A stretch of 64,000 nucleotides of DNA from Terriglobia bacterium (GTDB lineage Bacteria; Acidobacteriota; Terriglobia; Acidiferrales; UBA7541), in contig JAIQGG010000001.1 of assembly GCA_020072785.1 (NCBI GenBank), positions 62,001-126,000 of the forward strand. Reading direction: 5' to 3'. The notes beneath the pieces are model-generated. The model saw only the letters and a list, made by a program, of their open reading frames with translations, was not told the origin of the DNA and did no database searches. The position numbers and the translations under genes are program-made. This document shows positions 1 to 64,000 of the stretch, one piece after another (the first letter of the stretch is position 1; every line of letters begins with the position of its first letter).

Positions 1-321
1 CCGCTCTCGGCCCGGATTTCTCTCTGCCAGCGTCTCCCGCAGAGACAGCGCTCCCTCCGGCCAACCCCTAGCCCGGAGCGTCCCGGTCATTTGCGAGTCA
101 TGGACCACGGGTCATGTCACCCCTGCGAATTTCCGCGTGCTGCGCCTGTCGCCGTGACGCGGGCCAGCCCCGTCCAGCCGCCGCCGGTCGAACGGGAGCG
201 ACGGGCTAATTCCGGCTGGCCGCCGGGCAGGGATTTGCGATACTTTGAGGGTTATGCCCCCGCGATGGTTGTTCCCTTTTGCGGGCGGAGCGCATCGCCG
301 GTTTCTGCTGGAGGTGTCCCG
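1..321. other. Leading stretch without a supported gene
   Basis: No convincing coding sequence ends or starts here. An open frame runs in from position 91 in front of the cupin gene, but its translation looks like translated noncoding DNA and has no ribosome-binding site. The good Shine-Dalgarno at 310-314 belongs to the ATG at 322. A promoter for the cupin gene presumably lies here, but I see no strong -35/-10 pair. Confidence 0.5.
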
Positions 322-1161
322 ATGGCCATCACTTGCAATGTAAGTGCGGTTGCCGCGGAGCCGCTCGTCAACGGGGTCGAACGCCAGAGGCTTCTCACGC
401 AAGAGCGCGTCGCAGGCACGAACATCCTGCTCGACCGGCTGACGTTCGCGGCGGGCGCCTCGTTCGAGTTCGCGGTTCCCGGGCAGAGCCTCGCCTGGTT
501 CCAGATGCTCGCTGGCGAGGCCAGGATTACTCACGCCCAGGGCAGCGAAGCGCTTTCCGAGGTCCACGTCGTCTTTCTGCCCCCGGGCTTCCGGGGGACG
601 CTGACGAGCGCTCGCGGGGCGCGCCTGCTTTACGCCGAGGTTCCCAACGCCACGCGCTTCGATCCCGCCCTCGCGGCGCATCCTCCCCAATTCCGCGTAG
701 TGGATTGGACGCGCGAGCCCGTGCTCCACTCGCAACATGACGCGCGCAAGCGCATCTATCTCGCGACCCCCAAGCTCTTCGGCACCAAGGCCATCAAGGG
801 CGAGATGATCATCTACCCGCCGGGAACGACCGCGGCGAACCATCATCACGAGGGCGCGGAGCACTTCATGTACATCCTGCGCGGCCACGGCACCGCGTAC
901 GCCAACGAGAAGCCCTTCCCGGTGCGCGAGGGCGACGTGGTGTACTACCCGGATCGCGAGCGGCATTATTTGTCTGCCGGGGGCGACGAGGACATGGTGT
1001 TCGCCGAGTTTTTCGCGCCCGGCGAATGCACCACCGTCTGGGTGGACGAAAGCAAGGTGTGCACCTGGCTGCCCACCGGCCGCGATATCCGCGGCGGCAC
1101 GCCGGCGCGCGAAATCAAAGGCCACAGCCTGGCGGAGTCCGCGATTCCCCAGGACGTGTAA
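322..1161 (+). CDS. Bicupin protein, ureidoglycine-aminohydrolase-like fold
   Basis: This encodes 279 residues. ATG 322 is chosen because GGAGG sits seven bases upstream; an in-frame extension to 91 looks noncoding. Two cupin barrels are visible. The first (about residues 30-110) lacks an obvious metal triad. The second (about 150-240) has a metal site: HHHEGAEH at 174-181 and a distal His near 215 in DRERHY. The order of a degenerate and then an active cupin resembles (S)-ureidoglycine aminohydrolase and related bicupins, but no purine-degradation genes are nearby, so the substrate is unknown. It is probably a cytoplasmic metal-dependent enzyme. It stands alone; the next gene lies 400 bases downstream. 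Family confidence is high, function low. Confidence 0.8.
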   Translation: MAITCNVSAVAAEPLVNGVERQRLLTQERVAGTNILLDRLTFAAGASFEFAVPGQSLAWFQMLAGEARITHAQGSEALSEVHVVFLPPGFRGTLTSARGARLLYAEVPNATRFDPALAAHPPQFRVVDWTREPVLHSQHDARKRIYLATPKLFGTKAIKGEMIIYPPGTTAANHHHEGAEHFMYILRGHGTAYANEKPFPVREGDVVYYPDRERHYLSAGGDEDMVFAEFFAPGECTTVWVDESKVCTWLPTGRDIRGGTPAREIKGHSLAESAIPQDV

Positions 1162-1277
1162 ACGCGCGGCACCCGGCGGAAACATTCCGGGCGCTTCCTT
1201 CGTCCAGCAGACTGCGATAAAATTCCTTTTTTTAGGTTTTCTAGCGCCTGGCGCAATTCATCCCGACTTGGCCGGAT

Positions 1278-1344
1278 CCCGGCCTCTTCTTTTCGATGCT
1301 TTGCCCGCCTGAAGGCCGCCGCTATACGTGTTTTTAGCCCTTTT
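1278..1344 (+). repeat. Dispersed intergenic repeat, copy 1
   Basis: The segment containing TTGCCCGCCTG and then GCCGCT and GCCCTTT is found again at 34276-34339 in the same orientation, with scattered substitutions and small indels. Both copies lie between genes. Confidence 0.55.
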
Positions 1345-1383
1345 CCGCGGCCTGCTAACGAGCAGGGATGTTTTTAGAGAGCT

Positions 1384-1412
1384 TTGACCCATCCCGGAAA
1401 ACTTATCGTAAT
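1384..1412 (+). promoter_or_regulatory. Candidate sigma-70 promoter of the TonB receptor
   Basis: TTGACC at 1384-1389 and CGTAAT at 1407-1412 are 17 bases apart. The -35 matches five of six consensus bases and the -10 four of six. This is inferred from sequence only. Confidence 0.35.
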
Positions 1413-1566
1413 CGGCAATTGAGTGTGTTATGCTCCGGCCAATTTCTTGAACATGGGGGGCTGGGGACCTCGCCGTGTCGCTTACCTAAACCTCGACCGG
1501 GCCTCGAGACACGGACGGAAGTCCACTGACCATTACGAGTTCAAACTTAGGAGTGGAGGGGTGATT

Positions 1567-4500
1567 ATGCTTCGTTCAATGATCTGCGTTTTGTTGTGTC
1601 TGATCTTTTCACTGGCAGCGATGGGACAACTCCCGACTGCCACCTTGAATGGAACGGTGACGGATCCGCAGGGCGGATCGGTCGCCAGCGCTAAGGTCAC
1701 GATTACCAACCAAGGCACAGGCATCGCGCGCGACACGACCACCGATGCGCAGGGCTTCTACACCTTCGCCAACATGGCTCCGGGAGACTACACGCTGCGC
1801 ATCGAGGCTCCCTCGTTTGCGACCTCGGAAGCGAAAGATGTCCGCTTGGAGGTTGGCCGCACCACGACGGTGGACGTGAAGCTGGTCCTGGCTAAAGTGG
1901 GCCAGGTCGTAAATGTGCAAGTGGGCGAGGTGCAGGTCGAGCTGACCCAGTCCGAGGTCCAGGGCTTGGTGGAATCCCAGACAATAGAAAACATCCCTTT
2001 GAACGGCCGCAACTTCCTGGAGCTGGCCTTCCTGATTCCCGGCAACCGGCCGGCGACCAATTTTGATCCGACCAAGACGAATACCCTGGAAGTTTCGTCG
2101 GCAGGCGCGTTTGGCCGTGGCGGCAACCTGACGATTGACGGCGGTGACAACAACGATGAGGTCGTTGGTGGAACGCTGGCCAACCTGCCCGAAGACAGTG
2201 TGCAGGAATTTCAGATCGCCACGAACAAGTTCACCGCGGAAGTGGGCCGTTCGGGCTCCAGCATCATCAACATCATCACCAAATCCGGAACCAATGACCT
2301 GCACGGCTCGGCCTTCCTCTTCTTCCGGCACAAGACGCTGCAGGGCCTGCCCGCGACCTTTGACCGTACCCAGCCCACGCCCTCGTTCGCCCGCGAACAA
2401 TTCGGCGGATCCGCCGGCGGGGCGTTTAAGAAGGACCATGCATGGTGGTTCGTCTCCTCGGAGTACCGCCACCAGACGCACGCGGTCTCCGTGGGCCAGC
2501 GCGATTTCACATCGAACACGGTTGTCAGCGGCTCGGCGCCCGCGTTCCTCCACGATTTTCTTCTGGACGCGCGCACCGACTTCAGGCTGACGAGCAAGGA
2601 CACCCTGGCGGTGCGCTACTCGTTCAATCGCTCCCTGGGCATTGACAACGGCAGCTTGAAGCAAGCGCAAGGCACGGCCGCCAACCGGCAGTCCGCTCTG
2701 AATCGCTTCAATTCCGTGCTCGCCAACTGGACGCGCATGATTTCACCGAGCGTGATCAACAGCCTGATCTTTCACGCCGACTACTTTTTGAACGATATGC
2801 CGGCCTTCAGTCCGGATGATCCGATCACCAATCCCGGGGGACTGGCCGCGGGCAACGAACTGCGATTCCCCACCCTGCAGGACGGAGCCAACTTCCGCAT
2901 TCCGCAGATCACGAAGTTCAACCGTTACCAGCTCCGCGACACCCTGAGTTGGGTGCTGGGCAATCACACCGTGCGCTTCGGCGGCGAATGGCAGCACCTC
3001 AATACCTACGCGCTCTTCGACCTCTACGGCAGCGGCAGCATTGTCCTGACCCAGAATTTTGCCACTCAAGACCTGAACGGAGATGGCTTAATCAATGACC
3101 TCGACATCCCCATTGCCTATGCGCTCCAGAGTGCGGCGCCCTCGCGCCCGCCGAGCGTTCCCTTCTACCCCAACGCCTATTTCGGCACCTACGTTCAGGA
3201 TGATTGGCGGCTGCGGCCAAGTTTCACCGTGAACATGGGTTTGCGCTGGGAGTTCGACGACGTCGTAGGCGACGCCAGCAACCTGCGCCCCTGCCCAGAC
3301 CTCACCACTGCGGATAACACCTGCGAGTTCGCCGAGAATATCCTGGGCACCCATAGCGGGAAGGACCTGAAGCAGTTTGGGCCGCGCATCGGTTTCGCCT
3401 GGGATCCGCTCAAGCACGGGGAGACAGTGGTCCGGGGCGGTTACGGCATCTACTATGACCGTGTAGTCACGGAGGTGCCTCTGCTCGAGCTGCTCTTGAA
3501 CGGGCGCATTCTGCCCTTGGCGGCGTTTAACGGCTCGACCTGCACTTCGGCTATTGCTCCGGCTTCGCAAGACCAGACGCTCGGCGGATGCTTCTATAGC
3601 GATTCCACTTATGATCCGGGCACACCCACTCTGGCTGCTCCCTTCTCCGGGGGAGCAGCCGTATTCGGCATCGGCGTCAACCATATCGACCCGAAAGCCA
3701 AGCATCCCTACGTCCAGCAATTCACTCTCGGCGTGCAGCAGATGTTCGCCAAGAACTGGCTGATTTCCGCCGACGGCCTGCACAACTTCGGGCAGCGCTT
3801 CCTGTGGGGCCGGCTGTTGCGCAACACCACCAGCACCTCGCCGAATATCGTCTGCACGAACGGATTCGACCCGTGCACCATCACCGACCCGCTGACGGGG
3901 CGTTCCGACCAGGTGACCAACATCGAGTCCTCGGCCAAGAGCTGGTATGACGCATTGCTCTTCAGCCTGCAGAAGCGGCCCACGGGCAGCGCCAATTTCC
4001 GCTGGGGCTTCAACGTCAACTACACGCTCTCGAAAACCCTCAACTACTCGAACGACGACCAGATTCCCTTTAACGGCGCCGAGGATGCCGTCAACCTCAT
4101 CTTCCGCAGCAACAACTCGCAACTAGAGAAGGGCTATGCGCCCACCGACGAACGCCACCGCCTCGTCTTCTACGGCGTTTTCGAGGTGCCCTGGAAGATC
4201 ACCCTCTCACCTATCTGGACCCTGAGCTCTTCCGTGCCCATGAATTCGCTGGTGCCGGCCCTGGGCACGCGCCTGCCCCTCCTGGCGCGTAACGCCCTGG
4301 GGCGCAGCATTACGACGGGAGCTGAGTTGAACACGGTCATTGCGGCGTGGAACGCACTGCCGGTGTGCAGCGGCGTGAACCAGATTCCCTGTAACCCTGG
4401 GATCACGCTGAACCCAGTAAACCCCAACCTGAAGTTTGGCAGCAGCTTTAACTCCTTCGACCTGCGGGGCACCAAGACCTGGACTCTGTTCAAAGAACAG

Positions 4501-4695
4501 AAGCTGCAATTCATTACCGAGGTCTTCAACCTCTTCAACGTCACCAACATCCGCGGCCTGAACGGCAACAACTTCTCGGGCTACAACAACGACATCACTT
4601 CCCCGGGCTTCAATCAGCCGCTGCGCACGGCCGGCGGCTTCTTCGGCTCGGGCGGCCCGCGGGCGTTCCAGTTCGCATTGCGCTACACGTTCTGA
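1567..4695 (+). CDS. TonB-dependent receptor with carboxypeptidase-regulatory domain (Oar-like)
   Basis: This encodes 1042 residues. ATG 1567 is preceded by GGAGG at 1555-1559 and opens a signal peptide (Leu/Ile/Cys-rich core ending AAMGQ), so the protein is exported. Residues about 25-110 form a CarboxypepD_reg beta-sandwich (GTVTDPQGGSVASAKVT). A plug follows (IPLNGRNFLELAFLIPG), then a very long beta-barrel that ends in the aromatic residue typical of outer-membrane proteins (ALRYTF). The length fits the Oar-like receptors that are expanded in Acidobacteriota and thought to import large substrates. The substrate cannot be told; there is no adjacent SusD, hydrolase or TonB gene. A hairpin follows the gene. 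Confidence 0.92.
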   Translation: MLRSMICVLLCLIFSLAAMGQLPTATLNGTVTDPQGGSVASAKVTITNQGTGIARDTTTDAQGFYTFANMAPGDYTLRIEAPSFATSEAKDVRLEVGRTTTVDVKLVLAKVGQVVNVQVGEVQVELTQSEVQGLVESQTIENIPLNGRNFLELAFLIPGNRPATNFDPTKTNTLEVSSAGAFGRGGNLTIDGGDNNDEVVGGTLANLPEDSVQEFQIATNKFTAEVGRSGSSIINIITKSGTNDLHGSAFLFFRHKTLQGLPATFDRTQPTPSFAREQFGGSAGGAFKKDHAWWFVSSEYRHQTHAVSVGQRDFTSNTVVSGSAPAFLHDFLLDARTDFRLTSKDTLAVRYSFNRSLGIDNGSLKQAQGTAANRQSALNRFNSVLANWTRMISPSVINSLIFHADYFLNDMPAFSPDDPITNPGGLAAGNELRFPTLQDGANFRIPQITKFNRYQLRDTLSWVLGNHTVRFGGEWQHLNTYALFDLYGSGSIVLTQNFATQDLNGDGLINDLDIPIAYALQSAAPSRPPSVPFYPNAYFGTYVQDDWRLRPSFTVNMGLRWEFDDVVGDASNLRPCPDLTTADNTCEFAENILGTHSGKDLKQFGPRIGFAWDPLKHGETVVRGGYGIYYDRVVTEVPLLELLLNGRILPLAAFNGSTCTSAIAPASQDQTLGGCFYSDSTYDPGTPTLAAPFSGGAAVFGIGVNHIDPKAKHPYVQQFTLGVQQMFAKNWLISADGLHNFGQRFLWGRLLRNTTSTSPNIVCTNGFDPCTITDPLTGRSDQVTNIESSAKSWYDALLFSLQKRPTGSANFRWGFNVNYTLSKTLNYSNDDQIPFNGAEDAVNLIFRSNNSQLEKGYAPTDERHRLVFYGVFEVPWKITLSPIWTLSSSVPMNSLVPALGTRLPLLARNALGRSITTGAELNTVIAAWNALPVCSGVNQIPCNPGITLNPVNPNLKFGSSFNSFDLRGTKTWTLFKEQKLQFITEVFNLFNVTNIRGLNGNNFSGYNNDITSPGFNQPLRTAGGFFGSGGPRAFQFALRYTF

Positions 4696-4734
4696 TCCGT
4701 GTCGTAAACGCGAAAGGGGGAAGTCTGGAGGATG

Positions 4735-4772
4735 TGGCGGGGGAGAGCCAGGCGGGTTCTCTCCCGCCATTT
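4735..4772 (+). terminator. Possible terminator of the TonB receptor gene
   Basis: GGCGGGGGAGAG and CTCTCCCGCC are nearly complementary around an 11-base loop. The stem has a two-base bulge and is followed only by a weak T-rich stretch (ATTTGTGTCTT). It lies 40 bases after the receptor stop codon. Confidence 0.4.
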
Positions 4773-4933
4773 GTGTCTTGGCGCGGATGCGATCCGCGGG
4801 GAGGCTCCGGAGCGTCAGAGGGGAAGCAGTTCGAAAACGGACAGTTTTCGGCAAGGGCGAAAAAGGATATCTTCAAGGAAGTAACCGCTTGCACCAGTCG
4901 AATTTTCCACGAGGATAGCCGCGAGGAGCGCCC

Positions 4934-5377
4934 ATGCACTCTGGCTCGCCGCAGAAAACCAGAGCGGCGCTGAAAAATCCGCTGCTGTACACGTCGCTGG
5001 CGCTGGGCGTGGCCCTGCTCTATGTGGCCTGGATTTTTTTCGGACGCTGGCAGGAGAACCGCGCGCTGGAACAGCGCGCGGCGGAGAAGCGGCGCGCCGA
5101 GGACCGGCGGACGGTGGAATCCCTGGGCGGGAAGCGCCTGGAAATCCAGACTTTTTATGCTTCTCCGGGGATGGTGCGGCGCGGGGAGACGGCGCAGTTG
5201 TGCTATGGGGTGGCCAACGCCAAGAAGGTGACGCTGGAGCCGCCGGTTGGACCGGTGTGGCCGTCGTATTCCCGCTGCCTGGACGTAAACCCAACGAATG
5301 ACACGACCTACACCCTGACCGTGGAAGATGGCCAGGGAAACAGCAAGAGCGCGACGCTGACCATCCAGGTGCGCTAG
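4934..5377 (+). CDS. Small membrane-anchored protein with an Ig-like C-terminal domain
   Basis: This encodes 147 residues, with GAGGAG upstream of the ATG. A positively charged N-terminus is followed by one membrane segment (about residues 16-36, YTSLALGVALLYVAWIFFG), a charged coiled-coil-like linker (QENRALEQRAAEKRR), and an all-beta domain with the pattern of Ig-like repeats (YTLTVEDGQGNSKSATLTIQV). The topology is probably one helix with the beta domain in the periplasm. No function is recognised. It lies between the TonB receptor and greA on the same strand but is spaced from both. Confidence 0.7.
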   Translation: MHSGSPQKTRAALKNPLLYTSLALGVALLYVAWIFFGRWQENRALEQRAAEKRRAEDRRTVESLGGKRLEIQTFYASPGMVRRGETAQLCYGVANAKKVTLEPPVGPVWPSYSRCLDVNPTNDTTYTLTVEDGQGNSKSATLTIQVR

Positions 5378-5519
5378 GCAGCCGCGCGGCGGCCATCCAG
5401 GGACCAAGCCGGAGTTGCTCTTGTGGCGGGAAATCGCCCCACACTATAATAGAAGCTTGCGGGGATAGACCGGCCTCCCAGTGGCCGCTCGCCCCGCAAG
5501 ACCTTTTTGGAAGAGACCT

Positions 5520-5999
5520 ATGTCCGACCCACTGAGCAAGATCAAGAAAAAGCTTCAGGAAGAGATCGCCGCGCTGGAGCACGAGCTGAACATTGAGCTC
5601 CCCAAGGAGATCGCGGTGGCGCGGGCCCACGGCGACCTCTCCGAGAACGCGGAATACAAGTACGCCAAGGAGCGGCAGGGATACGTCAACGCGAAAATCG
5701 GCCACCTGAAAAAGCGCATGGGCGACCTGGGGATGCTGAACCTGACGAACATCCCGAAAGACCGCTCGGGCTACGGCTCGCGCATCTGGGTGATGGATGT
5801 GCAGAGGTCCGTGAAGGTGGAATACAAGCTGGTGAGCACCGAGGAAGCCGACGTGGAGAAGGGGCTGCTCTCCACGACCTCGCCGATCGGCAAGGCGCTG
5901 CTCAACCGGCGCGTGGGCGACGAGGTGCAGGTGCAGACGCCCGCGGGAATCAAAGAGTTCGAAATCGTGCGCCTGCTGACCATCCACGAAGACGACTAG
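5520..5999 (+). CDS. greA: Transcription elongation factor GreA
   Basis: This encodes 159 residues, the usual GreA length. ATG 5520 gives a start matching the family; an in-frame extension to 5481 is unneeded. The N-terminal coiled coil (about 1-75) has the acidic tip region DLSENAEYKYAKERQG, the hallmark that reaches into the RNA polymerase secondary channel and stimulates transcript cleavage. The C-terminal FKBP-like domain ends STTSPIGKALLNRRVGDEV, also typical. A hydrophobic residue in the DLGMLNL linker region precedes a domain slightly more divergent than in E. coli, but the family call is secure. Confidence 0.95.
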   Translation: MSDPLSKIKKKLQEEIAALEHELNIELPKEIAVARAHGDLSENAEYKYAKERQGYVNAKIGHLKKRMGDLGMLNLTNIPKDRSGYGSRIWVMDVQRSVKVEYKLVSTEEADVEKGLLSTTSPIGKALLNRRVGDEVQVQTPAGIKEFEIVRLLTIHEDD

Positions 6000-6141
6000 A
6001 TTTTCCACCGGAATTGCGCGGGACACTTTCCTGCCTGTCCCGTTGCTGCGCAAAACGATAAAACCAAGAGGACCGGCAGGAATGCCTGTCTTGCTTCCTC
6101 CCGTCTGGACAAAGCGGCAGCGCTTTGCCATGCTCGCCGGG

Positions 6142-7059
6142 ATGAAACCCTCTCTGATCGTGCATGGTGGCGCGTGGGATATTCCGGACGAGGCGGTGGA
6201 AGCCTGCCAGGATGGCCTGCGGCGCGCCCTGGAGGCCGGCTGGGCGATCCTGTTGCGCGGGGGCGCGGCGCTGGACGCGGTGGAAGCGGTGATCGTGGTC
6301 CTCGAAGACGCCCCGGTCTTTGACGCGGGCACCGGCTCGCACCTGAACCTGGACGGGCGCGTCGAATGCGACGCCATCGTGATGGACGGTGAGACGCTGC
6401 GCGCCGGCGCGGTGGCCGCGGTGCAGCGCATCCGCAATCCGATCCGCCTGGCGCGCGCGGTGCTGGAGAACTGCGCGCACATGATGCTGGTCGGGGAAGG
6501 CGCGGAGCGCTACGCGAAAGACCAGGGCATGGCCTGGTGCGATCCGGAAGAGCTGGTGACGGCGGCGGAGCGCGAAGCCTGGAAACGCTGCCGCGAGGGA
6601 ATGCACGCCGCGGCGCACCACCGGGGCCACGAGCAGGGCACGGTCGGCGCGGTGGCGGTGGATCGCGAGGGACGGCTCGTCGCCGGGACCTCGACGGGCG
6701 GCACCTGCTGCAAGCTTCCCGGGCGTGTCGGCGATTCCCCGCTGATCGGCTGCGGCTGCTATGCCGATGCCACCGCCGGCGGGGTCTCCTGCACGGGCCA
6801 TGGCGAGGCCATCATGAAAATCGTGATGGCCAAGACCGCGGCGGACAACCTGCGGCGGCTCGCGGACTCGGATGAAAAACCGGCGGAGCTGGCCATGCTG
6901 GCGGCCCGCGAAGCGGTGCGCGTGCTGGCGGAACGCGGCCGCGGCACGGGCGGGCTGATCCTGCTCGACCCCGACGGCAATCCCGGCTACGCCTTCAACA
7001 CCCCGCGCATGGCCTACGGCCTGGTGGACGCGCGCGGCGCGCTCGTCACTGGGGTCTAG
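6142..7059 (+). CDS. iaaA: Isoaspartyl peptidase / L-asparaginase (Ntn hydrolase)
   Basis: This encodes 305 residues from ATG 6142; an upstream ATG at 6130 is possible. It is a plant-type asparaginase that cleaves isoaspartyl dipeptides and asparagine. The family matures by autocleavage before a threonine that becomes the nucleophile. Here that is Thr167 in EQGTVGAVAVD, splitting the product into alpha and beta chains. Other family blocks are LIVHGGAW at the N-terminus, DAGTGSHLN, STGGTCCKLPGRVGDSPLIG and GYAFNTPRM. There is no signal peptide, so it is probably cytoplasmic and serves in peptide turnover. It follows greA by 140 bases without clear operon evidence. Confidence 0.9.
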   Translation: MKPSLIVHGGAWDIPDEAVEACQDGLRRALEAGWAILLRGGAALDAVEAVIVVLEDAPVFDAGTGSHLNLDGRVECDAIVMDGETLRAGAVAAVQRIRNPIRLARAVLENCAHMMLVGEGAERYAKDQGMAWCDPEELVTAAEREAWKRCREGMHAAAHHRGHEQGTVGAVAVDREGRLVAGTSTGGTCCKLPGRVGDSPLIGCGCYADATAGGVSCTGHGEAIMKIVMAKTAADNLRRLADSDEKPAELAMLAAREAVRVLAERGRGTGGLILLDPDGNPGYAFNTPRMAYGLVDARGALVTGV

Positions 7060-7222
7060 CCTGGAAGCAACGTCCGCAATCCCGTCAGAGTTTCCAGTCC
7101 ATCCTGTCGTTTCCGCAAAGATTTCGCCTGGTTCGAACGCATGCGGCGGAAGCCACCCCACGGTGCCGGACCGCGGGGCCAGCGCAGCAGGAGCGCGCCC
7201 GACGGAAGCCTGTGCTACCGGG

Positions 7223-8044
7223 CTAGCGGCGGGAAGAGCGGTTTGCCAGGCGGCCGTGGTACAGGTCGGCGATGGCGTAGGTGACGCCGGCGAAGACGGT
7301 GACCCGGGGCAGATGGCCGTAGACGGCGTAATAGGCGCCGGCGTCGAGAACCAGCCAGGGGCGCAGCGCGTAAGTGGGAGCAGCGAGCAGGGTCAGCGTC
7401 GCCGGCGAATCAGTGTTGGCCCAGCTGAAACCAGCAATCTCCGCGGTCACGCCCCACTGTTTCGTGAAGGAAGTAGACCAGGAGAGCGCGGAGAAGTAGC
7501 TGCGGTCTAGGCCGCTGGCGCCCTGCCGCCCGAGAAAGTTCACACCTTCGTTGACGTCGAAATGCTGCTTTCCGAAATCCTTGCTGACCAGGACAAGCGC
7601 CTGGTGACTCGTGGCGCCGATTCCCAGGCCGTTTCCCGCCGTCGGCAAAAACGCCGAATACAATACGGAAACCGTGGGCCGCTTGCCTTTCTGCGGAAAC
7701 ATCTTCCATTTGAAGCCCGCGCCGCAATCGCCCATTGCGGAGATACCGCCGTCGCGTTCATAAGGATTATGAAGAAAGCGAAGTTCCAGGTTTTTGAACA
7801 GGCCGAACTTGATCAACCCGTTGATGTTCTGGTGCCCGCGGCCACCTTCGAAACCGTATTCGATTTCCAGGACTCCGCGCTGTACGGCCTCTCCGGTAGT
7901 GGCCAGCGTCGGGCGATTAGGCACGGCCGCGATTTGCTCCCCGCCGGGGTCCGGGGCCTGCGCAAAGACGCGCGGAATGCAAGGTCCGAACCCGATCGTG
8001 GAGAAGGCCAGGGCGGTGATGGCGGCTTTGCTCGGTATACGCAT
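7223..8044 (-). CDS. Predicted outer-membrane beta-barrel protein
   Basis: This encodes 273 residues with a signal peptide (hydrophobic ITALAFSTIGFG, then VFAQA). The mature part has alternating hydrophobic strands with aromatic girdles (LEIEYGFEGG, LELRFLHNPYE, VSVLYSAFLPT, WLVLDAGAYYAV, VTVFAGVTYAI). The pattern resembles the MetA-pathway/phenol-degradation type of outer-membrane channels (PF13557-like). I see no strong Shine-Dalgarno at the chosen ATG, so the exact start is less sure. It is convergent with the peptidase gene upstream and divergent from the EF-G-like gene. Confidence 0.7.
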   Translation of the reverse strand: MRIPSKAAITALAFSTIGFGPCIPRVFAQAPDPGGEQIAAVPNRPTLATTGEAVQRGVLEIEYGFEGGRGHQNINGLIKFGLFKNLELRFLHNPYERDGGISAMGDCGAGFKWKMFPQKGKRPTVSVLYSAFLPTAGNGLGIGATSHQALVLVSKDFGKQHFDVNEGVNFLGRQGASGLDRSYFSALSWSTSFTKQWGVTAEIAGFSWANTDSPATLTLLAAPTYALRPWLVLDAGAYYAVYGHLPRVTVFAGVTYAIADLYHGRLANRSSRR

Positions 8045-8405
8045 GGTCTAGCGGCAAAATCTGAAAAATTTTAGCACGCGCAGGACCCGTGGCCCTGCTT
8101 TTGCCGCACCGCAAAGCTTGTGCGTTACTCCTCCGGCAGGTACCCCGCGGGGGTGCTGCCTCGGCGCGCGAGTAAACACCCCGCCCTGCAAGAGCGCTCT
8201 CCTGGCGCCGCGGCGCCGGGCCGCACATTGCTCCGGGCGAAGGCGTGTGCTAGCATCCGGAATTTCAGGGAGCGGTCCGGGCACTACTGCCTGCTCTGAG
8301 CCTCGCAGCATGAGACCCCAGGATGGGCCGCGCTCTCCTGCCAGCACCAAACGAACCTCGGCGGCGGCCTGCTGCCCGGTAGACCCCCGCCCACTGGGGG
8401 ACTGC

Positions 8406-10532
8406 ATGAAGGCCTATCTCACCAAGGACATCCGCAACGTGGGCATTGTCGGCCACGGCGGCACCGGAAAAACGCAACTGGTGTCGTCGTTGCTCTTCAC
8501 CGCAGGCGCCACGCCGCGTTTCGGAAAGGTTGCGGACGGCAGCAGCACCACGGACTGGGACGAAGAAGAGATCGCGCGCAAGCTGAGCATTCAGACCGGG
8601 CTGGCGTATGCGGAGTGGCCGGCCACGGGCGCCTCCGAAAAAGTGAAGATCAATCTCCTGGATCTCCCCGGCTACAGCACCTTCATCACGGAAACGAAAG
8701 CCTCGTTGATCGCCGCGGACGCCGCGCTGATCGCCGTGGACGCCCACGTTGGCGCGCAGGTCACCACCGAAAAGGTCTGGGACTACTGCATGGAGTACGA
8801 CATCCCGCGGGCCTTCGTGCTCACCTGGATGGACCGCGAACTGGCCAGCTTCGAGCGCTCCCTGGAGTCGCTGGAGCAGACCTTCGGGCGCACCGTGGTC
8901 GCGCTGCAGCTGCCCATCGGCACGGAAAAGGGCTTCCGGGGGGTGATCGACCTGGTGGCTATGAAAGCGCATTTCTACAAGCCGGACGGCGACGGCAAGG
9001 CCACCGTCGAAGAGATACCCGCGGCGCTGGCCGACGAGGCCAAGGAAGCTCACGAAAAGCTGGTGGAGATGATCGCCGAAGGCGACGACGCCATGATGGA
9101 GGAGTTTTTCCGGGAAGGCACCATCCCCATCCACGACCTGATCCCCGCGGTGCGGCGGGCCATCGTCGCGGAAAAGATCGTGCCGGTGCTGATGGTCTCC
9201 GCGCTGCGCAATGTGGGCACGGCCAGCCTGCTCACCTTCCTCGCCGACGCCTTCCCGCATCCCGACGAGCACGCGCAGGTGGGCTTCCGGGAGCCCGGCG
9301 GCAAGAGTGAGCGCGTGGAGCGCAAATACGACGACGCCCAGCCACTCTCGCTCTTCGTGTTCAAGACCCTGGCCGATCCCTTCGCCGGGCGCATCAACTA
9401 CTTCAAGGTCAAGAGCGGGGTGCTGAAGAACGACGCCACCCTCAGCAATTACAACCGCAACCTCCCGGAGCGTTTTCAGCACATCCAGGTGGTGCAGGGC
9501 AAACAGCTCTCCGAAGTGGCCGAATTGCACGCGGGGGACATCGGAGCCATCGCCAAGCTGAAGGAGACGACCACCGGAGAGACCCTGGGGGATAAGGCGG
9601 CGCCCATCTACTATTCGCCGGCGCAGTTGCCGGAACCCTCCATCACCTTCGCCATCGAGCCCAAGACGCGCGCCGACGAAGACCGCTTCGGCGTGGCCAT
9701 CCACAGGATCCTGGAGGAAGATCCGGCGCTGCGCTTTGCGCGCGACCCGCAAACCAAGGAGTTCCTGCTCTCCGGCTCGGGGCAGCAGCACATCGAAGTG
9801 GTGGTGGCCAAGCTGCACAAGCGCTATCACGTAGACCTTACGCTCAAGCCCCCCAAGGTGCCCTACCGCGAGACCATCCGCGGCAAAGCCGACGCCGAAG
9901 GCAAGCACAAGAAGCAGACCGGCGGGCACGGGCAGTTCGGCGTCTGCCGCATTAAGATGGAGCCGCTGCCGCGCGGCAAGGGCATCGAGTTCGTGGACGA
10001 CATCTTCGGCGGAGCGATCCCCAATAACTGGATCCCCTCGGTCGAAAAAGGCATCCGCGACTCGGCCGCGCGCGGCTATCTGGCGGGCTTCCCGGTGACG
10101 GATTTCCGCGTCAGCCTGTACGACGGCAAGTACCACGACGTGGACTCCTCGGACATGGCCTTCAAGATCGCCGGGTCCCTAGCCTTTAAGGAGGCCATGA
10201 AGCAGGCCAGGCCGGCGCTGCTCGAGCCGGTGATGAACGTGGAGGTGTACGGGCCCGACCAGTATTCGGGGGACCTGATGGGCGACCTCAGCTCGCGGCG
10301 CGGGCGCATCAGCGGCAGCGAAGTGCGCGGGCACAACGTGATCGTCAAGGCCCAGGTGCCGCTCGCGGAGATGCTCAGCTACGCCACCGACCTGACCTCC
10401 ATGACCCAGGGGCGCGCCACCTACACCATGGAGTTTTCGCACTACGACTACGTGCCGGGGGAACTGGCGGAGAAGGTGATCGCCGCGGAGAAGGCCAAGC
10501 GCGGCCTCGAGCCCGTGGAAGAAGAGGTGTAG
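8406..10532 (+). CDS. Elongation factor G-like GTPase (EF-G2 type)
   Basis: This encodes 708 residues. The start at ATG 8406 matches the family; the in-frame extension to 8118 looks noncoding. All five EF-G domains appear present, with a domain IV block HKKQTGGHGQFGVC and a C-terminal domain V block MGDLSSRRGRI. The GTPase motifs are unusual. G1 is GHGGTGKT (16-23). G3 is DLPGYSTF with Tyr90 where translational GTPases have the catalytic histidine. G4 reads TWMD (140-143) instead of NKxD. Tyr at G3 is known in EF-G-2-like paralogues, but loss of both Asn and Lys in G4 would be expected to alter guanine specificity. It is therefore probably a paralogue and not the housekeeping FusA; no rpsL/rpsG/tuf genes flank it. 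Confidence 0.85.
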   Translation: MKAYLTKDIRNVGIVGHGGTGKTQLVSSLLFTAGATPRFGKVADGSSTTDWDEEEIARKLSIQTGLAYAEWPATGASEKVKINLLDLPGYSTFITETKASLIAADAALIAVDAHVGAQVTTEKVWDYCMEYDIPRAFVLTWMDRELASFERSLESLEQTFGRTVVALQLPIGTEKGFRGVIDLVAMKAHFYKPDGDGKATVEEIPAALADEAKEAHEKLVEMIAEGDDAMMEEFFREGTIPIHDLIPAVRRAIVAEKIVPVLMVSALRNVGTASLLTFLADAFPHPDEHAQVGFREPGGKSERVERKYDDAQPLSLFVFKTLADPFAGRINYFKVKSGVLKNDATLSNYNRNLPERFQHIQVVQGKQLSEVAELHAGDIGAIAKLKETTTGETLGDKAAPIYYSPAQLPEPSITFAIEPKTRADEDRFGVAIHRILEEDPALRFARDPQTKEFLLSGSGQQHIEVVVAKLHKRYHVDLTLKPPKVPYRETIRGKADAEGKHKKQTGGHGQFGVCRIKMEPLPRGKGIEFVDDIFGGAIPNNWIPSVEKGIRDSAARGYLAGFPVTDFRVSLYDGKYHDVDSSDMAFKIAGSLAFKEAMKQARPALLEPVMNVEVYGPDQYSGDLMGDLSSRRGRISGSEVRGHNVIVKAQVPLAEMLSYATDLTSMTQGRATYTMEFSHYDYVPGELAEKVIAAEKAKRGLEPVEEEV

Positions 10533-10648
10533 GAGCGTGATCCGCGGCTGGTGCTCGCTGGCCCGTGTCGCGCGCGCCCGGCTCGCGGGCGGCTGCTGCG
10601 CGAGCCGCAGCGCCCCGTGGCCGGCGTGACTCCCGGATGATGGCGCGG

Positions 10649-12196
10649 TCAGGATTTCCGATCCAGCACATCCCGGATCTTGCGTCCAAGAATGTTGGGA
10701 ACGTAGGGTTTTTGCAGAATCATGACGTTGTCTTTCACCATCGAAGCGAGCAAGGCGGATTCTGAAGAATACCCGGTGGTGAAGATCACCGGGATCTCCG
10801 GCCGGATCGCCCGCATGCGCACCAGCGCGTCCGGGCCGCTCATCAGGGGCATGACCACGTCGAGCAGCAGGAGGTCAATGGACTCCTGGTGCTGCAGGAA
10901 CAGCCGCAGGGCTTCCTCGCCATTCGCGGCTAAGAGTACGCGATAATCCAGCGATTTCAGAATTTCCTGGATGGCTTCGCGGAGATCTTCGTTGTCCTCC
11001 GCCAGGAGAATTGTTTCAGTTCCGCCACGGACTTCGCAGGCCAGGATTTCCTTGTGAGTTTCCGCCGGCCCGGCGCCCACGGGAAGATAGACGCGAAAGG
11101 TCGTGCCGCGGTTCACTTCGCTCTCGGCAAATACGTATCCGTTGTGCTGTTTCACAATTCCGTACACCGTGGCGAGTCCTAGACCGGTTCCCTGGCCAAG
11201 TTCTTTCGTCGTGTAAAACGGTTCGAAAATGCGCTCCATCGTCTGCGCATCCATTCCCGTACCGCTATCCGACACGGAGAGCAGCGCATAGGAGCCGGGA
11301 CGCACAAACTCGGGAAACGAACCGCGGCCCTCGCCGATTTCGACTTCTTTTGTTTCGATGAGCAGTTTTCCTCCCTGCGGCATCGCGTCTCGTGCATTCA
11401 AGCAGAGATTGGTCAGCACTTGTTCCGCCTGGCTGGGGTCCGCCCAGACGGGTCCTAGATCGGGAGCCAGGTGGATCTGGACCTGAATCTGTTCTCCGAT
11501 CACTTTGCGGAGAAGATTGAGAGTCTCCGTGACCAATCCGTTCAGTTCGATATTGCGCGTTTGGAGGATCTGCCGCCGGGCAAATGCCAGCAGCTGCCGG
11601 GTCAGCCCCGCGGCGCGCTGCGCCTGGTCGTGAATCTTCTTGAAGCGTTCGCGAAAACGGTTGTCGGGCGGGAGTTCGTCATATCCCAGTGTCGCCCAGC
11701 TCAGGATGGCGGCGAGGGCGTTATTGAAATCGTGGGCGATTCCGCCCGCCAGCTGTCCAATGGATTCGAAGCGCTGCAATTGCCGGACCTGCAATTCCAG
11801 ACGCTTGCGCTCCTGGCGTTCCCTGTATTCGCGCAGCTCGCGCTGCACCGCGGGGACCAGTCGGCTCAAGTTGCCTTTCATCAGGTAATCCTGGGCCCCG
11901 CATTTCAGCGCCGCGACCGCCGTTTCCTCGCCGATGGTGCCGGAAACGAAGATGAAGGGGATTTCCAGGCCATTCGACCGCGCCATATTCAGGGCATCAA
12001 AGCCGGAGAAGTGGGGCATGGAATAGTCCGAGAGGATCAGGTCCCACTTTTCGGCATGAATCGCCGCAGTCATTGCCGCCGCGGAATCGATCCGCTGAGC
12101 CGTCACCTCGAAGCCCCCGTGCTGGAGCTCGCGGAGAAGCAGCTCGGCGTCGTCTTCAGAATCCTCGACGATGAGCAAACGAAGCGGCGTCCTCAT
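10649..12196 (-). CDS. Hybrid sensor kinase: receiver, histidine kinase, receiver
   Basis: This encodes 515 residues. An N-terminal receiver (1-125) has phosphoacceptor Asp57 in LILSDYSMP. A HisKA domain of the NtrB-like type follows, with His155 in AGGIAHDFNN, then HATPase_c (LNARDAM, DSGTGMD, GQGTGLGLATVYG) and a C-terminal receiver (LLLLDVVMP, TTGYS, KPY). There is no membrane segment, so it is soluble. Its ATG directly follows the TGA of the upstream response regulator (12199-12197, then 12196), which implies translational coupling. As the third gene of the operon it can receive phosphate at the N-terminal receiver and pass it to its own C-terminal receiver or elsewhere. No DNA-binding output is present in the operon. 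Confidence 0.92.
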   Translation of the reverse strand: MRTPLRLLIVEDSEDDAELLLRELQHGGFEVTAQRIDSAAAMTAAIHAEKWDLILSDYSMPHFSGFDALNMARSNGLEIPFIFVSGTIGEETAVAALKCGAQDYLMKGNLSRLVPAVQRELREYRERQERKRLELQVRQLQRFESIGQLAGGIAHDFNNALAAILSWATLGYDELPPDNRFRERFKKIHDQAQRAAGLTRQLLAFARRQILQTRNIELNGLVTETLNLLRKVIGEQIQVQIHLAPDLGPVWADPSQAEQVLTNLCLNARDAMPQGGKLLIETKEVEIGEGRGSFPEFVRPGSYALLSVSDSGTGMDAQTMERIFEPFYTTKELGQGTGLGLATVYGIVKQHNGYVFAESEVNRGTTFRVYLPVGAGPAETHKEILACEVRGGTETILLAEDNEDLREAIQEILKSLDYRVLLAANGEEALRLFLQHQESIDLLLLDVVMPLMSGPDALVRMRAIRPEIPVIFTTGYSSESALLASMVKDNVMILQKPYVPNILGRKIRDVLDRKS

Positions 12197-12646
12197 TCAG
12201 ATCCTCCGGGGGCTGGGGGGCGGTTCATTCAGAATCAGCCAGTACAATCCAAGCTGCCGTACGGCTTCGATAAACTCCCCGAACTCAACGGGCTTGCGCA
12301 CATAACTGTTCGCCCCAAGGCCGTATCCGTTGATGCGGTCCTTTTCTTCATTCGACGAAGTGAGGATCACGACCGGAAGCAGCCGCGTGCGTCCGTCCGC
12401 ACGCAGCCGCTTCAAAACCTCGAATCCATCCAGCTTCGGCAGTTTGAGGTCCAGAAGAACTACCTGGGGCATCACGCGTGTGTCTCGCCCGGAGTGGATC
12501 CCTTGTCCAAAAAGGAAGTCGATCGCTTCCTGCCCATCCCGGGCGGTCACGACTTCGTTGCTGATATTGTTCCTCTTCAAAGCGCGCAAGGTGAGTGCTT
12601 CATCATCGGGATTGTCTTCCACGAGCAAGATTGCGGTATCGTCCAT
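12197..12646 (-). CDS. Single-domain response regulator (Rcp1-like)
   Basis: This encodes 149 residues. ATG 12646 is chosen for the AGGGGAGG six bases upstream; a longer in-frame extension reads into the kinase gene. It is a stand-alone receiver with acidic pair Glu10/Asp11, phosphoacceptor Asp66 in VVLLDLKLP, Thr/Ser in ILTSSNEE and the conserved Lys in YVRKP. The insert FLFGQG around residue 45 and the overall pattern are like the Rcp1 regulators that pair with phytochrome-type kinases. It has no output domain and probably shuttles phosphate between the kinase upstream and the hybrid kinase downstream. Confidence 0.92.
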   Translation of the reverse strand: MDDTAILLVEDNPDDEALTLRALKRNNISNEVVTARDGQEAIDFLFGQGIHSGRDTRVMPQVVLLDLKLPKLDGFEVLKRLRADGRTRLLPVVILTSSNEEKDRINGYGLGANSYVRKPVEFGEFIEAVRQLGLYWLILNEPPPSPRRI

Positions 12647-12672
12647 GCGTACCTCCCCTTCAACGGCTACCC

Positions 12673-13809
12673 TCAAACGGTGAAATAAAACGTTGCGCCT
12701 TTTTCGACAGCGCCTTCGGCCCATACGCGGCCGCCCAGGCGGTGGATAATGCGCTGCACGGTTGCCAAACCCACCCCGGTTCCGGGAAACTCGCTGGCGC
12801 TGTGGAGCCGCTGGAATACGCCGAAGAGGCGCTGGGCATAGGCCGAATCAAAACCCGCGCCGTCGTCTTTCACGAAAAAGATGGATTCCTTTTCGTTCCG
12901 GAGCTTTCCGAACTCGATGCGTGCCGCGGGGTGTTTGGAAGTGAACTTCCAGGCATTGCTGAGCAAATTATCCAGTACGATTCGCAGCAGGTGCGGGTCC
13001 GCTTCGGCCTCCAGACCCGCTGCCGCGTGAAACTCTACGCTGCGCCCGGGATACGTCTTCAGCAGCTCTGCCGCTACCGACCGCGCCAGAGCGCTCAGGT
13101 CTACTCTTTCCCTGCGGATCTCAAACCGCGTCACCCGGGATAAATTCAGAAGGTCGTCAATCAGCGTTCCCATGCGCTGGGTCGCGCCTCTCACGCGCAA
13201 GAGATGGTTCTGTCCTCCGGCATCCAGTTTGTCCCCATAGTCCTCGAGCAAAGCCTGGCTGAAGCCGTCAATGCTCCGCAGGGGGGCGCGGAGATCGTGA
13301 GAGACCGAATAACAGAAAGCCTCCAGTTCCTGGTTCGCTGCTTCCATCAGCGCGCTTTGCCGCCGGACCTTTCCTTCCGCCTGTTTGCGCTCCTGGATTT
13401 CCGCCTGCAGCGCTTCATTGGCCCTTCGCAGTTCCTCGGGGCGGGGAAGAGCCAGCGCCTGCGGCATGAGATGAACAAGGAGAATGGCGGTCGGCACGGA
13501 AGCCAGGGCGGTCAGCGCTTTGATGCCCCCGGAAAGCCAATAGGCGGGGATCCAGAGAGTCACGACCTCCATGACGTGTGTGGCGCCACAAGCGACAATA
13601 AATATTCCAAAGCACAGGAACATCCAGTTGAAGGGCACGTCCTTCCGTTTGCGGATGAAATAAGTGAGCGTGAGCGGGATAGAGATGTACGCCAGTGCGA
13701 CCAAAGTGTCCGAAATCACGTGCAGCCAGACGAGCTTCCAATTCCAGAGGTAACAGAATCCATGGGGCATGAAAGGGCCGGGGGACAACAGATTGCGGAG
13801 AAACTGCAT
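12673..13809 (-). CDS. Sensor histidine kinase with ethylene-receptor-type membrane domain
   Basis: This encodes 378 residues, with a strong GGGAGGAAGG before the ATG. Residues about 25-115 form three membrane helices that match the ethylene-binding domain of plant ETR1. Every residue known to matter there is present at a constant offset of nine: Asp34 (D25), Tyr41 (Y32), Ile44 (I35), Pro45 (P36), Ile71 (I62), and the copper ligands Cys74 (C65) and His78 (H69) in CGATH. A short coiled coil leads to a HisKA domain with His171 in YSVSHDLRAP, then HATPase_c (NLLSNAWKF, DDGAGFD, GTGVGLATV). There is no GAF domain, unlike plant ETR1. First gene of an operon with the Rcp1-like regulator (26-base gap) and the hybrid kinase. 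The family call is firm; ethylene as ligand is inferred. Confidence 0.92.
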   Translation of the reverse strand: MQFLRNLLSPGPFMPHGFCYLWNWKLVWLHVISDTLVALAYISIPLTLTYFIRKRKDVPFNWMFLCFGIFIVACGATHVMEVVTLWIPAYWLSGGIKALTALASVPTAILLVHLMPQALALPRPEELRRANEALQAEIQERKQAEGKVRRQSALMEAANQELEAFCYSVSHDLRAPLRSIDGFSQALLEDYGDKLDAGGQNHLLRVRGATQRMGTLIDDLLNLSRVTRFEIRRERVDLSALARSVAAELLKTYPGRSVEFHAAAGLEAEADPHLLRIVLDNLLSNAWKFTSKHPAARIEFGKLRNEKESIFFVKDDGAGFDSAYAQRLFGVFQRLHSASEFPGTGVGLATVQRIIHRLGGRVWAEGAVEKGATFYFTV

Positions 13810-14072
13810 GGCCTTCCTCCCAACTCACAAGGAAAATTGCTGTGACTGGGCAGGAAGGGGGGGTGCCCGGGCAAGACGATCGACGATCGCTCTCCTAGCA
13901 ATTTTGAAGGATCGCGGGGTCCTGTCAACATTAAACTTGCGGATATCTCCCAAAGCGGCAATCCTGAAGCTGCCATTTTATGCGCGGCTCTGAACGAGGT
14001 CGCCCGCGGAAGCAACCCAGCGTCCAATTTGGAGGCTGTTTTTTTCAGGAGGAAAGTGCAGAATCGTAACTC

Positions 14073-15257
14073 ATGAAAAAACCCACCCCTGCGAAATACG
14101 GCACCCAGACCACGGCCATTCATGCCGGAGAGGCGGCGCGGCACGGCGTCAGCGCGCCAGTGGATACACCCATCGTCCGCTCGTCCACCTTCACGTTTCC
14201 CAATACCCGGGAGATGAAGCGCTGGGCCGAGGGCAAGAGCAAAGCGTACATCTACACGCGCTACGGCAATCCCACGCTGGCCGTCGCCGAGGAAAAGATT
14301 GCGGCGCTGGAGGGCACGGAAGCCGCGGTGGTGACAGCCTCGGGGATGGCCGCGATCTCCTCCGCGCTCCTCGCCGTGTTGAAAGCCGGAGATGAAGTCA
14401 TCTCCACGGCCCAGCTCTACGGCGGAAGCTACCGCCTGATGCGCGACATTCTCCCGGACCTGGGCATCCACGCGCGGTTTGTGGAAGCGGACCTCGCCGG
14501 CATCGGCGGCTGCCTGACCCCGCGCACAAAAGCGCTGTACGTCGAAACGCCGACCAATCCGACGCTGCGCCTGGTGGACCTGCACAAGGCTGTGTCTTTT
14601 GCCAAAGAGCACGGCTTGGTCTCCCTGATCGACAATACTTTCGCCACTCCCATCCTGCAGCAGCCGGCGGCTCTGGGTTACGACCTCATCGCGCACAGCG
14701 CCACGAAGTATCTCGGCGGGCATACCGACCTGATCGCCGGTGCGGTGGCGGGGAGCCGCGAGTGGGTCGCGCGCGTGCGCCGGATGGTCATCTATCTCGG
14801 GGGCTCGATGGACCCGCAGGCGGCGCACCTGCTGCTCCGCGGCATACGCACGCTGGGCGTGCGCGTCGAGCGCCAGTGCGCCAACGCGATGGCCGTGGCG
14901 AAATTCCTGGAGAAGCATCCGAAGGTCGCGCGGGTGCATTACCCCGGCCTGGCCTCGCACCCGGACCACCGGCTGGCGAAAAAGCAGATGCGCGGCTTCG
15001 GAACGATGATGGCTTTCGATCTGAAGGGCGGGCTGCCCGCGGCCAGCCGCTTCTGCGACCGCGTGCGGCTGTTTCTGCTGGCGGCCAGCCTGGGCGGGGT
15101 GGAATCGCTGGTGGTGCTGCCTATCTACACCTCGCACTACAACATGAGCAAGGAAGAACTGCAGCGGGCGGGGGTGCGTCCGGGGACGGTGCGCGTCTCG
15201 GTGGGGCTGGAAGACGCCCCCGACCTCCTCGCGGATTTGCGGCAGGCGCTGGCCTAG
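14073..15257 (+). CDS. Cys/Met metabolism PLP-dependent enzyme (cystathionine synthase/lyase family)
   Basis: This encodes 394 residues. It covers the whole fold-type I Cys/Met family: N-terminal TTAIHAGE, the Tyr/Arg block YTRYGNPT that contacts PLP of the neighbouring subunit, SGMAAIS, ETPTNPT, DNTFATP, the PLP lysine Lys212 in HSATKYLGGH, and the C-terminal RVSVGLED. Cystathionine gamma-synthase, cystathionine gamma-lyase, beta-lyase and methionine gamma-lyase cannot be separated from these motifs, so no symbol is given. AGGAGG lies about 19 bases upstream of the ATG, rather far. I see no SAM riboswitch in the 260 bases upstream. It is divergent from the kinase operon. Confidence 0.9.
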   Translation: MKKPTPAKYGTQTTAIHAGEAARHGVSAPVDTPIVRSSTFTFPNTREMKRWAEGKSKAYIYTRYGNPTLAVAEEKIAALEGTEAAVVTASGMAAISSALLAVLKAGDEVISTAQLYGGSYRLMRDILPDLGIHARFVEADLAGIGGCLTPRTKALYVETPTNPTLRLVDLHKAVSFAKEHGLVSLIDNTFATPILQQPAALGYDLIAHSATKYLGGHTDLIAGAVAGSREWVARVRRMVIYLGGSMDPQAAHLLLRGIRTLGVRVERQCANAMAVAKFLEKHPKVARVHYPGLASHPDHRLAKKQMRGFGTMMAFDLKGGLPAASRFCDRVRLFLLAASLGGVESLVVLPIYTSHYNMSKEELQRAGVRPGTVRVSVGLEDAPDLLADLRQALA

Positions 15258-15260
15258 GGC

Positions 15261-16010
15261 TCAGCCGGCGTCCACGGGCAGGGTTCGCGCCCCGGGCAGC
15301 AGGGAATCGACGATCTCTTCCATCTCCTGCACGCTGGCGACGTCTTTGGGGTAGTCGTACTGCAGGACCTGGGAGGAAAATTTTGCGCTCTCCCCGACCG
15401 CGCGGAGAAATTCGCCCACGCGGAGCGTAAGCTGCCTGGCTGTTTCCGGAGAGAGATCCGGCAGGATCACGCCGAACAGACCCGTCCCGAATTGGTAGAT
15501 GGAGTCGGTGGGGCGCAGTTTGCGGGCCAAGGCCCGGGCCGCTTCGCCGAGGGCGGTCTTGCCCGCCGGCGTATTGGCTTCGTTATCCTCGAGGGTCACC
15601 TGCACCAGAAGCAGGGAAAGGGCGCTATTCTGGCTGGCCGCGCGGCGGAATTCCTGCGTCAGGCGGTGCTGAAAGTGGTTCATGTCCGGGATGGTCTGCA
15701 GGACGTCCACGCTGGCCTGATCGCGCAATTGCAGGTTGCGGTTGAGCTCTTCGAGCAGGCGCCTTTTCAGTTCGCGCACGGTGGAGTGGCGGTCCAGCAG
15801 GTAGCCCACAAAAAGCAGGGACAGCGTGCAGAAGCCGAAGAAGGCGATGCGCGGCGTCCATTTGTTGACTGGGTCCACGTGCACGAAGACCAGCGGGTAC
15901 ATGAGCAGGGCGACGCCGCTCGCGAGAACCAGGACGATCAACGCGGACAGAATCGTCAGATGCAGCTCGCGGCGCTCCAGTTTGTCCAGTTCGGCACGAT
16001 CAAAGGCCAT
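15261..16010 (-). CDS. Membrane protein with degenerate GGDEF domain
   Basis: This encodes 249 residues from ATG 16010. Two membrane helices (about residues 17-40 and 55-75) are followed by a coiled-coil linker and a GGDEF-like domain (about 105-245). The family landmarks remain (ILPDLSPETARQLTLRV), but the signature loop reads FGTGLF where active cyclases have GG(D/E)EF, so di-GMP synthesis is not expected. It could be a receptor or a structural remnant. It is convergent with the PLP enzyme, with only three bases between the stops. Confidence 0.75.
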   Translation of the reverse strand: MAFDRAELDKLERRELHLTILSALIVLVLASGVALLMYPLVFVHVDPVNKWTPRIAFFGFCTLSLLFVGYLLDRHSTVRELKRRLLEELNRNLQLRDQASVDVLQTIPDMNHFQHRLTQEFRRAASQNSALSLLLVQVTLEDNEANTPAGKTALGEAARALARKLRPTDSIYQFGTGLFGVILPDLSPETARQLTLRVGEFLRAVGESAKFSSQVLQYDYPKDVASVQEMEEIVDSLLPGARTLPVDAG

Positions 16011-16214
16011 AGTGGTCCAGACTCCGGCTTCCGGAAGCGGGCGCCCAAGCGGCACCGCGCGGGGAAGAAAGCACCCTTCTCTAGAAATTGTGAGTGGAAA
16101 GAAGGCGGTGTTCAATAGAACTGTCCAGGGGTGTGACCTAGCTGCCATCCCAGGGCTTGTGCCGGCGGGAGGAAAACATGCCGGCCTGGGAAAAACCGGC
16201 GCTACCGGAGGGGG

Positions 16215-16517
16215 CTAGGAACGGCGGCCGGGAGTGCGGGGGGCGTGCGCGGCGCGGTATTCGGCGAGTTCGGCTGCGGTGATGAGGTAGCGGGTTTCCT
16301 GGGGATGGTTGGCGGCCGCAGCCAGTTCGCGCTGCAGACGCTGGGAACAGATGCCCGGGGCGTCTTGGAAGCGGACGCGGCTCTGAAAGTCTTCATGGGC
16401 GATGGTGACGAAATATTCGCAGGGCTCGCAGGAAGTTTCGCGGACGCTGAAGGCGTACTCGCGGCCCTTGGGACTGGGGCGGAAGCCCAGGTACTGGATG
16501 GTCGGCTGGCCGTTCAC
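16215..16517 (-). CDS. Small conserved-looking protein of unknown function
   Basis: This encodes 100 residues from a GTG that overlaps the TGA of the gene before it (GTGA, four-base overlap), a typical coupled start. It has no membrane segment or signal. The sequence has an FSVRETSCEPC stretch with two cysteines and an Arg/Pro-rich C-terminus. I do not recognise the family. The coupling suggests it works with the 79-residue protein upstream. Confidence 0.6.
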   Translation of the reverse strand: MNGQPTIQYLGFRPSPKGREYAFSVRETSCEPCEYFVTIAHEDFQSRVRFQDAPGICSQRLQRELAAAANHPQETRYLITAAELAEYRAAHAPRTPGRRS

Positions 16518-16753
16518 TTGGCACCCGGCGCGGCCAGCGCAACCGGAGCCAGCACCACGGCTTTCTTACGGCGGACGCGCTTGCGCTTGGGGGGCGTGCC
16601 TTCGGCGGGTTCCAGCACCACCAGACCGGTGACGAACTTCTTGGGTCCGTGCAGGTCAAAATCGATGGAGGTGCGCTCGGGATTGGTCTCGGTGATGACG
16701 CCGAGGCCGTACTGAAAGTGCTTGATGTACTGCCCTTCCGCGAGACCTTTCAT
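16514..16753 (-). CDS. Small basic-tailed protein of unknown function
   Basis: This encodes 79 residues from ATG 16753, which has CAGGAG five bases before it; a 92-residue version from 16792 lacks such a site. The N-terminal half (KGLAEGQYIKHFQYGLGVI) resembles a small SH3-like or Tudor-like beta fold seen in short Acidobacteriota proteins. The C-terminal third is Lys/Arg-rich (PPKRKRVRRKKAVV), which could bind nucleic acid. First of a coupled pair, just upstream of cspA's terminus. The function is unknown. Confidence 0.65.
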   Translation of the reverse strand: MKGLAEGQYIKHFQYGLGVITETNPERTSIDFDLHGPKKFVTGLVVLEPAEGTPPKRKRVRRKKAVVLAPVALAAPGAK

Positions 16754-16846
16754 GAGAGCTCCTGGGTGGCCGGCGAGGGCCGGTCGGCACATCGTGTAGA
16801 GACAAAAATGGGGCGAGCCAGCCGTAGCTGACCCGCCCCGTGAAGC

Positions 16847-17053
16847 TTACAGAGGCTGAACGTTCGAGGCTTGCAGGCCCTTGGGGCCCTTGGTCACTTC
16901 GAATTCAACCGCCTGGCCTTCATTGAGGGACTTGTACCCCTCCGCGACGATCGCGGAGAAGTGCACGAAAACATCCTCGCCACTCTGGCGCTGAATGAAT
17001 CCGAAGCCCTTGCCGGCGTTGAACCACTTCACTGTTCCTTGTTCTTTACTCAC
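16847..17053 (-). CDS. Cold-shock protein (CspA family)
   Basis: This encodes 68 residues, full length for a single cold-shock domain. RNP1 is KGFGFI (15-20) and RNP2 is VFVHF (28-32), the aromatic surfaces that bind single-stranded RNA and DNA. The protein acts as an RNA chaperone in the cytoplasm. The gene has a leader of more than 100 bases, common for cold-shock genes, and that leader contains an intrinsic-terminator-like hairpin. Confidence 0.97.
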
Positions 17054-17391
17054 TGTGTTTCCTCTTCTTCTGAATTAAGCTATCTGGTGCCTCGTGTTCC
17101 GAACCTCTACTGAGCCTTCGGTGTCTCTGAGCCGTACAACGAAAAAGGCCGCGAGTTAGAGTCTCGCAGCCCCTTCACGAATCCAAAGGTTATACAAGAG
17201 CAACAAACGCAGGATTAGAATACCATAAATTGGGGAATCTGCAAGGAATAATATTGCCGCATTGGGAACGTGTTTCCGGAAAGCAAAGCCCGCTGTGCAC
17301 CCCCGGCCGGACCCTCCGGCACTCTCCAGCCGCGCACATCGGCAGCGGGAAACGGTTGACCCGGGTTGCAGCGACTCTCTACCATAAAGGG
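17054..17391. other. Divergent leader region between cspA and the transglycosylase
   Basis: There is no gene in these 338 bases. The minus strand carries the cspA leader with a hairpin plus T-tract (17142-17170) and a TATAAC box at 17194-17189 that could be its -10. The plus strand carries the upstream region of the lipoprotein transglycosylase. Confidence 0.5.
17142..17170 (-). terminator. Terminator-like hairpin in the cspA leader
   Basis: On the minus strand GCTGCGAG pairs with CTCGCGGC (eight pairs, one G-T) around a seven-base loop and is followed by CTTTTTCG. No minus-strand gene lies upstream, so it sits in the cspA leader, as an attenuator would. The structure is seen; the role is inferred. 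Confidence 0.45.
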
Positions 17392-19167
17392 ATGAAGCGA
17401 AGGGTGCACATCGCCGGCGGGATTCTTCTGCTGGCCCTGGGCGTGGCCGGCTGCGAGGACGCAGCGCGGCGCCCGGCGCAGGCCCGCGGCACGGCCCGGC
17501 AGCCCGGGCACATACCGGCGCTCGCGGCGGCGCAGACCGCCCCGGCAACTCTTCCCCCGCTGCCCCTGAACAGCCCGGGTGCGGGGCGCCTGGGCGCACT
17601 CATCCCGCGGATTGCAGGCGCCCGGGAGTACCTGCTGGCGCAGGTGCAGGCCAAATTCGCGGCCGGCGAAGAGGAATACAAGGCCGGGCATCTGGCGGCC
17701 GCGCGGCGCGATTTCGACGCCGCGGTGGACCGGCTGCTGGAGAGCGGCTACGACCTGAGCGCGGACCCCCAGCTGGGCGGGCTGTTCCGGCGCATCGTGG
17801 ACACCGTCTACGGCTACGAACTGCAGGCCTTCCGCGCGGGGGACGGTTTTGAAGAGGCCCCGGCAGTGGCCGCGCCGATCGACGAAGTCGCGGAGATGAC
17901 CTTTCCCGTGGATCCGCGGCTGAAGGACCGCGCCGAAGAGGCGGCCAAGAACGTTTCGCACGACCTGCCGCTGACGGTCAACGACACGGTTCTCTCGTAT
18001 TTGAATTTTTTCCAGACCCCGCGCGGGCGGGCCATCGTGGAAACCGGGCTGCGCCGCGCCGGGCGCTACCGCGGGATGATCGCGCGGGTGCTGCGCGAAG
18101 AGGGCCTGCCGCAGGACCTCATCTATCTGGCGCAGGCGGAGAGCGCCTTCCAGCCGCAGGCGTTGTCGCGCGCCGGGGCCCGCGGCATCTGGCAGTTTGT
18201 GGCCTACCGCGGGCAGCAGTACGGCTTGCGCCACACCTGGTGGGTGGACGAGCGGCAAGACCCGGAAAAGGCCACGCGCGCGGCGGCGCGCCATCTGCGC
18301 GATCTCTACGCGCAGTTCGGCGACTGGTATCTGACCATGGCCGCGTACAACTGCGGCCCGGGCAACGTGCAGAAGGCCGTGGAGCGCACCGGCTACGCCG
18401 ATTTCTGGGAGCTTTACAAGCGCAACGTGTTGCCCCGGGAGACCAAGAACTACGTGCCTATCATCCTGGCGCTGACGCTGATCGCCAAGGACGCCGCGCA
18501 CTACGGCATCGCCGTGGAGCCGGAAACGCCGCTGAAGACCGACGTGGTCAAGCCGGAGCGGCCCATCGACCTGCGCCTGGTGGCGGAAACCATCGACGTG
18601 GACGTGGAGACGCTGCGCGCGCTGAACCCCGCGCTGCTGCGCCTGGTCACGCCCGCGGAGCCGGGCTACGAGCTGCGCCTGCCCCAGGGCACCGCGGACC
18701 GTTTTTTCGCGGAGATCGCGGCCATTCCCGCGGACAAGTGGGTGAGCTGGCGGCGGCACCGCGTGGAAGCGGGAGAGACGCTGACGGCCATCGCCAAGCG
18801 CTTTCGCGTGACCCCGGCGGCCATCGCCCAAGTCAACAGCCTGGAACGCAGCCAGCCGCTGGAGCCGGGGCAAAAGCTGATCATCCCGGCGGCGCAGTCG
18901 GCAGCGGCCAGGAACCGCCTGGTGCGTTACCGCGTGCGCCGCGGCGACACTCTGGACGGCATCGCCGACCGCTTCAGCGTGAGCAGCGAAGAGGTGCGGC
19001 GCTGGAACCGCTTGCGCGCCAAGCGCGTTGGCCGCGGCATGGTGCTGCGCATCTACACGCTGGGCGGTGGCCCGGAGCGGGCCCCCGCGGCGCATGCGCA
19101 CCGGCCCGGCTCGCGGGCGCGCAAGAGCTTGGCCGGGGGCTCCGTGGCCGCCCAAGGAAAGCCCTGA
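17392..19167 (+). CDS. mltD: Lytic transglycosylase lipoprotein with two LysM domains (MltD-like)
   Basis: This encodes 591 residues. A lipoprotein signal (LLLALGVAGC) puts it on a membrane facing the periplasm. The SLT domain (about 215-370) has catalytic Glu250 in AQAESAF and the conserved GIWQF and MAAYNCGPGNV blocks, so it should cleave the MurNAc-GlcNAc bond of peptidoglycan with anhydro ring formation. The C-terminus has two LysM modules (HRVEAGETLTAIAKRF and YRVRRGDTLDGIADRF) that bind glycan, and a basic Ala-rich tail. The layout is that of MltD. The N-terminal 200 residues are not shared with E. coli MltD as far as I can tell. Confidence 0.9.
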   Translation: MKRRVHIAGGILLLALGVAGCEDAARRPAQARGTARQPGHIPALAAAQTAPATLPPLPLNSPGAGRLGALIPRIAGAREYLLAQVQAKFAAGEEEYKAGHLAAARRDFDAAVDRLLESGYDLSADPQLGGLFRRIVDTVYGYELQAFRAGDGFEEAPAVAAPIDEVAEMTFPVDPRLKDRAEEAAKNVSHDLPLTVNDTVLSYLNFFQTPRGRAIVETGLRRAGRYRGMIARVLREEGLPQDLIYLAQAESAFQPQALSRAGARGIWQFVAYRGQQYGLRHTWWVDERQDPEKATRAAARHLRDLYAQFGDWYLTMAAYNCGPGNVQKAVERTGYADFWELYKRNVLPRETKNYVPIILALTLIAKDAAHYGIAVEPETPLKTDVVKPERPIDLRLVAETIDVDVETLRALNPALLRLVTPAEPGYELRLPQGTADRFFAEIAAIPADKWVSWRRHRVEAGETLTAIAKRFRVTPAAIAQVNSLERSQPLEPGQKLIIPAAQSAAARNRLVRYRVRRGDTLDGIADRFSVSSEEVRRWNRLRAKRVGRGMVLRIYTLGGGPERAPAAHAHRPGSRARKSLAGGSVAAQGKP

Positions 19168-19319
19168 CCCATTTTTTGGACTGGCTGCTAGCCGGTGTCC
19201 GGGCCGCGCGGCTCTCCCCCCAGCCGGGCGGCCATCTCCTCCCGCCTCTTCGGACTCATACACTTCAACTCTGCTAGGGGGATACGATGTGAGTAGGCTC
19301 TTCCAGTATTCGAGAATCC

Positions 19320-19347
19320 TTGACAAACATACGCGGACTGCGATACC
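19320..19347 (+). promoter_or_regulatory. Candidate promoter of the bipolar acidic/basic protein gene
   Basis: A perfect TTGACA at 19320-19325 is followed 16 bases later by GATACC (19342-19347). It lies about 95 bases before the start at 19444. Confidence 0.4.
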
Positions 19348-19443
19348 AAAGCCAGCAGGACAAAAAGCCGCTGCCGGCGGTCTCCGGCCGGCCAGGCGTC
19401 CCGCGCCGGCACATCGGGGAGGATTCCCTGTGGGGAGGATGGA

Positions 19444-19773
19444 ATGGATTTCGAAAAGGATGCCTTTGACGACGACAACGAGCTGTCCCGCCTGGACGAG
19501 GAAGAAGACATCGGCGCTACGGAACTTCTAGAGGCCGAGGAAGAAGAGCTGGTCATAGAAGAAGAGCCGGAAGCGGCGGCGGCCCCGGCGGTGCGCCCCG
19601 CAGGCAGACCGGCGGCGAAGAAGCCCGCCAGAAAAGCCCGGAAAGCGGCCAGGAAAAAGAAGGCCAAAGCCCGGGGCAGGAAAAAGCCGGCCAAGAAAGC
19701 CAAGAAGACCAAGAAAGCCCGGAAAGCCAGGAAGGGCGGCAAGAAGGCGGCGAAAAAGCGCAAGAAGCGCTAA
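19444..19773 (+). CDS. Bipolar protein: acidic N-terminus, histone-H1-like Lys/Ala-rich tail
   Basis: This encodes 109 residues in two halves. Residues 1-50 are strongly acidic (DDDNELSRLDEEEDIG, EEEELVIEEEPEA). Residues 52-109 are almost only Lys, Ala, Arg, Gly and Pro (KKPARKARKAARKKK, KKAKKTKKARKARKGGKK). Such tails bind DNA without sequence preference, as in bacterial H1-like proteins. The acidic half might mask the tail or recruit a partner. The low-complexity composition is strand-consistent and a strong terminator follows the stop codon, supporting a real monocistronic gene. Function is inferred. Confidence 0.75.
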   Translation: MDFEKDAFDDDNELSRLDEEEDIGATELLEAEEEELVIEEEPEAAAAPAVRPAGRPAAKKPARKARKAARKKKAKARGRKKPAKKAKKTKKARKARKGGKKAAKKRKKR

Positions 19774-19806
19774 GCTTTTGCGCCCGAAGTTTTTGGCAGA
19801 TCGGAC

Positions 19807-19840
19807 GGGCCCGGAGTCATTCCGGGCCCTTTTTCTTTTC
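19807..19840 (+). terminator. Rho-independent terminator
   Basis: GGGCCCGGA (19807-19815) pairs perfectly with TCCGGGCCC (19821-19829) around a five-base loop, followed by TTTTTCTTTTC. It lies 34 bases after the bipolar protein stop. This is the best intrinsic terminator in the window. Confidence 0.9.
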
Positions 19841-19968
19841 AAAGTGAGACTAGGTGTAGGCGGGGCTCATTCCCGCAGCGAACAAGCTGGATGTCGAAAT
19901 GGGAATGTTCCAGGAAGAAACAACTCCTTGCTTGCCGTCCACGCGCGACCCCGTTAGCATAGCGCCGC

Positions 19969-20802
19969 ATGTTGCGTGCTCTGGAGCAGATCCGGCGGAT
20001 GCGCGGCGGCGCCCAGGCGCACCTGGTGCGCTGCAGCGACGGGCACTACTACGTGGTCAAGTTCCAGAATAATCCGCAACATAAACGGGTTCTGGTGAAC
20101 GAACTGCTAGGAACCAGGCTGGCGGCGCGCCTGGGGCTGCCTACGGCGCCGCTGGCCGTCGTGGACGTGCCGGAAGAGCTGATCCGGCTGACGCCGGAGC
20201 TGGCCATGGAACTGGCGCGCACGCGCATCCCCTGCCTGCCGGGACTGCAGTTCGGCTCGCGCTATCCGGGGGATCCGCGGCACCTGACGCTGCACGACTT
20301 TTTGCCCGACGAGCAGCTGCGCGCGGTGGAAAACCTGCACGACTTTGCGGGCATGCTGGTCTTCGACAAATGGACCTGCAACACCAACGGCCGCCAGACG
20401 CTCTTCTTCCGCGAGCGCGAGGCGGGGGGCGCCGCGGGCGCAAGCGCGGGGGGCGCGCCGGAGGCTTACAAGACGGTGATGATCGACCAGGGCTTCTGCT
20501 TCAACGCCGGGGAATGGAACTTTCCGGACGCCCCGCTGCGCGGGCTCTACGCGCGCAACCGCGTCTACGAAGGGGTCACCGGAATGGAATCTTTCGCGCC
20601 GTGGCTGGAGCGCCTGGAGTCGCGCATCACCGAAAGCGTGCTGGACGACGTGAGCCGCGAGATTCCTCCGCAGTGGTACGACGACGATCTGGGCGCGCTC
20701 TACGCCCTGCTGGAGCAGTTGCAGCGGCGCAAAAAGCGCGTGCCGGACCTGCTGCGCGAGGCTCGAAAATCATCCCGGCAACCGTTTCCGAACTGGACGT
20801 GA
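19969..20802 (+). CDS. HipA-like kinase-fold protein (HipA_2 family)
   Basis: This encodes 277 residues. Family marks of the HipA_2 kinase-like group are Lys31 in VVKFQNN (ATP lysine), NELLGTRLAARLGLP, a catalytic-loop-like segment with Asp133, Asn138, Asn140 and Arg142 (DKWTCNTNGRQ), and a metal-binding-like Asp173 in MIDQGFCFN. It is shorter than true HipA and lacks the N-terminal subdomain. It has no signal peptide. Three bases separate its stop from the DUF3037 gene, so the two form an operon. There is no HipB-type HTH partner nearby. The target of phosphorylation is unknown; it could be a toxin-like or regulatory kinase. Confidence 0.8.
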   Translation: MLRALEQIRRMRGGAQAHLVRCSDGHYYVVKFQNNPQHKRVLVNELLGTRLAARLGLPTAPLAVVDVPEELIRLTPELAMELARTRIPCLPGLQFGSRYPGDPRHLTLHDFLPDEQLRAVENLHDFAGMLVFDKWTCNTNGRQTLFFREREAGGAAGASAGGAPEAYKTVMIDQGFCFNAGEWNFPDAPLRGLYARNRVYEGVTGMESFAPWLERLESRITESVLDDVSREIPPQWYDDDLGALYALLEQLQRRKKRVPDLLREARKSSRQPFPNWT

Positions 20803-20805
20803 ACC

Positions 20806-21633
20806 ATGCCTGAAACCTCTGCTCCGGCAAGCACCGAGCGGCAAGCCTGCGCCTACCGCATCCTGCGCTACACGCCCAACCTGGTCCGCGACGAGTGGGT
20901 CAATGTCGGCGTGCTGGTCTACAACCCGGCCACCGGCGAACGCCGCCTGCGCCTGGTCGAAGAACCCGGCGAATACGCGCGCGTGCGCCGCCTGCACCCC
21001 GGCGCCGACGAGGCCCTGCTGCGCGCGCTGCGCGACGACCTCGAACGGCAGTTCGCCGCCGCCAGCGGCGATTGGCAGCAGCTGCTCGCCAAGTGGGACA
21101 GCACACTTTCCAACGCCCTGCAGCTGGCCCCCCAGAAGGGCGTGCTGGCCGGCGACCTGGACGCCGAGCTGGAGCGCCTCTACGCCGACCACGTGGCCCC
21201 GCCCGCCCCGCGCGCCGGGGCTCTGGAACGCCCGGGAAGCCGCGGCGCCGTGCGCGGCTACTGCAACCAGGTCTTCCGCCAGGCGCGCCTCTGGGAGCGC
21301 CTGGAAAAAAATATCCGCGTGGACGACTTCACGTTCCCTGGCGACCCCATGAAGCTGGACTACGGCTACCGCAGAAACGGCACGCGCGGCTTCGTGCAGA
21401 CGCTCTCCGTCACCCGCACTCCGGCCGACGCCAAGCTCCTGGCCTACACCGCGGAGCGCATCCGCGGCAAAACCTCCTCCGCGGAATTCGCCGCGGTCAC
21501 CGACGTGCCCCTGGCCGCGGACAACGAGCGCCACCGCTTCGTGCGCGACACCCTGCGCGACGCCGGCGTGGAACCCGTGCCGCTCGAGGGCTTCGCTGTG
21601 TGGGTGGCCAAACTCAAGCCGATGATTCAGTAA
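20806..21633 (+). CDS. DUF3037 protein, partner of the HipA-like kinase
   Basis: This encodes 275 residues. The N-terminus YRILRYTPNLVRDEWVNVGV with GVLVYNPATGERR is the DUF3037 signature. The remainder is Arg- and Glu-rich without membrane segments. It is cotranscribed with the HipA_2 gene (three-base gap), a pairing I recall from other bacteria. Its biochemical role is unknown; an antidote, adaptor or substrate of the kinase would fit the gene order. Confidence 0.8.
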   Translation: MPETSAPASTERQACAYRILRYTPNLVRDEWVNVGVLVYNPATGERRLRLVEEPGEYARVRRLHPGADEALLRALRDDLERQFAAASGDWQQLLAKWDSTLSNALQLAPQKGVLAGDLDAELERLYADHVAPPAPRAGALERPGSRGAVRGYCNQVFRQARLWERLEKNIRVDDFTFPGDPMKLDYGYRRNGTRGFVQTLSVTRTPADAKLLAYTAERIRGKTSSAEFAAVTDVPLAADNERHRFVRDTLRDAGVEPVPLEGFAVWVAKLKPMIQ

Positions 21634-21802
21634 TTGGTAAGTCCTGAATCGTGACTGGTGACTCGTGATTCCAGCGCAGGATTTTGTGCGTACGCGATTC
21701 TAACTCGCATTTCTCACAAGGTGTCTGTAGGGGCGGGGCTTGCCGCTTTTATTCAGAAGTGGTCCGCGGGGAGTGGTCACTGGTCAGAAATCACGCTGCG
21801 GC

Positions 21803-21837
21803 ATAAAAAAGAGGGACGCAAACCGCGCCCCTCTTTT
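21803..21837 (-). terminator. Terminator of the 2-oxoacid dehydrogenase operon
   Basis: On the minus strand AAAAGAGGG (21837-21829) pairs with CCCTCTTTT (21815-21807), and the T-run continues to about 21805. It lies 35 bases beyond the E2 stop codon. Confidence 0.7.
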
Positions 21838-21871
21838 CACGAATCCCCAGTCACGAGTCACTTCTTCGCTT

Positions 21872-23224
21872 TTACAATACCGGCTCGGCCCAGTTCTCCA
21901 GCGTCTCGCGCACCTTGTGCAGGAACTGGTGCGCGATGGCCCCGTCCACCACCCGGTGGTCGTAGCTCAGCGTGACGTAGCACATGGAGCGGATGGCGAT
22001 GGCGTCGTCCACCACCACGGGCCGCTTCTCGATGGTCCCCAGCCCCAGGATGGCTACGTTGGGCTGGCTGATCACCGGCAGGCCAAAAAGCCCGCCGAAG
22101 ACCCCCGGGTTGGTGATCGAGAAGGTCCCTTCCTGCACCTCATCGGGTTTCAGTTTCTTCGAGCGCGCGCGCTCCGCCAGGTCGTTCATCGTGCGCTGGA
22201 TGCCCAGCAGGTTCTTCTCGTCGGCGCTCTTCACCACCGGCACCAGCAGCCCCCAGTCCAGGGCCACGGCGATGCCGATGTTGATCTCCTTGTGCAGGAC
22301 CACGTTCGTGCCGTCCAGCGAGGCGTTCAGCGTGGGGAAGGCCCGCAGCCCGGCCACCGCGGCCTTCACGAAGAAGGGCATGAAGGTCAGCTTGGTTTCG
22401 TAGCGCTTTTCGAACTCGTCCTTGTGCTTGGCGCGCAGCCCGGCCACCCTGGTCATGTCGATCTCGTCCACCGAGTAGACGTGCGGCGAGACGTGCTTGG
22501 ACGTCACCATGTGCTCGGCGATGCGCTGCCGCATCACCGACATCGGCTGCACCTCGTAGCTTCCGAAATAGATCTTCTCGGGCGGCACGGCCGTTTCCAG
22601 CACCGCGTGGAACTGCGCGCCGTGCACCGCGGGCATCGCCGCAGACGTGGTGGGAGCCGGACGGGGAGCGGCGGGCGCCACGGCAGCCGGAGCCGCCGCC
22701 GGCCGCGCCCCGCCTTCGATGATGGCCATAATGTCTTCCTTGCTGATGCGCCCTCCGGCGCCCGTACCCTGCACGGTGGAGAGGTCGATGCCGTGTTCCT
22801 TGGCCAGGCGGCGCACCAGCGGCGAGCTGTGAATGCGCTCCTCCTCGGCGGCAGCGGCCGGCACGGGCGCCGCCGCCGGGGCCGCAGCGGGTCTGGCCGC
22901 CGGTAGCGGCGCCACAGCGGCCTGGGGAGCGGGCGCGGCGGGCTTGGCCGGAGCCGCGGCGGGCGCCGCAGCGGCTACCGCAGCGCCGGCGGCCTCAATC
23001 ACGCCGACGATGGTCTGAATGGGCACGGTCTGCCCCTCGCCAACCTTGATCTCCTTGAGCACCCCCGCGGCGGGCGCGGGGATCTCCGCGTCCACTTTGT
23101 CGGTGGAGATTTCGAAGAGCGGCTCATCGCGCTCCACGCGGTCCCCGGGCTTCTTCAGCCACTTGGTGATCGTGCCTTCGAAAATGCTTTCGCCCATCTG
23201 GGGCATTACCACGTCAACAGCCAT
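21872..23224 (-). CDS. 2-oxoacid dehydrogenase E2 (dihydrolipoyl acyltransferase)
   Basis: This encodes 450 residues with GAGGAG before the ATG. It has one lipoyl domain with Lys43 in ISTDKVDAEI, an Ala/Pro-rich linker (about 80-130), a peripheral-subunit-binding domain (about 133-168, SSPLVRRLAKEHGIDL), a second flexible linker, and the catalytic acyltransferase domain ending with His423 and Asp427 in SYDHRVVDG. It transfers the acyl group from lipoate to CoA in the core of the complex. It is last in the operon lpdA-lipB-E1alpha-E1beta-E2. The substrate may be pyruvate or branched-chain 2-oxoacids; I cannot decide from sequence. Confidence 0.93.
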   Translation of the reverse strand: MAVDVVMPQMGESIFEGTITKWLKKPGDRVERDEPLFEISTDKVDAEIPAPAAGVLKEIKVGEGQTVPIQTIVGVIEAAGAAVAAAAPAAAPAKPAAPAPQAAVAPLPAARPAAAPAAAPVPAAAAEEERIHSSPLVRRLAKEHGIDLSTVQGTGAGGRISKEDIMAIIEGGARPAAAPAAVAPAAPRPAPTTSAAMPAVHGAQFHAVLETAVPPEKIYFGSYEVQPMSVMRQRIAEHMVTSKHVSPHVYSVDEIDMTRVAGLRAKHKDEFEKRYETKLTFMPFFVKAAVAGLRAFPTLNASLDGTNVVLHKEINIGIAVALDWGLLVPVVKSADEKNLLGIQRTMNDLAERARSKKLKPDEVQEGTFSITNPGVFGGLFGLPVISQPNVAILGLGTIEKRPVVVDDAIAIRSMCYVTLSYDHRVVDGAIAHQFLHKVRETLENWAEPVL

Positions 23225-23276
23225 CTCAGTCTCCTCGCAGGTCGATTCCTTGCTTTCTTATAAAAAGTTCACCGTC

Positions 23277-23366
23277 GACAGTTGAAAGTTGAAAGTAAAC
23301 CGGGAATGCGGCGCGGTTATCGCCAGGTTTCCGTTTTTTACTTTCAACTTTTAACTTTCAACTGTC
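23277..23366 (-). repeat. Long inverted repeat between E1beta and E2
   Basis: GACAGTTGAAAGTTGAAAG at 23277-23295 is mirrored by the complementary arm ending at 23366, with a seven-base insertion in the right arm and a loop of about 37 bases. It would form a long imperfect RNA stem within the operon. AT-rich arms of this type look like a mobile or processed intergenic repeat. Confidence 0.6.
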
Positions 23367-23369
23367 CTC

Positions 23370-24344
23370 TCAATACCGCGCCAGCTCCTTCGCGGCGTGG
23401 ATAATTTTTTCCGCGCTGGGCAGAAAATATTCTTCCAGCGTCGGCGCATACGGCACCGGAGTATCCAGCGACGTCACGCGCAAGACCGGGCCGTCCAGAT
23501 CGCCGAAAGCCTTCTCGCACAGAATCGCGGCGATCTCTCCGGCAATCCCGCCGGTCTTGGTGTCCTCGTGCACCACCAGGACCTTGTTGGTCCTCTTCAC
23601 CGACTGCAGGATGGTCTCCTCGTCCAGCGGGAGCAGCGTGCGCAGGTCGATCACTTCCGCCTCGATGCCTTCCCGGGCCAGCTTCTCCGCGGCCTCCAGC
23701 GAAGTGTGCATCATCGCCGCATAGGAAAGAATGGTCAGGTGCTTGCCCGGTCGGCGCACCACGGCCTTGCCGATGGGCACGGTGTACTCCTCCGCGGGCA
23801 GCTCTTCCTTGATGCGCCGGTAGAGAAACTTGTGCTCGAAGAAGAGCACCGGATTGTTGTCGCGGACGGCCGCCTTCAGCAGGCCCTTGGCGTCGTAGGG
23901 CGTCGAAGGGTAGATGATCTTCAGCCCCGGCGTGTGCACGAAATACATTTCCGGATTCGCGGAATGAAACGGGCCGCCGCGCACGCCGCCGCCGGAGGGC
24001 CCGCGGATAACCATGGGCGCCGGCGCGCCCCACAGGTAGTGCCCCTTGGCCACGAAGTTGGTGATCTGGTTGAAGGCGCAAACGATGAAGTCGATGAACT
24101 GCATCTCCGCGATGGGCCGCAGGCCGAGGTAGCTCATGCCGCAGGCCGCGCCGATGATGGCGCTCTCGCTGATGGGCGTGTCGATCACCCGCTCCCAGCC
24201 GAAGCGCTCCAGCAGCCCCTCGCTGGTCTTGAAGGCCCCGCCGTAGACGCCCACGTCCTCGCCGAGCAGCACCACCGCCGGGTCGCGTTCCATCTCTTCG
24301 AACATGGCCTGCTTGATCGCTTCGAGAAAGGTCACCGGGGCCAT
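23370..24344 (-). CDS. 2-oxoacid dehydrogenase E1 beta subunit
   Basis: This encodes 324 residues from ATG 24344, with AGAGGAG inside the end of the E1 alpha gene two bases upstream. An open frame continues to 25031 but is only a shadow of E1 alpha. Family blocks are AIKQAMFEEMERDPAVVLLGEDVG, SESAIIGAACGMSYLGLRPI, RGPSGGG, HTPGLKIIYPST and RTLLPLDEETI. With the alpha subunit it forms the alpha2beta2 thiamine-diphosphate decarboxylase. It is separated from E2 by an intergenic inverted repeat. Confidence 0.95.
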   Translation of the reverse strand: MAPVTFLEAIKQAMFEEMERDPAVVLLGEDVGVYGGAFKTSEGLLERFGWERVIDTPISESAIIGAACGMSYLGLRPIAEMQFIDFIVCAFNQITNFVAKGHYLWGAPAPMVIRGPSGGGVRGGPFHSANPEMYFVHTPGLKIIYPSTPYDAKGLLKAAVRDNNPVLFFEHKFLYRRIKEELPAEEYTVPIGKAVVRRPGKHLTILSYAAMMHTSLEAAEKLAREGIEAEVIDLRTLLPLDEETILQSVKRTNKVLVVHEDTKTGGIAGEIAAILCEKAFGDLDGPVLRVTSLDTPVPYAPTLEEYFLPSAEKIIHAAKELARY

Positions 24345-24346
24345 GG

Positions 24347-25564
24347 CTATCTCCTCTTGCCCTTCGCCGCCGCGGCTTTCGCCGGTTTCCGGGCAGGCCT
24401 GCTGGCGGCTGCGGCGGCCGCCGGCTTGCCCGGCTTCTCCGCGGGCGCCGATTCGAAATGCAGCGGCGTGGTGGCCACGCCCACGTCCTTGCCCCGCCCG
24501 AAGCCTTCCACTTGCCACACCGCCTCCACGCTGCAGCGCGGCGGCGTCACTTCGGCGATGGGCCGCTCCCACTTGGGCTTCGGCGTGTGGCAGCCCTCGC
24601 AGTAGACGCCCTCCGCGGCCAGCTCCGGCGGCGGCAACGGCGAATTTTCGGCAAACTCGCGGTCTTTCTCGAGCAGCGTGTCGATCTTCTTCTCGATTTC
24701 GGCTTTCCCTTGAGCGTCGAGCAGCTTTTCGTCCAGGAGAAACTTTTCGTGGCGCGCGATGGGGTCGCGCTTCTTCCAGTATTCGAACATCTCCGGGGGC
24801 ACGTACTCGGCGGGGTCGTGCTGCGCGTGGCCGCGCATGCGCATGGTCTTGGCTTCGATCAGGATGGGCCCCTCGCCGGCGCGCGCCCGGTCCACCGCCT
24901 CCTTGGCCGTGGTGTACACCGCCGCCACGTCGTTGCCGTCCACGATGTAGCTGGAAATCCCGTAGGCCTTGGCGCGGTCCGCCAGATCCACCAGCGGCAC
25001 TTGTTTCCGCACCGGCGTCGAATAGGCCCACTGGTTGTTCTCCAGGATGAGCACGAAGGGCGCCTTCTGCGACGCCGCGAAGTTCAAGCCTTCATGAAAC
25101 ACGCCCGTCGAGCTGCCGCCATCGCCGATCCAGGTCATGGCTACGATCTTCTGCCCCAGATAGCGCCCGGCCAGGGCCACCCCAGTCATCACCGGGATCA
25201 GGTCCCCGAGCATGGAGATGGGCGAAACGATGTGCAGGTTCTCCAGGTCCCCGAAGTGGCTGGTGCCGTCCTTGCCCAGCGTCGGCGAGGTGTATTTGGC
25301 CATGTGCTGGGTGAAAATGTCGCGCGGCGGAACGCCCTTGGTCAGCAGCGCCCCGATATTGCGAATCATCGGCGCCAGCCAGTCCTTTTTCTCCAGCGCG
25401 TACGCCGTGCCCACGGAGATCGCTTCCTGCCCCAGGCTGGAGTACAGTCCGCCCACGATCTTGTTCTGGCGGAACAGCTTCCCCATCGTGTCTTCGACGG
25501 CGCGGTTGAGCCTCATGTAGTAGTAGAGGTCCAGGTGCTGCTGCCGCGTGAGCTCGGTTTTCAT
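24347..25564 (-). CDS. 2-oxoacid dehydrogenase E1 alpha subunit
   Basis: This encodes 405 residues. The thiamine-diphosphate motif GDGGSSTGVFHEGLNFA to ENNQWA is intact, with the phosphorylation-loop-like RMRGHAQHD following. The N-terminal half (NKIVGGLYSSLGQEA) is closer to branched-chain/acetoin E1 alpha than to E. coli-type AceE. The C-terminal 50 residues form an Ala/Lys/Pro-rich tail (KPAAAAAASRPARKPAKAAAAKGKRR region) absent from most family members. Just before it is a CEGCH sequence, probably not haem-binding in a cytoplasmic enzyme. Two bases separate it from E1 beta. Confidence 0.93.
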   Translation of the reverse strand: MKTELTRQQHLDLYYYMRLNRAVEDTMGKLFRQNKIVGGLYSSLGQEAISVGTAYALEKKDWLAPMIRNIGALLTKGVPPRDIFTQHMAKYTSPTLGKDGTSHFGDLENLHIVSPISMLGDLIPVMTGVALAGRYLGQKIVAMTWIGDGGSSTGVFHEGLNFAASQKAPFVLILENNQWAYSTPVRKQVPLVDLADRAKAYGISSYIVDGNDVAAVYTTAKEAVDRARAGEGPILIEAKTMRMRGHAQHDPAEYVPPEMFEYWKKRDPIARHEKFLLDEKLLDAQGKAEIEKKIDTLLEKDREFAENSPLPPPELAAEGVYCEGCHTPKPKWERPIAEVTPPRCSVEAVWQVEGFGRGKDVGVATTPLHFESAPAEKPGKPAAAAAASRPARKPAKAAAAKGKRR

Positions 25565-25588
25565 TCGTTACTCCGATTCCCCTGTAGC

Positions 25589-25606
25589 GCCGCCCTAACG
25601 GGCGGC
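25589..25606. repeat. Short GC palindrome
   Basis: GCCGCCC-TAAC-GGGCGGC between lipB and E1 alpha, preceded by TGTAG. Similar TGTAG-led palindromes occur at 34264-34281, 34344-34363 and 30993-31012, so it looks like a REP-type intergenic element. Confidence 0.5.
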
Positions 25607-25674
25607 ATTCGGCCCATTTGGCAGAAGATGCCAGGCGGAAGCCCGGCGCTGCGCTCGCCGCCGCGGCCCCGCCC

Positions 25675-26427
25675 CTACGCGGAAACCGCGACCGATTGCT
25701 CGCAGGCTTCCAGCCGCTCCAGTAATTCCCCGCACGTTGCCGTCTGCGTCTCCAGACCAAACAGTTCCCCGAAATGCCGCACGAGGCGCGGAGCGATCTC
25801 CGCGCGCTCCACGCTGCGCCCCAGCAGCTTCTCGAGCGAAGTGGCCTTGCGCCCGGCGATCCCGCACGGCACGATCAGATCGAAATAGCGCAGGTCCGGC
25901 GCCACGTTATACGCGAAACCGTGTGAGGTGACCCAGCGGCTGATGTGCACCCCGATCGCCGCCAGCTTCTCGCTCGGTTCTTCTTCTCGCGGCGCCAAAT
26001 CTTCTTTCTTCCCGGTCGTCACCCACACACCCGTCTTCCCCGCCTCGCGCCTCGCGGCCAGCCCCATCTCCGCGGTCGCCCGGATCATAACCTCTTCCAG
26101 CGTGCGCACGTACCAGACCACGTCGCGACGGATAACCCCGAGATTCAGGATCGGGTAGCCGACGATCTGTCCCGGCCCGTGATAGGTGATGTCCCCGCCG
26201 CGGTCCGTGGGGTGCAGCTCCACCCCGCGCTCCCGCAGCAGCTCCTCGGAAGCCAGCAGGTGCTCGCGCTTGCCGCTGCGCCCCAGCGTGATCACGTGCG
26301 GGTGCTCGCAGAGCAGCAGCACGTCCTCGATCGCGCCCGCCTTGCGTGCCGCCACCACACGCTTCTGCAGCGCCCACGCCTCGGCGTAGCCGCTGCGGCC
26401 CAACTCGACAATGAGGCAGCCGTTCAT
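25675..26427 (-). CDS. lipB: Octanoyltransferase LipB
   Basis: This encodes 250 residues. Family blocks are HVITLGRSG, RGGDITYHGPGQIVGYPI and IGVHISRWVTSHGFAYN, and the catalytic Cys and Lys stand in IVPCGI and GRKATS. It moves octanoate from acyl carrier protein to the lipoyl domains, here presumably E2 encoded downstream; LipA would then insert sulfur. lipA is not in the window. The stop is followed by about 110 bases with a palindrome before E1 alpha. Confidence 0.96.
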   Translation of the reverse strand: MNGCLIVELGRSGYAEAWALQKRVVAARKAGAIEDVLLLCEHPHVITLGRSGKREHLLASEELLRERGVELHPTDRGGDITYHGPGQIVGYPILNLGVIRRDVVWYVRTLEEVMIRATAEMGLAARREAGKTGVWVTTGKKEDLAPREEEPSEKLAAIGVHISRWVTSHGFAYNVAPDLRYFDLIVPCGIAGRKATSLEKLLGRSVERAEIAPRLVRHFGELFGLETQTATCGELLERLEACEQSVAVSA

Positions 26428-26430
26428 TTT

Positions 26431-27828
26431 TCAGAAATTAATCTGCAGTCCCCGCACCGAGGCGAAAGCCTCGCCCATCGCCTCCCACACCGTGGGATGC
26501 GCGTGCACCATGTTCATCATGTCATCCACGGTGCCCTCCAGCTGCAGCACCGTCGCCGCCTCGGCCAGAATCTCCGTGGCCAGCGGGCCGATGATGTGCA
26601 CGCCCAGGACTTCGCCGTAGCTCTCCTCGGAGACGATCTTGATGAACCCGCCGTGGCTGCCGAGAATCGTGGCCTTGCTGTTGCCCAGGAACGGAAACTT
26701 GCCCACCTTCACCGCGTGTCCGGCGTCGCGCGCCTGCTTCTCCGTCAGTCCGATGGAGCCGATCTGCGGCTCGCAGTAGGTGGCTCCAGGAATGCGCGTC
26801 TTGACGATGGGCTGCACGGGCTTTCCGGCGATGTGCGTCACCGCCACGATCCCTTCCGCGGAAGCCGCGTGCGCCAACTGCGGCATACCGGCCACGATGT
26901 CGCCGATGGCGAAGAGCCCCTTCTCCGCGGTCTCCATGTACGGGCCCACGTGCACGAAACCGCGCTCCACCTGGGCCTTGGAGTTCTCCAGGCCGCAGCT
27001 TTCCGTCAGCGGACGCCGCCCCACGGCGATCAGGATCTTCTCCGCTTCCAGCGTCTGGCCTTTGCCATCTTTGTCCTGGAAGGTGACGCTGACGCCCGCG
27101 GCGTTCTTCTTCACGGACTCTACCGCGCTGCTGGTGAAAATCTGGATGCCCTTCTTGCGGAAGGCTTTGTCCAGCTCGGCGGAGATCTCTTCGTCCTCGA
27201 CGGGCACGACGCGCGGCAGCGCTTCCAGGATGGTCACCTGGGTGCCGAAGGTGTGGAAGATGGAGGCGAACTCCACGCCCACCGCGCCCGCGCCCACCAC
27301 GATCATGGACTTGGGGATCTCCGCCAGCTGCAGGATTTCCCGGTTGGTAAGGATGGTCTTGCCGTCCGCCTCGACCCCCGGCAGCATGCGCGCCTCGGAG
27401 CCCGTGGCCACAATGATGTTCGCGGCTTCGATCTCGCTTTTCTTGCCGTCCTTCTCCACGCTCACGCGCCCCGGCCCGGCGTAGCGGCCCCAGCCCTGCA
27501 CCAGCTCCACCTTGTTCTTCTTGAACAGCATCTCGATGCCCTTGGCGTGCTTCTTGACGATCTTATCCTTGCGCGCCAGCGTGCCGCCCCAATTCACCTT
27601 CACCCCGCTGACTTCGAAGCCGTATTCCGCGGCGTTCTTCAGGTGCTCGTAGACATCGGCGTGGTGCAGCAGCACCTTGGTGGGAATGCAGCCGACGTGC
27701 AGGCAGGTGCCGCCCAGGAAGGCGTCCTTTTCGATGACCACGGTTTTCAGGCCCAACTCGGCGGCCCGAATCGCGGTCACGTACCCTCCCGGACCGCTGC
27801 CGATAATCGCTACATCGTACTTTGCCAC
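26431..27828 (-). CDS. lpdA: Dihydrolipoyl dehydrogenase (E3)
   Basis: This encodes 465 residues from GTG 27828, preceded by AAGGGAGA; an open frame extends further but its translation is unlike the family. FAD binding is at IIGSGPGGY, the redox pair is Cys42 and Cys47 in GGTCLHVGCIPTK, NAD binding is at VVGAGAVGVEFA, and the C-terminal His-Glu dyad is in HAHPTVWEAMGEA. It reoxidises dihydrolipoate with NAD+. It heads the operon, three bases before lipB. Confidence 0.96.
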   Translation of the reverse strand: MAKYDVAIIGSGPGGYVTAIRAAELGLKTVVIEKDAFLGGTCLHVGCIPTKVLLHHADVYEHLKNAAEYGFEVSGVKVNWGGTLARKDKIVKKHAKGIEMLFKKNKVELVQGWGRYAGPGRVSVEKDGKKSEIEAANIIVATGSEARMLPGVEADGKTILTNREILQLAEIPKSMIVVGAGAVGVEFASIFHTFGTQVTILEALPRVVPVEDEEISAELDKAFRKKGIQIFTSSAVESVKKNAAGVSVTFQDKDGKGQTLEAEKILIAVGRRPLTESCGLENSKAQVERGFVHVGPYMETAEKGLFAIGDIVAGMPQLAHAASAEGIVAVTHIAGKPVQPIVKTRIPGATYCEPQIGSIGLTEKQARDAGHAVKVGKFPFLGNSKATILGSHGGFIKIVSEESYGEVLGVHIIGPLATEILAEAATVLQLEGTVDDMMNMVHAHPTVWEAMGEAFASVRGLQINF

Positions 27829-27935
27829 GCGTAGTCTCCCTTCGCTGCGCCCCACAACCAGATGGCCTTTGCCAGTGTACCCGTCGCCGCCCGTCGCCAG
27901 AAGTCCCGTGGTGGTCCGTCTGCCGGACACCGGGT

Positions 27936-27952
27936 TGACCGCTTCGCGGTCA
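27936..27952. repeat. TGACCGCGAAGCGGTCA-type palindrome, inverted-orientation copy
   Basis: TGACCGCTTCGCGGTCA is the reverse-complement version of the repeat also found near 39.7, 50.3, 51.8 and 53.7 kb. It lies upstream of lpdA in the gap before the CGNR gene. Confidence 0.8.
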
Positions 27953-28030
27953 CAAATACAAACGCAAATCTTAGCAGCCGCCCCACCCAGCCGCAACTCC
28001 GCGCCGGGGCCAGGTTTTTCCGGAAGTTTC

Positions 28031-28684
28031 TTACGCGGCAACCGCCCGGCGCGCGCGAAACCGCCGGACTTTCGCCAGGTTCCCGCAATCCCGCATGGTG
28101 CACCACTGGCGGCTGTGGTTCTTGCTCTTATCCAGAAAGAGCCATCCGCAGCGCTCTCCGGGACATTCCCGGACGCGCCCCAGGGCCGGGGAAGACAGTA
28201 GCGCCGCCGCCGATTGCGCCAGGGGCCACAGGGGACGGTCCAGCGCCGTTTCCTCGCCGTCCCAGCGCCAGATCCATCGCCGGTCCACAAAAAGCAGGCG
28301 TTCCCGTCCCCGGGCGATGCCCAGCTCGCGATTCAGGGTGGCCAAATCTGCCTTCTGCGGGGAACGCCCATCCAGGACCGCCACAAAAATTCGGTAGAGG
28401 GCCTCGCGCAGACAAAGAGCGCGCGCAAAGACCGCGCCAGCCGCGCTCCCTCTCCGCCGCCCCAGGCGGGCCAGCGCGGCCGCCTCGCGCTCCGTCACCG
28501 CGCCGGAATGGCGGCTCCAGAACAGGAGGTCTTCGTAGCCGAGCAGCTTCTCGCGCAGAATCGCGCCGCCACTCCTGCGCCGGCTGGCCGCAGGACGCAG
28601 GCGCCCGCCGACGCTGTTGACGAAGTCCAAACAGAGCGCGCCGGCGACAAATTTGAAGGGCCTTGCTTGTGCGCTCCCGGTCAT
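28031..28684 (-). CDS. CGNR zinc-finger / ABATE-domain regulator
   Basis: This encodes 217 residues from ATG 28684, which has GGAGG eight bases upstream; an ATG at 28699 lacks this. An N-terminal stress-response ABATE domain (LDFVNSVGGR) is followed by the C-terminal CGNR zinc finger: CPGERCGWLFLDKSKNHSR then WCTMRDCGNLAK. Members are putative DNA-binding regulators. It is transcribed away from the ABM/DinB pair with 138 bases between, so it may control them. Confidence 0.9.
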   Translation of the reverse strand: MTGSAQARPFKFVAGALCLDFVNSVGGRLRPAASRRRSGGAILREKLLGYEDLLFWSRHSGAVTEREAAALARLGRRRGSAAGAVFARALCLREALYRIFVAVLDGRSPQKADLATLNRELGIARGRERLLFVDRRWIWRWDGEETALDRPLWPLAQSAAALLSSPALGRVRECPGERCGWLFLDKSKNHSRQWCTMRDCGNLAKVRRFRARRAVAA

Positions 28685-28717
28685 TTCTGGAACCTCCATC
28701 TGTAACCTGCAAAATAG

Positions 28718-28730
28718 AACTTGACAAGTT
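28718..28730. promoter_or_regulatory. Candidate operator between the CGNR regulator and the ABM gene
   Basis: AACTTGACAAGTT is a perfect 13-base palindrome that contains a TTGACA -35 element (28721-28726) for the rightward genes. Its place between divergent genes suggests regulator binding. Inferred. Confidence 0.35.
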
Positions 28731-28822
28731 ACTGTGCACCGTCGTATTGGTCACTATCATAACGCAGTCTTGCCGGTTACGGACGCGTTTCTGGAACCGC
28801 GCCGCTGCGAAAGGAGCCCCCG

Positions 28823-29129
28823 ATGATTGCCCGCATCTGGCATGGAGCCACCCCCCCCCGCGCAAGCCGGCGCCTACTACCGCATCTTGCAGCGCACGGG
28901 CTTGCCCGACTACCGCAAGACCCCGGGAAATCGCGGCGTTGTAGTCCTGCGCAAGATCGAAAACGAACAGGCCCATTTTCTTCTGGTTTCCTACTGGGAC
29001 TCGATGGCCGCCATCGAAGCCTTCGTCGGCGCGGACACGGCCCGGGCGCGCTACTACCCGGAGGACGACGGCTTTCTGCTGGAGAAAGAGCCCTTCGTGC
29101 AGCACTACGAGGTCTTGGAGGAACGATGA
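28823..29129 (+). pseudogene. ABM (antibiotic biosynthesis monooxygenase-like) gene, frameshifted in a C-run
   Basis: The reading frame starts MIARIWHGATPP at ATG 28823 (AAGGAGC upstream) and then hits a run of nine C at 28851-28859. The rest of the family protein continues in another frame: AGAYYRILQRTGLPDYRKTPGNRG, then FLLVSYWDSMAAIEAF and ARYYPEDDGFLLE. Eight C would restore one 101-residue protein of usual length. The alternative start at 28827 gives a protein with a garbled N-terminus. Sequencing error, inactivation and phase variation are all possible. The stop overlaps the DinB start by ATGA. Confidence 0.75.
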
Positions 29130-29626
29130 AAGCGGAACTGCCCGTCTCCGAAGCCGCGGATTTCGCCGCGCAGCTCCGCGCCATTCACGAAGGCGATGCC
29201 TGGCACGGTCCCGCGCTCCGCGAATTGCTCTCCGGTCTTTCGCCGGCGCAGGCCGCTTCGCGGCCCTTCGCCCAGGCGCATAGCATCTGGGAAATCGTCC
29301 TGCACATCGCGGCTTGGGAGAACGTCTTCCGGCGGCGGCTCGCAGGCGCTGCGCTGCACCAGCCGGAAGAGGGCGACTTCCCGCCCATTGCAAACCTCAC
29401 TCCAGCGGCGTGGGAAGAGTCGCTGGCTCATCTCGAGGGTGTCCACGAGGAATTGCAGCGCGCCGTCGCCGCGTTGCCGGAATCCGCGCTCGAACAAATC
29501 GTTCCGGGCCGCCCGTACACGGTGCGCTTCATGCTGCAGAGCGCCGTCCGCCACCACGTCTACCACGCCGGCCAGATCGCCCTGCTCAAGAAAGCCCTAG
29601 TGCCGCCGGTTGCGCCGGCTCTCTAG
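29126..29626 (+). CDS. DinB/YfiT-like putative metalloprotein
   Basis: This encodes 166 residues, overlapping the ABM gene by ATGA. It is predicted to be a four-helix bundle of the DinB superfamily. Histidines that could bind a metal lie in HSIWEIVLHIAAWE and in the C-terminal VRHHVYHAGQIA. These proteins often transfer thiols (bacillithiol or mycothiol type) or act in detoxification, but the exact role is unknown. Regulated perhaps by the CGNR protein encoded next to it. Confidence 0.85.
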   Translation: MKAELPVSEAADFAAQLRAIHEGDAWHGPALRELLSGLSPAQAASRPFAQAHSIWEIVLHIAAWENVFRRRLAGAALHQPEEGDFPPIANLTPAAWEESLAHLEGVHEELQRAVAALPESALEQIVPGRPYTVRFMLQSAVRHHVYHAGQIALLKKALVPPVAPAL

Positions 29627-29674
29627 CGAAAGAAACGATTCGCAACGCGCCGGCGCCTCGCAAACCGGGCTTGC

Positions 29675-29877
29675 GCGCGGGGAATGGCCGGGAAATACTG
29701 CGCTTCGAAGAGCTTGGCGTGATGCTGGGCGTGGCCAGCGATCATGTAGGCCAGCGCGCGCACGCTCACTTCGTTCTGGCTGGCCGTGCCGCGGCGCAGC
29801 CAAGCCGCCTCGTCCAAGCCGCGGAACAGCGCCACGCTGGCGCGCCGCACGTGCGTGAACTCCTCGCCGGCTCCGCT
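29675..29877 (-). pseudogene. Duplicated 3' end of the DinB gene at 31028-31576
   Basis: About 200 bases match 31032-31235 at roughly 95% with a constant offset of 1357 and a single one-base gap near the end. They encode the C-terminal ~65 residues of that DinB protein (HVRRASVALFRGLDEAAWL to LFEAQYFPAIPRA). The stop codon and the N-terminal two thirds are missing. It is a remnant, not a gene. Confidence 0.9.
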
Positions 29878-29951
29878 TTCTCCACTACCAAACAACTGTT
29901 TGCTGCGGTAGGCTAGCCAGCTCCAGCAGGCGGAGCATTTCGGGAGGCACC

Positions 29952-30728
29952 ATGGGCTCACTCAAGGTTGGCAAACTTCCCTGGACCCAGCCGGCTTTCG
30001 GCCCGCTCTACTCCGCGTCGGCCTTTCCGGTGATCACGCGGGAGCGCTGGCAGGTGATGGTCAGTTTCGAAACCGACGCCGCCTACGTGGACTCCCTCCT
30101 GCCGGAAGGCGTGGAGGCCGCCTCCAACCCGCCGGTGGCGGCGCTGTGGTGCGCCACCCACGCGCACTCCACCATGGGCGGGCCGTACCGCGAGGCGGGC
30201 GCCGGGGTCGTCGTCGAGTTCGAGGGCACGACCTACTTTTACCCTCTGGTGGTCTATCTCGGCCCGGCTCCGGAAGAGTGGTTCGCCGCGGGCCGTGAAG
30301 TGTGGGGCCACCAGAAAAAATTCGGCGACGTGCAACTGCTCGAGCCCGCCGGCAGCGGCGTCGTCACCGGCATCCTGGAGCGCAATTCCGCGCGCCTGAT
30401 GCAGATCTCCGTGGGCCCGCTGGAACGCGAAGCCCGCCCGGAGGAGATCGCCTTCCTGCCGGTGCTCAGCCTGCGCATCATTCCCCATCCGGAGAAGCCC
30501 GAGCCGCAGACCGTGGAGCTGATCCTGACGCGCGCGGAGCTCGTGCCGCGCCGCGGCTCGGACGGGCGCGTGGAGTTCTGGACCGGGCCGGGCGAAGTAG
30601 CTTATCCGGTGGCCTCGGAGCGCGATCCATTGCACCACCTCGCCTGCCAGCGCGTGCTGGGGGCCTCCTACGGCTGCTACGAGAACATCGTCACGCCGTT
30701 CGGAAAAATCCTGAAGAAGCTGGTGTAA
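29952..30728 (+). CDS. Acetoacetate decarboxylase-family protein
   Basis: This encodes 258 residues. The family's Schiff-base lysine site is GREVWGHQKKFG with Lys122/Lys123, where E-W/F-G-x-x-K-K is conserved. Aromatic strands of the cone fold (VVEFEGTTYFYPLVVYLG) are present. Enzymes of the family decarboxylate acetoacetate or act on other beta-keto or aldol substrates, so the substrate remains open. It sits inside a segment bracketed by DinB 3'-end copies. Confidence 0.88.
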   Translation: MGSLKVGKLPWTQPAFGPLYSASAFPVITRERWQVMVSFETDAAYVDSLLPEGVEAASNPPVAALWCATHAHSTMGGPYREAGAGVVVEFEGTTYFYPLVVYLGPAPEEWFAAGREVWGHQKKFGDVQLLEPAGSGVVTGILERNSARLMQISVGPLEREARPEEIAFLPVLSLRIIPHPEKPEPQTVELILTRAELVPRRGSDGRVEFWTGPGEVAYPVASERDPLHHLACQRVLGASYGCYENIVTPFGKILKKLV

Positions 30729-30778
30729 GCGCTACTGCCACACGCGGAGAATTCGCCGGGTGCGCTATCCTTGCTTGT

Positions 30779-30991
30779 GTGGAAACCTCCGCGAACCCCG
30801 AGAAGGAACGGGCGTCAGCCGGACTCTGTGCCGGGTGCCGCCACGCGCGGTGGATTGCCAGCGCGCGGAGCTCGCTCTTCCTGCTCTGCCAGCGTTCCGC
30901 CGGCGATCCCGCCTATGTGAAATATCCCCGCCTTCCGGTTCTCGCCTGCCCCGGCTACACCCCTGCTTCTCAGCACAGCAACGGGTCGTAG
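30779..30991 (+). CDS. Small four-cysteine protein
   Basis: This encodes 70 residues from GTG 30779 in a stretch otherwise without genes. Two Cys are in LCAGCRHAR, a third in FLLCQRS, a fourth in VLACPGY, with KYPRLPV between. I recall many short Acidobacteriota proteins with the same C..C, LC, YPRLPV, C-P-G-Y pattern, so it looks like a genuine short zinc-ribbon-like gene. Its function is unknown. Confidence 0.6.
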   Translation: METSANPEKERASAGLCAGCRHARWIASARSSLFLLCQRSAGDPAYVKYPRLPVLACPGYTPASQHSNGS

Positions 30992-30992
30992 C

Positions 30993-31012
30993 GGCCGGGC
31001 TTCAGCCCGGCC
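30993..31012. repeat. Short GC palindrome
   Basis: GGCCGGGCTTCAGCCCGGCC, preceded by GTAGC. It is related to the palindromes at 34264-34281 and 25589-25606. Confidence 0.55.
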
Positions 31013-31027
31013 CTGCACTGACCGGGG

Positions 31028-31576
31028 CTAGGCGCGGGGAATGGCCGGGAAATACTGCTCTTCGAAGAGCTTGGCGTGATGCTGGGCGTGGCCGGCGATC
31101 ATGTAGGCCAGCGCGCGCACGCTCACTTCGTTCTGGCTGGCCGTGCCGCGGCGCAGCCAGGCCGCCTCGTCGAAGCCGCGGAACAGCACCACGCTGGCGC
31201 GCCGCACGTGCGTGAACTCCTCGGCCAGCTCCGCGAGGCGGCGCTGCGCGAAGCCGCCGTTGCGCACGTAGTCGTCCTGTTCGAAGCCCGCCAGCGGCGT
31301 TTTGTCGCCGCGGGCCATGCGCAGCGCGCGGTAAGCGAAGATGCGCTCGGTGTCGTTGACGTGCCCCAGGGCTTCCTTCACCGTCCATTTCCCCGGCGCG
31401 TAGCGGAATTCCCCGTCGCGCTCCCCGCGCCCGGCGAACAGCCGCGTGAACAGCACCAGCTGCTCTTCCAGAAAGCGCAGGATGTCGTTCCCCGGCACCA
31501 GCGCGATGTATTTTTCGTAATAGGGGGCGTATTCCCCGGCCGCGGGCCGCGGCAGCAGGATTCGCTTCATACTCAT
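31028..31576 (-). CDS. DinB-superfamily protein, intact copy
   Basis: This encodes 182 residues from ATG 31576 (MSMKR; ATG 31570 is also possible). Predicted helical bundle with candidate metal histidines in ALGHVNDTERIF and in AGHAQHHAKLF. The DinB superfamily includes thiol transferases and unknown metalloproteins. The last third is duplicated at 29675-29877. It lies downstream of the remnant of the ffh end. Confidence 0.85.
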   Translation of the reverse strand: MSMKRILLPRPAAGEYAPYYEKYIALVPGNDILRFLEEQLVLFTRLFAGRGERDGEFRYAPGKWTVKEALGHVNDTERIFAYRALRMARGDKTPLAGFEQDDYVRNGGFAQRRLAELAEEFTHVRRASVVLFRGFDEAAWLRRGTASQNEVSVRALAYMIAGHAQHHAKLFEEQYFPAIPRA

Positions 31577-31635
31577 GGGGCTGAGTATACCCCCGGCGGG
31601 CAGCAGCAGCACAGTCTTCCGCGCGAGCTACCGGG

Positions 31636-31687
31636 TCAGGAGAGTCCGGCGAGCTTGCCCAGGCCCTTCATCTTGCCGCGCGCGGCC
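31636..31687 (-). pseudogene. Duplicated last 52 bases of ffh
   Basis: The segment is identical to 32873-32924 except for one base. It begins exactly at the ffh stop codon and encodes the last 16 residues of Ffh (AARGKMKGLGKLAGLS). It therefore forms a direct repeat flanking the two secreted-protein genes between. Confidence 0.9.
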
Positions 31688-31695
31688 GCCGTGTC

Positions 31696-32346
31696 CTACC
31701 TTGCCGGACCGGAGAGGGACCCGGCGAAATCGGGCCAATTCCCAAGCTGCGCCACCGGCCGCACCGGCACAGAGACGTTGGTGGTCACACCGGTATCCGA
31801 CATCTCCTGCCATCCCACCGGCCCCATTTCGAGGCGCAGGAAACGCCACTTCGCGGGATCGTAATGCAGCTTGTTATCGCGATAGTTGACCACGGGGTAG
31901 TCGCCAGCCGTAGAATCCGTCATCAGGGGAATGCAGTACCAGACCGCCACCGGAGGATTGCGGTAGTAAGACGTTCCGGCTGGCCAGTCCCGCGTGAATG
32001 TCTGACTCGAGTCCGCCGTTCGGCGAAAAACAACGTGCATGGGAAAGGAAAGCCCGCTGCCCCGCTGGCTTGGTGTGGCGTTGGGATCGCCGATGTAACG
32101 CTGATTGCTCGCGGGATCAATCACGGTGACGTAGCCGTAGAGGGCGGACGGCTCCGGCCCGGAATTGTCCACCGGCGGCGCGCTGGGCGTGGATCTTGGC
32201 GCCGGGCCGGGCTTGACTCCCGGAGGCAAGGGCTTGGCTGACGGCGGCAGCTGGATGCCCGTGACGGGCTTCGGCTGTTGCGCCTCCAGCGTCACCCAGC
32301 CCGCCACCATCAGGAACAGCGCGATAAGCACGATCGCTTTTTTCAT
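31696..32346 (-). CDS. Exported protein with Pro-rich segment, unknown function
   Basis: This encodes 216 residues from ATG 32346, GAGGGA upstream. It has a signal peptide (KKAIVLIALFLMVAGWVTLEA), a Pro-rich segment (LPPSAKPLPPGVKPGPAPR) and a C-terminal domain rich in aromatic residues (RNPPVAVWYCIPL, LHYDPAKWRFLRLEMG). It ends WPDFAGSLSGP, echoing the DFAGSR repeats of the next gene. I do not recognise the family. It is likely cotranscribed with the 116-residue protein upstream. Confidence 0.7.
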   Translation of the reverse strand: MKKAIVLIALFLMVAGWVTLEAQQPKPVTGIQLPPSAKPLPPGVKPGPAPRSTPSAPPVDNSGPEPSALYGYVTVIDPASNQRYIGDPNATPSQRGSGLSFPMHVVFRRTADSSQTFTRDWPAGTSYYRNPPVAVWYCIPLMTDSTAGDYPVVNYRDNKLHYDPAKWRFLRLEMGPVGWQEMSDTGVTTNVSVPVRPVAQLGNWPDFAGSLSGPAR

Positions 32347-32357
32347 CTTCGCTTCCC

Positions 32358-32708
32358 TCAATTTCTCGGGGCTGGCGGCTTGGCCCGCGAACCCGCAAAA
32401 TCTGTGCGCAACGGGGCCCCCACGGAACCCGCCGGAGTCGTGGAAACGTTCGAACGCGCCGGCATCGCCCGGCTTCCCATGAAGTCACGGCGCAAGGGCG
32501 GACCGGCCACGCCGGCGGAGACGCCGCTCGCCGGGGGCGCCGGCTTCGGCCTGTTCCCGGCGAAGTCGATGCGCACCGCCGGGCCCGTGCCCGGTCCCTG
32601 GGCTCTCGCGTTCACCCAGGCATACGCCAGCGCCAGAAAGGCCGACAGCACCAGCCAGGTTGCGCGCCCGCGGACAAAGCCGCGAGGACGGAAAAATTTT
32701 GTGTTCAT
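32358..32708 (-). CDS. Membrane-anchored or secreted protein with three DFxGSR repeats
   Basis: This encodes 116 residues from ATG 32708. An N-terminal membrane anchor or signal (TWLVLSAFLALAYAWVNARA) is followed by three imperfect repeats: PAVRIDFAGNRPKP, PPLRRDFMGSRAMP and APLRTDFAGSRAKP, each about 20-30 residues apart. The repeats suggest short linear binding sites. No known family is recognised. Eleven bases separate its stop from the next gene start. Confidence 0.6.
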   Translation of the reverse strand: MNTKFFRPRGFVRGRATWLVLSAFLALAYAWVNARAQGPGTGPAVRIDFAGNRPKPAPPASGVSAGVAGPPLRRDFMGSRAMPARSNVSTTPAGSVGAPLRTDFAGSRAKPPAPRN

Positions 32709-32872
32709 CAATAGGCCCTGTGTTGCGTACTTTGAGGGTCTCCCGGTTTGCGGAGAAGTACAACACCTGCGCCGGGCGCTCTGTGTTGAATTGAGCAACT
32801 GTCAGTGGAAAAACGAAAGAGCGAAAAACACGCGAAAGGAGGAGAGATTTTCCTCGCGGAAAGCGCGAAAAA

Positions 32873-34216
32873 TCAGGAGAGTCCGGCGAGCTTGCCCAGA
32901 CCCTTCATCTTGCCGCGCGCGGCCAGGGCCCCGTACTGTTTCATCATCGTGCGCATCTGCAGGTACTGCTTGATGACCTGGTTGACGTCCTGCACCGACG
33001 TGCCGCTGCCGCGCGCGATGCGCTTGCGGCGCTTGCCGTCGAGCACGTTGTGGTCGCGGCGCTCCTGGTTGGTCATGGAATTGATGATGGCCTCGACCTG
33101 CTGGATGCGCTTCTCGTCCACCGCCGTGTTCTTGGGCAGGTTGGCCAGCGGGCCCATCTTCGGCAGCATGTCCATGAGCTGCTCAAGCGGGCCCATCTTG
33201 CGGATCTGCTTCAGCTGGTCGCGGAAATCCTCCAGCGTGAACTCGTTGTGGCGCATCTTGCGCTCGAGTTCCGCCGCGGCTTTCTTGTCCACGGTCTGCT
33301 CGGCGCGCTCGATCAGCGAGAGGATGTCGCCCATGCCCAGCACGCGGGAGACGATGCGCTCGGGATAAAAGCCCTCCAGCGCGTCGTACTTTTCCCCCAG
33401 CCCCACGAACTTCACCGGCGCCCCGGTCACCTTGCCGATGGAAAGCGCCGCCCCGCCGCGCGCGTCGCCGTCCAGCTTGGTCAGGATCACGCCCGTGAGG
33501 CCCAGCCGCTTGTGGAACTCCCCGGCGGAGCGTACCGCGTCCTGCCCGATCATGGAATCGGCGATAAACAGAATCTCGCTGGGGTTCAGCTCTTTCTTCA
33601 ACGTGCTCAGCTCGTTCATCAGCTCGTCGTCAATGTGCAGCCGCCCCGCCGTATCCACCAGGATCACGTCGCTCGCGGAGAGCTTGGCTTCCTTGATCGC
33701 CCCGCGCACGATCTCCAGCGGCTTGTCGGTCCCCGCGCCGGGCCACAGCGCCGTGCCCACGGCCTTGGCCACCTGCGCCAGTTGTTCCCGCGCCGCCGGA
33801 CGGTACACGTCGGTCGAAACCACGATGGGCCGGTGCCCGTTCTGCGTCAGCCATTTGGCCAGCTTGCCGGTGGTGGTGGTTTTGCCCGAGCCTTGCAGGC
33901 CCACGATCATCCACACCGAGGGCGGGCGCGAGGCGAAGAGCGGCTTGGCGTGCTTGCCCAGCAGCGCGGTCAGCTCGTCGCGCACGATCTTCAGCACCTG
34001 CTGGTCCGGGGAGAGTTGCAGCATCACTTCGCTGCCCAGCGCCTTGGCGCGGATGTTGGTGAGCAGCTCGTCGGCCACCGCCACGTTGACGTCGCCTTCG
34101 AGCAGCGCGTCGCGGATCTCCCCGAGCGCCGCGTCGATGTGCTCCTCGCTCAGCTTGCCCTGCCCGCGCAGGTTCTTGAACGTGCGCTGCAGCTTCTCTG
34201 TCAGGTTCTCAAACAT
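32873..34216 (-). CDS. ffh: Signal recognition particle protein Ffh
   Basis: This encodes 447 residues. The N domain (about 1-95), G domain (P-loop GLQGSGKT 106-113, DTAGRLHID, TKLDGDARGG) and methionine-rich M domain (about 320-440, MLPKMGPLANLP, SMTNQERRDH, KRIARGSGTS) are all present. It binds 4.5S RNA and signal sequences and docks with FtsY. Its 3' end is duplicated 1237 bases downstream. No ffs or ftsY gene is seen. Confidence 0.98.
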   Translation of the reverse strand: MFENLTEKLQRTFKNLRGQGKLSEEHIDAALGEIRDALLEGDVNVAVADELLTNIRAKALGSEVMLQLSPDQQVLKIVRDELTALLGKHAKPLFASRPPSVWMIVGLQGSGKTTTTGKLAKWLTQNGHRPIVVSTDVYRPAAREQLAQVAKAVGTALWPGAGTDKPLEIVRGAIKEAKLSASDVILVDTAGRLHIDDELMNELSTLKKELNPSEILFIADSMIGQDAVRSAGEFHKRLGLTGVILTKLDGDARGGAALSIGKVTGAPVKFVGLGEKYDALEGFYPERIVSRVLGMGDILSLIERAEQTVDKKAAAELERKMRHNEFTLEDFRDQLKQIRKMGPLEQLMDMLPKMGPLANLPKNTAVDEKRIQQVEAIINSMTNQERRDHNVLDGKRRKRIARGSGTSVQDVNQVIKQYLQMRTMMKQYGALAARGKMKGLGKLAGLS

Positions 34217-34263
34217 GGTTCGTGATCAGTGTCTCGTGTCTCGTGAAAACGATTTTTGTAGAT

Positions 34264-34281
34264 GCCGGGCTTTAGCCCGGC
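34264..34281. repeat. Short GC palindrome downstream-type element
   Basis: GCCGGGCT-TT-AGCCCGGC, preceded by TGTAGAT and followed by TCTTGTTTT. Related elements are at 30993-31012 and 25589-25606. Confidence 0.55.
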
Positions 34282-34339
34282 TCTTGTTTTCAATGCGTTG
34301 CCCGCCTGGAAACGGCCGCTACGCTTGTTCTGGCCCTTT
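34276..34339 (+). repeat. Dispersed intergenic repeat, copy 2
   Basis: Matches 1278-1344 (see that entry). It sits between ffh and the PH-domain gene. Confidence 0.55.
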
Positions 34340-34343
34340 GTAG

Positions 34344-34363
34344 CCGCCCTCTTTAGAGGGCGG
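34344..34363. repeat. Short GC palindrome
   Basis: CCGCCCTCT-TT-AGAGGGCGG, again preceded by TGTAG. Same class as the other TGTAG-led palindromes. Confidence 0.5.
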
Positions 34364-34591
34364 GCCTATTGCCTCTACAGCGCAAGCCCCGCACCCTGAA
34401 AACCACCGCCACAGCAGGCGATTCTACAAACTCCCCACTCTTCATTGTAGAGGCCGCTGGAACAGCGGTCAAACGCCCGCAAAGAGCGATCAACGCATCG
34501 CAACAATTGCAATGAAGGCTGCCTTTCCTCCTGTCCCCCTGGCGCCGCCGCCTCGCGGTACAATGCCGCCTGCCGCTCACAGGAGGACACC

Positions 34592-35062
34592 GTGTCCGAA
34601 ATGATCATTTGCCCGACCATGAAATTCATCTACGCCGGCTACGCGGTCGTGCTTCTGCTCGTAGCGGCTGCGGTCGCCGCCATGCTCCGCATGCCATGGC
34701 CGTCCTGGATTCCCTCGCCCTGGCAACCTTGGCTGCCCTGGTTGCCCGCGCTCCTTCTGCTCTGGCCGCTGAAACGCCATCTCCAAAACCGCCTGACTAA
34801 AATGACCATCCTCGAGGACCGGCTGCGCTACGAAACGGGCTTCCTGAGCAAGACCACGCGCACCATCCTGATCTCCCGCGTGCAGGATCTCACGGTGCAT
34901 CAGCGCGTCGGCCAAAGAATGTTCGGCGTGGGCGATCTTTCCATCGAGACAGCGGGGGAGGCCAGCAGGCTGACCATTCCCGAAATCGACCGCCCGCAGG
35001 AAATCGCGGACCGCATCAATAAACTCTCGCGGAGCGCACCTCCAAAAGAGCCACTCACGTAA
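34592..35062 (+). CDS. Membrane protein with bacterial PH domain
   Basis: This encodes 156 residues from GTG 34592, with AGGAGG five bases upstream. Two membrane helices (about 10-32 and 44-60, rich in Pro/Trp) precede a bPH2-type domain (TILEDRLRYETGFLSKTTRTILISRVQDL) ending in a helix (RPQEIADRINKL). The pattern is that of YdbS/YdbT-like DUF304 proteins. The domain probably lies on the cytoplasmic face. The function is unknown. Confidence 0.8.
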   Translation: MSEMIICPTMKFIYAGYAVVLLLVAAAVAAMLRMPWPSWIPSPWQPWLPWLPALLLLWPLKRHLQNRLTKMTILEDRLRYETGFLSKTTRTILISRVQDLTVHQRVGQRMFGVGDLSIETAGEASRLTIPEIDRPQEIADRINKLSRSAPPKEPLT

Positions 35063-35139
35063 GAGCAACGAAGCTGGACAGCCGAGTGGCCGATCACACG
35101 GCCCATTACCGTTTCCCGTGCAGTGCCGGCAATCTGGTG

Positions 35140-35442
35140 CTAGGAGCGTGGCGCCGTACGGCTCCGGCGATGCTTGCGCGTCGAGGCTTTCGCTCTGGGA
35201 TGCTTCGCTTTCAGCTTCTTAATCTCGTTCTTCAGCGCATCGTTCTCTTTGGTCAGGGCCGCGCCGGAAGCGGTCGCCGCTTCGAGACGGCTCCCCAACT
35301 GGCCATTTTCTTTCTGCAGTTCCGCCACCTGGGCCTTCAATTGTTCGTTCTCTTGCAGCGTTTTTGTGTCCTTGCAGGCCGCTAGAGACAAACTTAGTGC
35401 CACTGCCATCACAAATCCCGCGAGATAGTTTTTGCGCATCAT
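35140..35442 (-). CDS. Coiled-coil lipoprotein
   Basis: This encodes 100 residues from ATG 35442 or 35439 (AAGGA upstream); a longer open frame to 35622 lacks support. The lipobox LAAC gives a lipoprotein. After it, a heptad-repeat coiled coil (LQENEQLKAQVAELQKENGQ, then ENDALKNEIKKLKAK) leads to a basic tail (KASTRKHRRSRTAPRS). The layout is like Lpp or other small periplasmic coiled-coil lipoproteins. The Arg/Lys-rich tail could contact peptidoglycan or nucleic acid. Confidence 0.75.
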   Translation of the reverse strand: MMRKNYLAGFVMAVALSLSLAACKDTKTLQENEQLKAQVAELQKENGQLGSRLEAATASGAALTKENDALKNEIKKLKAKHPRAKASTRKHRRSRTAPRS

Positions 35443-35684
35443 CCTTTTTCCTTTATGAGCATTTGCACTGCAACCGGAACATCCGGTAACGGGTGAGGGG
35501 GAAACGCCGCTAGCAGCTCCGCCAGCGTAATGGAGTTTCTTGGACGGCGCAAGCCGGAACCTCCGTTCGCACCGCTGCCCCGCCTTCGTCTGTCCTCCGC
35601 TTTTTCTTTTTGACGGCGACAAACGTTAAGCGCTTCGCGATCACGCATACAGAGGAAGAGATTGCATGGACAAAACGAAGCCGC

Positions 35685-38600
35685 TCAGAAGATGAGCTTT
35701 ACGCCGATCTGCGCCGCGAAGGGGATGCCCACGGTGGTGCCCGGGCCGAAGAAATCGCCCAGCGCCCCGGCGGGCACACGCAGTTGGCTGAGGCTGGTGA
35801 TGGGCTGCGTCTGCGTGCACGCCGGGCCGTCCAGGCAGAAGGCCGTGGCGTTGGCAAGATCGTTTACGGGAACGGGCAGGGCGGCCAGGTCCCCGACGTA
35901 GTTGTTGCCGGGATTCGCGCGGTTGAACAGGTTGAAGAACTCCGCGAACGGGCGCAGCGTGACGCGCTCGCCCAGCGCGATATTGCGGCTCACCCGCAGG
36001 TCCACCTGCGCGAAGGGCGTGCCGCGGAACTGGTCGAGCGTGGTCTGCACCCCGTTGACCACCGCGCGGTCGTTGCCGTCCGTGCCGTCCCCGTTGATAT
36101 CCACGGGGGTGCCGAGCGTGAACGGCCGCGCGCTCTCGAACTGCGACAGCGTGGACAGCTCGAATTTCCCGGGAAGCTGCAGCACCCCGGCCAGCACGAA
36201 GCGATGGCGGATGTCTTCGCCGGAAGGCCCGTGGTCGCCGGGGCCAAACGGATTGCGCACGTCGGAGACGCCATTGACGTAATCGAAAAGCTCGCCGACG
36301 ACCGCGCCCCAGGTGGTGGCTTTGCCCAGGACGTAATTCGCTGTCAGCTCGAAACGCTGCGCGAAGCGGTGCTGCATCTGAATCGCCAGGCCGTCGTAAC
36401 GCGAGCGGTTGTCGGTGCGGAAAACAGAAAGGCTCGGCGCGGCCCCCGGCAGCGTCGCTCCGGAAACGTATTCGTAGCGCCGGTACTGGTGCACGCCTTG
36501 CTGGTGCTCGTAGGTGACGTTCAGCCGCCAGTTCTTCCCGAAGTCGTGCTCCACGCCGGCGCTGGCCTCCAGCGCATACGGCGTGTGGTAGTTCGGGGCG
36601 ATCAGTGCGCCCTGGTCGCCCGGGCCCAGCGGCGTCGCGGCGTTGCCATTGTTCACCGCGGTGAAAGCGTCCACCCAGCCGTTCTGTGTCAGGTCGTTGA
36701 AGTACAGGCCCACACCGGCGCGCAGCACCGTCGTCGCCGAGCCGCCTGGCGCGTAGGCCAGGCCCAGGCGCGGCGCAAAGGCCTTGCGGTAGTCATGCGG
36801 CGTGCCGGGCTGTATGCCCAGAACGCCTCCGAGGCCCAGCGCATTTGCGGCGATCACCGCGGAATTCTGCGATTGTTCGCGCCCGGAGGCCCGGAAAAGC
36901 CCGAACGTGGTGTCGTAGCGCAGCCCGGCGTTGATCGTGAACGAGGGCCGCACGCGCCAGGAATCCTCGGCATAGAAGCCCAGCCGCCGCACGCTCTGCG
37001 CGAACGTGCCATCGCCGCCGGGAAAATAGCTGGCGTTGGGGCAGGTGCTGGCCACTGGATCGCAGGCGAAGATGGCCGCGAGCGCGGCGGGATCGGCAAG
37101 ATAGAACGTGGGATTGAAATCGAAGCTGTAGAGCCGCTCGGCGTCGCTGGCCAGCGCCCCGCGCAGGACCGGCTCGTGAATGAAATTCACGCCGAAGCGC
37201 GCGGCGTGGCTTCCCGCGGAGCGCGTCACGTCGTAGCGGAACTGGTACTTCTGCTGGTCGCGGGCCACGGGAAACGCGGTGATCTCCGTGGCGAACTGGT
37301 TGTCGCCGAAAGTCTCGAAGCCGGAGGTGGTGTGAAAGTTGGCGCTGAAGGGAAACGCCAGCGCCAGGCCGAGGTGCGAGTTGCGCTGCTTGGTGTGGTG
37401 CATCCCGCTGGCCTGCAGCGTGAGCACGCCGAGCCACGCCGGCGTGAACTGCCACTGGTTGCTGAGCAGCACGCTGTAGTAGTTCGACTGCGTGGTGGCG
37501 CCGGTCGAGGGCAGCGCGGCCTGCTGCACCAGATCGTTCTCCGTGTGATTGCGGTCCAGCGCGCCGCGCAGAAACCATTGCGAGCGCGCGGACTGCGTCC
37601 AATCCAGCCGCCCGGAGAAAAGCGTGTCGCGGAAGGGCACGGGCACCGCAGCCGGCACGGTGATGGACGGCACGCCGGGAATCAAGCCGCCGGCCGCGAG
37701 CTGCGCCAGCGCGTCCAACTGGGTGCGGCTCGTGGCGCTGTAGGCCACGCTGGCGTCCTCGTTCACATACTCGAACGAAGCGAAGAACCATAGCTTCTCG
37801 CGGACCAGTGGCCCGCCCAGCGTGCCCACGCCGTTCTGCCGCGAGAACGGCTGCTTGGGGTCGGGTTCCGGATTGTCCAGCGCATTGCGCGCGTTGAGCG
37901 CGTCGCCACGGTAAAAATACGCGGCGCTGCCGTGCCAATCGTCGCTGCCGCGCCGCGTCGAGAGGATCACGCTGCCGCCGTTGGTGCGCGAGGTGTCCGC
38001 CCCGAACTGCGCCGTGCGCACCACGAACTCCTGCATGGCCTCCGGTGAATAGTTCTGCAGGAATCCGCCGATGTAGTCGTCGTTGTTGTCGCCGCCGTCC
38101 ACGGAGAGGTCCACGTTCAGGCCGGAGCTGCCGCCGAAGGAGACGGCGGTGATGCGCGCCTTGGTGGGATCGGAAGGCTCGACCGGAGCGGTGAAGGGCG
38201 AGAGCAGGGCGATATTGGCGAAGCTGCGTGCGAAGAGCGGAAGTTCGTCGAGATCCGCTGCGGTGATGATGGTTTTCTGCGCGCTGCTGGTGGTCTCCAG
38301 TGGCTGGCTGGCCAGCGAGGGGCCGCGGTCGCGCACCAGCACCGTTGCACTCACGGCTTGCGGAACGAGCGTCACGCCCAGCGTCGGCTGCGCCCCCACA
38401 CCGACCACGGCGTCCGTCGTACGCAGCGCAAAGCCGTCCGCTTCTACCGACAGCCGGTAGGTTCCCGGTGGCAGCGCCGCGAAACGGAACTCGCCGCGGC
38501 TGTCCGTGCGGGCGCGCCGCGCGAAACCCGCGCCTGGCTGCGCCAGCGTGAGCCGCGCACCGGCGATGCTCCCGCCGCTGGCGTCCTGTACCACGACCAG

Positions 38601-38702
38601 CAAGGCGCCGCGCGGCTCCTGCGCGCAGGCCCGCTCGGCAACGCTCAAGCTGAGGAGCGCGCACAGAAAAAAAAGACCGCATTGGAAAAGAGAAGACCGC
38701 AT
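35685..38702 (-). CDS. TonB-dependent receptor with carboxypeptidase-regulatory domain
   Basis: This encodes 1005 residues with a signal peptide (LFFLCALLSLSVAERACAQ). A CarboxypepD_reg domain (about 30-110, GALLVVVQDASGGSIAGARL) is followed by a plug (DNNDDYIGGFLQNYSPEAMQ) and a long barrel with repeated aromatic strand ends; the C-terminal strand ends KLIF. It has the same design as the receptor at 1567-4695 but is divergent in sequence. The cargo is unknown. No neighbouring polysaccharide or metal genes help. Confidence 0.92.
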   Translation of the reverse strand: MRSSLFQCGLFFLCALLSLSVAERACAQEPRGALLVVVQDASGGSIAGARLTLAQPGAGFARRARTDSRGEFRFAALPPGTYRLSVEADGFALRTTDAVVGVGAQPTLGVTLVPQAVSATVLVRDRGPSLASQPLETTSSAQKTIITAADLDELPLFARSFANIALLSPFTAPVEPSDPTKARITAVSFGGSSGLNVDLSVDGGDNNDDYIGGFLQNYSPEAMQEFVVRTAQFGADTSRTNGGSVILSTRRGSDDWHGSAAYFYRGDALNARNALDNPEPDPKQPFSRQNGVGTLGGPLVREKLWFFASFEYVNEDASVAYSATSRTQLDALAQLAAGGLIPGVPSITVPAAVPVPFRDTLFSGRLDWTQSARSQWFLRGALDRNHTENDLVQQAALPSTGATTQSNYYSVLLSNQWQFTPAWLGVLTLQASGMHHTKQRNSHLGLALAFPFSANFHTTSGFETFGDNQFATEITAFPVARDQQKYQFRYDVTRSAGSHAARFGVNFIHEPVLRGALASDAERLYSFDFNPTFYLADPAALAAIFACDPVASTCPNASYFPGGDGTFAQSVRRLGFYAEDSWRVRPSFTINAGLRYDTTFGLFRASGREQSQNSAVIAANALGLGGVLGIQPGTPHDYRKAFAPRLGLAYAPGGSATTVLRAGVGLYFNDLTQNGWVDAFTAVNNGNAATPLGPGDQGALIAPNYHTPYALEASAGVEHDFGKNWRLNVTYEHQQGVHQYRRYEYVSGATLPGAAPSLSVFRTDNRSRYDGLAIQMQHRFAQRFELTANYVLGKATTWGAVVGELFDYVNGVSDVRNPFGPGDHGPSGEDIRHRFVLAGVLQLPGKFELSTLSQFESARPFTLGTPVDINGDGTDGNDRAVVNGVQTTLDQFRGTPFAQVDLRVSRNIALGERVTLRPFAEFFNLFNRANPGNNYVGDLAALPVPVNDLANATAFCLDGPACTQTQPITSLSQLRVPAGALGDFFGPGTTVGIPFAAQIGVKLIF

Positions 38703-38846
38703 GGAAAGAAACCCTCACCCCGCCCGAGGCGTGCCCTGCTTTTATGACGTTATAACACGCCACACGGGTTTCACGCCGCGGCCAGGAGAAAAGACTCCGT
38801 GCCGGCCTCTTTCCGTCACATGGACTTCTTCCTGCGGTTCTTGGCG

Positions 38847-39701
38847 TCAGCTCTTGGGCGCCCAGGCGGAAGCGATCAACTCCGGTGAAAAGCCCTGCGG
38901 CACTTGCTTGAAGCAGGCGTAGCGGTACAGCGCGGCATTGTAGATGCCCTGCACGGCCGAACTCATCACCGCCAGCGCCAGGAAGTATAGGATCATCACC
39001 GCGAGGCCGATGAACATGCCGTAAGCGCCGCCGAGCATCATCGCGGCGATCCAGAAAGCGAACCCCGGCAGCGCCAGCACGAAAAAGACCAGGCCGATGC
39101 TGAGCCCGCCGACAACCTTCTCGCCCCAGGTGTCGCGGAAGAGTTTCGCGGAGCGCTTGACCGCCTGGATGGGCGTCAGGTCCTCGAAGGCCAGCACGGG
39201 GATGACGAAATAGCAGGCCAGCGCCCAGGCCACGCCGACGAAGCGGACGATGATGCGCCCGAGCAGCCCCATGCGCTCTTCCAGGTTGCGCAGAATAATG
39301 CCCACGGTGGCGGCCACCAGCGCCCACTGCAGGATCGTGAACTTGCGCGCCCAGGCCAGCGCGATGCCGTCGCGGAACGTCCACTGGCCGCCCATCAGGC
39401 GGCTGTTGGCCACGCCCACCAGGGCCACGTTGAAAAACACGATCACAAAGTAGTTCACAACGTACAGCGCGAACATCCCCAGCACAAAAATCGGCGACTG
39501 GCTGGGATTCCATTTTTCGCCGGAGGCCGCCGCCGCGCTTATCGACGGAAGCAGCAGCAGGGTCCCGCTGCCGGCGATGACCCCGGTGACCACCAGACAC
39601 GACAACGCGGACAGGATGGGGAAGAGCATCAATTCTTTATCGGCCCGGAGAAGCGCGAAACTCTGCTTCACCAGAGCCCAACTGCGCGAGAACTTGCCCA
39701 T
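38847..39701 (-). CDS. Multi-pass membrane protein, DUF6159-like
   Basis: This encodes 284 residues from ATG 39701 with AGAGGA upstream. An extension to 39893 is only a translation of the TGACCGCGAAGCGGTCA repeats and is rejected. About six membrane helices follow an N-terminal FSRSWALVKQSFALLRADKELMLFPILS, which resembles DUF6159 proteins. There are no catalytic motifs. The gene is monocistronic and divergent from the aminotransferase gene. Confidence 0.8.
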   Translation of the reverse strand: MGKFSRSWALVKQSFALLRADKELMLFPILSALSCLVVTGVIAGSGTLLLLPSISAAAASGEKWNPSQSPIFVLGMFALYVVNYFVIVFFNVALVGVANSRLMGGQWTFRDGIALAWARKFTILQWALVAATVGIILRNLEERMGLLGRIIVRFVGVAWALACYFVIPVLAFEDLTPIQAVKRSAKLFRDTWGEKVVGGLSIGLVFFVLALPGFAFWIAAMMLGGAYGMFIGLAVMILYFLALAVMSSAVQGIYNAALYRYACFKQVPQGFSPELIASAWAPKS

Positions 39702-39718
39702 GGCATCCTCTCTTTCCG

Positions 39719-39789
39719 TGACCGCGAAGCGGCCAGCTTCCCGTGTGACCGCGAAGCGGTCAACTTCCGGCGTGACCTCTAAGCGGTCA
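39719..39789. repeat. Three tandem TGACCGCGAAGCGGTCA palindromes
   Basis: Copies at 39719-39735 (one mismatch), 39746-39762 (perfect) and 39773-39789 (central CTCTAAG variant) are spaced 27 bases apart. They lie just upstream of the membrane protein gene. Confidence 0.85.
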
Positions 39790-39990
39790 ACCTGCGCGGT
39801 TGGTCGCGCCTGATTCGAGACGCTGGTTCCAGCCTGCCGAACCCCCGCCAGTCCGTCCATAGTACTCGCTGGGGTATGACACTCAACAGGCAACTATTGC
39901 GGCCAACAGCTCGCCCGCAGACGTATGTTGTTCCGGGGAAGGGGGTCGAGTAGAATCCGCGCCATCTACCCGGCAGCACCGGAGGCCGCC

Positions 39991-41280
39991 ATGTTCGATC
40001 GCCGCAACTTCCTCGCTTCCCTCGCCGGCTTTGCCGGAGCCCTCACGCTTCCCCAGCGCCTGCTCGCGGATCTCGCGCAGGCTCCTGGGAAACTGCCCGA
40101 TGCGGCGCTCTACGAAGCGAACGAAGAGGCTTACTGGACGGAGTTGCGCAAACAGTTCCTGATTCCCGAGGACGAGGTCTATCTGAACAACGGAACGGTG
40201 GGCTCTTCTCCCGCGCCGGTGCTGCGCGCCATCTTCGACGGTTACAACGACACGGAAAAAATGGCGCAGAGCGATCCCGAGGACTACCCCATCTGGGGCT
40301 ACGCCGCGTGGAACGAGTTCCGCGATCCGCTGGCCGCCTTTCTCGGCTGTACACGCGACGAAATCGCCATCCTGCGCAACGCCACTGAAGCCAACAGCTA
40401 CATCGCCAACGGCCTGGACCTGCAGCCCGGCGACGAAGTGCTGATGACCGACCAGGAGCATCCCGGAGGCGAGGGACCGTGGCAACTGCGCGCCAAGCGC
40501 TACGGCATCGTGGTGAAGAAGGTGACCCTGCCGAGGCCCGTGCCCAACGCCGCGGCGGTACTCACTCTTTTCAGCGACGCCATCACCCCGCGCACCCGCG
40601 TGCTCTTCTTCAGCCACATCACCACGGTGACCGGCGTGGTGCTGCCCGCGCGCGAGCTTTGCGCCCTGGCGCGCTCCAAGGGCATCCTCTCCGCGGTGGA
40701 CGGCGCGCACGTCACCGGGATGATGCGGGTGAATCTGCACGAGCTGGGCTGCGACATGTACACCTCCAGCCCACACAAATGGCTGCAAGCGCCGAAGGGC
40801 ACCGGCTTCCTGTATGTGCGCGACGAAGTGATCGACCGCGTGTGGAACACCATCGTCACCGAAGGCTGGAACGAGCCGAAACTGCGCGCCGAGCGCTTCC
40901 AGCGCATCGGCAGCTCCAATGTTCCCGTGCTGTGGGGGCTGCGCGCGGCGATTCAACTGGCGAATCAGATCGGCCTGGAGCGCATCGAGCGCCGCCACCG
41001 CCAGATGGCCGACTACATCCTCAAAGAGATGTTGGCGCGCGGCGCGGAATCCTGGACCTCGCCCGATCCCGCGCTGCGCTGCGCCATCGCCACTGTCAAC
41101 GCGCCGCAGATCCAGACCATGGAAGTCGAGACTTGGCTGTGGAAGAACAAGAAGATTCGCATCCGCGGCGGCGCACCTTCCAAGATCCGCCTCTCCACGC
41201 CCTACTACCTGCTGCGCAAGGATGTGGACCGCTTCCTCGCGGCCTTCGACGAGTACCGCCGGCTGAAACATCCGGCCTGA
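39991..41280 (+). CDS. Tat-exported aminotransferase class V protein
   Basis: This encodes 429 residues from ATG 39991, GGAGG upstream. It opens with a Tat-like signal (FDRRNFLASLAGFAGALTL). A fold-type I PLP domain follows: NNGTVGSSP, LRNATEANSYIANGLDL, DGAHVTGM, and the PLP lysine in SSPHKWLQAPKG. It resembles isopenicillin-N-epimerase-like class V aminotransferases. Export of a PLP enzyme through Tat, already folded, is consistent. The substrate is unknown. Confidence 0.85.
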   Translation: MFDRRNFLASLAGFAGALTLPQRLLADLAQAPGKLPDAALYEANEEAYWTELRKQFLIPEDEVYLNNGTVGSSPAPVLRAIFDGYNDTEKMAQSDPEDYPIWGYAAWNEFRDPLAAFLGCTRDEIAILRNATEANSYIANGLDLQPGDEVLMTDQEHPGGEGPWQLRAKRYGIVVKKVTLPRPVPNAAAVLTLFSDAITPRTRVLFFSHITTVTGVVLPARELCALARSKGILSAVDGAHVTGMMRVNLHELGCDMYTSSPHKWLQAPKGTGFLYVRDEVIDRVWNTIVTEGWNEPKLRAERFQRIGSSNVPVLWGLRAAIQLANQIGLERIERRHRQMADYILKEMLARGAESWTSPDPALRCAIATVNAPQIQTMEVETWLWKNKKIRIRGGAPSKIRLSTPYYLLRKDVDRFLAAFDEYRRLKHPA

Positions 41281-41343
41281 AGGCGCCGCGGGGGCAGCCA
41301 ACCGCTTTCCCGGTAGTGGGTCCGTTTCCGATTAGCGCTGCCG

Positions 41344-42566
41344 GCTCAGACGGTCGACGCAACACTTTGTTGAAGTCTACTCGCAGGAGTCTGGAATCCT
41401 AAAGTCTTTCTGGGACGTTGATTCAAGCGCAGCGCGACCTGGTCGAGCTGCGCTTGCGAATAGCCAGACAGGTCCGTGCCTCGCGGGAAGTATTGCCGTA
41501 ACAGCAGATTGGTGTTTTCGTTCGTACCGCGCTGCCAGGGACTCTGCGGATCGCAGAAGTAGACCTGCACATCCGTAGCTACCGTGAAGTCCTTGTGTTT
41601 CGCCATCTCCAGTCCGCGATCCCACGTCAGCGAGCGTCGCAGCGTCGCTGGAAGTTTGCGAACATGCTGACTCAAGGCGGCAACCACAGCTTCCGTTTCT
41701 TTGCTCGGCACCTTGATCAGCATGGCAAAGCGCGAATGACATTCTACCAGGGTTGCAATGTAGCTGTTCTTGGCGCCGCTCAGCAGATCGCCTTCCCAAT
41801 GACCAGGAATCGCTCGATCTTCCACTTCCGCAGGCCTTTCGCGGATCGAGATGGCATCGACGATTTGCCCCCGTGACTGTCCGCTGACCGTTGCATGGCG
41901 CGAGCGGCGCATGCGCCGCTTCGACCGCAGGTGGTCCATCAGCTCTTTTTTCAATACTCCCCGCGCTTGGATGAACAGGCTGCGGTAAATGGTTTCGTGG
42001 GACACGTGCATGCTCCCGTCGTCGGGATACTCAGTCTTCAGCCACCCGGAAATCTGTTCGGGCGACCAGTCCAGAATCAGTTTACTCACAACAATCTCTC
42101 GCAACCTCGGGTGCAGGGCAAGAAGGCACTGCTTGGGTCGCAAGGCTGAGTCCCAGGCGTGCTCATCCGCTTCATGAGCGCGATAGACAGGAAGGCCACC
42201 ATGGCGCGAGACCTCCCGGCTCACCGTTGAGGCCGCTCGATCCAGGTGTCTGGCGATCTCACGAAACGACGAACCGGAAGCGATCCCTCGGGAGATGTCC
42301 TCTCGCTCAGCCAGGGTGAGCGCTAGCCGTGAGCGACGACGGGCGGCGGGAGGAATCCCTCCGCGAGGCAACAACAAACAGCGAATGGAGTTATGTGGCT
42401 TGTCAAAGGCGCGCCCAATCTCATGCAGCGACTGTCCCGCCTTCCATCGGCTCCAGATGTCGCTCTTCTCGATCGCAGAAAGCCCAAACCGTTTCCCTGG
42501 CCTCATACAACACCACCTTTAGAGAGCAGACTTATATCAGCTGGTGTTGCATCGACCTATTGAGAC
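41344..42566 (-). mobile_element. IS30-family insertion sequence
   Basis: About 1.22 kb. Terminal inverted repeats are recognisable: GGTCGACGCAACAC at 41352-41365 and its complement GTGTTGCATCGACC at 42544-42557 (one mismatch), with weaker matching of CTCA further outward. The transposase gene spans nearly the whole element, and its stop codon lies within the left end. Exact outer ends and the target duplication cannot be fixed. It separates the aminotransferase gene from the GloVer gene. Confidence 0.85.
41346..42506 (-). CDS. IS30-family transposase
   Basis: This encodes 386 residues. N-terminal helix-turn-helix regions (EKSDIWSRWKAGQSLHEIGRAF and FREIARHLDRAASTVSREV) are followed by the DDE domain with Asp in HWEGDLL, Asp in TWDRGLEM and Glu in NENTNLLLRQYFP. 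It appears full length, so it may be active. Confidence 0.95.
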   Translation of the reverse strand: MRPGKRFGLSAIEKSDIWSRWKAGQSLHEIGRAFDKPHNSIRCLLLPRGGIPPAARRRSRLALTLAEREDISRGIASGSSFREIARHLDRAASTVSREVSRHGGLPVYRAHEADEHAWDSALRPKQCLLALHPRLREIVVSKLILDWSPEQISGWLKTEYPDDGSMHVSHETIYRSLFIQARGVLKKELMDHLRSKRRMRRSRHATVSGQSRGQIVDAISIRERPAEVEDRAIPGHWEGDLLSGAKNSYIATLVECHSRFAMLIKVPSKETEAVVAALSQHVRKLPATLRRSLTWDRGLEMAKHKDFTVATDVQVYFCDPQSPWQRGTNENTNLLLRQYFPRGTDLSGYSQAQLDQVALRLNQRPRKTLGFQTPASRLQQSVASTV

Positions 42567-42769
42567 CACCACGTTTACCAGGACTTGAGTTGATTTAGGT
42601 GAGGGGAAATCCTGTTTGCAGCAGTCATCTGACATCTCACACTTTCAATTTCAGATGCCAAGCCGACATTGGTTCGTAAACAGTTTGTCTTCGTTGCAGC
42701 AGTGTCCGGCATGAAGAATGCACTGCCGGATACTTCCGAAGCTTTAACCAGCAACGCTTTTCTTTTTCA

Positions 42770-43990
42770 TTACGGGGTGAGTTTGAACACCGTCCCAAAG
42801 CCGGAAGCCCCGCCGGGAGAAGCACCGCCGCCGTATATGGTAGTGCCGAAGAGGTTGCCCACTGCGTCCTGCACTAAACCCGCGTAGGGAAATGCCCCGT
42901 CCGTCCCTCCAGTGAAGCTGTGCAGTACGGATTCCCCGCCGTTCGCGTCCACTTTGAATATAGTTCCGGCGTTGGAAACGCCGCCCCAGTAAGTGGTGCC
43001 GTAGAGGTTTCCCGCCTCATCTAAGGCCAAGCCTGCGAATGGCTGCGCCCCGTCCCCGCTTCCAGTGAAGCTGTGCAGCACCGTGAGCTTGCCCGACCTA
43101 CCCAACTTGAAGACATTCCCACCAATGCCACCCTGCGTGGTGCCGTAGAGGTTTCCTCTTTCATCCAGCACTAAATCTGCGTATGGATATGACCCGTCGG
43201 TTCCTCCAGTGAAGCTGTAGAGTACCGTCTCTTTACCTGACTTACTCAGCTTGAAGACAGTCCCGTAGCCGGAACTTCCGTAGTTCAATGTCGTGCCGTA
43301 GAGATTGCCTGCTTTATCCAGGATGACACCTGATGGATTTGAGCCATCTGCGCCTCCAGTGAAGGTGTACAGTACCTTCTCCTCGTTCCTTATCACATCC
43401 AGCTTGAAGACGATACCGCACCCGACTACGCACGAGCCTGAGCCGCCATTGTAAGTGGTGCTATAGAGGTTGCCTCTCCCATCCTGCACCAAACCTGCAC
43501 GGGGATTAGCGCCATCCGCGCCTCCAGTGAAACTGTACAGCACTGTCTCCTTGCCGCTGGTGTCCACCTTGAACACCGTCCCCTTTCCGAAGGTGCCGCC
43601 GAACTGGGTAGTCCCGTAGAGGTTACCCGCCTCATCGAGCATCAAGCCCGCGAACGGATACTGCCCGTCCCCCGTGCCACTCACTTTGAAGCTGTGCAGC
43701 ACGGTCTCCGTACCGCTACTATCCAGCTTGAACACAGCTCCCTGTTGGTAAGTACCGCCGTACTCGGTAGTGCCGTAGAGGTTTCCCGTTTCATCCAGAA
43801 CCAAAGGAGCATAGGGATATGCTCCGTCCGCCCCTCCTGTAAATGAGTAGAGTACGTTGTAAGTCTGCGCTTGTGCCGATTGGGTGCCAGTGACTGCCAC
43901 TCCAAATACAATGATGGCAACTGCCATCGCGCAACGCTCCGCCCACTGACACACTTTGGAACAACACAGTTGACGTTGTGTAAGCATCAT
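42770..43990 (-). CDS. Secreted GloVer-repeat protein (TIGR03803-like)
   Basis: This encodes 406 residues with a signal peptide (MAVAIIVFGVAVTG, cleavage near SAQA). The mature protein is seven repeats of about 50 residues with the pattern VLYSFTGGADG, G-L-V-L-D, GNLYGTT and GTVFKL. Such repeats form beta-propeller-like or solenoid structures in secreted Acidobacteriota proteins. The last repeat ends FKLTP at the stop. The function is unknown, likely an extracellular or surface interaction. Confidence 0.88.
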   Translation of the reverse strand: MMLTQRQLCCSKVCQWAERCAMAVAIIVFGVAVTGTQSAQAQTYNVLYSFTGGADGAYPYAPLVLDETGNLYGTTEYGGTYQQGAVFKLDSSGTETVLHSFKVSGTGDGQYPFAGLMLDEAGNLYGTTQFGGTFGKGTVFKVDTSGKETVLYSFTGGADGANPRAGLVQDGRGNLYSTTYNGGSGSCVVGCGIVFKLDVIRNEEKVLYTFTGGADGSNPSGVILDKAGNLYGTTLNYGSSGYGTVFKLSKSGKETVLYSFTGGTDGSYPYADLVLDERGNLYGTTQGGIGGNVFKLGRSGKLTVLHSFTGSGDGAQPFAGLALDEAGNLYGTTYWGGVSNAGTIFKVDANGGESVLHSFTGGTDGAFPYAGLVQDAVGNLFGTTIYGGGASPGGASGFGTVFKLTP

Positions 43991-44177
43991 AAGTCCATCC
44001 TGTCCTGATATAGATTGCGCGCTTGGCGTGCCCTACCTCGGGCGGAGTCTTCGCTGGACGTGGGGACTTACTCTGTCGAGGTATTCGAACTGTAAGACAG
44101 GCTTTACGCTGCTGTCTGTGATGGCAGTCACTCCCATCTGTTCGCCGATAAAGAGGGCAACGGCTGCCTAGCTCCTG

Positions 44178-44225
44178 ATAAGTCGGGTTATCGGAAACTG
44201 GCTCACTAGCGCTTTCCCGCTTTCC
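44178..44225 (+). repeat. 48-base direct repeat, left copy
   Basis: The segment beginning ATAAGTCGGGTTATCGGAAA matches 44594-44641 with four mismatches. It lies upstream of the promoter of the 85-residue protein gene. Confidence 0.85.
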
Positions 44226-44241
44226 AAGAAAACTCGGAAAC

Positions 44242-44270
44242 TTGCGCCTACATCTTCCTAGGTATATAAT
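44242..44270 (+). promoter_or_regulatory. Promoter of the 85-residue membrane protein gene
   Basis: TTGCGC (44242-44247), 17 bases, and a perfect TATAAT (44265-44270). The expected start of transcription, about seven bases on, coincides with the ATG at 44278, so the mRNA may be leaderless. Confidence 0.65.
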
Positions 44271-44277
44271 TTAGTTA

Positions 44278-44535
44278 ATGAACAACCGTGCTGAGATTCG
44301 GAGCCGCGGCGCTCGGGAATCTGCCCCGCACAACGCTGAACCTCACCCAACTCAAGTGCTTCCATTCGGACGTTACGGTGTAGGTCTTTTGACGGGGCAC
44401 CCCATCGGGTTAGTGATTGTACTCGGTCTGCTCCTGATGGGTTTAGTAGGACTCCCAGAGTTCCGCTGGTTTTTCGCAGGTTCTCTCGTTCTGGGCGGCG
44501 TCTGCGGTTTCTTCCTCTGGCTTCGCCACCGATAG
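44278..44535 (+). CDS. Small membrane protein
   Basis: This encodes 85 residues. Two membrane helices (about 36-57 and 62-80, HPIGLVIVLGLLLMGLVGL and FFAGSLVLGGVCGFFLWL) follow a hydrophilic N-terminus. There is no Shine-Dalgarno; a strong promoter ends eight bases before the ATG, so leaderless translation is likely. It lies between two direct repeats, 180 bases before rpmH. I do not recognise a family, though the composition looks conserved. Confidence 0.65.
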   Translation: MNNRAEIRSRGARESAPHNAEPHPTQVLPFGRYGVGLLTGHPIGLVIVLGLLLMGLVGLPEFRWFFAGSLVLGGVCGFFLWLRHR

Positions 44536-44593
44536 AAAGTCCTAGTTCCCTCGCACTTCAATGGAACGCACCTAGCCGGTCGGATGACTCCCC

Positions 44594-44641
44594 ATAAGTC
44601 GGGTTATCGGAAACTGGCCCACTGCCGCTGTCCCGCTTTCC
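44594..44641 (+). repeat. 48-base direct repeat, right copy
   Basis: It matches 44178-44225 and ends directly against the -35 box of the rpmH promoter. Confidence 0.85.
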
Positions 44642-44670
44642 TTGACCGCTTCGGACAGGCCGATTACACT
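44642..44670 (+). promoter_or_regulatory. rpmH operon promoter
   Basis: TTGACC (44642-44647), 17-base spacer, TACACT (44665-44670). It lies 44 bases before the rpmH start and is the clearest promoter of the window together with that at 44242. Confidence 0.7.
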
Positions 44671-44714
44671 AGTATTTTTGAGACTGGCCAGAGAACCGGC
44701 CGGGGGAGACGGTT

Positions 44715-44855
44715 TTGCCGAAACGTACCTTTCAACCGCGAGTGCGCCGCCGCAGCAAGACGCACGGCTTTCGCGCACGCATGAAGAGCAAGGGCGGGCG
44801 CAAAGTTCTGGCCGCGCGCCGCAAGAAGGGCCGCCATCGCCTCACGCCCGAGTAG
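44715..44855 (+). CDS. rpmH: Ribosomal protein bL34
   Basis: This encodes 46 residues from TTG 44715 with GGGGGAG upstream; it is too short for common ORF cut-offs. The family sequence is plain: [20 protein letters not shown] then [18 protein letters not shown] and HRLTPE. It is a component of the large ribosomal subunit. First gene of the canonical rpmH-rnpA-yidD-yidC-jag operon, ten bases before rnpA. Confidence 0.97.
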
Positions 44856-44865
44856 CCCGGGCCGC

Positions 44866-45195
44866 TTGCGCTTTCCGCGCGAGGCGCGCATCGTGCGCCG
44901 CGGGGAATTCGACGCCGTCTATCGCGCCGGAAAGCGCCGCACGAGCGCACATTTCACCGTTTTTCTCCGCGCCAACGCCTTGCCGTTGAGCCGCTTCGGC
45001 TTCAGCATCAAAAAAGCGCTCGGCAACGCGGTGGTGCGCAATCGTATCCGGCGGCGCCTGCGCGAAATCGTGCGCTGCCATCGGGGGGAGATACCGGCAG
45101 GATGGGATATTGTGGTGCATCCGAAGAGCAGCGTGGCCCGCGCGGACTTTGCGGCGCTGGCGGCGGAATTTCTGCGCCTGATTCCGAAAGCGTAG
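44866..45195 (+). CDS. rnpA: Ribonuclease P protein component
   Basis: This encodes 109 residues from TTG 44866. The RNase P protein RNR motif is present ([18 protein letters not shown]), with the N-terminal [13 protein letters not shown]. It joins the RNA subunit to mature tRNA 5' ends. The RNA gene rnpB is not seen in the window. Confidence 0.96.
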
Positions 45196-45527
45196 GGCCG
45201 CACATTCGCGCCGCGCTCTTCGCCCTGCGCGTCTACCAGGCCTATCTCTCCGTGCTCTTCGCCGGGAGCTGCCGCTTCCATCCCACCTGCTCGCAGTACT
45301 CTTACGAAGCGATCGCACGCTTCGGCCTGGCGCGGGGCGCCTGGCTGACCCTGCGGCGGCTGCTGCGCTGCCACCCGCTTTCCCGCTCTTTCGGCTTCGA
45401 TCCCGTGCCGGAGCCACCTGAAATAGAAGAGGCCAGCCATCAGGCCGGCGCTGTAAATCCCTGCGCGGCCCACGCCGCGGCCGCGACCGGCCGCCCGGCG
45501 GTTGCCCCGAACGAGGTGCGCTCGTGA
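45102..45527 (+). CDS. yidD: Membrane protein insertion efficiency factor YidD
   Basis: The YidD core is clear: [25 protein letters not shown] then [19 protein letters not shown]. Family members begin about eight residues before the YQ; in that region (near 45192-45230) there is no ATG, GTG or TTG in frame. The first in-frame start is ATG 45102, inside rnpA, giving 141 residues with an unusual N-terminal extension. Either that, a rare start such as ATT, or a sequence error applies. The C-terminal tail is long. Its TGA overlaps the yidC GTG. Confidence 0.8.
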
Positions 45528-47290
45528 GCGAGCCGCAAAAGAAAAAAGGTCTTTCCCCCGAGCTGCGCCTGCTGCTGGCCTTCCTGCTCTCGCTGGGGGC
45601 CATGTCTCTGTGGATGCACTACTTCGTGCCGAAGCCGCCCGCCCGCCAGCCTGCGGCGACCGGCACGGCCAAACCTGCCGCGCCGGCAACACCCCCCGCG
45701 CAGACGCCTGCGGCGCAGGCTGCGCCGGCAAGCGCGGCGCCTGCTGGCCCCGCCGCCGCGGCGGCCGCGGCCGTGCCGGTAAAGGCCGACACGCAGGAGC
45801 GCACCTTCGTCGTCGAAAGCGACCTCTACCGCGTGGAATTCACCAACCGCGGCGCGGTGGTCAGGAGCTGGCAGCTCAAAAAATACACGGATGACGCCAA
45901 GCCCCGGCGCACCCTGGACCTGGTGCATGCAGACGCCGCGCGGCAGACCGGCGGCTGGCCCTTTTCGCTGATGCTGGACGACGCCACCGATGAAACCACG
46001 GTGAACAACGCCCTGTATCAGGTCGAGCAGGGCCCCACGGATGCCCAGGGCCATACCACGCTGCGCTTTTCCTGGAGCGACGGCCATCTGGAAGTCAGCA
46101 AGGTCTTCACCTTCGACGGCAGCTACGTCGTGCAGGTGGAAGCCTCGGTGCGCCACGCCGGCGCCCCGATCGTCTCCGGTCTGGCCTGGCGCGGCGGCTT
46201 CGGCGATGTGACCGTACAGAATCCCGCTCCCGCCGAGCAGGTCAACGTCATCTTCGACACTGCCGGCAAGCTGCAGAACCTGCCGCACAAGAAGCTCAAT
46301 GCACCCGACCAGACGCCCCGGGCCTTCTGGTACCGGGGCATGTTGTACGCGGGCATCGAGGACCGCTACTTCGCCGCGGTGTTCCTGGCCCCGCTGGACG
46401 CCGCTCCCGGAAATCTGGCCACGCGCTACTGGAAGCTGGAGCGCGAGGTGAAGAAGGGCGAGCAGACCGAGCAGGAGCCGGTCGCGGAAGTGGCCGTGGG
46501 CACCGGCGACGCGGGCCCCTTCGCCCTGCGCGTCTTCGTCGGTCCCAAAGACTACGACGCCTTGAAGAAGATGAACCCGCCGCTCCACGCCCTGGTGCAG
46601 TTCGGCTGGATGGAGTTCATCGCCGACCCGCTCTTTCACCTGCTCAAGTGGCTGCACACCTACATCCCCAACTGGGGCTGGGCCATCATCGTCCTCACGC
46701 TGGTCATCAACATGCTGCTCTTCCCCCTGCGCATCTCCAGCTACCGCACCGCGCTGAAGATGCAGAGGATCGGGCCGGAAGTGAAGCAGATCCAGGAGCG
46801 TTACAAGAAGTACAAGATGAACGATCCCAAGAAGGCCGAGATGAACCAGGAGATCATGGCCATCTACTCCCGCGAGGGGATCAATCCGATGGGCGGCTGC
46901 TTCCAGATGCTCCTGCAGATGCCCATCTGGTTCGGGCTGAACACGGCGCTGCGTTACTCCATCGAGCTGCGCCACGCCACCTGGGTGTGGGTCACCGACC
47001 TCTCCGCGAAGGATCCCTACTACATTCTTCCCGTGACCGTGGGCCTTTCCATGTATCTGGTCTCGAAGATGACCCCGATGACCAGCACCGACCCCAACCA
47101 AGAGATGATGATGAAGATCATGCCGGTCAGCATGGCCGTCATGTTCGTGGTTTTCCCGTTTTCCAGCGGTCTGGCGTTGTATATTCTTACCAGCAGCGTC
47201 GTGGGCATCGGCCAGCAGTGGTATCTGAACAAGACCCATCCCGCGTCCGCCATCGTGCCGGTCAAACCCGGGCGCGGCAAGAAAGCCTGA
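45524..47290 (+). CDS. yidC: Membrane protein insertase YidC
   Basis: This encodes 588 residues from GTG 45524 (overlap GTGA with yidD). There is an N-terminal helix, a Pro/Ala-rich linker (about 40-85), a large periplasmic beta-domain of the Gram-negative type (about 90-350), then five conserved membrane segments. These include the hydrophilic-groove helix around [21 protein letters not shown], with its arginine, and [15 protein letters not shown]. It inserts membrane proteins alone or with SecYEG. Confidence 0.97.
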
Positions 47291-47304
47291 TCCGCGAAAC
47301 CAGC

Positions 47305-47829
47305 ATGGCCACGGAACTCATCCGCGACGGACAGCTCGACCGCAACGCAGCCGCGGAAGCCCTGCGCGGCTTCCTCGAGGAGGTGATCCGCGCCTCGCGC
47401 TGGCAGCTCACCTTCTCCGTGAAGGCCATGGCCCCCGGCGAAGGCCCGGATATCGCCGAAGTCGTCGCCGAGTTCGGCGGGCGTGACAAAGAGCTGCTGC
47501 TCGAACGCGGCGCCGAAGTCCTCATGGCCCTCGAGCACCTCTCCTTGAAAGCCCTGCGTCTCGATTCCGCCTTCCAGGAGCGCATCCATCTGGACTGCGA
47601 CGGCTACCGTGCCCTGCGCATGGAAGAGCTGCGCATGACGGCGCGCGTGGCCGCCGAGCGTGTGCAAACCGGCAAGCAGCCCTTTCGCCTCAATCCCATG
47701 TCCCCGCGCGAACGCCGCGTCGTGCACCTCGCGCTCCGCGACATCCCCGGCGTGCGCACCGAAAGCGCTGGCACCGGCGAAGAGCGCCAGGTGGTCATCT
47801 ATCCCGCCGACACCAAGCCCGCCCAGTAA
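47305..47829 (+). CDS. jag: Jag-like RNA-binding protein (KH-R3H)
   Basis: This encodes 174 residues from ATG 47305. A KH-like domain (about 30-95) leads to an R3H domain with the expected Arg and His in SPRERRVVHLALRDIPGV and VVIYP at the end. Jag/KhpB-type proteins bind RNA and are usually encoded next to yidC, as here. The N-terminal Jag domain is short. Gap to yidC 14 bases. Confidence 0.9.
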   Translation: MATELIRDGQLDRNAAAEALRGFLEEVIRASRWQLTFSVKAMAPGEGPDIAEVVAEFGGRDKELLLERGAEVLMALEHLSLKALRLDSAFQERIHLDCDGYRALRMEELRMTARVAAERVQTGKQPFRLNPMSPRERRVVHLALRDIPGVRTESAGTGEERQVVIYPADTKPAQ

Positions 47830-47904
47830 TATTTTCCGTGAAGATAACTTTTGCAGTCGCCGGGGCAGGCCATGCCCCGGACAGCAGCCGGGGCCGTGCC
47901 CGCC

Positions 47905-49101
47905 CTATTCCCGGGCCCAGCCCTGCGAGAGGATGTGCCCGTCCTTGTCCAGGCGGACTTGATAGGTGAACGGCGCGGCGTGCCCCGGGCGCGTGGACTG
48001 GAACCGCAAGTCCACAATCTCCACCACCACCTGGCTGCCCTCTCTGTGGAAGCGCGTCACCGGAAAGCGCGCGAACCACAGCACCTTGCGCACTTCCGGC
48101 ATCCGCCACACCCGCTCGATCTGCGGATTCTCCGGCGCTTCCGGATAGAAGCGGTATTCGAGGACGTGCGCAGCATCGCCGGCTCTAGCCTCGCGCTCCG
48201 CCAGATTCATGCGCAGTTCATAGACGCCGTGCGGCGTGCGCACCAGGCCGTCCCAGCGCCAGACCGAGGGCGCCGCCGGCAGCGCGGCCAACGATTCCAC
48301 CGGGAGATGCAGGACCTCCGCGAAGCGCTCGACCCGCGCCAGCGCCGTGCGGTGCGCCATCTCCGCTCCGCCCAGGTAGGCGACGCTCAGTAGCAGCCCC
48401 ACGCGGCACCACGCCGCGCGGGATATGCGGAATCCGCGCCCCCGCAGCAGCGGCCCGAAAAACAGCGCCGCGAGAAACACCGTCAGCCCCAGCACCGTTT
48501 CCGGGGAAATCGGCACGTCGGCCACGTGCGAGATCCCGCTGATCACCAGCACCGCAAGGACGCACAGCAGCCACCAGCGCAGCGCCCGCCGCGGCGCGTT
48601 CTCCGGTCTTTCATAAACGCTGGAAAGAAGCTGCGGCAGGAGCAGGATGGCGCTGAACGTAAAATCGAGAATGAACAGCAGGTCCAGTGTGGGCCGCGTC
48701 CAGGCGAGCGGCGACCAGATCATCGTCCCAAAGCTGGTGGCCAGATCGAGAAAGATGTGGCTGAGGATCCCGACAGCATAGATCAGCGTCAGCAGGGCGA
48801 ACGACGGGCACTCCCACTTGCGCCGCCGCACAAACCACTGCGTCAGCGCCGCCAGCCCCAGGGCAAACGCCGGCACGCACAGCAGCGAGTGCGTCACCCC
48901 GCGGTGCCAGGTGAGCACCAGCAGTTCGTTGCGCGAGACAAGGTGCCGGAGGACGTCCGAGTCCGGAAAGATCGCCCCCAGCATCGCCGCCCACGTCAGC
49001 ACCCGTTCGCGCGACGCGGGCCGCTCCGTGAGCAGGTCATCGCCGCCAAAAACCGCCTTGCCGATCAGCGCGCCTGCTATTCCGTGGGTTATCGTGTCCA
49101 T
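47905..49101 (-). CDS. YdjM/YbcI-type membrane metal-dependent hydrolase-like protein
   Basis: This encodes 398 residues. The N-terminus MDTITHGIAGALIGKA, with PDSD and THSLL further on, is the signature of the DUF457/YdjM family. Several membrane helices (about residues 60-240) and a C-terminal soluble domain of unknown type follow. Its ATG overlaps the selD stop (TAATG), so they are translated together. A link to selenium metabolism is not known. Confidence 0.85.
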   Translation of the reverse strand: MDTITHGIAGALIGKAVFGGDDLLTERPASRERVLTWAAMLGAIFPDSDVLRHLVSRNELLVLTWHRGVTHSLLCVPAFALGLAALTQWFVRRRKWECPSFALLTLIYAVGILSHIFLDLATSFGTMIWSPLAWTRPTLDLLFILDFTFSAILLLPQLLSSVYERPENAPRRALRWWLLCVLAVLVISGISHVADVPISPETVLGLTVFLAALFFGPLLRGRGFRISRAAWCRVGLLLSVAYLGGAEMAHRTALARVERFAEVLHLPVESLAALPAAPSVWRWDGLVRTPHGVYELRMNLAEREARAGDAAHVLEYRFYPEAPENPQIERVWRMPEVRKVLWFARFPVTRFHREGSQVVVEIVDLRFQSTRPGHAAPFTYQVRLDKDGHILSQGWARE

Positions 49102-50180
49102 TATCGGATAAAGATGAGCGGTGTGCGCTTGGCGGCCACCCGGCCGATCGCCCGGGCGGTGACGCCGTGGCGCGCCAGCGCGGCCAGCGCAGCTTCGGCG
49201 GCTTCGCTGGCGATGGCCACCAGCAGCCCGCCGGAAGTCTGCGGGTCGAAGAGCAGGTCGCGGTATTCCTGCGGCACTTTCGCGTCAAAAGCGGCGCAGT
49301 CGCCGATGAATTCGCGATTGTTCTTCAGCCCGCCGGCGAGATGCCCGCCGCGCGCCGCTTCGAGCGCGCCGGGCAGACAGGCCACCGCGGCGTGATCGAT
49401 TTCCAGCGAGACGCCATCGATGTTTGCCGCGGGATCTCCCAGCGCCATCTCCCGCGCGTGGCCCAGCAGGCCAAAGCCGGTCACGTCGGTGACCGCATGC
49501 ACGGGCCGCGTGCCGCCGGATTTTTCGTCCACTTCATGCAGGGCTTCCGCCGCAGCGCGATTGAGCTGCGTCATCGAGGCCACGGCGGCGTCCAGCGCTT
49601 CCTGCGGCGCTTTTTCTTTCTTCAGCGCCGTGGCCAGCACCCCGGTGCCGATGGCTTTGGTCAGCAGCAGAGCATCCCCCGGCCGCGCGCCCACGTTGCG
49701 CCAGATCGCGTGCGGGTTGATTATCCCGGTCACCGCGTAGCCAAACTGAATATCCTCGTTGCGGATGGAGTGCCCGCCAAGGACCACGCAGCGCGCTTCC
49801 TCCATCTTGGCCAGGCCCCCGCGGATGATCTGCTCCAGAATCGCCGCGTCGCCTTTATCCGGAAAGCCCACGATGGATAGCGCCGATACCGGCCGCCCGC
49901 CCATGGCGTAGACGTCGCTGAGCGCATTGGCCGCGGCGATCTGCCCGAACAGGTGCGGGTCGTCGACGATGGGAGTGAAAAAATCCACCGTCTGCACCAG
50001 GGCCACACCGTCGCCCAGCAGATACACCCCCGCGTCGTCGTTGGTGTGAAACCCAACGAGCACGTTCGGATCAGTGGGCCGCGGCAGGCGGCGCAAAATT
50101 GAGTCCAGCGTCCCGGGACTCAGCTTTGCCGCTCAACCCGCTGCCTTGACCATCGCCGTCAATTTCACCGGCTTAGTCAA
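49101..50180 (-). CDS. selD: Selenide, water dikinase SelD, itself a selenoprotein
   Basis: This encodes 359 residues if the UGA at 50135-50133 is read as selenocysteine. The start is TTG 50180 with AAGGAGG six bases upstream. The catalytic motif reads AAG-Sec-AAK-LSP, as in Sec-type SelD where E. coli has GCGCK. The following sequence is in the same frame as the long open frame that would otherwise begin at TTG 50096 (RRLPRPTDPNVLVGF). ATP-binding and AIR-synthase-like blocks follow: DDAGVYLL, TVDFFTPIVDDP, AANALSDVYAMGG, GGHSI, TDVTGFGLLGH, DPQTSGGLL. It makes selenophosphate for selenocysteine or selenouridine synthesis. selA, selB and selC are not in the window. Confidence 0.93.
50094..50128 (-). 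promoter_or_regulatory. Candidate bSECIS element of selD
   Basis: Starting four bases after the UGA on the minus strand, CAAAGCTGAGTCC can pair with GGACTCAATTTTG (13 positions, one mismatch and one G-T) around a nine-base loop CGGGACGCT. The inner seven pairs are perfect. Location and shape match bacterial SECIS elements that recruit SelB. The element lies within the coding sequence. Confidence 0.8.
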
Positions 50181-50315
50181 ACCGTACCTCCTTCGCAAAG
50201 CTCACCGATTATAGCCATTCCCGGCGCCCTTGGCGCGCACCAGAATCTCTTCGTTGCGGTTGCCTCTTATGGAGGCGCCTTTATGCCGCCGCCACGCGGC
50301 AGACAAATTGAGCTG

Positions 50316-50332
50316 TGACCGCGAAGCGGTCA
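50316..50332. repeat. TGACCGCGAAGCGGTCA palindrome
   Basis: A perfect copy in the gap between selD and the CPBP protease gene. Confidence 0.85.
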
Positions 50333-50396
50333 ACTTCGCCGCTGCAATTCTCCATCCGGGTTGCACTCCGCCGCCGAACGTGTTTTCATCGCCTCG

Positions 50397-51110
50397 ATGC
50401 CCTGGGATTTCGCGCTGATCCTCCTGACCCTGGCCGTGCTCCTCCCCTGGCGCGGCCGCGCACGCATGAAGAAGTTGCTGGCCATGCCGCGCGTCACCTC
50501 GATCGAGCGCATCGCCCTCTACGCCACCACCATCGCTTTTCAATGGCTGGCCGTCGCCGTGACTGCGTGGCGCGCCTGGGCCCGCGGCCTGCGCGCCACC
50601 CAACTCGGCCTGCTGCTCCCCAACCGTACGGGCATTGCCGTTGCCGCGCTCGGCGGAGCCGCCGTCATCGCCGCATTGCATTGGTTGAATCTGCGCCGCA
50701 TCGGCCGCCTGCCTCCGGAAGAGCGCGGCTTTCTGCAGCCGCTCGCCGAGCGCATCCTGCCGCAGTCCAGCGTGGAGGCCCTGCTCTACTTTGCGCTGGC
50801 GGTCACCGCCGGCGTCTGCGAGGAGTTTCTCTACCGCGGTTTCGCCATGGCCGCGTTCACCCGCACCGGTCTGCCGGTGTGGACTACGGTTTTTTTGTCG
50901 GCGGCGATTTTCGGATTAGCGCATCTCTACCAGGGGCGCAGCGGTGCAGTAGGAACATTCGTGCTCGGAATCGTGTTTGGGGTGGCCCGCCTCGCGTACG
51001 ATAGCCTGGTGCCAGTTGTGCTTTGGCATACCGCCGTGGATATCGTCGCCGGCTTGGCCGGGCCGCGCTATTTGCTGGTGAAAAGAGACGAAACACAGCT
51101 TTCTAGTTAA
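50397..51110 (+). CDS. CPBP-family intramembrane metalloprotease
   Basis: This encodes 237 residues from ATG 50397; a TTG at 50361 is also possible. Four or more membrane helices carry the family motifs: Glu142/Glu143 with Arg147 in CEEFLYRG, His in FGLAHLYQG, and WHTAVD. The family (Rce1-like, formerly abortive-infection CAAX proteases) cleaves or binds membrane substrates. It precedes rsmG by 17 bases. Confidence 0.9.
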   Translation: MPWDFALILLTLAVLLPWRGRARMKKLLAMPRVTSIERIALYATTIAFQWLAVAVTAWRAWARGLRATQLGLLLPNRTGIAVAALGGAAVIAALHWLNLRRIGRLPPEERGFLQPLAERILPQSSVEALLYFALAVTAGVCEEFLYRGFAMAAFTRTGLPVWTTVFLSAAIFGLAHLYQGRSGAVGTFVLGIVFGVARLAYDSLVPVVLWHTAVDIVAGLAGPRYLLVKRDETQLSS

Positions 51111-51127
51111 CATAATATAGAGGCCGC

Positions 51128-51772
51128 ATGTCATCCCGTTACCCAGCTGCAGTCACTCCGGAAATGGTCACCCGGGCCCTAACCCAGTATCAGATCGCCG
51201 CCAGTTCCCAGCAGATAGAGCAAGTGCTTTTGTATCTTAAACTTCTATTGAAATGGAACGACAAGGTCAACCTTACCGCCATTCGCGACCCTCTGGAAAT
51301 CCTGCATCGACATTTCTGCGAATCCATGTTTGCCGCAGAAAATGTACCCATTGAGCGTGGTCGGCTGGCCGACGTTGGTTCGGGCGCCGGTTTTCCAGGC
51401 CTGCCCCTGAAAATCATGCGTCCGGAGCTGGAAATTTTTCTGATCGAGTCGAATTTGAAGAAAGCCACGTTCCTGGCCGAGGTCATTCGGGAGCTGGCGC
51501 TGGTCAAAACCCGCGTGATTGTCGGCCGCTATGAAGATCTTGGCGAGGAGCTCGCGCCTCTGGATTTTGTCTGCTCCCGGGCGCTCGGCGATTTTGACGC
51601 CTTTCTCAAGTGGGCGGCGTCAGAAACGTTGGCGGCCAAGCGTGTAGTCCTATGGGTTGGCGGCCGGGATCTCGAAGAGATTCGCCGGAACACGCTGTGG
51701 ACCTGGCGCGAGCCGGTCACCGTGCCGCAATCGCTGCGGCGCTATCTTCTGGTGGGCGAGCGGAATCCGTGA
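51128..51772 (+). CDS. rsmG: 16S rRNA (guanine527-N7)-methyltransferase RsmG
   Basis: This encodes 214 residues. The SAM-binding loop ADVGSGAGFPGLPLKI and the family segments KWNDKVNLTAIRDP and SRALGDF are present. It methylates G527 of 16S rRNA. It stands in front of parA-parB, the usual chromosomal order; the normal mnmG/mnmE partners are not here. Confidence 0.96.
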   Translation: MSSRYPAAVTPEMVTRALTQYQIAASSQQIEQVLLYLKLLLKWNDKVNLTAIRDPLEILHRHFCESMFAAENVPIERGRLADVGSGAGFPGLPLKIMRPELEIFLIESNLKKATFLAEVIRELALVKTRVIVGRYEDLGEELAPLDFVCSRALGDFDAFLKWAASETLAAKRVVLWVGGRDLEEIRRNTLWTWREPVTVPQSLRRYLLVGERNP

Positions 51773-51821
51773 GTGTCGGCTTCTTCTGATATTCGGTGTT
51801 TATCTTTTTTTCCTGACATTT

Positions 51822-51837
51822 TGTTCCACGTGGAACA
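51822..51837. promoter_or_regulatory. parS site 1
   Basis: TGTTCCACGTGGAACA is a perfect palindrome one change per arm from the consensus TGTTTCACGTGAAACA. Confidence 0.9.
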
Positions 51838-51846
51838 CTCCATGCG

Positions 51847-51863
51847 TGACCGCGAAACGGTCA
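51847..51863. repeat. TGACCGCGAAGCGGTCA-type palindrome
   Basis: TGACCGCGAAACGGTCA, one mismatch, located between parS sites 1 and 2. Confidence 0.8.
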
Positions 51864-51909
51864 ACATTCGATCCAGACCAGATCCTGCTCCCGCCGGGAA
51901 TCCCGGAAA

Positions 51910-51925
51910 TGTTCCACGTGGAACA
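51910..51925. promoter_or_regulatory. parS site 2
   Basis: TGTTCCACGTGGAACA, identical to site 1. Confidence 0.9.
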
Positions 51926-51960
51926 CTGCCAGAGAGTGCCTTAAAACCAGATATCCAGAT

Positions 51961-51976
51961 TGTTCCACGTGAAACA
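51961..51976. promoter_or_regulatory. parS site 3
   Basis: TGTTCCACGTGAAACA, one base from consensus. It lies 54 bases before the parA start, so ParB bound here could also affect parAB expression. Confidence 0.92.
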
Positions 51977-52029
51977 ACTTGCAACCTCTATGTCTCTTTG
52001 CTAAATTTTCGCTTGCCGGGGGGAATTGG

Positions 52030-52836
52030 TTGGCTCGAATCATAGCCGTTGCAAATCAGAAGGGTGGCGTCGGTAAGACCACGACTGCAGTCAATCTCGC
52101 TGCCTGCCTCGCCGCTGCAGAGCAGCCCACACTTCTCGTCGACTGCGATTCCCAGGCTAACGCCACATCCTCCATCGGTTTTGCCAAGGATCCTTCCCGC
52201 CGCACCCTCTATCACATCCTCATTCTCGAGGAAGCCCCTGAGCGCATTATCCAGAAGTCCCAAGTCGAAGGTCTGGACGTCATCCCCGCGGATAAGAATC
52301 TTTCCGGCGCGGCTATCGAACTGGTCTCCGCTGAGAACCGCGAGTACCGCCTGAAAGCTGTCCTGGACAAATTGCGCGACAATTACAAATTCATCATCCT
52401 CGATTGTCCACCGGCACTTGACCTCTTGACCCTGAACGCCTTGGTCGCCGCGGACGCCGTCCTCGTGCCCATCCAGTGCGAGTACCTGGCGTTGGAAGGC
52501 GTCTCCGAACTTCTCGACACCCTGATGCGCATTCGCCGCACTCTCAATCCATCCTTGGAAATCGAAGGCATCCTGCTCACTATGTACGATGAGCGCACCT
52601 CGCTCTCCCGCCAGGTCGCCACCGACCTGCGCAGCTTTTTTGGCACGCAGGTTTTCCAGAGCGTAATCCAGCGCAACGTAAGGCTTGCGGAAGCTCCAAG
52701 CTTTGGTAAACCTATTATTTTCTATGACATACACAGCAAGGGCGCAGAAAGCTACTCGCAATTCGCACAGGAGGTAATTACCAATGTCACGAAACGCACT
52801 GGGACGGGGACTCGGAGCGCTCATTCGGGAGCCTGA
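52030..52836 (+). CDS. parA: Chromosome partitioning ATPase ParA (Soj)
   Basis: This encodes 268 residues from TTG 52030 behind GGGGGGAA; an upstream TTG at 51979 is possible. The deviant Walker A KGGVGKTTTA (11-20), Walker B-like FIILDCPPALD and the C-terminal RNVRLAEAPSFGKP are typical of chromosomal Soj. It forms DNA-bound dimers that move ParB-parS complexes. The last 53 bases overlap parB. Confidence 0.96.
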   Translation: MARIIAVANQKGGVGKTTTAVNLAACLAAAEQPTLLVDCDSQANATSSIGFAKDPSRRTLYHILILEEAPERIIQKSQVEGLDVIPADKNLSGAAIELVSAENREYRLKAVLDKLRDNYKFIILDCPPALDLLTLNALVAADAVLVPIQCEYLALEGVSELLDTLMRIRRTLNPSLEIEGILLTMYDERTSLSRQVATDLRSFFGTQVFQSVIQRNVRLAEAPSFGKPIIFYDIHSKGAESYSQFAQEVITNVTKRTGTGTRSAHSGA

Positions 52837-53680
52837 AGCGCAGCCTGCGGGGATGACGACGGGAAGTGCAGCTGCGGCCGCGCCGGCGCGCGAGGCAGTT
52901 TCCGCCGGACCGCGCCAGATCGATATCGACCTGATCGACCCCAGCCCGTTTCAGCCCCGCACGCGCTTCCGCGAAGAAGCGCTCGAGGAACTGGCGCGCT
53001 CGATTCAGAACAGCGGCATCATTCAGCCCCTGGTGCTGCGCCCGGTGGGCAGCCGCTTCCAGCTCATCGCCGGAGAGCGCCGCTGGCGCGCGGCTCAACG
53101 CGCCGGGCTGGCGCGTGTACCGGCCGTGCTACACGCGGTCTCCGACGAAAAAGCGCTGGAGATGACGCTGGTGGAAAACATCCAGCGCGAGGACCTGAAC
53201 CCCATCGAACAGGCCCGCGCCTTCGAGCGCCTGATGGACGAATTCACGCTGACCCAGGAAGCGGTGGCCGAACGCACCGGCAAGGATCGCGCCACGGTGG
53301 CCAACGCTGTGCGCCTGCTCAAGCTCGAGCCCTTGATTCTGGATCTGATCGAAGAAGGGCGCTTATCCGCGGGGCACGGCCGAGCGCTCCTGGCCATCGC
53401 CGATACCGCCATCCGCAAGAAGCTGGCGCAGCGCGCGGCGCGCGGCGGCCTCACCGTGCGCCAGATCGAGCGGCTGGGCGCGCGGCGCGCGCGGGTCACC
53501 ACCGCAGCGGCTACCGCGCATCCCGACGCCAACATCCGTGCCGCGCTCGAAGAGCTGCAGCGCCACCTGGGCACGCGCGTGCATCTGCGGCCGAAGACGC
53601 GCATCCGCCCGGGAGCGCTCATCGTGGAGTTCTACGATGACGCGCAGCTGCTGGGCATTTACGACCGTCTGATGAAGTAG
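52784..53680 (+). CDS. parB: Chromosome partitioning protein ParB
   Basis: This encodes 298 residues with CAGGAGG before the ATG. It begins with the ParA-stimulating peptide ALGRGLGALI. The CTP-binding/ParB domain follows (PFQPRTRFREEALEELARSI, GERRWRAA, ENIQREDLNPIEQA), then a helix-turn-helix that binds parS and a C-terminal dimerisation domain. Three parS sites lie upstream of the operon. Confidence 0.97.
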   Translation: MSRNALGRGLGALIREPEAQPAGMTTGSAAAAAPAREAVSAGPRQIDIDLIDPSPFQPRTRFREEALEELARSIQNSGIIQPLVLRPVGSRFQLIAGERRWRAAQRAGLARVPAVLHAVSDEKALEMTLVENIQREDLNPIEQARAFERLMDEFTLTQEAVAERTGKDRATVANAVRLLKLEPLILDLIEEGRLSAGHGRALLAIADTAIRKKLAQRAARGGLTVRQIERLGARRARVTTAAATAHPDANIRAALEELQRHLGTRVHLRPKTRIRPGALIVEFYDDAQLLGIYDRLMK

Positions 53681-53727
53681 CGAAGCGGCGGCGCGGTGGC
53701 CGTTGCGCCATCCGTCCACGCTCTATG

Positions 53728-53771
53728 TGACCGCGAAGCGGTCAGCGCTATGGGTGACCGCGAAGCGGTCA
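53728..53771. repeat. Two TGACCGCGAAGCGGTCA palindromes
   Basis: Perfect copies at 53728-53744 and 53755-53771, again 27 bases apart, between parB and the bactofilin gene. Confidence 0.88.
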
Positions 53772-53856
53772 ACTCATTGAACATCAGCGGGGACCGCGCC
53801 GCTTGACTTGTATTTGCGGCGGGCTAAAGTCAGATGGGGCATCTCTGGGGGCATTC

Positions 53857-54270
53857 ATGGAATGGAAGTGGTCCGGCAGTTCAAAAAACACCAGCACTGA
53901 AGAATGGACAGGCTTCATCGATCAAGGCGTGTCGCTGGAAGGCACGCTGCAGATTACCGGCACGTTCCGCATCGACGGCGCCGTGAAAGGCAACATCATC
54001 TCCGAACAGACCCTGGTACTCGGCGAAGGGGCCAAGGTCGAAGGCCAGATCGAAGGCAACCGCGTGGTCATCTCCGGGCGCTTCGACGGCGTGATCTTTG
54101 CCAAGGGGCGCGTCGAGATCCAGCCCAAGGGCGTGGTCACCGGCGAAGTGCACTCGCCGTGCCTGGTCATCGAGCCCGGTGGAATCTTCGACGGCCGCTG
54201 CCACATGCTGGCCTCCTCGGATGCCACTGCCTCTGGCGTGACGATTCCCATCCGCGCCGTCGCTCCGTAA
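53857..54270 (+). CDS. Bactofilin
   Basis: This encodes 137 residues from ATG 53857. The central beta-helical domain is typical (IDQGVSLEGTLQITGTFRIDG, then EGQIEGNRVVISG, VTGEVHSPCLVIEPGGIFDG) and the ends are short and disordered. Bactofilins assemble without nucleotide into filaments. Bactofilin genes next to parAB are known to help position ParB or parS in Myxococcus, so a similar role is possible here. Confidence 0.93.
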   Translation: MEWKWSGSSKNTSTEEWTGFIDQGVSLEGTLQITGTFRIDGAVKGNIISEQTLVLGEGAKVEGQIEGNRVVISGRFDGVIFAKGRVEIQPKGVVTGEVHSPCLVIEPGGIFDGRCHMLASSDATASGVTIPIRAVAP

Positions 54271-54479
54271 GATTCGCGGCACAGCCACTCCCGGCTGTAC
54301 GTCTCTCCTATTTGCTGCACTGCGCTTCCGCGATGCCGCTTCAGCAATTGTCCGGAAACCGGCGGGCCGCGGATAGCCGCGAGGTTGACGCGCTCCAGAA
54401 GCCCGACTATCGTCTATTTTGGTGAGCGTGAAGCGCTCCGGGCGCGCGGTGCAGCCAAGTTCCGGCAAAGGAAGAACGG

Positions 54480-55760
54480 ATGAAGATTCTGGTGATCGGC
54501 AGCGGCGGGCGCGAACACGCTCTGGTGTGGAAACTGAAGCAGAGCGCGCGCGTGGAAAAGATCTGGTGCGCGCCGGGCAACGGCGGCATCGCCGGCGAAG
54601 CCGAGTGCGTGCCCGTGGATCCCGGCGACGTGCCCGCCCTGGTGGCCCTGGCGGAGCGCGTCGCGCCGGATCTGACCGTGGTCGGCCCGGAGCTGCCGCT
54701 GGTCAACGGTCTCACCGACGCCTTTGCGCGCCGCCAGTGGCCGGTCGTGGGCCCCAGCCAGCAGGCCGCGCAGCTCGAGGGCAGCAAGATCTTTTCGAAA
54801 GAGTTTCTCGAGCGCCACGCCATCCCCACCGCAAAACGCTACGGCTGCTTCGACTCCGCCGCGGAGGCCCGCGCCGCCCTCGACCACGTCACCTGGCCGC
54901 TGGTGATCAAAGCCGACGGCCTGTGCGCCGGCAAGGGCGTCCTGGTGGCGAGCGATCGCGAAGAAGCCGCCGACTTCCTCACCCGGGTCATGGAGAAAGA
55001 CGAACTGGGTCCCGCGGGGCGTCGCGTCCTGCTGGAAGAGGGGCTCGCAGGCGACGAACTGTCGTTCATCATTCTCACCGACGGCAAGCGCTACGCGCCG
55101 CTCGTGCCCACCCGCGATCACAAGCGCGCCTTCGACGGCAATCGCGGCCCGAACACCGGCGGCATGGGCGCCTATTCCACCGACGACCTCCTGCCCCCAG
55201 CGCTGCGCGCCACCATCGTTTCCACCATTGTTGATCCCACCTTGCGCGGGCTGGCCGCCGACGGTATCCCCTATCAGGGCTTTCTCTACATTGGCCTGAT
55301 GCTCACGCCCAGCGGCCCGAAAGTCCTGGAGTTCAATTGCCGCCTGGGTGATCCCGAAACCCAGGCCATCGTCGCGCGCATGGATTTCGATCTTGCCGAT
55401 GTGCTGGCCGACGTCGCCGCGGGACGCCTGGACCCCGCCAAACTGCGCTGGAAGCCCGGGGCAAGCGCCTGTGTGGTCCTGGCTTCCGGGGGTTATCCCG
55501 GCAAGTATGAGATCGGAAAGCGTATCGATGGCCTAACCGCTATTGCAGAAAATAGCGGTGTGAAGGTTCTGCACGCTGGCACCAGAAAATTAAACGATTC
55601 CATCGTCACCAGCGGCGGCCGGGTTCTCAGCGTCACCGCTGCCGGCGCCACCCTTACTGCCGCGCTGCAAGCCGCCTACCAGGCGGCTGGCAAGATCCGC
55701 TTCGAGGGGATGCACTACCGCAAGGACATCGGCGCCTCCGCGGGGCCGGGCGGAGACTGA
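54480..55760 (+). CDS. purD: Phosphoribosylamine-glycine ligase PurD
   Basis: This encodes 426 residues. It has the full GARS ATP-grasp layout: MKILVIGSGGREHAL, GPELPLVNGL, VGPSQQAAQLEGSK, KADGLCAGKGV, DHKRAFDGNRGPNTGGMGAYS, EFNCRLGDPETQ. It makes glycinamide ribonucleotide in purine synthesis. The MOSC gene starts five bases after it. Confidence 0.97.
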   Translation: MKILVIGSGGREHALVWKLKQSARVEKIWCAPGNGGIAGEAECVPVDPGDVPALVALAERVAPDLTVVGPELPLVNGLTDAFARRQWPVVGPSQQAAQLEGSKIFSKEFLERHAIPTAKRYGCFDSAAEARAALDHVTWPLVIKADGLCAGKGVLVASDREEAADFLTRVMEKDELGPAGRRVLLEEGLAGDELSFIILTDGKRYAPLVPTRDHKRAFDGNRGPNTGGMGAYSTDDLLPPALRATIVSTIVDPTLRGLAADGIPYQGFLYIGLMLTPSGPKVLEFNCRLGDPETQAIVARMDFDLADVLADVAAGRLDPAKLRWKPGASACVVLASGGYPGKYEIGKRIDGLTAIAENSGVKVLHAGTRKLNDSIVTSGGRVLSVTAAGATLTAALQAAYQAAGKIRFEGMHYRKDIGASAGPGGD

Positions 55761-55765
55761 CGACC

Positions 55766-56188
55766 GTGCCCAGCGTCCTGCACCTGTTTCGAGCTCTCAA
55801 GCGCGGCCTGCCCATGCGCGAAGAAGAGGCCGTTCATGCCGTCGCGGACCTCGGCTTCGAAGGCTGCGCGCATGCCCGCGCGGACGGCGGCAAGCGCCAG
55901 ATTCTGCTGATGGACCGCGAGACGCTCGATGCCCTGCAACTGGCTCCCGGCATCGTGCGCGAGAACATCACCACCGAGGGCCTGGACGTCAACGGCCTGG
56001 AGACCGGGCAGCGCCTGCGCATCGGCGAAGCGCTCCTGGAAGTTTCCGGGCCCTGCACGCCCTGCGGCCTGATGGAGAAGCTGCGCCCCGGCTTGCGCCG
56101 GGAGATTCGCGGGCGCCGCGGGACGCTCTGCCGCGTCGTCGCCGGGGGCGGCATCCGCCGTGGCGATGCCATCGAAAAACTTTCCTGA
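55766..56188 (+). CDS. MOSC-domain protein
   Basis: This encodes 140 residues from GTG 55766. It is a single MOSC domain with IVRENITTEGLDVNGLETGQRLRIG and the conserved Cys in GPCTPCGLMEKL. MOSC domains bind molybdenum cofactor or carry sulfur. It is cotranscribed with purD, without obvious functional link. Confidence 0.88.
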   Translation: MPSVLHLFRALKRGLPMREEEAVHAVADLGFEGCAHARADGGKRQILLMDRETLDALQLAPGIVRENITTEGLDVNGLETGQRLRIGEALLEVSGPCTPCGLMEKLRPGLRREIRGRRGTLCRVVAGGGIRRGDAIEKLS

Positions 56189-56191
56189 GCG

Positions 56192-57187
56192 TTACGGCTT
56201 GGGCTTGCGGAGCAGCGTGGGCGCTTCGGGCGGGCGGTCCTTGTCTTCCTGGGCCTTCTCGAGAGACTCCGCGGGCGGCACCAGCCAGTCGAGCCCGCGA
56301 TTTTCGGTCCACGAGCCGATGGCGAAGCGGCCCTTGCCGGCCAGCGGCACGACAACCGCCCGGAGAAACTCGGCGGCGTCCGCAGGGTCAGCGGCGTTGG
56401 CCTTGCCGGCCTGGATCTTCTCGACCACGCGCGCGAATTTCGGTTCGGAGCGCGCCAGCCGGGCGATCACCAGATCGTTGTGCTCGATTTGTTCCTGCAG
56501 CGTGGCTCCCGCCGCATCGCGCGGGTAGCGCACTTCCAGCAGGGTGTGCGGCGCGTGCTTTTCCGGGGGGTAAAGCTGCGTCGTGCGGGGCCGCAGGACG
56601 CGCGTCTGGTAGTAATCGCCGCTCACCGCCTCCTGCACCGCGCGGTAGTCGTAGAGCCACACTTCGGGGCCGTAGCCGCCGGGCGCATAGCCGATAACCA
56701 CGAGCTGCAGCAGCGGTTCGTCGGGCTGCAGCTCAATCCTGTGGTGCAGCCGTTCGGCAAACTTGCGCAGCGCCTCGAGGTAAGCCACGCCGATCATCTC
56801 CAGGTCGGTGTTCTCTTCCGCGAGCTGGGATGGCGGCAGACCCTCGACGCCTCCCAGGCGGGGGACTTCCTTCTCCACGCGCAGCGGCTTGGCCCCCGCG
56901 GGGATTTGCCACTCGACGGCCCCGAGAAGCACGCCGATGTGCCTGGCATCCAGAGGCACGACGCGGGGGGCTAGGGAATCGGCTTCGGCGGCTTGCTCGA
57001 TGGTGGCGAAGACAATGCTTTCCCGGGCCACGTGCACGATCACCCGCCCCGCCGCGAGGTTGGCCACGATCTCGTCGTCGCGCGCCTGCGCCAGCGGCTC
57101 CGGCGGGGCCGCACAGGCCACCAGCACAAGAAGCGCGAGCACTCTTGCGAGCGAAGATGCAGTAGGTCTGGAGTTAGCGCCCTGCAT
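56192..57187 (-). CDS. Lipoprotein of unknown function
   Basis: This encodes 331 residues with a signal ending in lipobox LVAC near residue 25. The mature part has mixed alpha/beta content with no family I recognise. Notable features are a VVPLDARHIGVLLGAVEWQIP segment and a Pro-rich acidic C-terminus. It is probably a periplasmic lipoprotein, convergent with the MOSC gene by three bases. Confidence 0.65.
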   Translation of the reverse strand: MQGANSRPTASSLARVLALLVLVACAAPPEPLAQARDDEIVANLAAGRVIVHVARESIVFATIEQAAEADSLAPRVVPLDARHIGVLLGAVEWQIPAGAKPLRVEKEVPRLGGVEGLPPSQLAEENTDLEMIGVAYLEALRKFAERLHHRIELQPDEPLLQLVVIGYAPGGYGPEVWLYDYRAVQEAVSGDYYQTRVLRPRTTQLYPPEKHAPHTLLEVRYPRDAAGATLQEQIEHNDLVIARLARSEPKFARVVEKIQAGKANAADPADAAEFLRAVVVPLAGKGRFAIGSWTENRGLDWLVPPAESLEKAQEDKDRPPEAPTLLRKPKP

Positions 57188-57310
57188 GGACCTGCGTTTC
57201 CCACATTACCACAGTGCCACGGGGCGGGGTGGCGCTGCGCCGGAGGAGACAGTTCACCTCCGCCGTGCCCTCCGCTACAATGCTTGTTTGGGCGAATGCC
57301 ATGGGAGCGG

Positions 57311-57868
57311 ATGATGGGTCTTCGAAAACCGAAGAGTATCAAGCACAAGGGACGGCGCGTCTCGGATATCCTGGCGCTGCACGAGCAGTTCTTTCGCGGG
57401 AAGGACGGCGGGGCGCGCGCCGATCTGGAAGGCGCGGACGTGTCCCGCGCCGACCTCCGCGGCGTCAACCTGAGCGGGGCCATCCTGCGCGGAGCGAATC
57501 TCGAGGGCAGCGATCTGCGCGGGGCCAAGCTGCCCGGCGCCGATTTTTCCGGAGCGCGCCTGCGCCAGGCGGACCTGCGCAACACGGACATGACCGAATC
57601 GATCCTGGCCGGCGCGGACCTCTCTGAAGCGCAGGCCAGCGGCGTGGAGTTCTTCCGCTGCGACCTCTCGGGCGCCAATTTCCAGCGGGCCCTGCTGCGC
57701 AACGCCAATTTCCGCAACGCCACCGTGCACGGCGCCAAATTCACCGGCGCGGACATGGGCGTGGCCATCCTGCGCGAGACCGACCTCAGCCAGGCCGACC
57801 TTTCCGGCGTGGACCTCTCGACGGCCCTGCTGCCGCGCGGCTACGCGCTGCAGCCGGAGAAGAAGTAG
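57311..57868 (+). CDS. Pentapeptide-repeat protein
   Basis: This encodes 185 residues from ATG 57311 (57314 is possible). After a basic start, residues 40-170 are about 25 A(D/N)LxX repeats (ADLEGADVSRADLRGVNLSG, later ANFQRALLRNANFRNATVHG), forming a right-handed quadrilateral beta-helix. Function varies from DNA-gyrase mimicry to unknown; there is no clue here. The family call is firm. Confidence 0.9.
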   Translation: MMGLRKPKSIKHKGRRVSDILALHEQFFRGKDGGARADLEGADVSRADLRGVNLSGAILRGANLEGSDLRGAKLPGADFSGARLRQADLRNTDMTESILAGADLSEAQASGVEFFRCDLSGANFQRALLRNANFRNATVHGAKFTGADMGVAILRETDLSQADLSGVDLSTALLPRGYALQPEKK

Positions 57869-57871
57869 GCC

Positions 57872-57891
57872 GCACAGGCTTCCGCCTGTGC
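57872..57891. repeat. GCACAGGC palindrome
   Basis: GCACAGGC-TTCC-GCCTGTGC. A sister palindrome lies at 57921-57942 (AGCACAGG-TTGAAG-CCTGTGCT). Both sit between the pentapeptide gene and the FAAL gene, as intergenic elements or a terminator. Confidence 0.55.
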
Positions 57892-57920
57892 CTGCGCAAC
57901 GTGCAAGAACACAAGCAAAG

Positions 57921-57942
57921 AGCACAGGTTGAAGCCTGTGCT
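57921..57942. repeat. GCACAGGC palindrome, second copy
   Basis: Eight paired bases around TTGAAG; see 57872-57891. Confidence 0.55.
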
Positions 57943-58009
57943 ACTCCGATGACAACGCGCCGCGCGCCGTGGTAGCCTCTCGCGCTGTAGACTAGGTTTG
58001 CAGGAACCC

Positions 58010-60979
58010 GTGGCCGCTTCCACTCCGCTTCCGCCCCTCGATCTGGCTGCCGCACGCGCGCGCGTCCTGGAGATTCTACGCGCCCTGCTCGAAGAGCTGG
58101 GCAGCCAGGGCGCCCTGCCGATCCTGTCTCCCGATTCGCACCTCGACCGCGACCTCGGCCTGGGCAGCCTGGAGCGCGTGGAGCTGATGGCGCGCCTGGA
58201 AAACGCCTTTGCCGTGCACCTTCCGGACAGCGTGATCGCCGACGCCGGCACCCCGGAGGAAATGGCCCGGGCGCTGCTGCGCCTCCTGCCGGGGGAAGAC
58301 GGCCCTGGCGCAGCCGCGGGCAGCCCCATTTCCGGAGTGCGCGCCGCGGTGACCGCGCAATTGCTGCATCGCGCAGCCGCGGCGGGCGCCGGGCGCATGG
58401 TGGAGGGCGCCGAGACGCTGATGGACGTCTTCCGCCACCGCGCGGTGCACGACGCCGGCCGCGCCCATCTGCACATCAACGAAGAAGGCGCCGAGAGCGG
58501 GCAAGAAATCACACTCACGTTCGGCGAGCTGCACGCCGCGGCGCAGCAGTGCGCGGCGGAACTGGCGCGCCGCGGCGTTCCCGCGGGCGGCCGCGTGGCC
58601 CTGATGCTCCCGACCTCGCGCGAATTCTTCGTCACCTTCGCCGGGATTCTCCTGGCCGGCGCGGTCCCCGTGCCCATCTACCCGCCGTTTCGCGCGGACC
58701 GCATCGAAGAGTACGCCGCGCGCCAGGCGGCCATCCTCAACAATGCCGAAGTCTGCCTGCTCCTGACCTTCCGCCGCGCCGAGGCCGTGGCCCGCCTGCT
58801 CCAGCCGCGCGTGCGCTCGCTGGCAGCCGTTGCCGACGCGCGCAAATTTCTCGCCGCCGCGGAAGCCGCGCCGCCCCCCGCGCCCGGCGCACTGCCCGCG
58901 CACCTCAGCGGCAGCCGCGCGCGCAAAGGCAGCGACCTGGCCCTGCTGCAGTACACTTCCGGCTCGACCGGCGACCCCAAGGGCGTCATGCTCACCCACG
59001 CCAACCTCCTGGCCACCATGCGGGCCATCGGCGAATCCCTGGAGCTGCGCGCCGATGACGTCGGCGTGAGCTGGCTGCCCCTGTACCACGACATGGGGCT
59101 GATTGGGGCGTGGCTCACGCTGCTCCATTTCGGCCTGCCCCTGGCGGTGATGTCTCCGCTGGCCTTCCTGACCCGCCCCGAGCGCTGGCTGTGGGCCTTC
59201 CAAAAACATCGCGGGACCATCGCCGCCGCCCCCAATTTCGCCTACGAGCTCTGCGTGCGCAAGATTGCGGACCGCGACATCGCCGGGCTGGACCTCCGCT
59301 CCTGGCGCGCCGCGCTCAATGGCGCGGAGCCCGTGCACCCAGAAACCCTGGCGCGCTTCGCCGAGCGCTTCGCCCCGCACGGCTTTCGGCCCGAGGCCAT
59401 GCTCCCGGTCTACGGCCTGGCCGAAGCCGCGCTGGCCGTGACCATGCCCCCGGTGGGCCGCGGCCCGCGCGTGGACCGCATCGAACGCGAAACCTTCGCC
59501 GCCGAAGGCCGCGCCGTCCCCGCCGCGGAGGACGACGCCACGGCCATTACCTTCGTCTCCTCGGGCCCCGCCGTGGCCGGCCACGAAGTGTGCGTCGTGG
59601 ACGAACTCGGCAACGAGCAGCCCGAGCGCCTGGAGGGTTTCCTGTGGTTCCGCGGCCCCTCGGCCACCGCCGGCTACTACCGCAACGTCGCGGCCACCGA
59701 AAAACTTTTTCCCGCCGGCCTGCCCGTTCCCGGCGGCGACTTCGCCTGGGTGAATTCCGGCGACCGCGCCTACCGCGCCGAGGGCGAGATCTACATCACC
59801 GGCCGCGTGAAGGACATCATCATCAAGGGCGGCCGCAACATCTATCCGCACGAGGTGGAAGAGATGGCCGGGCGCGCCGAAGGCATCCGCAAGGGCTGCG
59901 TGGTGGCCTTCGGCTTGCGCGACGCGGGCAGCGGCACGGAAAAACTGGTGATCGTCGCGGAATCGCGCGCCAGCGACGCCGCGGCCCGCGCCCGGATTGC
60001 CGCCGCCGTCACCGAGCGCGTGAACGAGGGCCTGGGTTTGCCGCCGGACCGCATCGAGCTGGTGCCCGCCGGCAGCATCCCCAAAACCTCCAGCGGCAAG
60101 CTGCGCCGCGACGAAACCAAGCAGCTCTATCTCGACGGCGAGCTCACCGCGCGCAAGCCCCCCGCCTGGCTGCAGATCGCGCGCCTCGGCGCCGCCGGCG
60201 CCGCGCGCAGTTCCGTGCGCGGGGTCACCACGGGCTCGCGCCGCGTCCTGCGGACGCTCTACGGCATCTACGCCGCCGTCGTGTTCTTCGTGTGGATCGT
60301 CCCGGCATGGACCATCGTGCAGTTCATCCACGACCACCGCGCCGCGGGACGCTACACCTCCGCCGCCGTGAAGCTTTTTCTCGGCCTGGCGGGCTGCCGC
60401 GTGCGCGTGGTCAACCGCGAATACCTGGAAGCGCCCGGCGCCAAGATCTACGTCTCCAATCACACCAGCTATTTCGACGTGCTCCCGCTGATGGCCGGCC
60501 TCGGGGTGCCCTACCGCTTCGTCTCCAAGATGGAAGTGCACAACATGCCCTTCATCGGCACCTTCCTGAAGAAGATGGGGCACCTGGCCTTCGACCGCAG
60601 CAACGCCGAAGCCCGCCTGCAGCAGGAGCAGGAGATGGAAGAGCTGCTGCGCCGCGGCGAATCCATTTTCGTTTTTCCCGAGGGCACGTTCACCAGCGAC
60701 GACGGCATTCGCCCCTTCCAGCTCGGGGCTTTCAAGGCCGCGGTGGCCACCGGCGTGCCCCTCGTGCCCGTCTCGCTCGCCGGTACCCGCAAGTTCCTCC
60801 GCGACGGCACCTTTCTCCCGCGCCCCAGCCGCGTCACCATCACCCTCTCCCCGCCCATCCGCCCGCAGAACTCCAGCATTGCCGCTTCCGGAGAATCCGC
60901 GGACTGGCACGAGCTGATCCGCCTGCGCGATGCCTGCCGCACCGCCATCGTCGAGCATTCCGGCGAGTCGTTGCTCTAA
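58010..60979 (+). CDS. ACP / fatty acyl-AMP ligase / PlsC acyltransferase fusion
   Basis: This encodes 989 residues from GTG 58010 (TTG 57998 possible). Residues 10-90 are an acyl carrier protein with the phosphopantetheine serine Ser53 in LGLGSLERVEL. About 120-705 is a FAAL-type adenylating enzyme: QYTSGSTGDPKGVMLTH, SWLPLYHDMGLIGAW, GDRAYRAEGEIYITGRVKD, TSSGKLRRDET. A membrane segment near 750 leads to a PlsC domain (about 780-985) with NHTSYFD, FPEGTF and VPVSLAG. The protein could activate a fatty acid as acyl-AMP, load it on its own ACP and transfer it to a lipid acceptor at the membrane. It resembles Aas in outline but has an integral ACP. The acceptor is unknown. Confidence 0.9.
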   Translation: MAASTPLPPLDLAAARARVLEILRALLEELGSQGALPILSPDSHLDRDLGLGSLERVELMARLENAFAVHLPDSVIADAGTPEEMARALLRLLPGEDGPGAAAGSPISGVRAAVTAQLLHRAAAAGAGRMVEGAETLMDVFRHRAVHDAGRAHLHINEEGAESGQEITLTFGELHAAAQQCAAELARRGVPAGGRVALMLPTSREFFVTFAGILLAGAVPVPIYPPFRADRIEEYAARQAAILNNAEVCLLLTFRRAEAVARLLQPRVRSLAAVADARKFLAAAEAAPPPAPGALPAHLSGSRARKGSDLALLQYTSGSTGDPKGVMLTHANLLATMRAIGESLELRADDVGVSWLPLYHDMGLIGAWLTLLHFGLPLAVMSPLAFLTRPERWLWAFQKHRGTIAAAPNFAYELCVRKIADRDIAGLDLRSWRAALNGAEPVHPETLARFAERFAPHGFRPEAMLPVYGLAEAALAVTMPPVGRGPRVDRIERETFAAEGRAVPAAEDDATAITFVSSGPAVAGHEVCVVDELGNEQPERLEGFLWFRGPSATAGYYRNVAATEKLFPAGLPVPGGDFAWVNSGDRAYRAEGEIYITGRVKDIIIKGGRNIYPHEVEEMAGRAEGIRKGCVVAFGLRDAGSGTEKLVIVAESRASDAAARARIAAAVTERVNEGLGLPPDRIELVPAGSIPKTSSGKLRRDETKQLYLDGELTARKPPAWLQIARLGAAGAARSSVRGVTTGSRRVLRTLYGIYAAVVFFVWIVPAWTIVQFIHDHRAAGRYTSAAVKLFLGLAGCRVRVVNREYLEAPGAKIYVSNHTSYFDVLPLMAGLGVPYRFVSKMEVHNMPFIGTFLKKMGHLAFDRSNAEARLQQEQEMEELLRRGESIFVFPEGTFTSDDGIRPFQLGAFKAAVATGVPLVPVSLAGTRKFLRDGTFLPRPSRVTITLSPPIRPQNSSIAASGESADWHELIRLRDACRTAIVEHSGESLL

Positions 60980-60990
60980 GCGGCGCGCGC

Positions 60991-61776
60991 TCACTGCATC
61001 CGGTAAATCACCTCGATGGTTGTCTCCACCTCGACCGCCTGGCCGTTGAGGATCGTCGGGAGGTAGTGCCACTGCCGCACCGCTTCCAGCGCCGACTGGT
61101 AGAAAGACGGATCGCCGCTGATCACCTGCAAGGCCTGAATGCTCCCATCAGTGGCAATGATGGCGCGCAGTTCCACGCGCCCGCCGCGGTGGATCTGGCT
61201 CATCAGCGGCGGATAGCGCGGCTCGACGCGCCGCACCAGCATGGCCGGCTTCAGCGTGCCGATGATGCGCCGAGTTGTTGGAGTGGTTGCGGGAGGCGGT
61301 GGTGGCGGAACGCGGCGCGAATCGTCGCCCGTATACGGAATCCCATGCGGATCGCCCCAGGGAACTCCCGGCCCGACCGGTCCAACGGGAAAATTGAAAT
61401 CACTGGGCGGCGTTTCGCCGGGTTCGGAGTTTGCTGTGGGAGGATGATTGGGGATCACGTTCGGCGGGCAGAACGCGCAGACCGCCGGGCGCTTTGTGCC
61501 GCTCGGGCGCTGCGCCGCGTCCGGTCGACGCTGCGGACTGCCGAATACATCCACGATCCCTTGCCGGCTGCCGGCCAGCGCGATGCGCTCCGAGCTCCAG
61601 AGCAGCGGCACCAGGATCACCGCCGCGAGCGCCGCGCCTTGCAGAAACAGTGAAAATCCCAGCGCCTTGCGCCGCGCCCGCTGGGCCTGGGCCAGCTGCG
61701 CGGCATCGCCTTCGACCAGACAGCCACTCAGGGAACCGGGAAACTCTTGGCGAACAGCTTGGTGTTGGACAGGCAT
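60991..61776 (-). CDS. TonB-like energy transducer
   Basis: This encodes 261 residues from ATG 61776, GGAGG upstream; an extension to 61992 is unsupported. One membrane helix (about 36-56, LGFSLFLQGAALAAVILVPLL) is followed by a Pro-rich periplasmic linker (PPTANSEPGETPPSDF, PPPPPPATTPTT) and the TonB C-terminal domain (VEPRYPPLMSQIHRGGRVEL, SFYQSALEAVRQWHYLP). It may power TonB receptors such as the two in this window. No exbB/exbD nearby. Confidence 0.85.
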   Translation of the reverse strand: MPVQHQAVRQEFPGSLSGCLVEGDAAQLAQAQRARRKALGFSLFLQGAALAAVILVPLLWSSERIALAGSRQGIVDVFGSPQRRPDAAQRPSGTKRPAVCAFCPPNVIPNHPPTANSEPGETPPSDFNFPVGPVGPGVPWGDPHGIPYTGDDSRRVPPPPPPATTPTTRRIIGTLKPAMLVRRVEPRYPPLMSQIHRGGRVELRAIIATDGSIQALQVISGDPSFYQSALEAVRQWHYLPTILNGQAVEVETTIEVIYRMQ

Positions 61777-62087
61777 CGCACACCTCCACAAGAGTTGCCC
61801 CGCGAACAGACGCTTTTTCCCGTGGCGCCAGTCTCCGGCCTGCTCGTTCCCTCCGGAAACCGGCGCCGCGTTCGCAGGGTTGCGAGGGTGCGCGCGTCCT
61901 CCTAGCGTTGGACACCGCGCCGCGGCACAAGTTCCCCGGGCGGCGGCATACGGACAATGCTGGCGATTCCAAATGATGTGGAAGATTTCCACAATACGCT
62001 GATTCTACGGGAGTTAAAATTCTGTACCCGCGACGCTCTGCGCCGCATCTCTGTTAGTGAGAGTCATCCCCAGGAGGAAGTAGCCCC
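61777..62087. other. 311-base divergent intergenic region
   Basis: No gene is supported between the TonB-like gene and the zinc-ribbon gene. AGGAGG at its end serves the latter. I see no strong promoter, though an AT-rich part near 61970-62020 is suggestive. Confidence 0.4.
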
Positions 62088-62402
62088 ATGACCCGGCAGT
62101 ACAAAGAGACGGTGGGCGTGCGCCGCACCGGTTGGGCGGCGTTGGACCGCGATCCGCAAGAGGACAAAGTGGAGTTCACCTGTCCGCACTGCGGCGAACG
62201 CGGCAGCAAGACGGCGCGTCGCGAACGCGCTCTGTATCACTTCACGGACGGCTTCCTGCAGGATCTGCAAGGCGAGGTCACGCAGTGCCGCTCGTGCGGC
62301 CACTCGATGCGCGTCGTCCCGGTAGTGCTCTTGCACGATCAGGACGAAGCACGGCGCTTCGAAGCCGTGTTCAGCGAAGAGCTGGCCACCAGCGCTCCCT
62401 GA
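62088..62402 (+). CDS. Zinc-ribbon protein
   Basis: This encodes 104 residues. A zinc ribbon is evident with CPHCGERG and CRSCGHSM, 37 residues apart, and no membrane part. Such small proteins may bind RNA or polymerase. The function is unknown. AGGAGG stands eleven bases before the ATG. Confidence 0.75.
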   Translation: MTRQYKETVGVRRTGWAALDRDPQEDKVEFTCPHCGERGSKTARRERALYHFTDGFLQDLQGEVTQCRSCGHSMRVVPVVLLHDQDEARRFEAVFSEELATSAP

Positions 62403-62477
62403 AGCACGCCGAAACAATTCGGGGCGCAGGCACCTGGCCGGGCCCCATTGCTTGCGCAGAACTATACCTGCCTGCTG

Positions 62478-62807
62478 CTAACGCTCATCGCGATCGCCAT
62501 CATCCCAATCGCGCCCGTGGTGCCGGCGCCGCCCCTCCTCGCGCCGGCGCTCCTGCTCCTGCCAGCAGCGCTCGCGCTCCTCGCGCAGCTCATGCCGCCA
62601 GTGATTCGCTTGCCGGCTGTAGTAGCCGTGGCGCTCGATGACGATTTCCAGTTTCCACGCGGCGCGCTGCACGCGGCGCTGGCAATCCGTCCGGTCGTGC
62701 GCTTGCGCGCTGCCGGCGCCCGCGAACAGGAAAAAGCCGCCCAGTACCGCCGCGGCCAGGGCCGCCTGCCCGAATCGTTTCTGCATGGAATCGCGCAATG
62801 CGTGCAT
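62478..62807 (-). CDS. Small secreted Arg/Glu-rich protein
   Basis: This encodes 109 residues from ATG 62807, GGAGG upstream. After a signal peptide (AALAAAVLGGFFLFAGAGSAQA) the mature part is a charged helix rich in Arg, Glu, His and Trp (DCQRRVQRAAWKLE, RHELREERERCWQEQE, RRHHGRDWDDGDRDER). Its two cysteines could form a disulfide. It may be a periplasmic helical protein; the family is not recognised. Confidence 0.7.
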   Translation of the reverse strand: MHALRDSMQKRFGQAALAAAVLGGFFLFAGAGSAQAHDRTDCQRRVQRAAWKLEIVIERHGYYSRQANHWRHELREERERCWQEQERRREEGRRRHHGRDWDDGDRDER

Positions 62808-62999
62808 GAACCCCTCCCGGGCTATTCCTCCCGGGCGGGGGCGGGGGAATGTCTGATTCATCGAACACGGCGGCAGGGAAAAACTCTCGCGGGGAGTGGG
62901 AGGGTGAAAACTTTTGTTGTTTATGCAGCAGCGCCGTGCGGAATTTATCCCGGCCATGCCGGAAGGCTGAGGCTACCAGATGATGCCAAAAGACAGGCC

Positions 63000-63872
63000 T
63001 CAGTACGCTTGCAGGAAGGAATCGAGCTTCATGTGGTACTTCTCGAGGCCGCCGCGGATGTGGTCGAATGCTTCGTCCACGGTATCCGCGAACTGCAGCA
63101 GCTTGTACTCCTCCTCGCGGATTGTGCCCCAGCGCAGAAAGGCCTTCCAGTTCATCACTTCATCCCAGTATTTGCGGCCATAGATCAGCACGATGTTGTG
63201 CCGGGGGATCTTCCCGGTCTGCAGCAGCGTGAGCATCTCCCACAGTTCGTCCATGGTGCCGAAGCCGCCGGGAAACACGATCAGGGCCTTGGCGATCTGC
63301 GCGAACCACAGTTTGCGCATGAAGAAATAGTGGAAATTGAAGCTCAGCTCCGGACTGATGAAAGGATTCGCGTACTGTTCGTGGGGCAGCTCGATGGACA
63401 GACCGATGGACTTCCCGCCGGCTTCGATAGCCCCGCGGTTCGCGGCCTCCATGATGCCCGGGCCGCCGCCGGAGCAGATCACGAAACGCCGCGGCTTGGG
63501 ACCGAGGGTCAGCGCCCAGGTGGTGATCTTGTGCGAGAGCTGGCGCGCCTCTTCGTAGTAGCGCGACATTTCGACCGAGCTCTTCGCGTGACGCAGCGCC
63601 GCGCGGTGTGCCGGGCGTTCCGCCGCAGGCAGCTTGGCTTCGCGCACATGCTTCAGCCGCGTCAGGCGGGCCGCCGCCGTCTCGTGCGCTTCGATGCGCG
63701 CCGAGCCGAACATCACGATGGTGTCGCCGATACCTTGCTTCTTGAGCTGCACCAGAGGATGGAGATATTCGGAGAGGATACGGATCGGCCGCGCGGGAAT
63801 GCTTTTCAAGAATCTTGCATCTTCGTGAGGCGCGGGCGGTGCATGCGTCGGCTTCGGGCGGGAATGGGACAT
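63000..63872 (-). CDS. LOG-family (TIGR00730) Rossmann-fold protein
   Basis: This encodes 290 residues from ATG 63872, GGAGG upstream. The cytokinin-riboside phosphoribohydrolase family motifs are present: GGGPGIMEAANRGA and PGGFGTMDELWE. Such enzymes hydrolyse nucleotide 5'-monophosphates to base and ribose-5-phosphate. The N-terminal 50 residues are an extension with Pro/His. The active residues (Arg and Glu in the motifs) are retained. The substrate in this organism is unknown. Confidence 0.93.
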   Translation of the reverse strand: MSHSRPKPTHAPPAPHEDARFLKSIPARPIRILSEYLHPLVQLKKQGIGDTIVMFGSARIEAHETAAARLTRLKHVREAKLPAAERPAHRAALRHAKSSVEMSRYYEEARQLSHKITTWALTLGPKPRRFVICSGGGPGIMEAANRGAIEAGGKSIGLSIELPHEQYANPFISPELSFNFHYFFMRKLWFAQIAKALIVFPGGFGTMDELWEMLTLLQTGKIPRHNIVLIYGRKYWDEVMNWKAFLRWGTIREEEYKLLQFADTVDEAFDHIRGGLEKYHMKLDSFLQAY

Positions 63873-64000
63873 GGGGCTTCCTCCAGAATGCAGCGACATT
63901 CATTCTAGGAGCTGGTGTGACCCGCGGCAACGATTCCCGCCGCCCCTGCGTCCTATTGGGTACACTGCAATAGCACGGATGGACCTAGTTCCGACCCGCT

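Follow-up and report, generated by a model that had tools for sequence, protein, structure and literature searches.

To our knowledge, ethylene receptors have been proven in only a few bacterial species, including Synechocystis and Azospirillum, for the latter of which no downstream target is known. The first 130 residues of the Azospirillum receptor, AzoEtr1, bind ethylene in yeast (PMC11819568). Ethylene inhibits the kinase activity of Arabidopsis ETR1 (AtETR1), and the same is thought of the Synechocystis receptor SynEtr1; the main signalling route of the plant receptors, as represented by AtETR1, is histidine-kinase-independent (PMC11819568). A further point of comparison is provided by LvrB, the structural prototype of the REC-controlled kinases, in which the catalytic domains are set free once an upstream kinase has phosphorylated the N-terminal REC domain (PMC13269768); LvrB is phosphorylated by LvrA (PMC5863495).

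The DNA examined here (the window) is a 64,000-nucleotide stretch of a contig from a Terriglobia bacterium. It encodes a sensor kinase, a single-domain receiver and a hybrid kinase in series on the minus strand (Table 1), and all three open reading frames were present where a first-pass annotation of the same DNA had placed them. The stop codon of the kinase and the ATG of the receiver are 26 bp apart, with GGGGAGG ahead of the latter, and the receiver TGA (12199-12197) and the hybrid ATG (12196) directly adjoin each other, as had been claimed. The possible promoter listed for the set is the single site returned by the sigma-70-like consensus scan, against 0.9 expected by chance. The catalytic boxes of the kinase (H171, N-box 280, G1 315, G2 343) and the receiver pockets (active-site motifs) of the cassette proteins are intact. 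Among solved structures, the kinase core is closest to the bacteriophytochrome kinases, and for the receiver the best matches are phytochrome response regulators, including 5ic5, 5brj, 6xvu, RcpA (1k68), RcpB and Rcp1 (1i3c), in agreement with its earlier description as Rcp1-like. The N-terminal REC of the hybrid lies immediately ahead of HisKA-HATPase_c, as in LvrB-like kinases, and a C-terminal REC is additional; its REC1-HK part matches LvrB (8vc9, LvrB residues 5-376) with an E value of 2.7e-53. Pfam recognised neither a membrane domain nor a DNA-binding domain in the hybrid, no DNA-binding protein was found nearby, and a comparison of neighbours across cassette loci gave no conserved fourth gene that could serve as output, so the proposal that the cassette has no DNA-binding output stands. 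No RNA families were found within the window.

Table 1. Features of the three-gene cassette, in window coordinates
Feature	Position	Strand	Description
Sensor histidine kinase, 378 aa	12673..13809	-	Pfam: ETR1_N (aa 26-121) + HisKA (aa 164-226) + HATPase_c (aa 271-377); predicted ethylene receptor
ETR1_N coding region (aa 26-121)	13447..13734	-	Match G000:C1:75447-75734, 141.6 bits; alignment
Single-domain response regulator, 149 aa	12197..12646 (ATG 12646)	-	Pfam Response_reg; phytochrome-type (Rcp1/BRR family), without output domain
Hybrid kinase, 515 aa	10649..12196	-	Pfam Response_reg-HisKA-HATPase_c-Response_reg (REC-HK-REC)
Possible sigma-70-like promoter for the cassette, TTGACA-16-CAAAAT	13901..13928	-	Consensus scan, weak

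The surroundings of the cassette were also inspected. Two open reading frames near it on the minus strand, at 4815-6482 (555 aa) and 7223-8044 (273 aa), have no Pfam match, and a GGDEF-domain protein is encoded two genes from the receptor kinase (15261-16148, minus strand). A divergent Cys/Met PLP enzyme (14073-15257) was considered as a functional partner and rejected, as it is not among the genes that recur next to other cassettes. The idea that the genome has another copy of the cassette was likewise discounted, as the nearest relative of the hybrid (C1:31.8-34 kb) is flanked by neither a kinase nor a receiver of this kind.

The membrane domain of the window kinase matches the Pfam ETR1_N family (PF25487) far above chance, with 138 bits against a curated cut-off of 27 and an E value of 1.2e-40. 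Over 133 aligned N-terminal residues it shares 50% identity with AzoEtr1 from A. brasilense Sp7, and its hydropathy profile has hydrophobic stretches at approximately residues 26-53, 56-89 and 94-121, which fit three N-terminal membrane helices; a search for a solved structure of an ETR1_N membrane domain found none. All seven residues required in AtETR1 for ethylene binding (D25, Y32, I35, P36, I62, C65 and H69) are kept, as D34, Y41, I44, P45, I71, C74 and H78, and these include the equivalents of the Cu ligands Cys65 and His69. The seven functional residues at a constant offset (+9) that the first-pass annotation had reported are thus confirmed by Pfam match and alignment. C and D mutants of AzoEtr1 at the equivalent positions serve as non-binding forms (PMC11819568), and its output lysine K98, which is K91 in AtETR1, is present as K97. 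Judged from its sequence, the window kinase is very probably an ethylene receptor. As a receptor it is ordinary, being one more member of a known and widespread family.

The receiver and hybrid were then compared across related genomes. Orthologous receiver and hybrid pairs are widespread in the family of the window, and receivers 70-78% identical to that of the window exist in relatives without any ETR1_N. At the 20 loci of the best receiver relatives, a REC-HK-REC relative of the window hybrid adjoins the receiver in 16, and 18 have an upstream kinase that shares the same core. None of these 18 front kinases contained ETR1_N when scanned; their sensors are CHASE3 (8), CHASE8-HAMP (5), PAS only (3) and DUF4118 (1), with no recognised sensor in the remaining one. 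The full set of ETR1_N kinase, receiver and hybrid is also found at three other loci of the family (L135, L138 and L140), and at a fourth (L136) kinase and hybrid occur with no receiver between them. Two verrucomicrobial loci (L053 and L055) are rearranged to the order hybrid, kinase, receiver. Because receiver and hybrid follow kinases with other sensors in most relatives, the dedicated ethylene operon put forward in the first-pass annotation is rejected.

Several features of the related loci bear on how the cassette parts may work. In Verrucomicrobia, a single chain of the order ETR1_N-HK-REC-PAS-HK (L048:5001-8021) resembles a fusion of cassette parts, and fits cooperation between them. As expected if sensor-specific partners travel with their sensor, the CHASE8 cassettes are adjoined by a YfiR-like gene (DUF4154), which precedes them at L203:5923-6534 and at equivalent positions in L204, L205 and L206; no such gene accompanies the window cassette. 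The same four loci share, also ahead of the cassette, a large open reading frame that is TonB-dependent receptor-like by eye, and together with the YfiR-like gene this hints at an envelope signal for the CHASE8 version of the cassette.

A phylogenetic tree of kinase cores placed the window kinase nearest to CHASE8 kinases of its own family (L204, 70% identity) and not to other ETR kinases. Its ETR1_N domain has its nearest relatives elsewhere (L046/L137 and L047, approximately 70%), one of which sits on a kinase of another type, PAS-HK-REC; input domain and kinase therefore have different histories. The ETR label changes 7 times on the kinase tree, with at least 3 of these changes forced by well-supported branches. 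A tree constrained to unite the five ETR kinases from the cassette loci of this family was rejected (p-AU 1.4e-8), whereas one uniting the window and L135 was not (p 0.30). ETR1_N has thus been joined to, or lost from, the cassette repeatedly, and as the change counts do not separate gains from losses, either may have recurred. In this family the cassette is modular: the receiver and hybrid stay constant, and the input domain of the kinase is what can be exchanged. We tentatively liken this arrangement to a plug-in board, in which ETR1_N, CHASE8 with YfiR, CHASE3-PAS and DUF4118 inputs have replaced one another time and again in front of a retained receiver and REC-controlled hybrid, and ethylene might then call up the same cellular response as other stimuli do in sister species.

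To place the domain itself, ETR1_N sequences were collected across genomes. A motif-based scan of GTDB genomes returned at least 587 relatives, a set that cannot be used for counting intact sites because the scan demanded the CG-TH motif; the best 80 of these come from Cyanobacteria, Verrucomicrobia, Acidobacteriota, Eremiobacterota, Proteobacteria and Myxococcota. The distribution is patchy, with ETR1_N found in 18 of 396 sampled Acidobacteriota, in 14 of 61 genomes of the window's family (the window's own genome counted) and in 1 of 13 other sampled genomes of its genus. Of 39 acidobacteriotal domains, the set found by the family model alone, 14 are complete for the seven residues, 12 retain the two copper ligands but are changed elsewhere among the seven, 10 are without a copper ligand and 3 are fragments. 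Many domains of the phylum have therefore lost binding residues, and the fold alone is no proof of ethylene binding; the window copy is intact.

The 12 domains in which the copper ligands outlast other binding residues might reflect a copper site that takes different ligands, and a copper-type P1B ATPase encoded in the genome (CPC motif, L146) also counts towards a reading in which ETR1_N binds Cu(I) but senses something else, be it the metal itself, a different small olefin or gas, or the redox state. We regard this as unlikely for the window copy, which has all seven residues like the proven ethylene binders AtETR1 and AzoEtr1. It is also conceivable, if distinctly improbable, that ETR1_N is a mere membrane anchor or dimerisation part in a kinase controlled by partners, with no role for ethylene: the fold is kept in members of the family that have lost C or H (L126, L145 and L016), and unrelated inputs serve other kinases of the cassette. 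Against this, seven residues kept in an otherwise variable domain imply selection on the site, and the degenerate copies lie mostly on long branches, whereas the window copy does not. In a domain tree of 127 columns that did not include SynEtr1, the window domain, AzoEtr1 and the intact domains are split from 13 divergent domains with support of 100/96, although the inner branches are weak because of the small number of columns. This phylogeny had been named beforehand as a possible refutation of the ethylene receptor; it groups the window domain with AzoEtr1 and the domains that have all seven residues, and not with the divergent group.

The same genome encodes a second ETR1_N protein, of the order ETR1_N-PAS-GAF-HK-REC (G000:C1:58630-58902; L002, L126:8351-11026), approximately 3.1 kb to the left of window position 1 and 16 kb from the window kinase. 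In its site the Asp is replaced by N, and both the Pro and the copper Cys by S, and it falls in the divergent group of the domain tree. This degraded paralogue provides a natural negative control, and the presence of intact and degenerate copies within one genome offers a contrast from which the needs of the site may be learned. In another family of the class, two genomes (G202 and G359; L010, L020, L021, L023-L026, L130 and L134) encode four ETR1_N proteins each, with mostly altered binding sites, an expansion accompanied by loss of the canonical residues. An ETR1_N kinase and receiver were also found on a conjugative Novosphingobium plasmid (L044:4986-6453), adjoining Cas9 and Cas1 genes, and ETR1_N systems can thus be mobile.

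The intact receptor domain, and the use of such a receptor by A. brasilense in root colonisation (PMC11819568), would agree with the suggestion of the first-pass annotation that a soil acidobacterium living near roots senses plant ethylene through a dedicated operon. We consider this highly improbable: the receiver and hybrid also accompany kinases other than ETR kinases, ETR1_N is patchily distributed, and a close ETR1_N relative (L046) is a metagenome-assembled genome from groundwater. A search for ACC deaminase as a link to plant ethylene found none at the search threshold, and the rhizosphere scenario is unsupported. Of the earlier interpretation, the receptor and the lack of a DNA-binding output are retained, and the dedicated operon and the plant-root setting are not.

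The domains, residues, gene order, cassette conservation and repeated sensor exchange observed here are, in our judgement, likely to be explained by a Cu(I)-dependent ethylene receptor kinase that feeds the receiver and REC-controlled hybrid of a modular cassette. From them we infer the copper and ethylene binding, the sign of the response, the order of phosphotransfer and the output as follows. The ETR1_N membrane domain would hold copper at C74 and H78 and bind ethylene, and binding would lower autophosphorylation at H171, a direction suggested by AtETR1, SynEtr1 and AzoEtr1. The kinase may donate phosphate to the single receiver of phytochrome type and probably also to REC1, the N-terminal receiver of the hybrid, an order from kinase to receiver to hybrid that follows the gene order. 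Phosphorylated REC1 would then switch on the hybrid's own kinase, as in LvrB, and this kinase would load its C-terminal receiver and a putative unlinked partner. Because ETR1_N has become paired on more than one occasion with a conserved relay that bears other sensors elsewhere, the response is open to study through those sensors, and ethylene input through domain exchange. In the open literature, outside which most subscription papers lie, we found no paper describing this cassette and none naming ethylene receptors in Acidobacteriota.

The cassette shares single elements with several known systems. Its kinase resembles AtETR1 in having an ethylene-binding-type membrane domain with the seven required residues. 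In the AzoEtr1-AzoRRetr1 pair of A. brasilense (PMC11819568), too, a histidine kinase begins with an ETR1_N domain bearing the same residues, and the next gene encodes a single-domain receiver. AzoEtr1 differs, however, in its PAS domain and kinase subtype (26% identity to the window kinase), its receiver is of another subtype (27% identity), and a scan of its 10 kb locus (L042) found no REC-HK-REC hybrid such as the window has; as kinase and receiver are of other types, the downstream behaviour of AzoEtr1 is not transferable to the window. SynEtr1 (slr1212) of Synechocystis, likened here by description, is also an ETR1_N histidine kinase that signals via a response regulator, slr1213, but it is a cyanobacteriochrome light sensor as well, and slr1213 acts on csiR1 transcription whereas the window has no DNA-binding regulator (PMC6682694). 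BphP-BRR and Cph1-Rcp1 are the nearest solved structures to the window kinase core and receiver, although the input of the window kinase is ETR1_N and not a bilin photosensor. With LvrA-LvrB of Leptospira (PMC5863495, PMC13269768), in which an upstream kinase feeds a REC-controlled kinase, the likeness comes from the sequence match of the hybrid, which differs from LvrB in its additional C-terminal receiver and in the separate receiver gene alongside. The less ordinary feature of the window is therefore the pairing of an ethylene receptor, as predicted here, with an exchangeable REC-controlled relay, unlike the pathways described in Synechocystis and Azospirillum.
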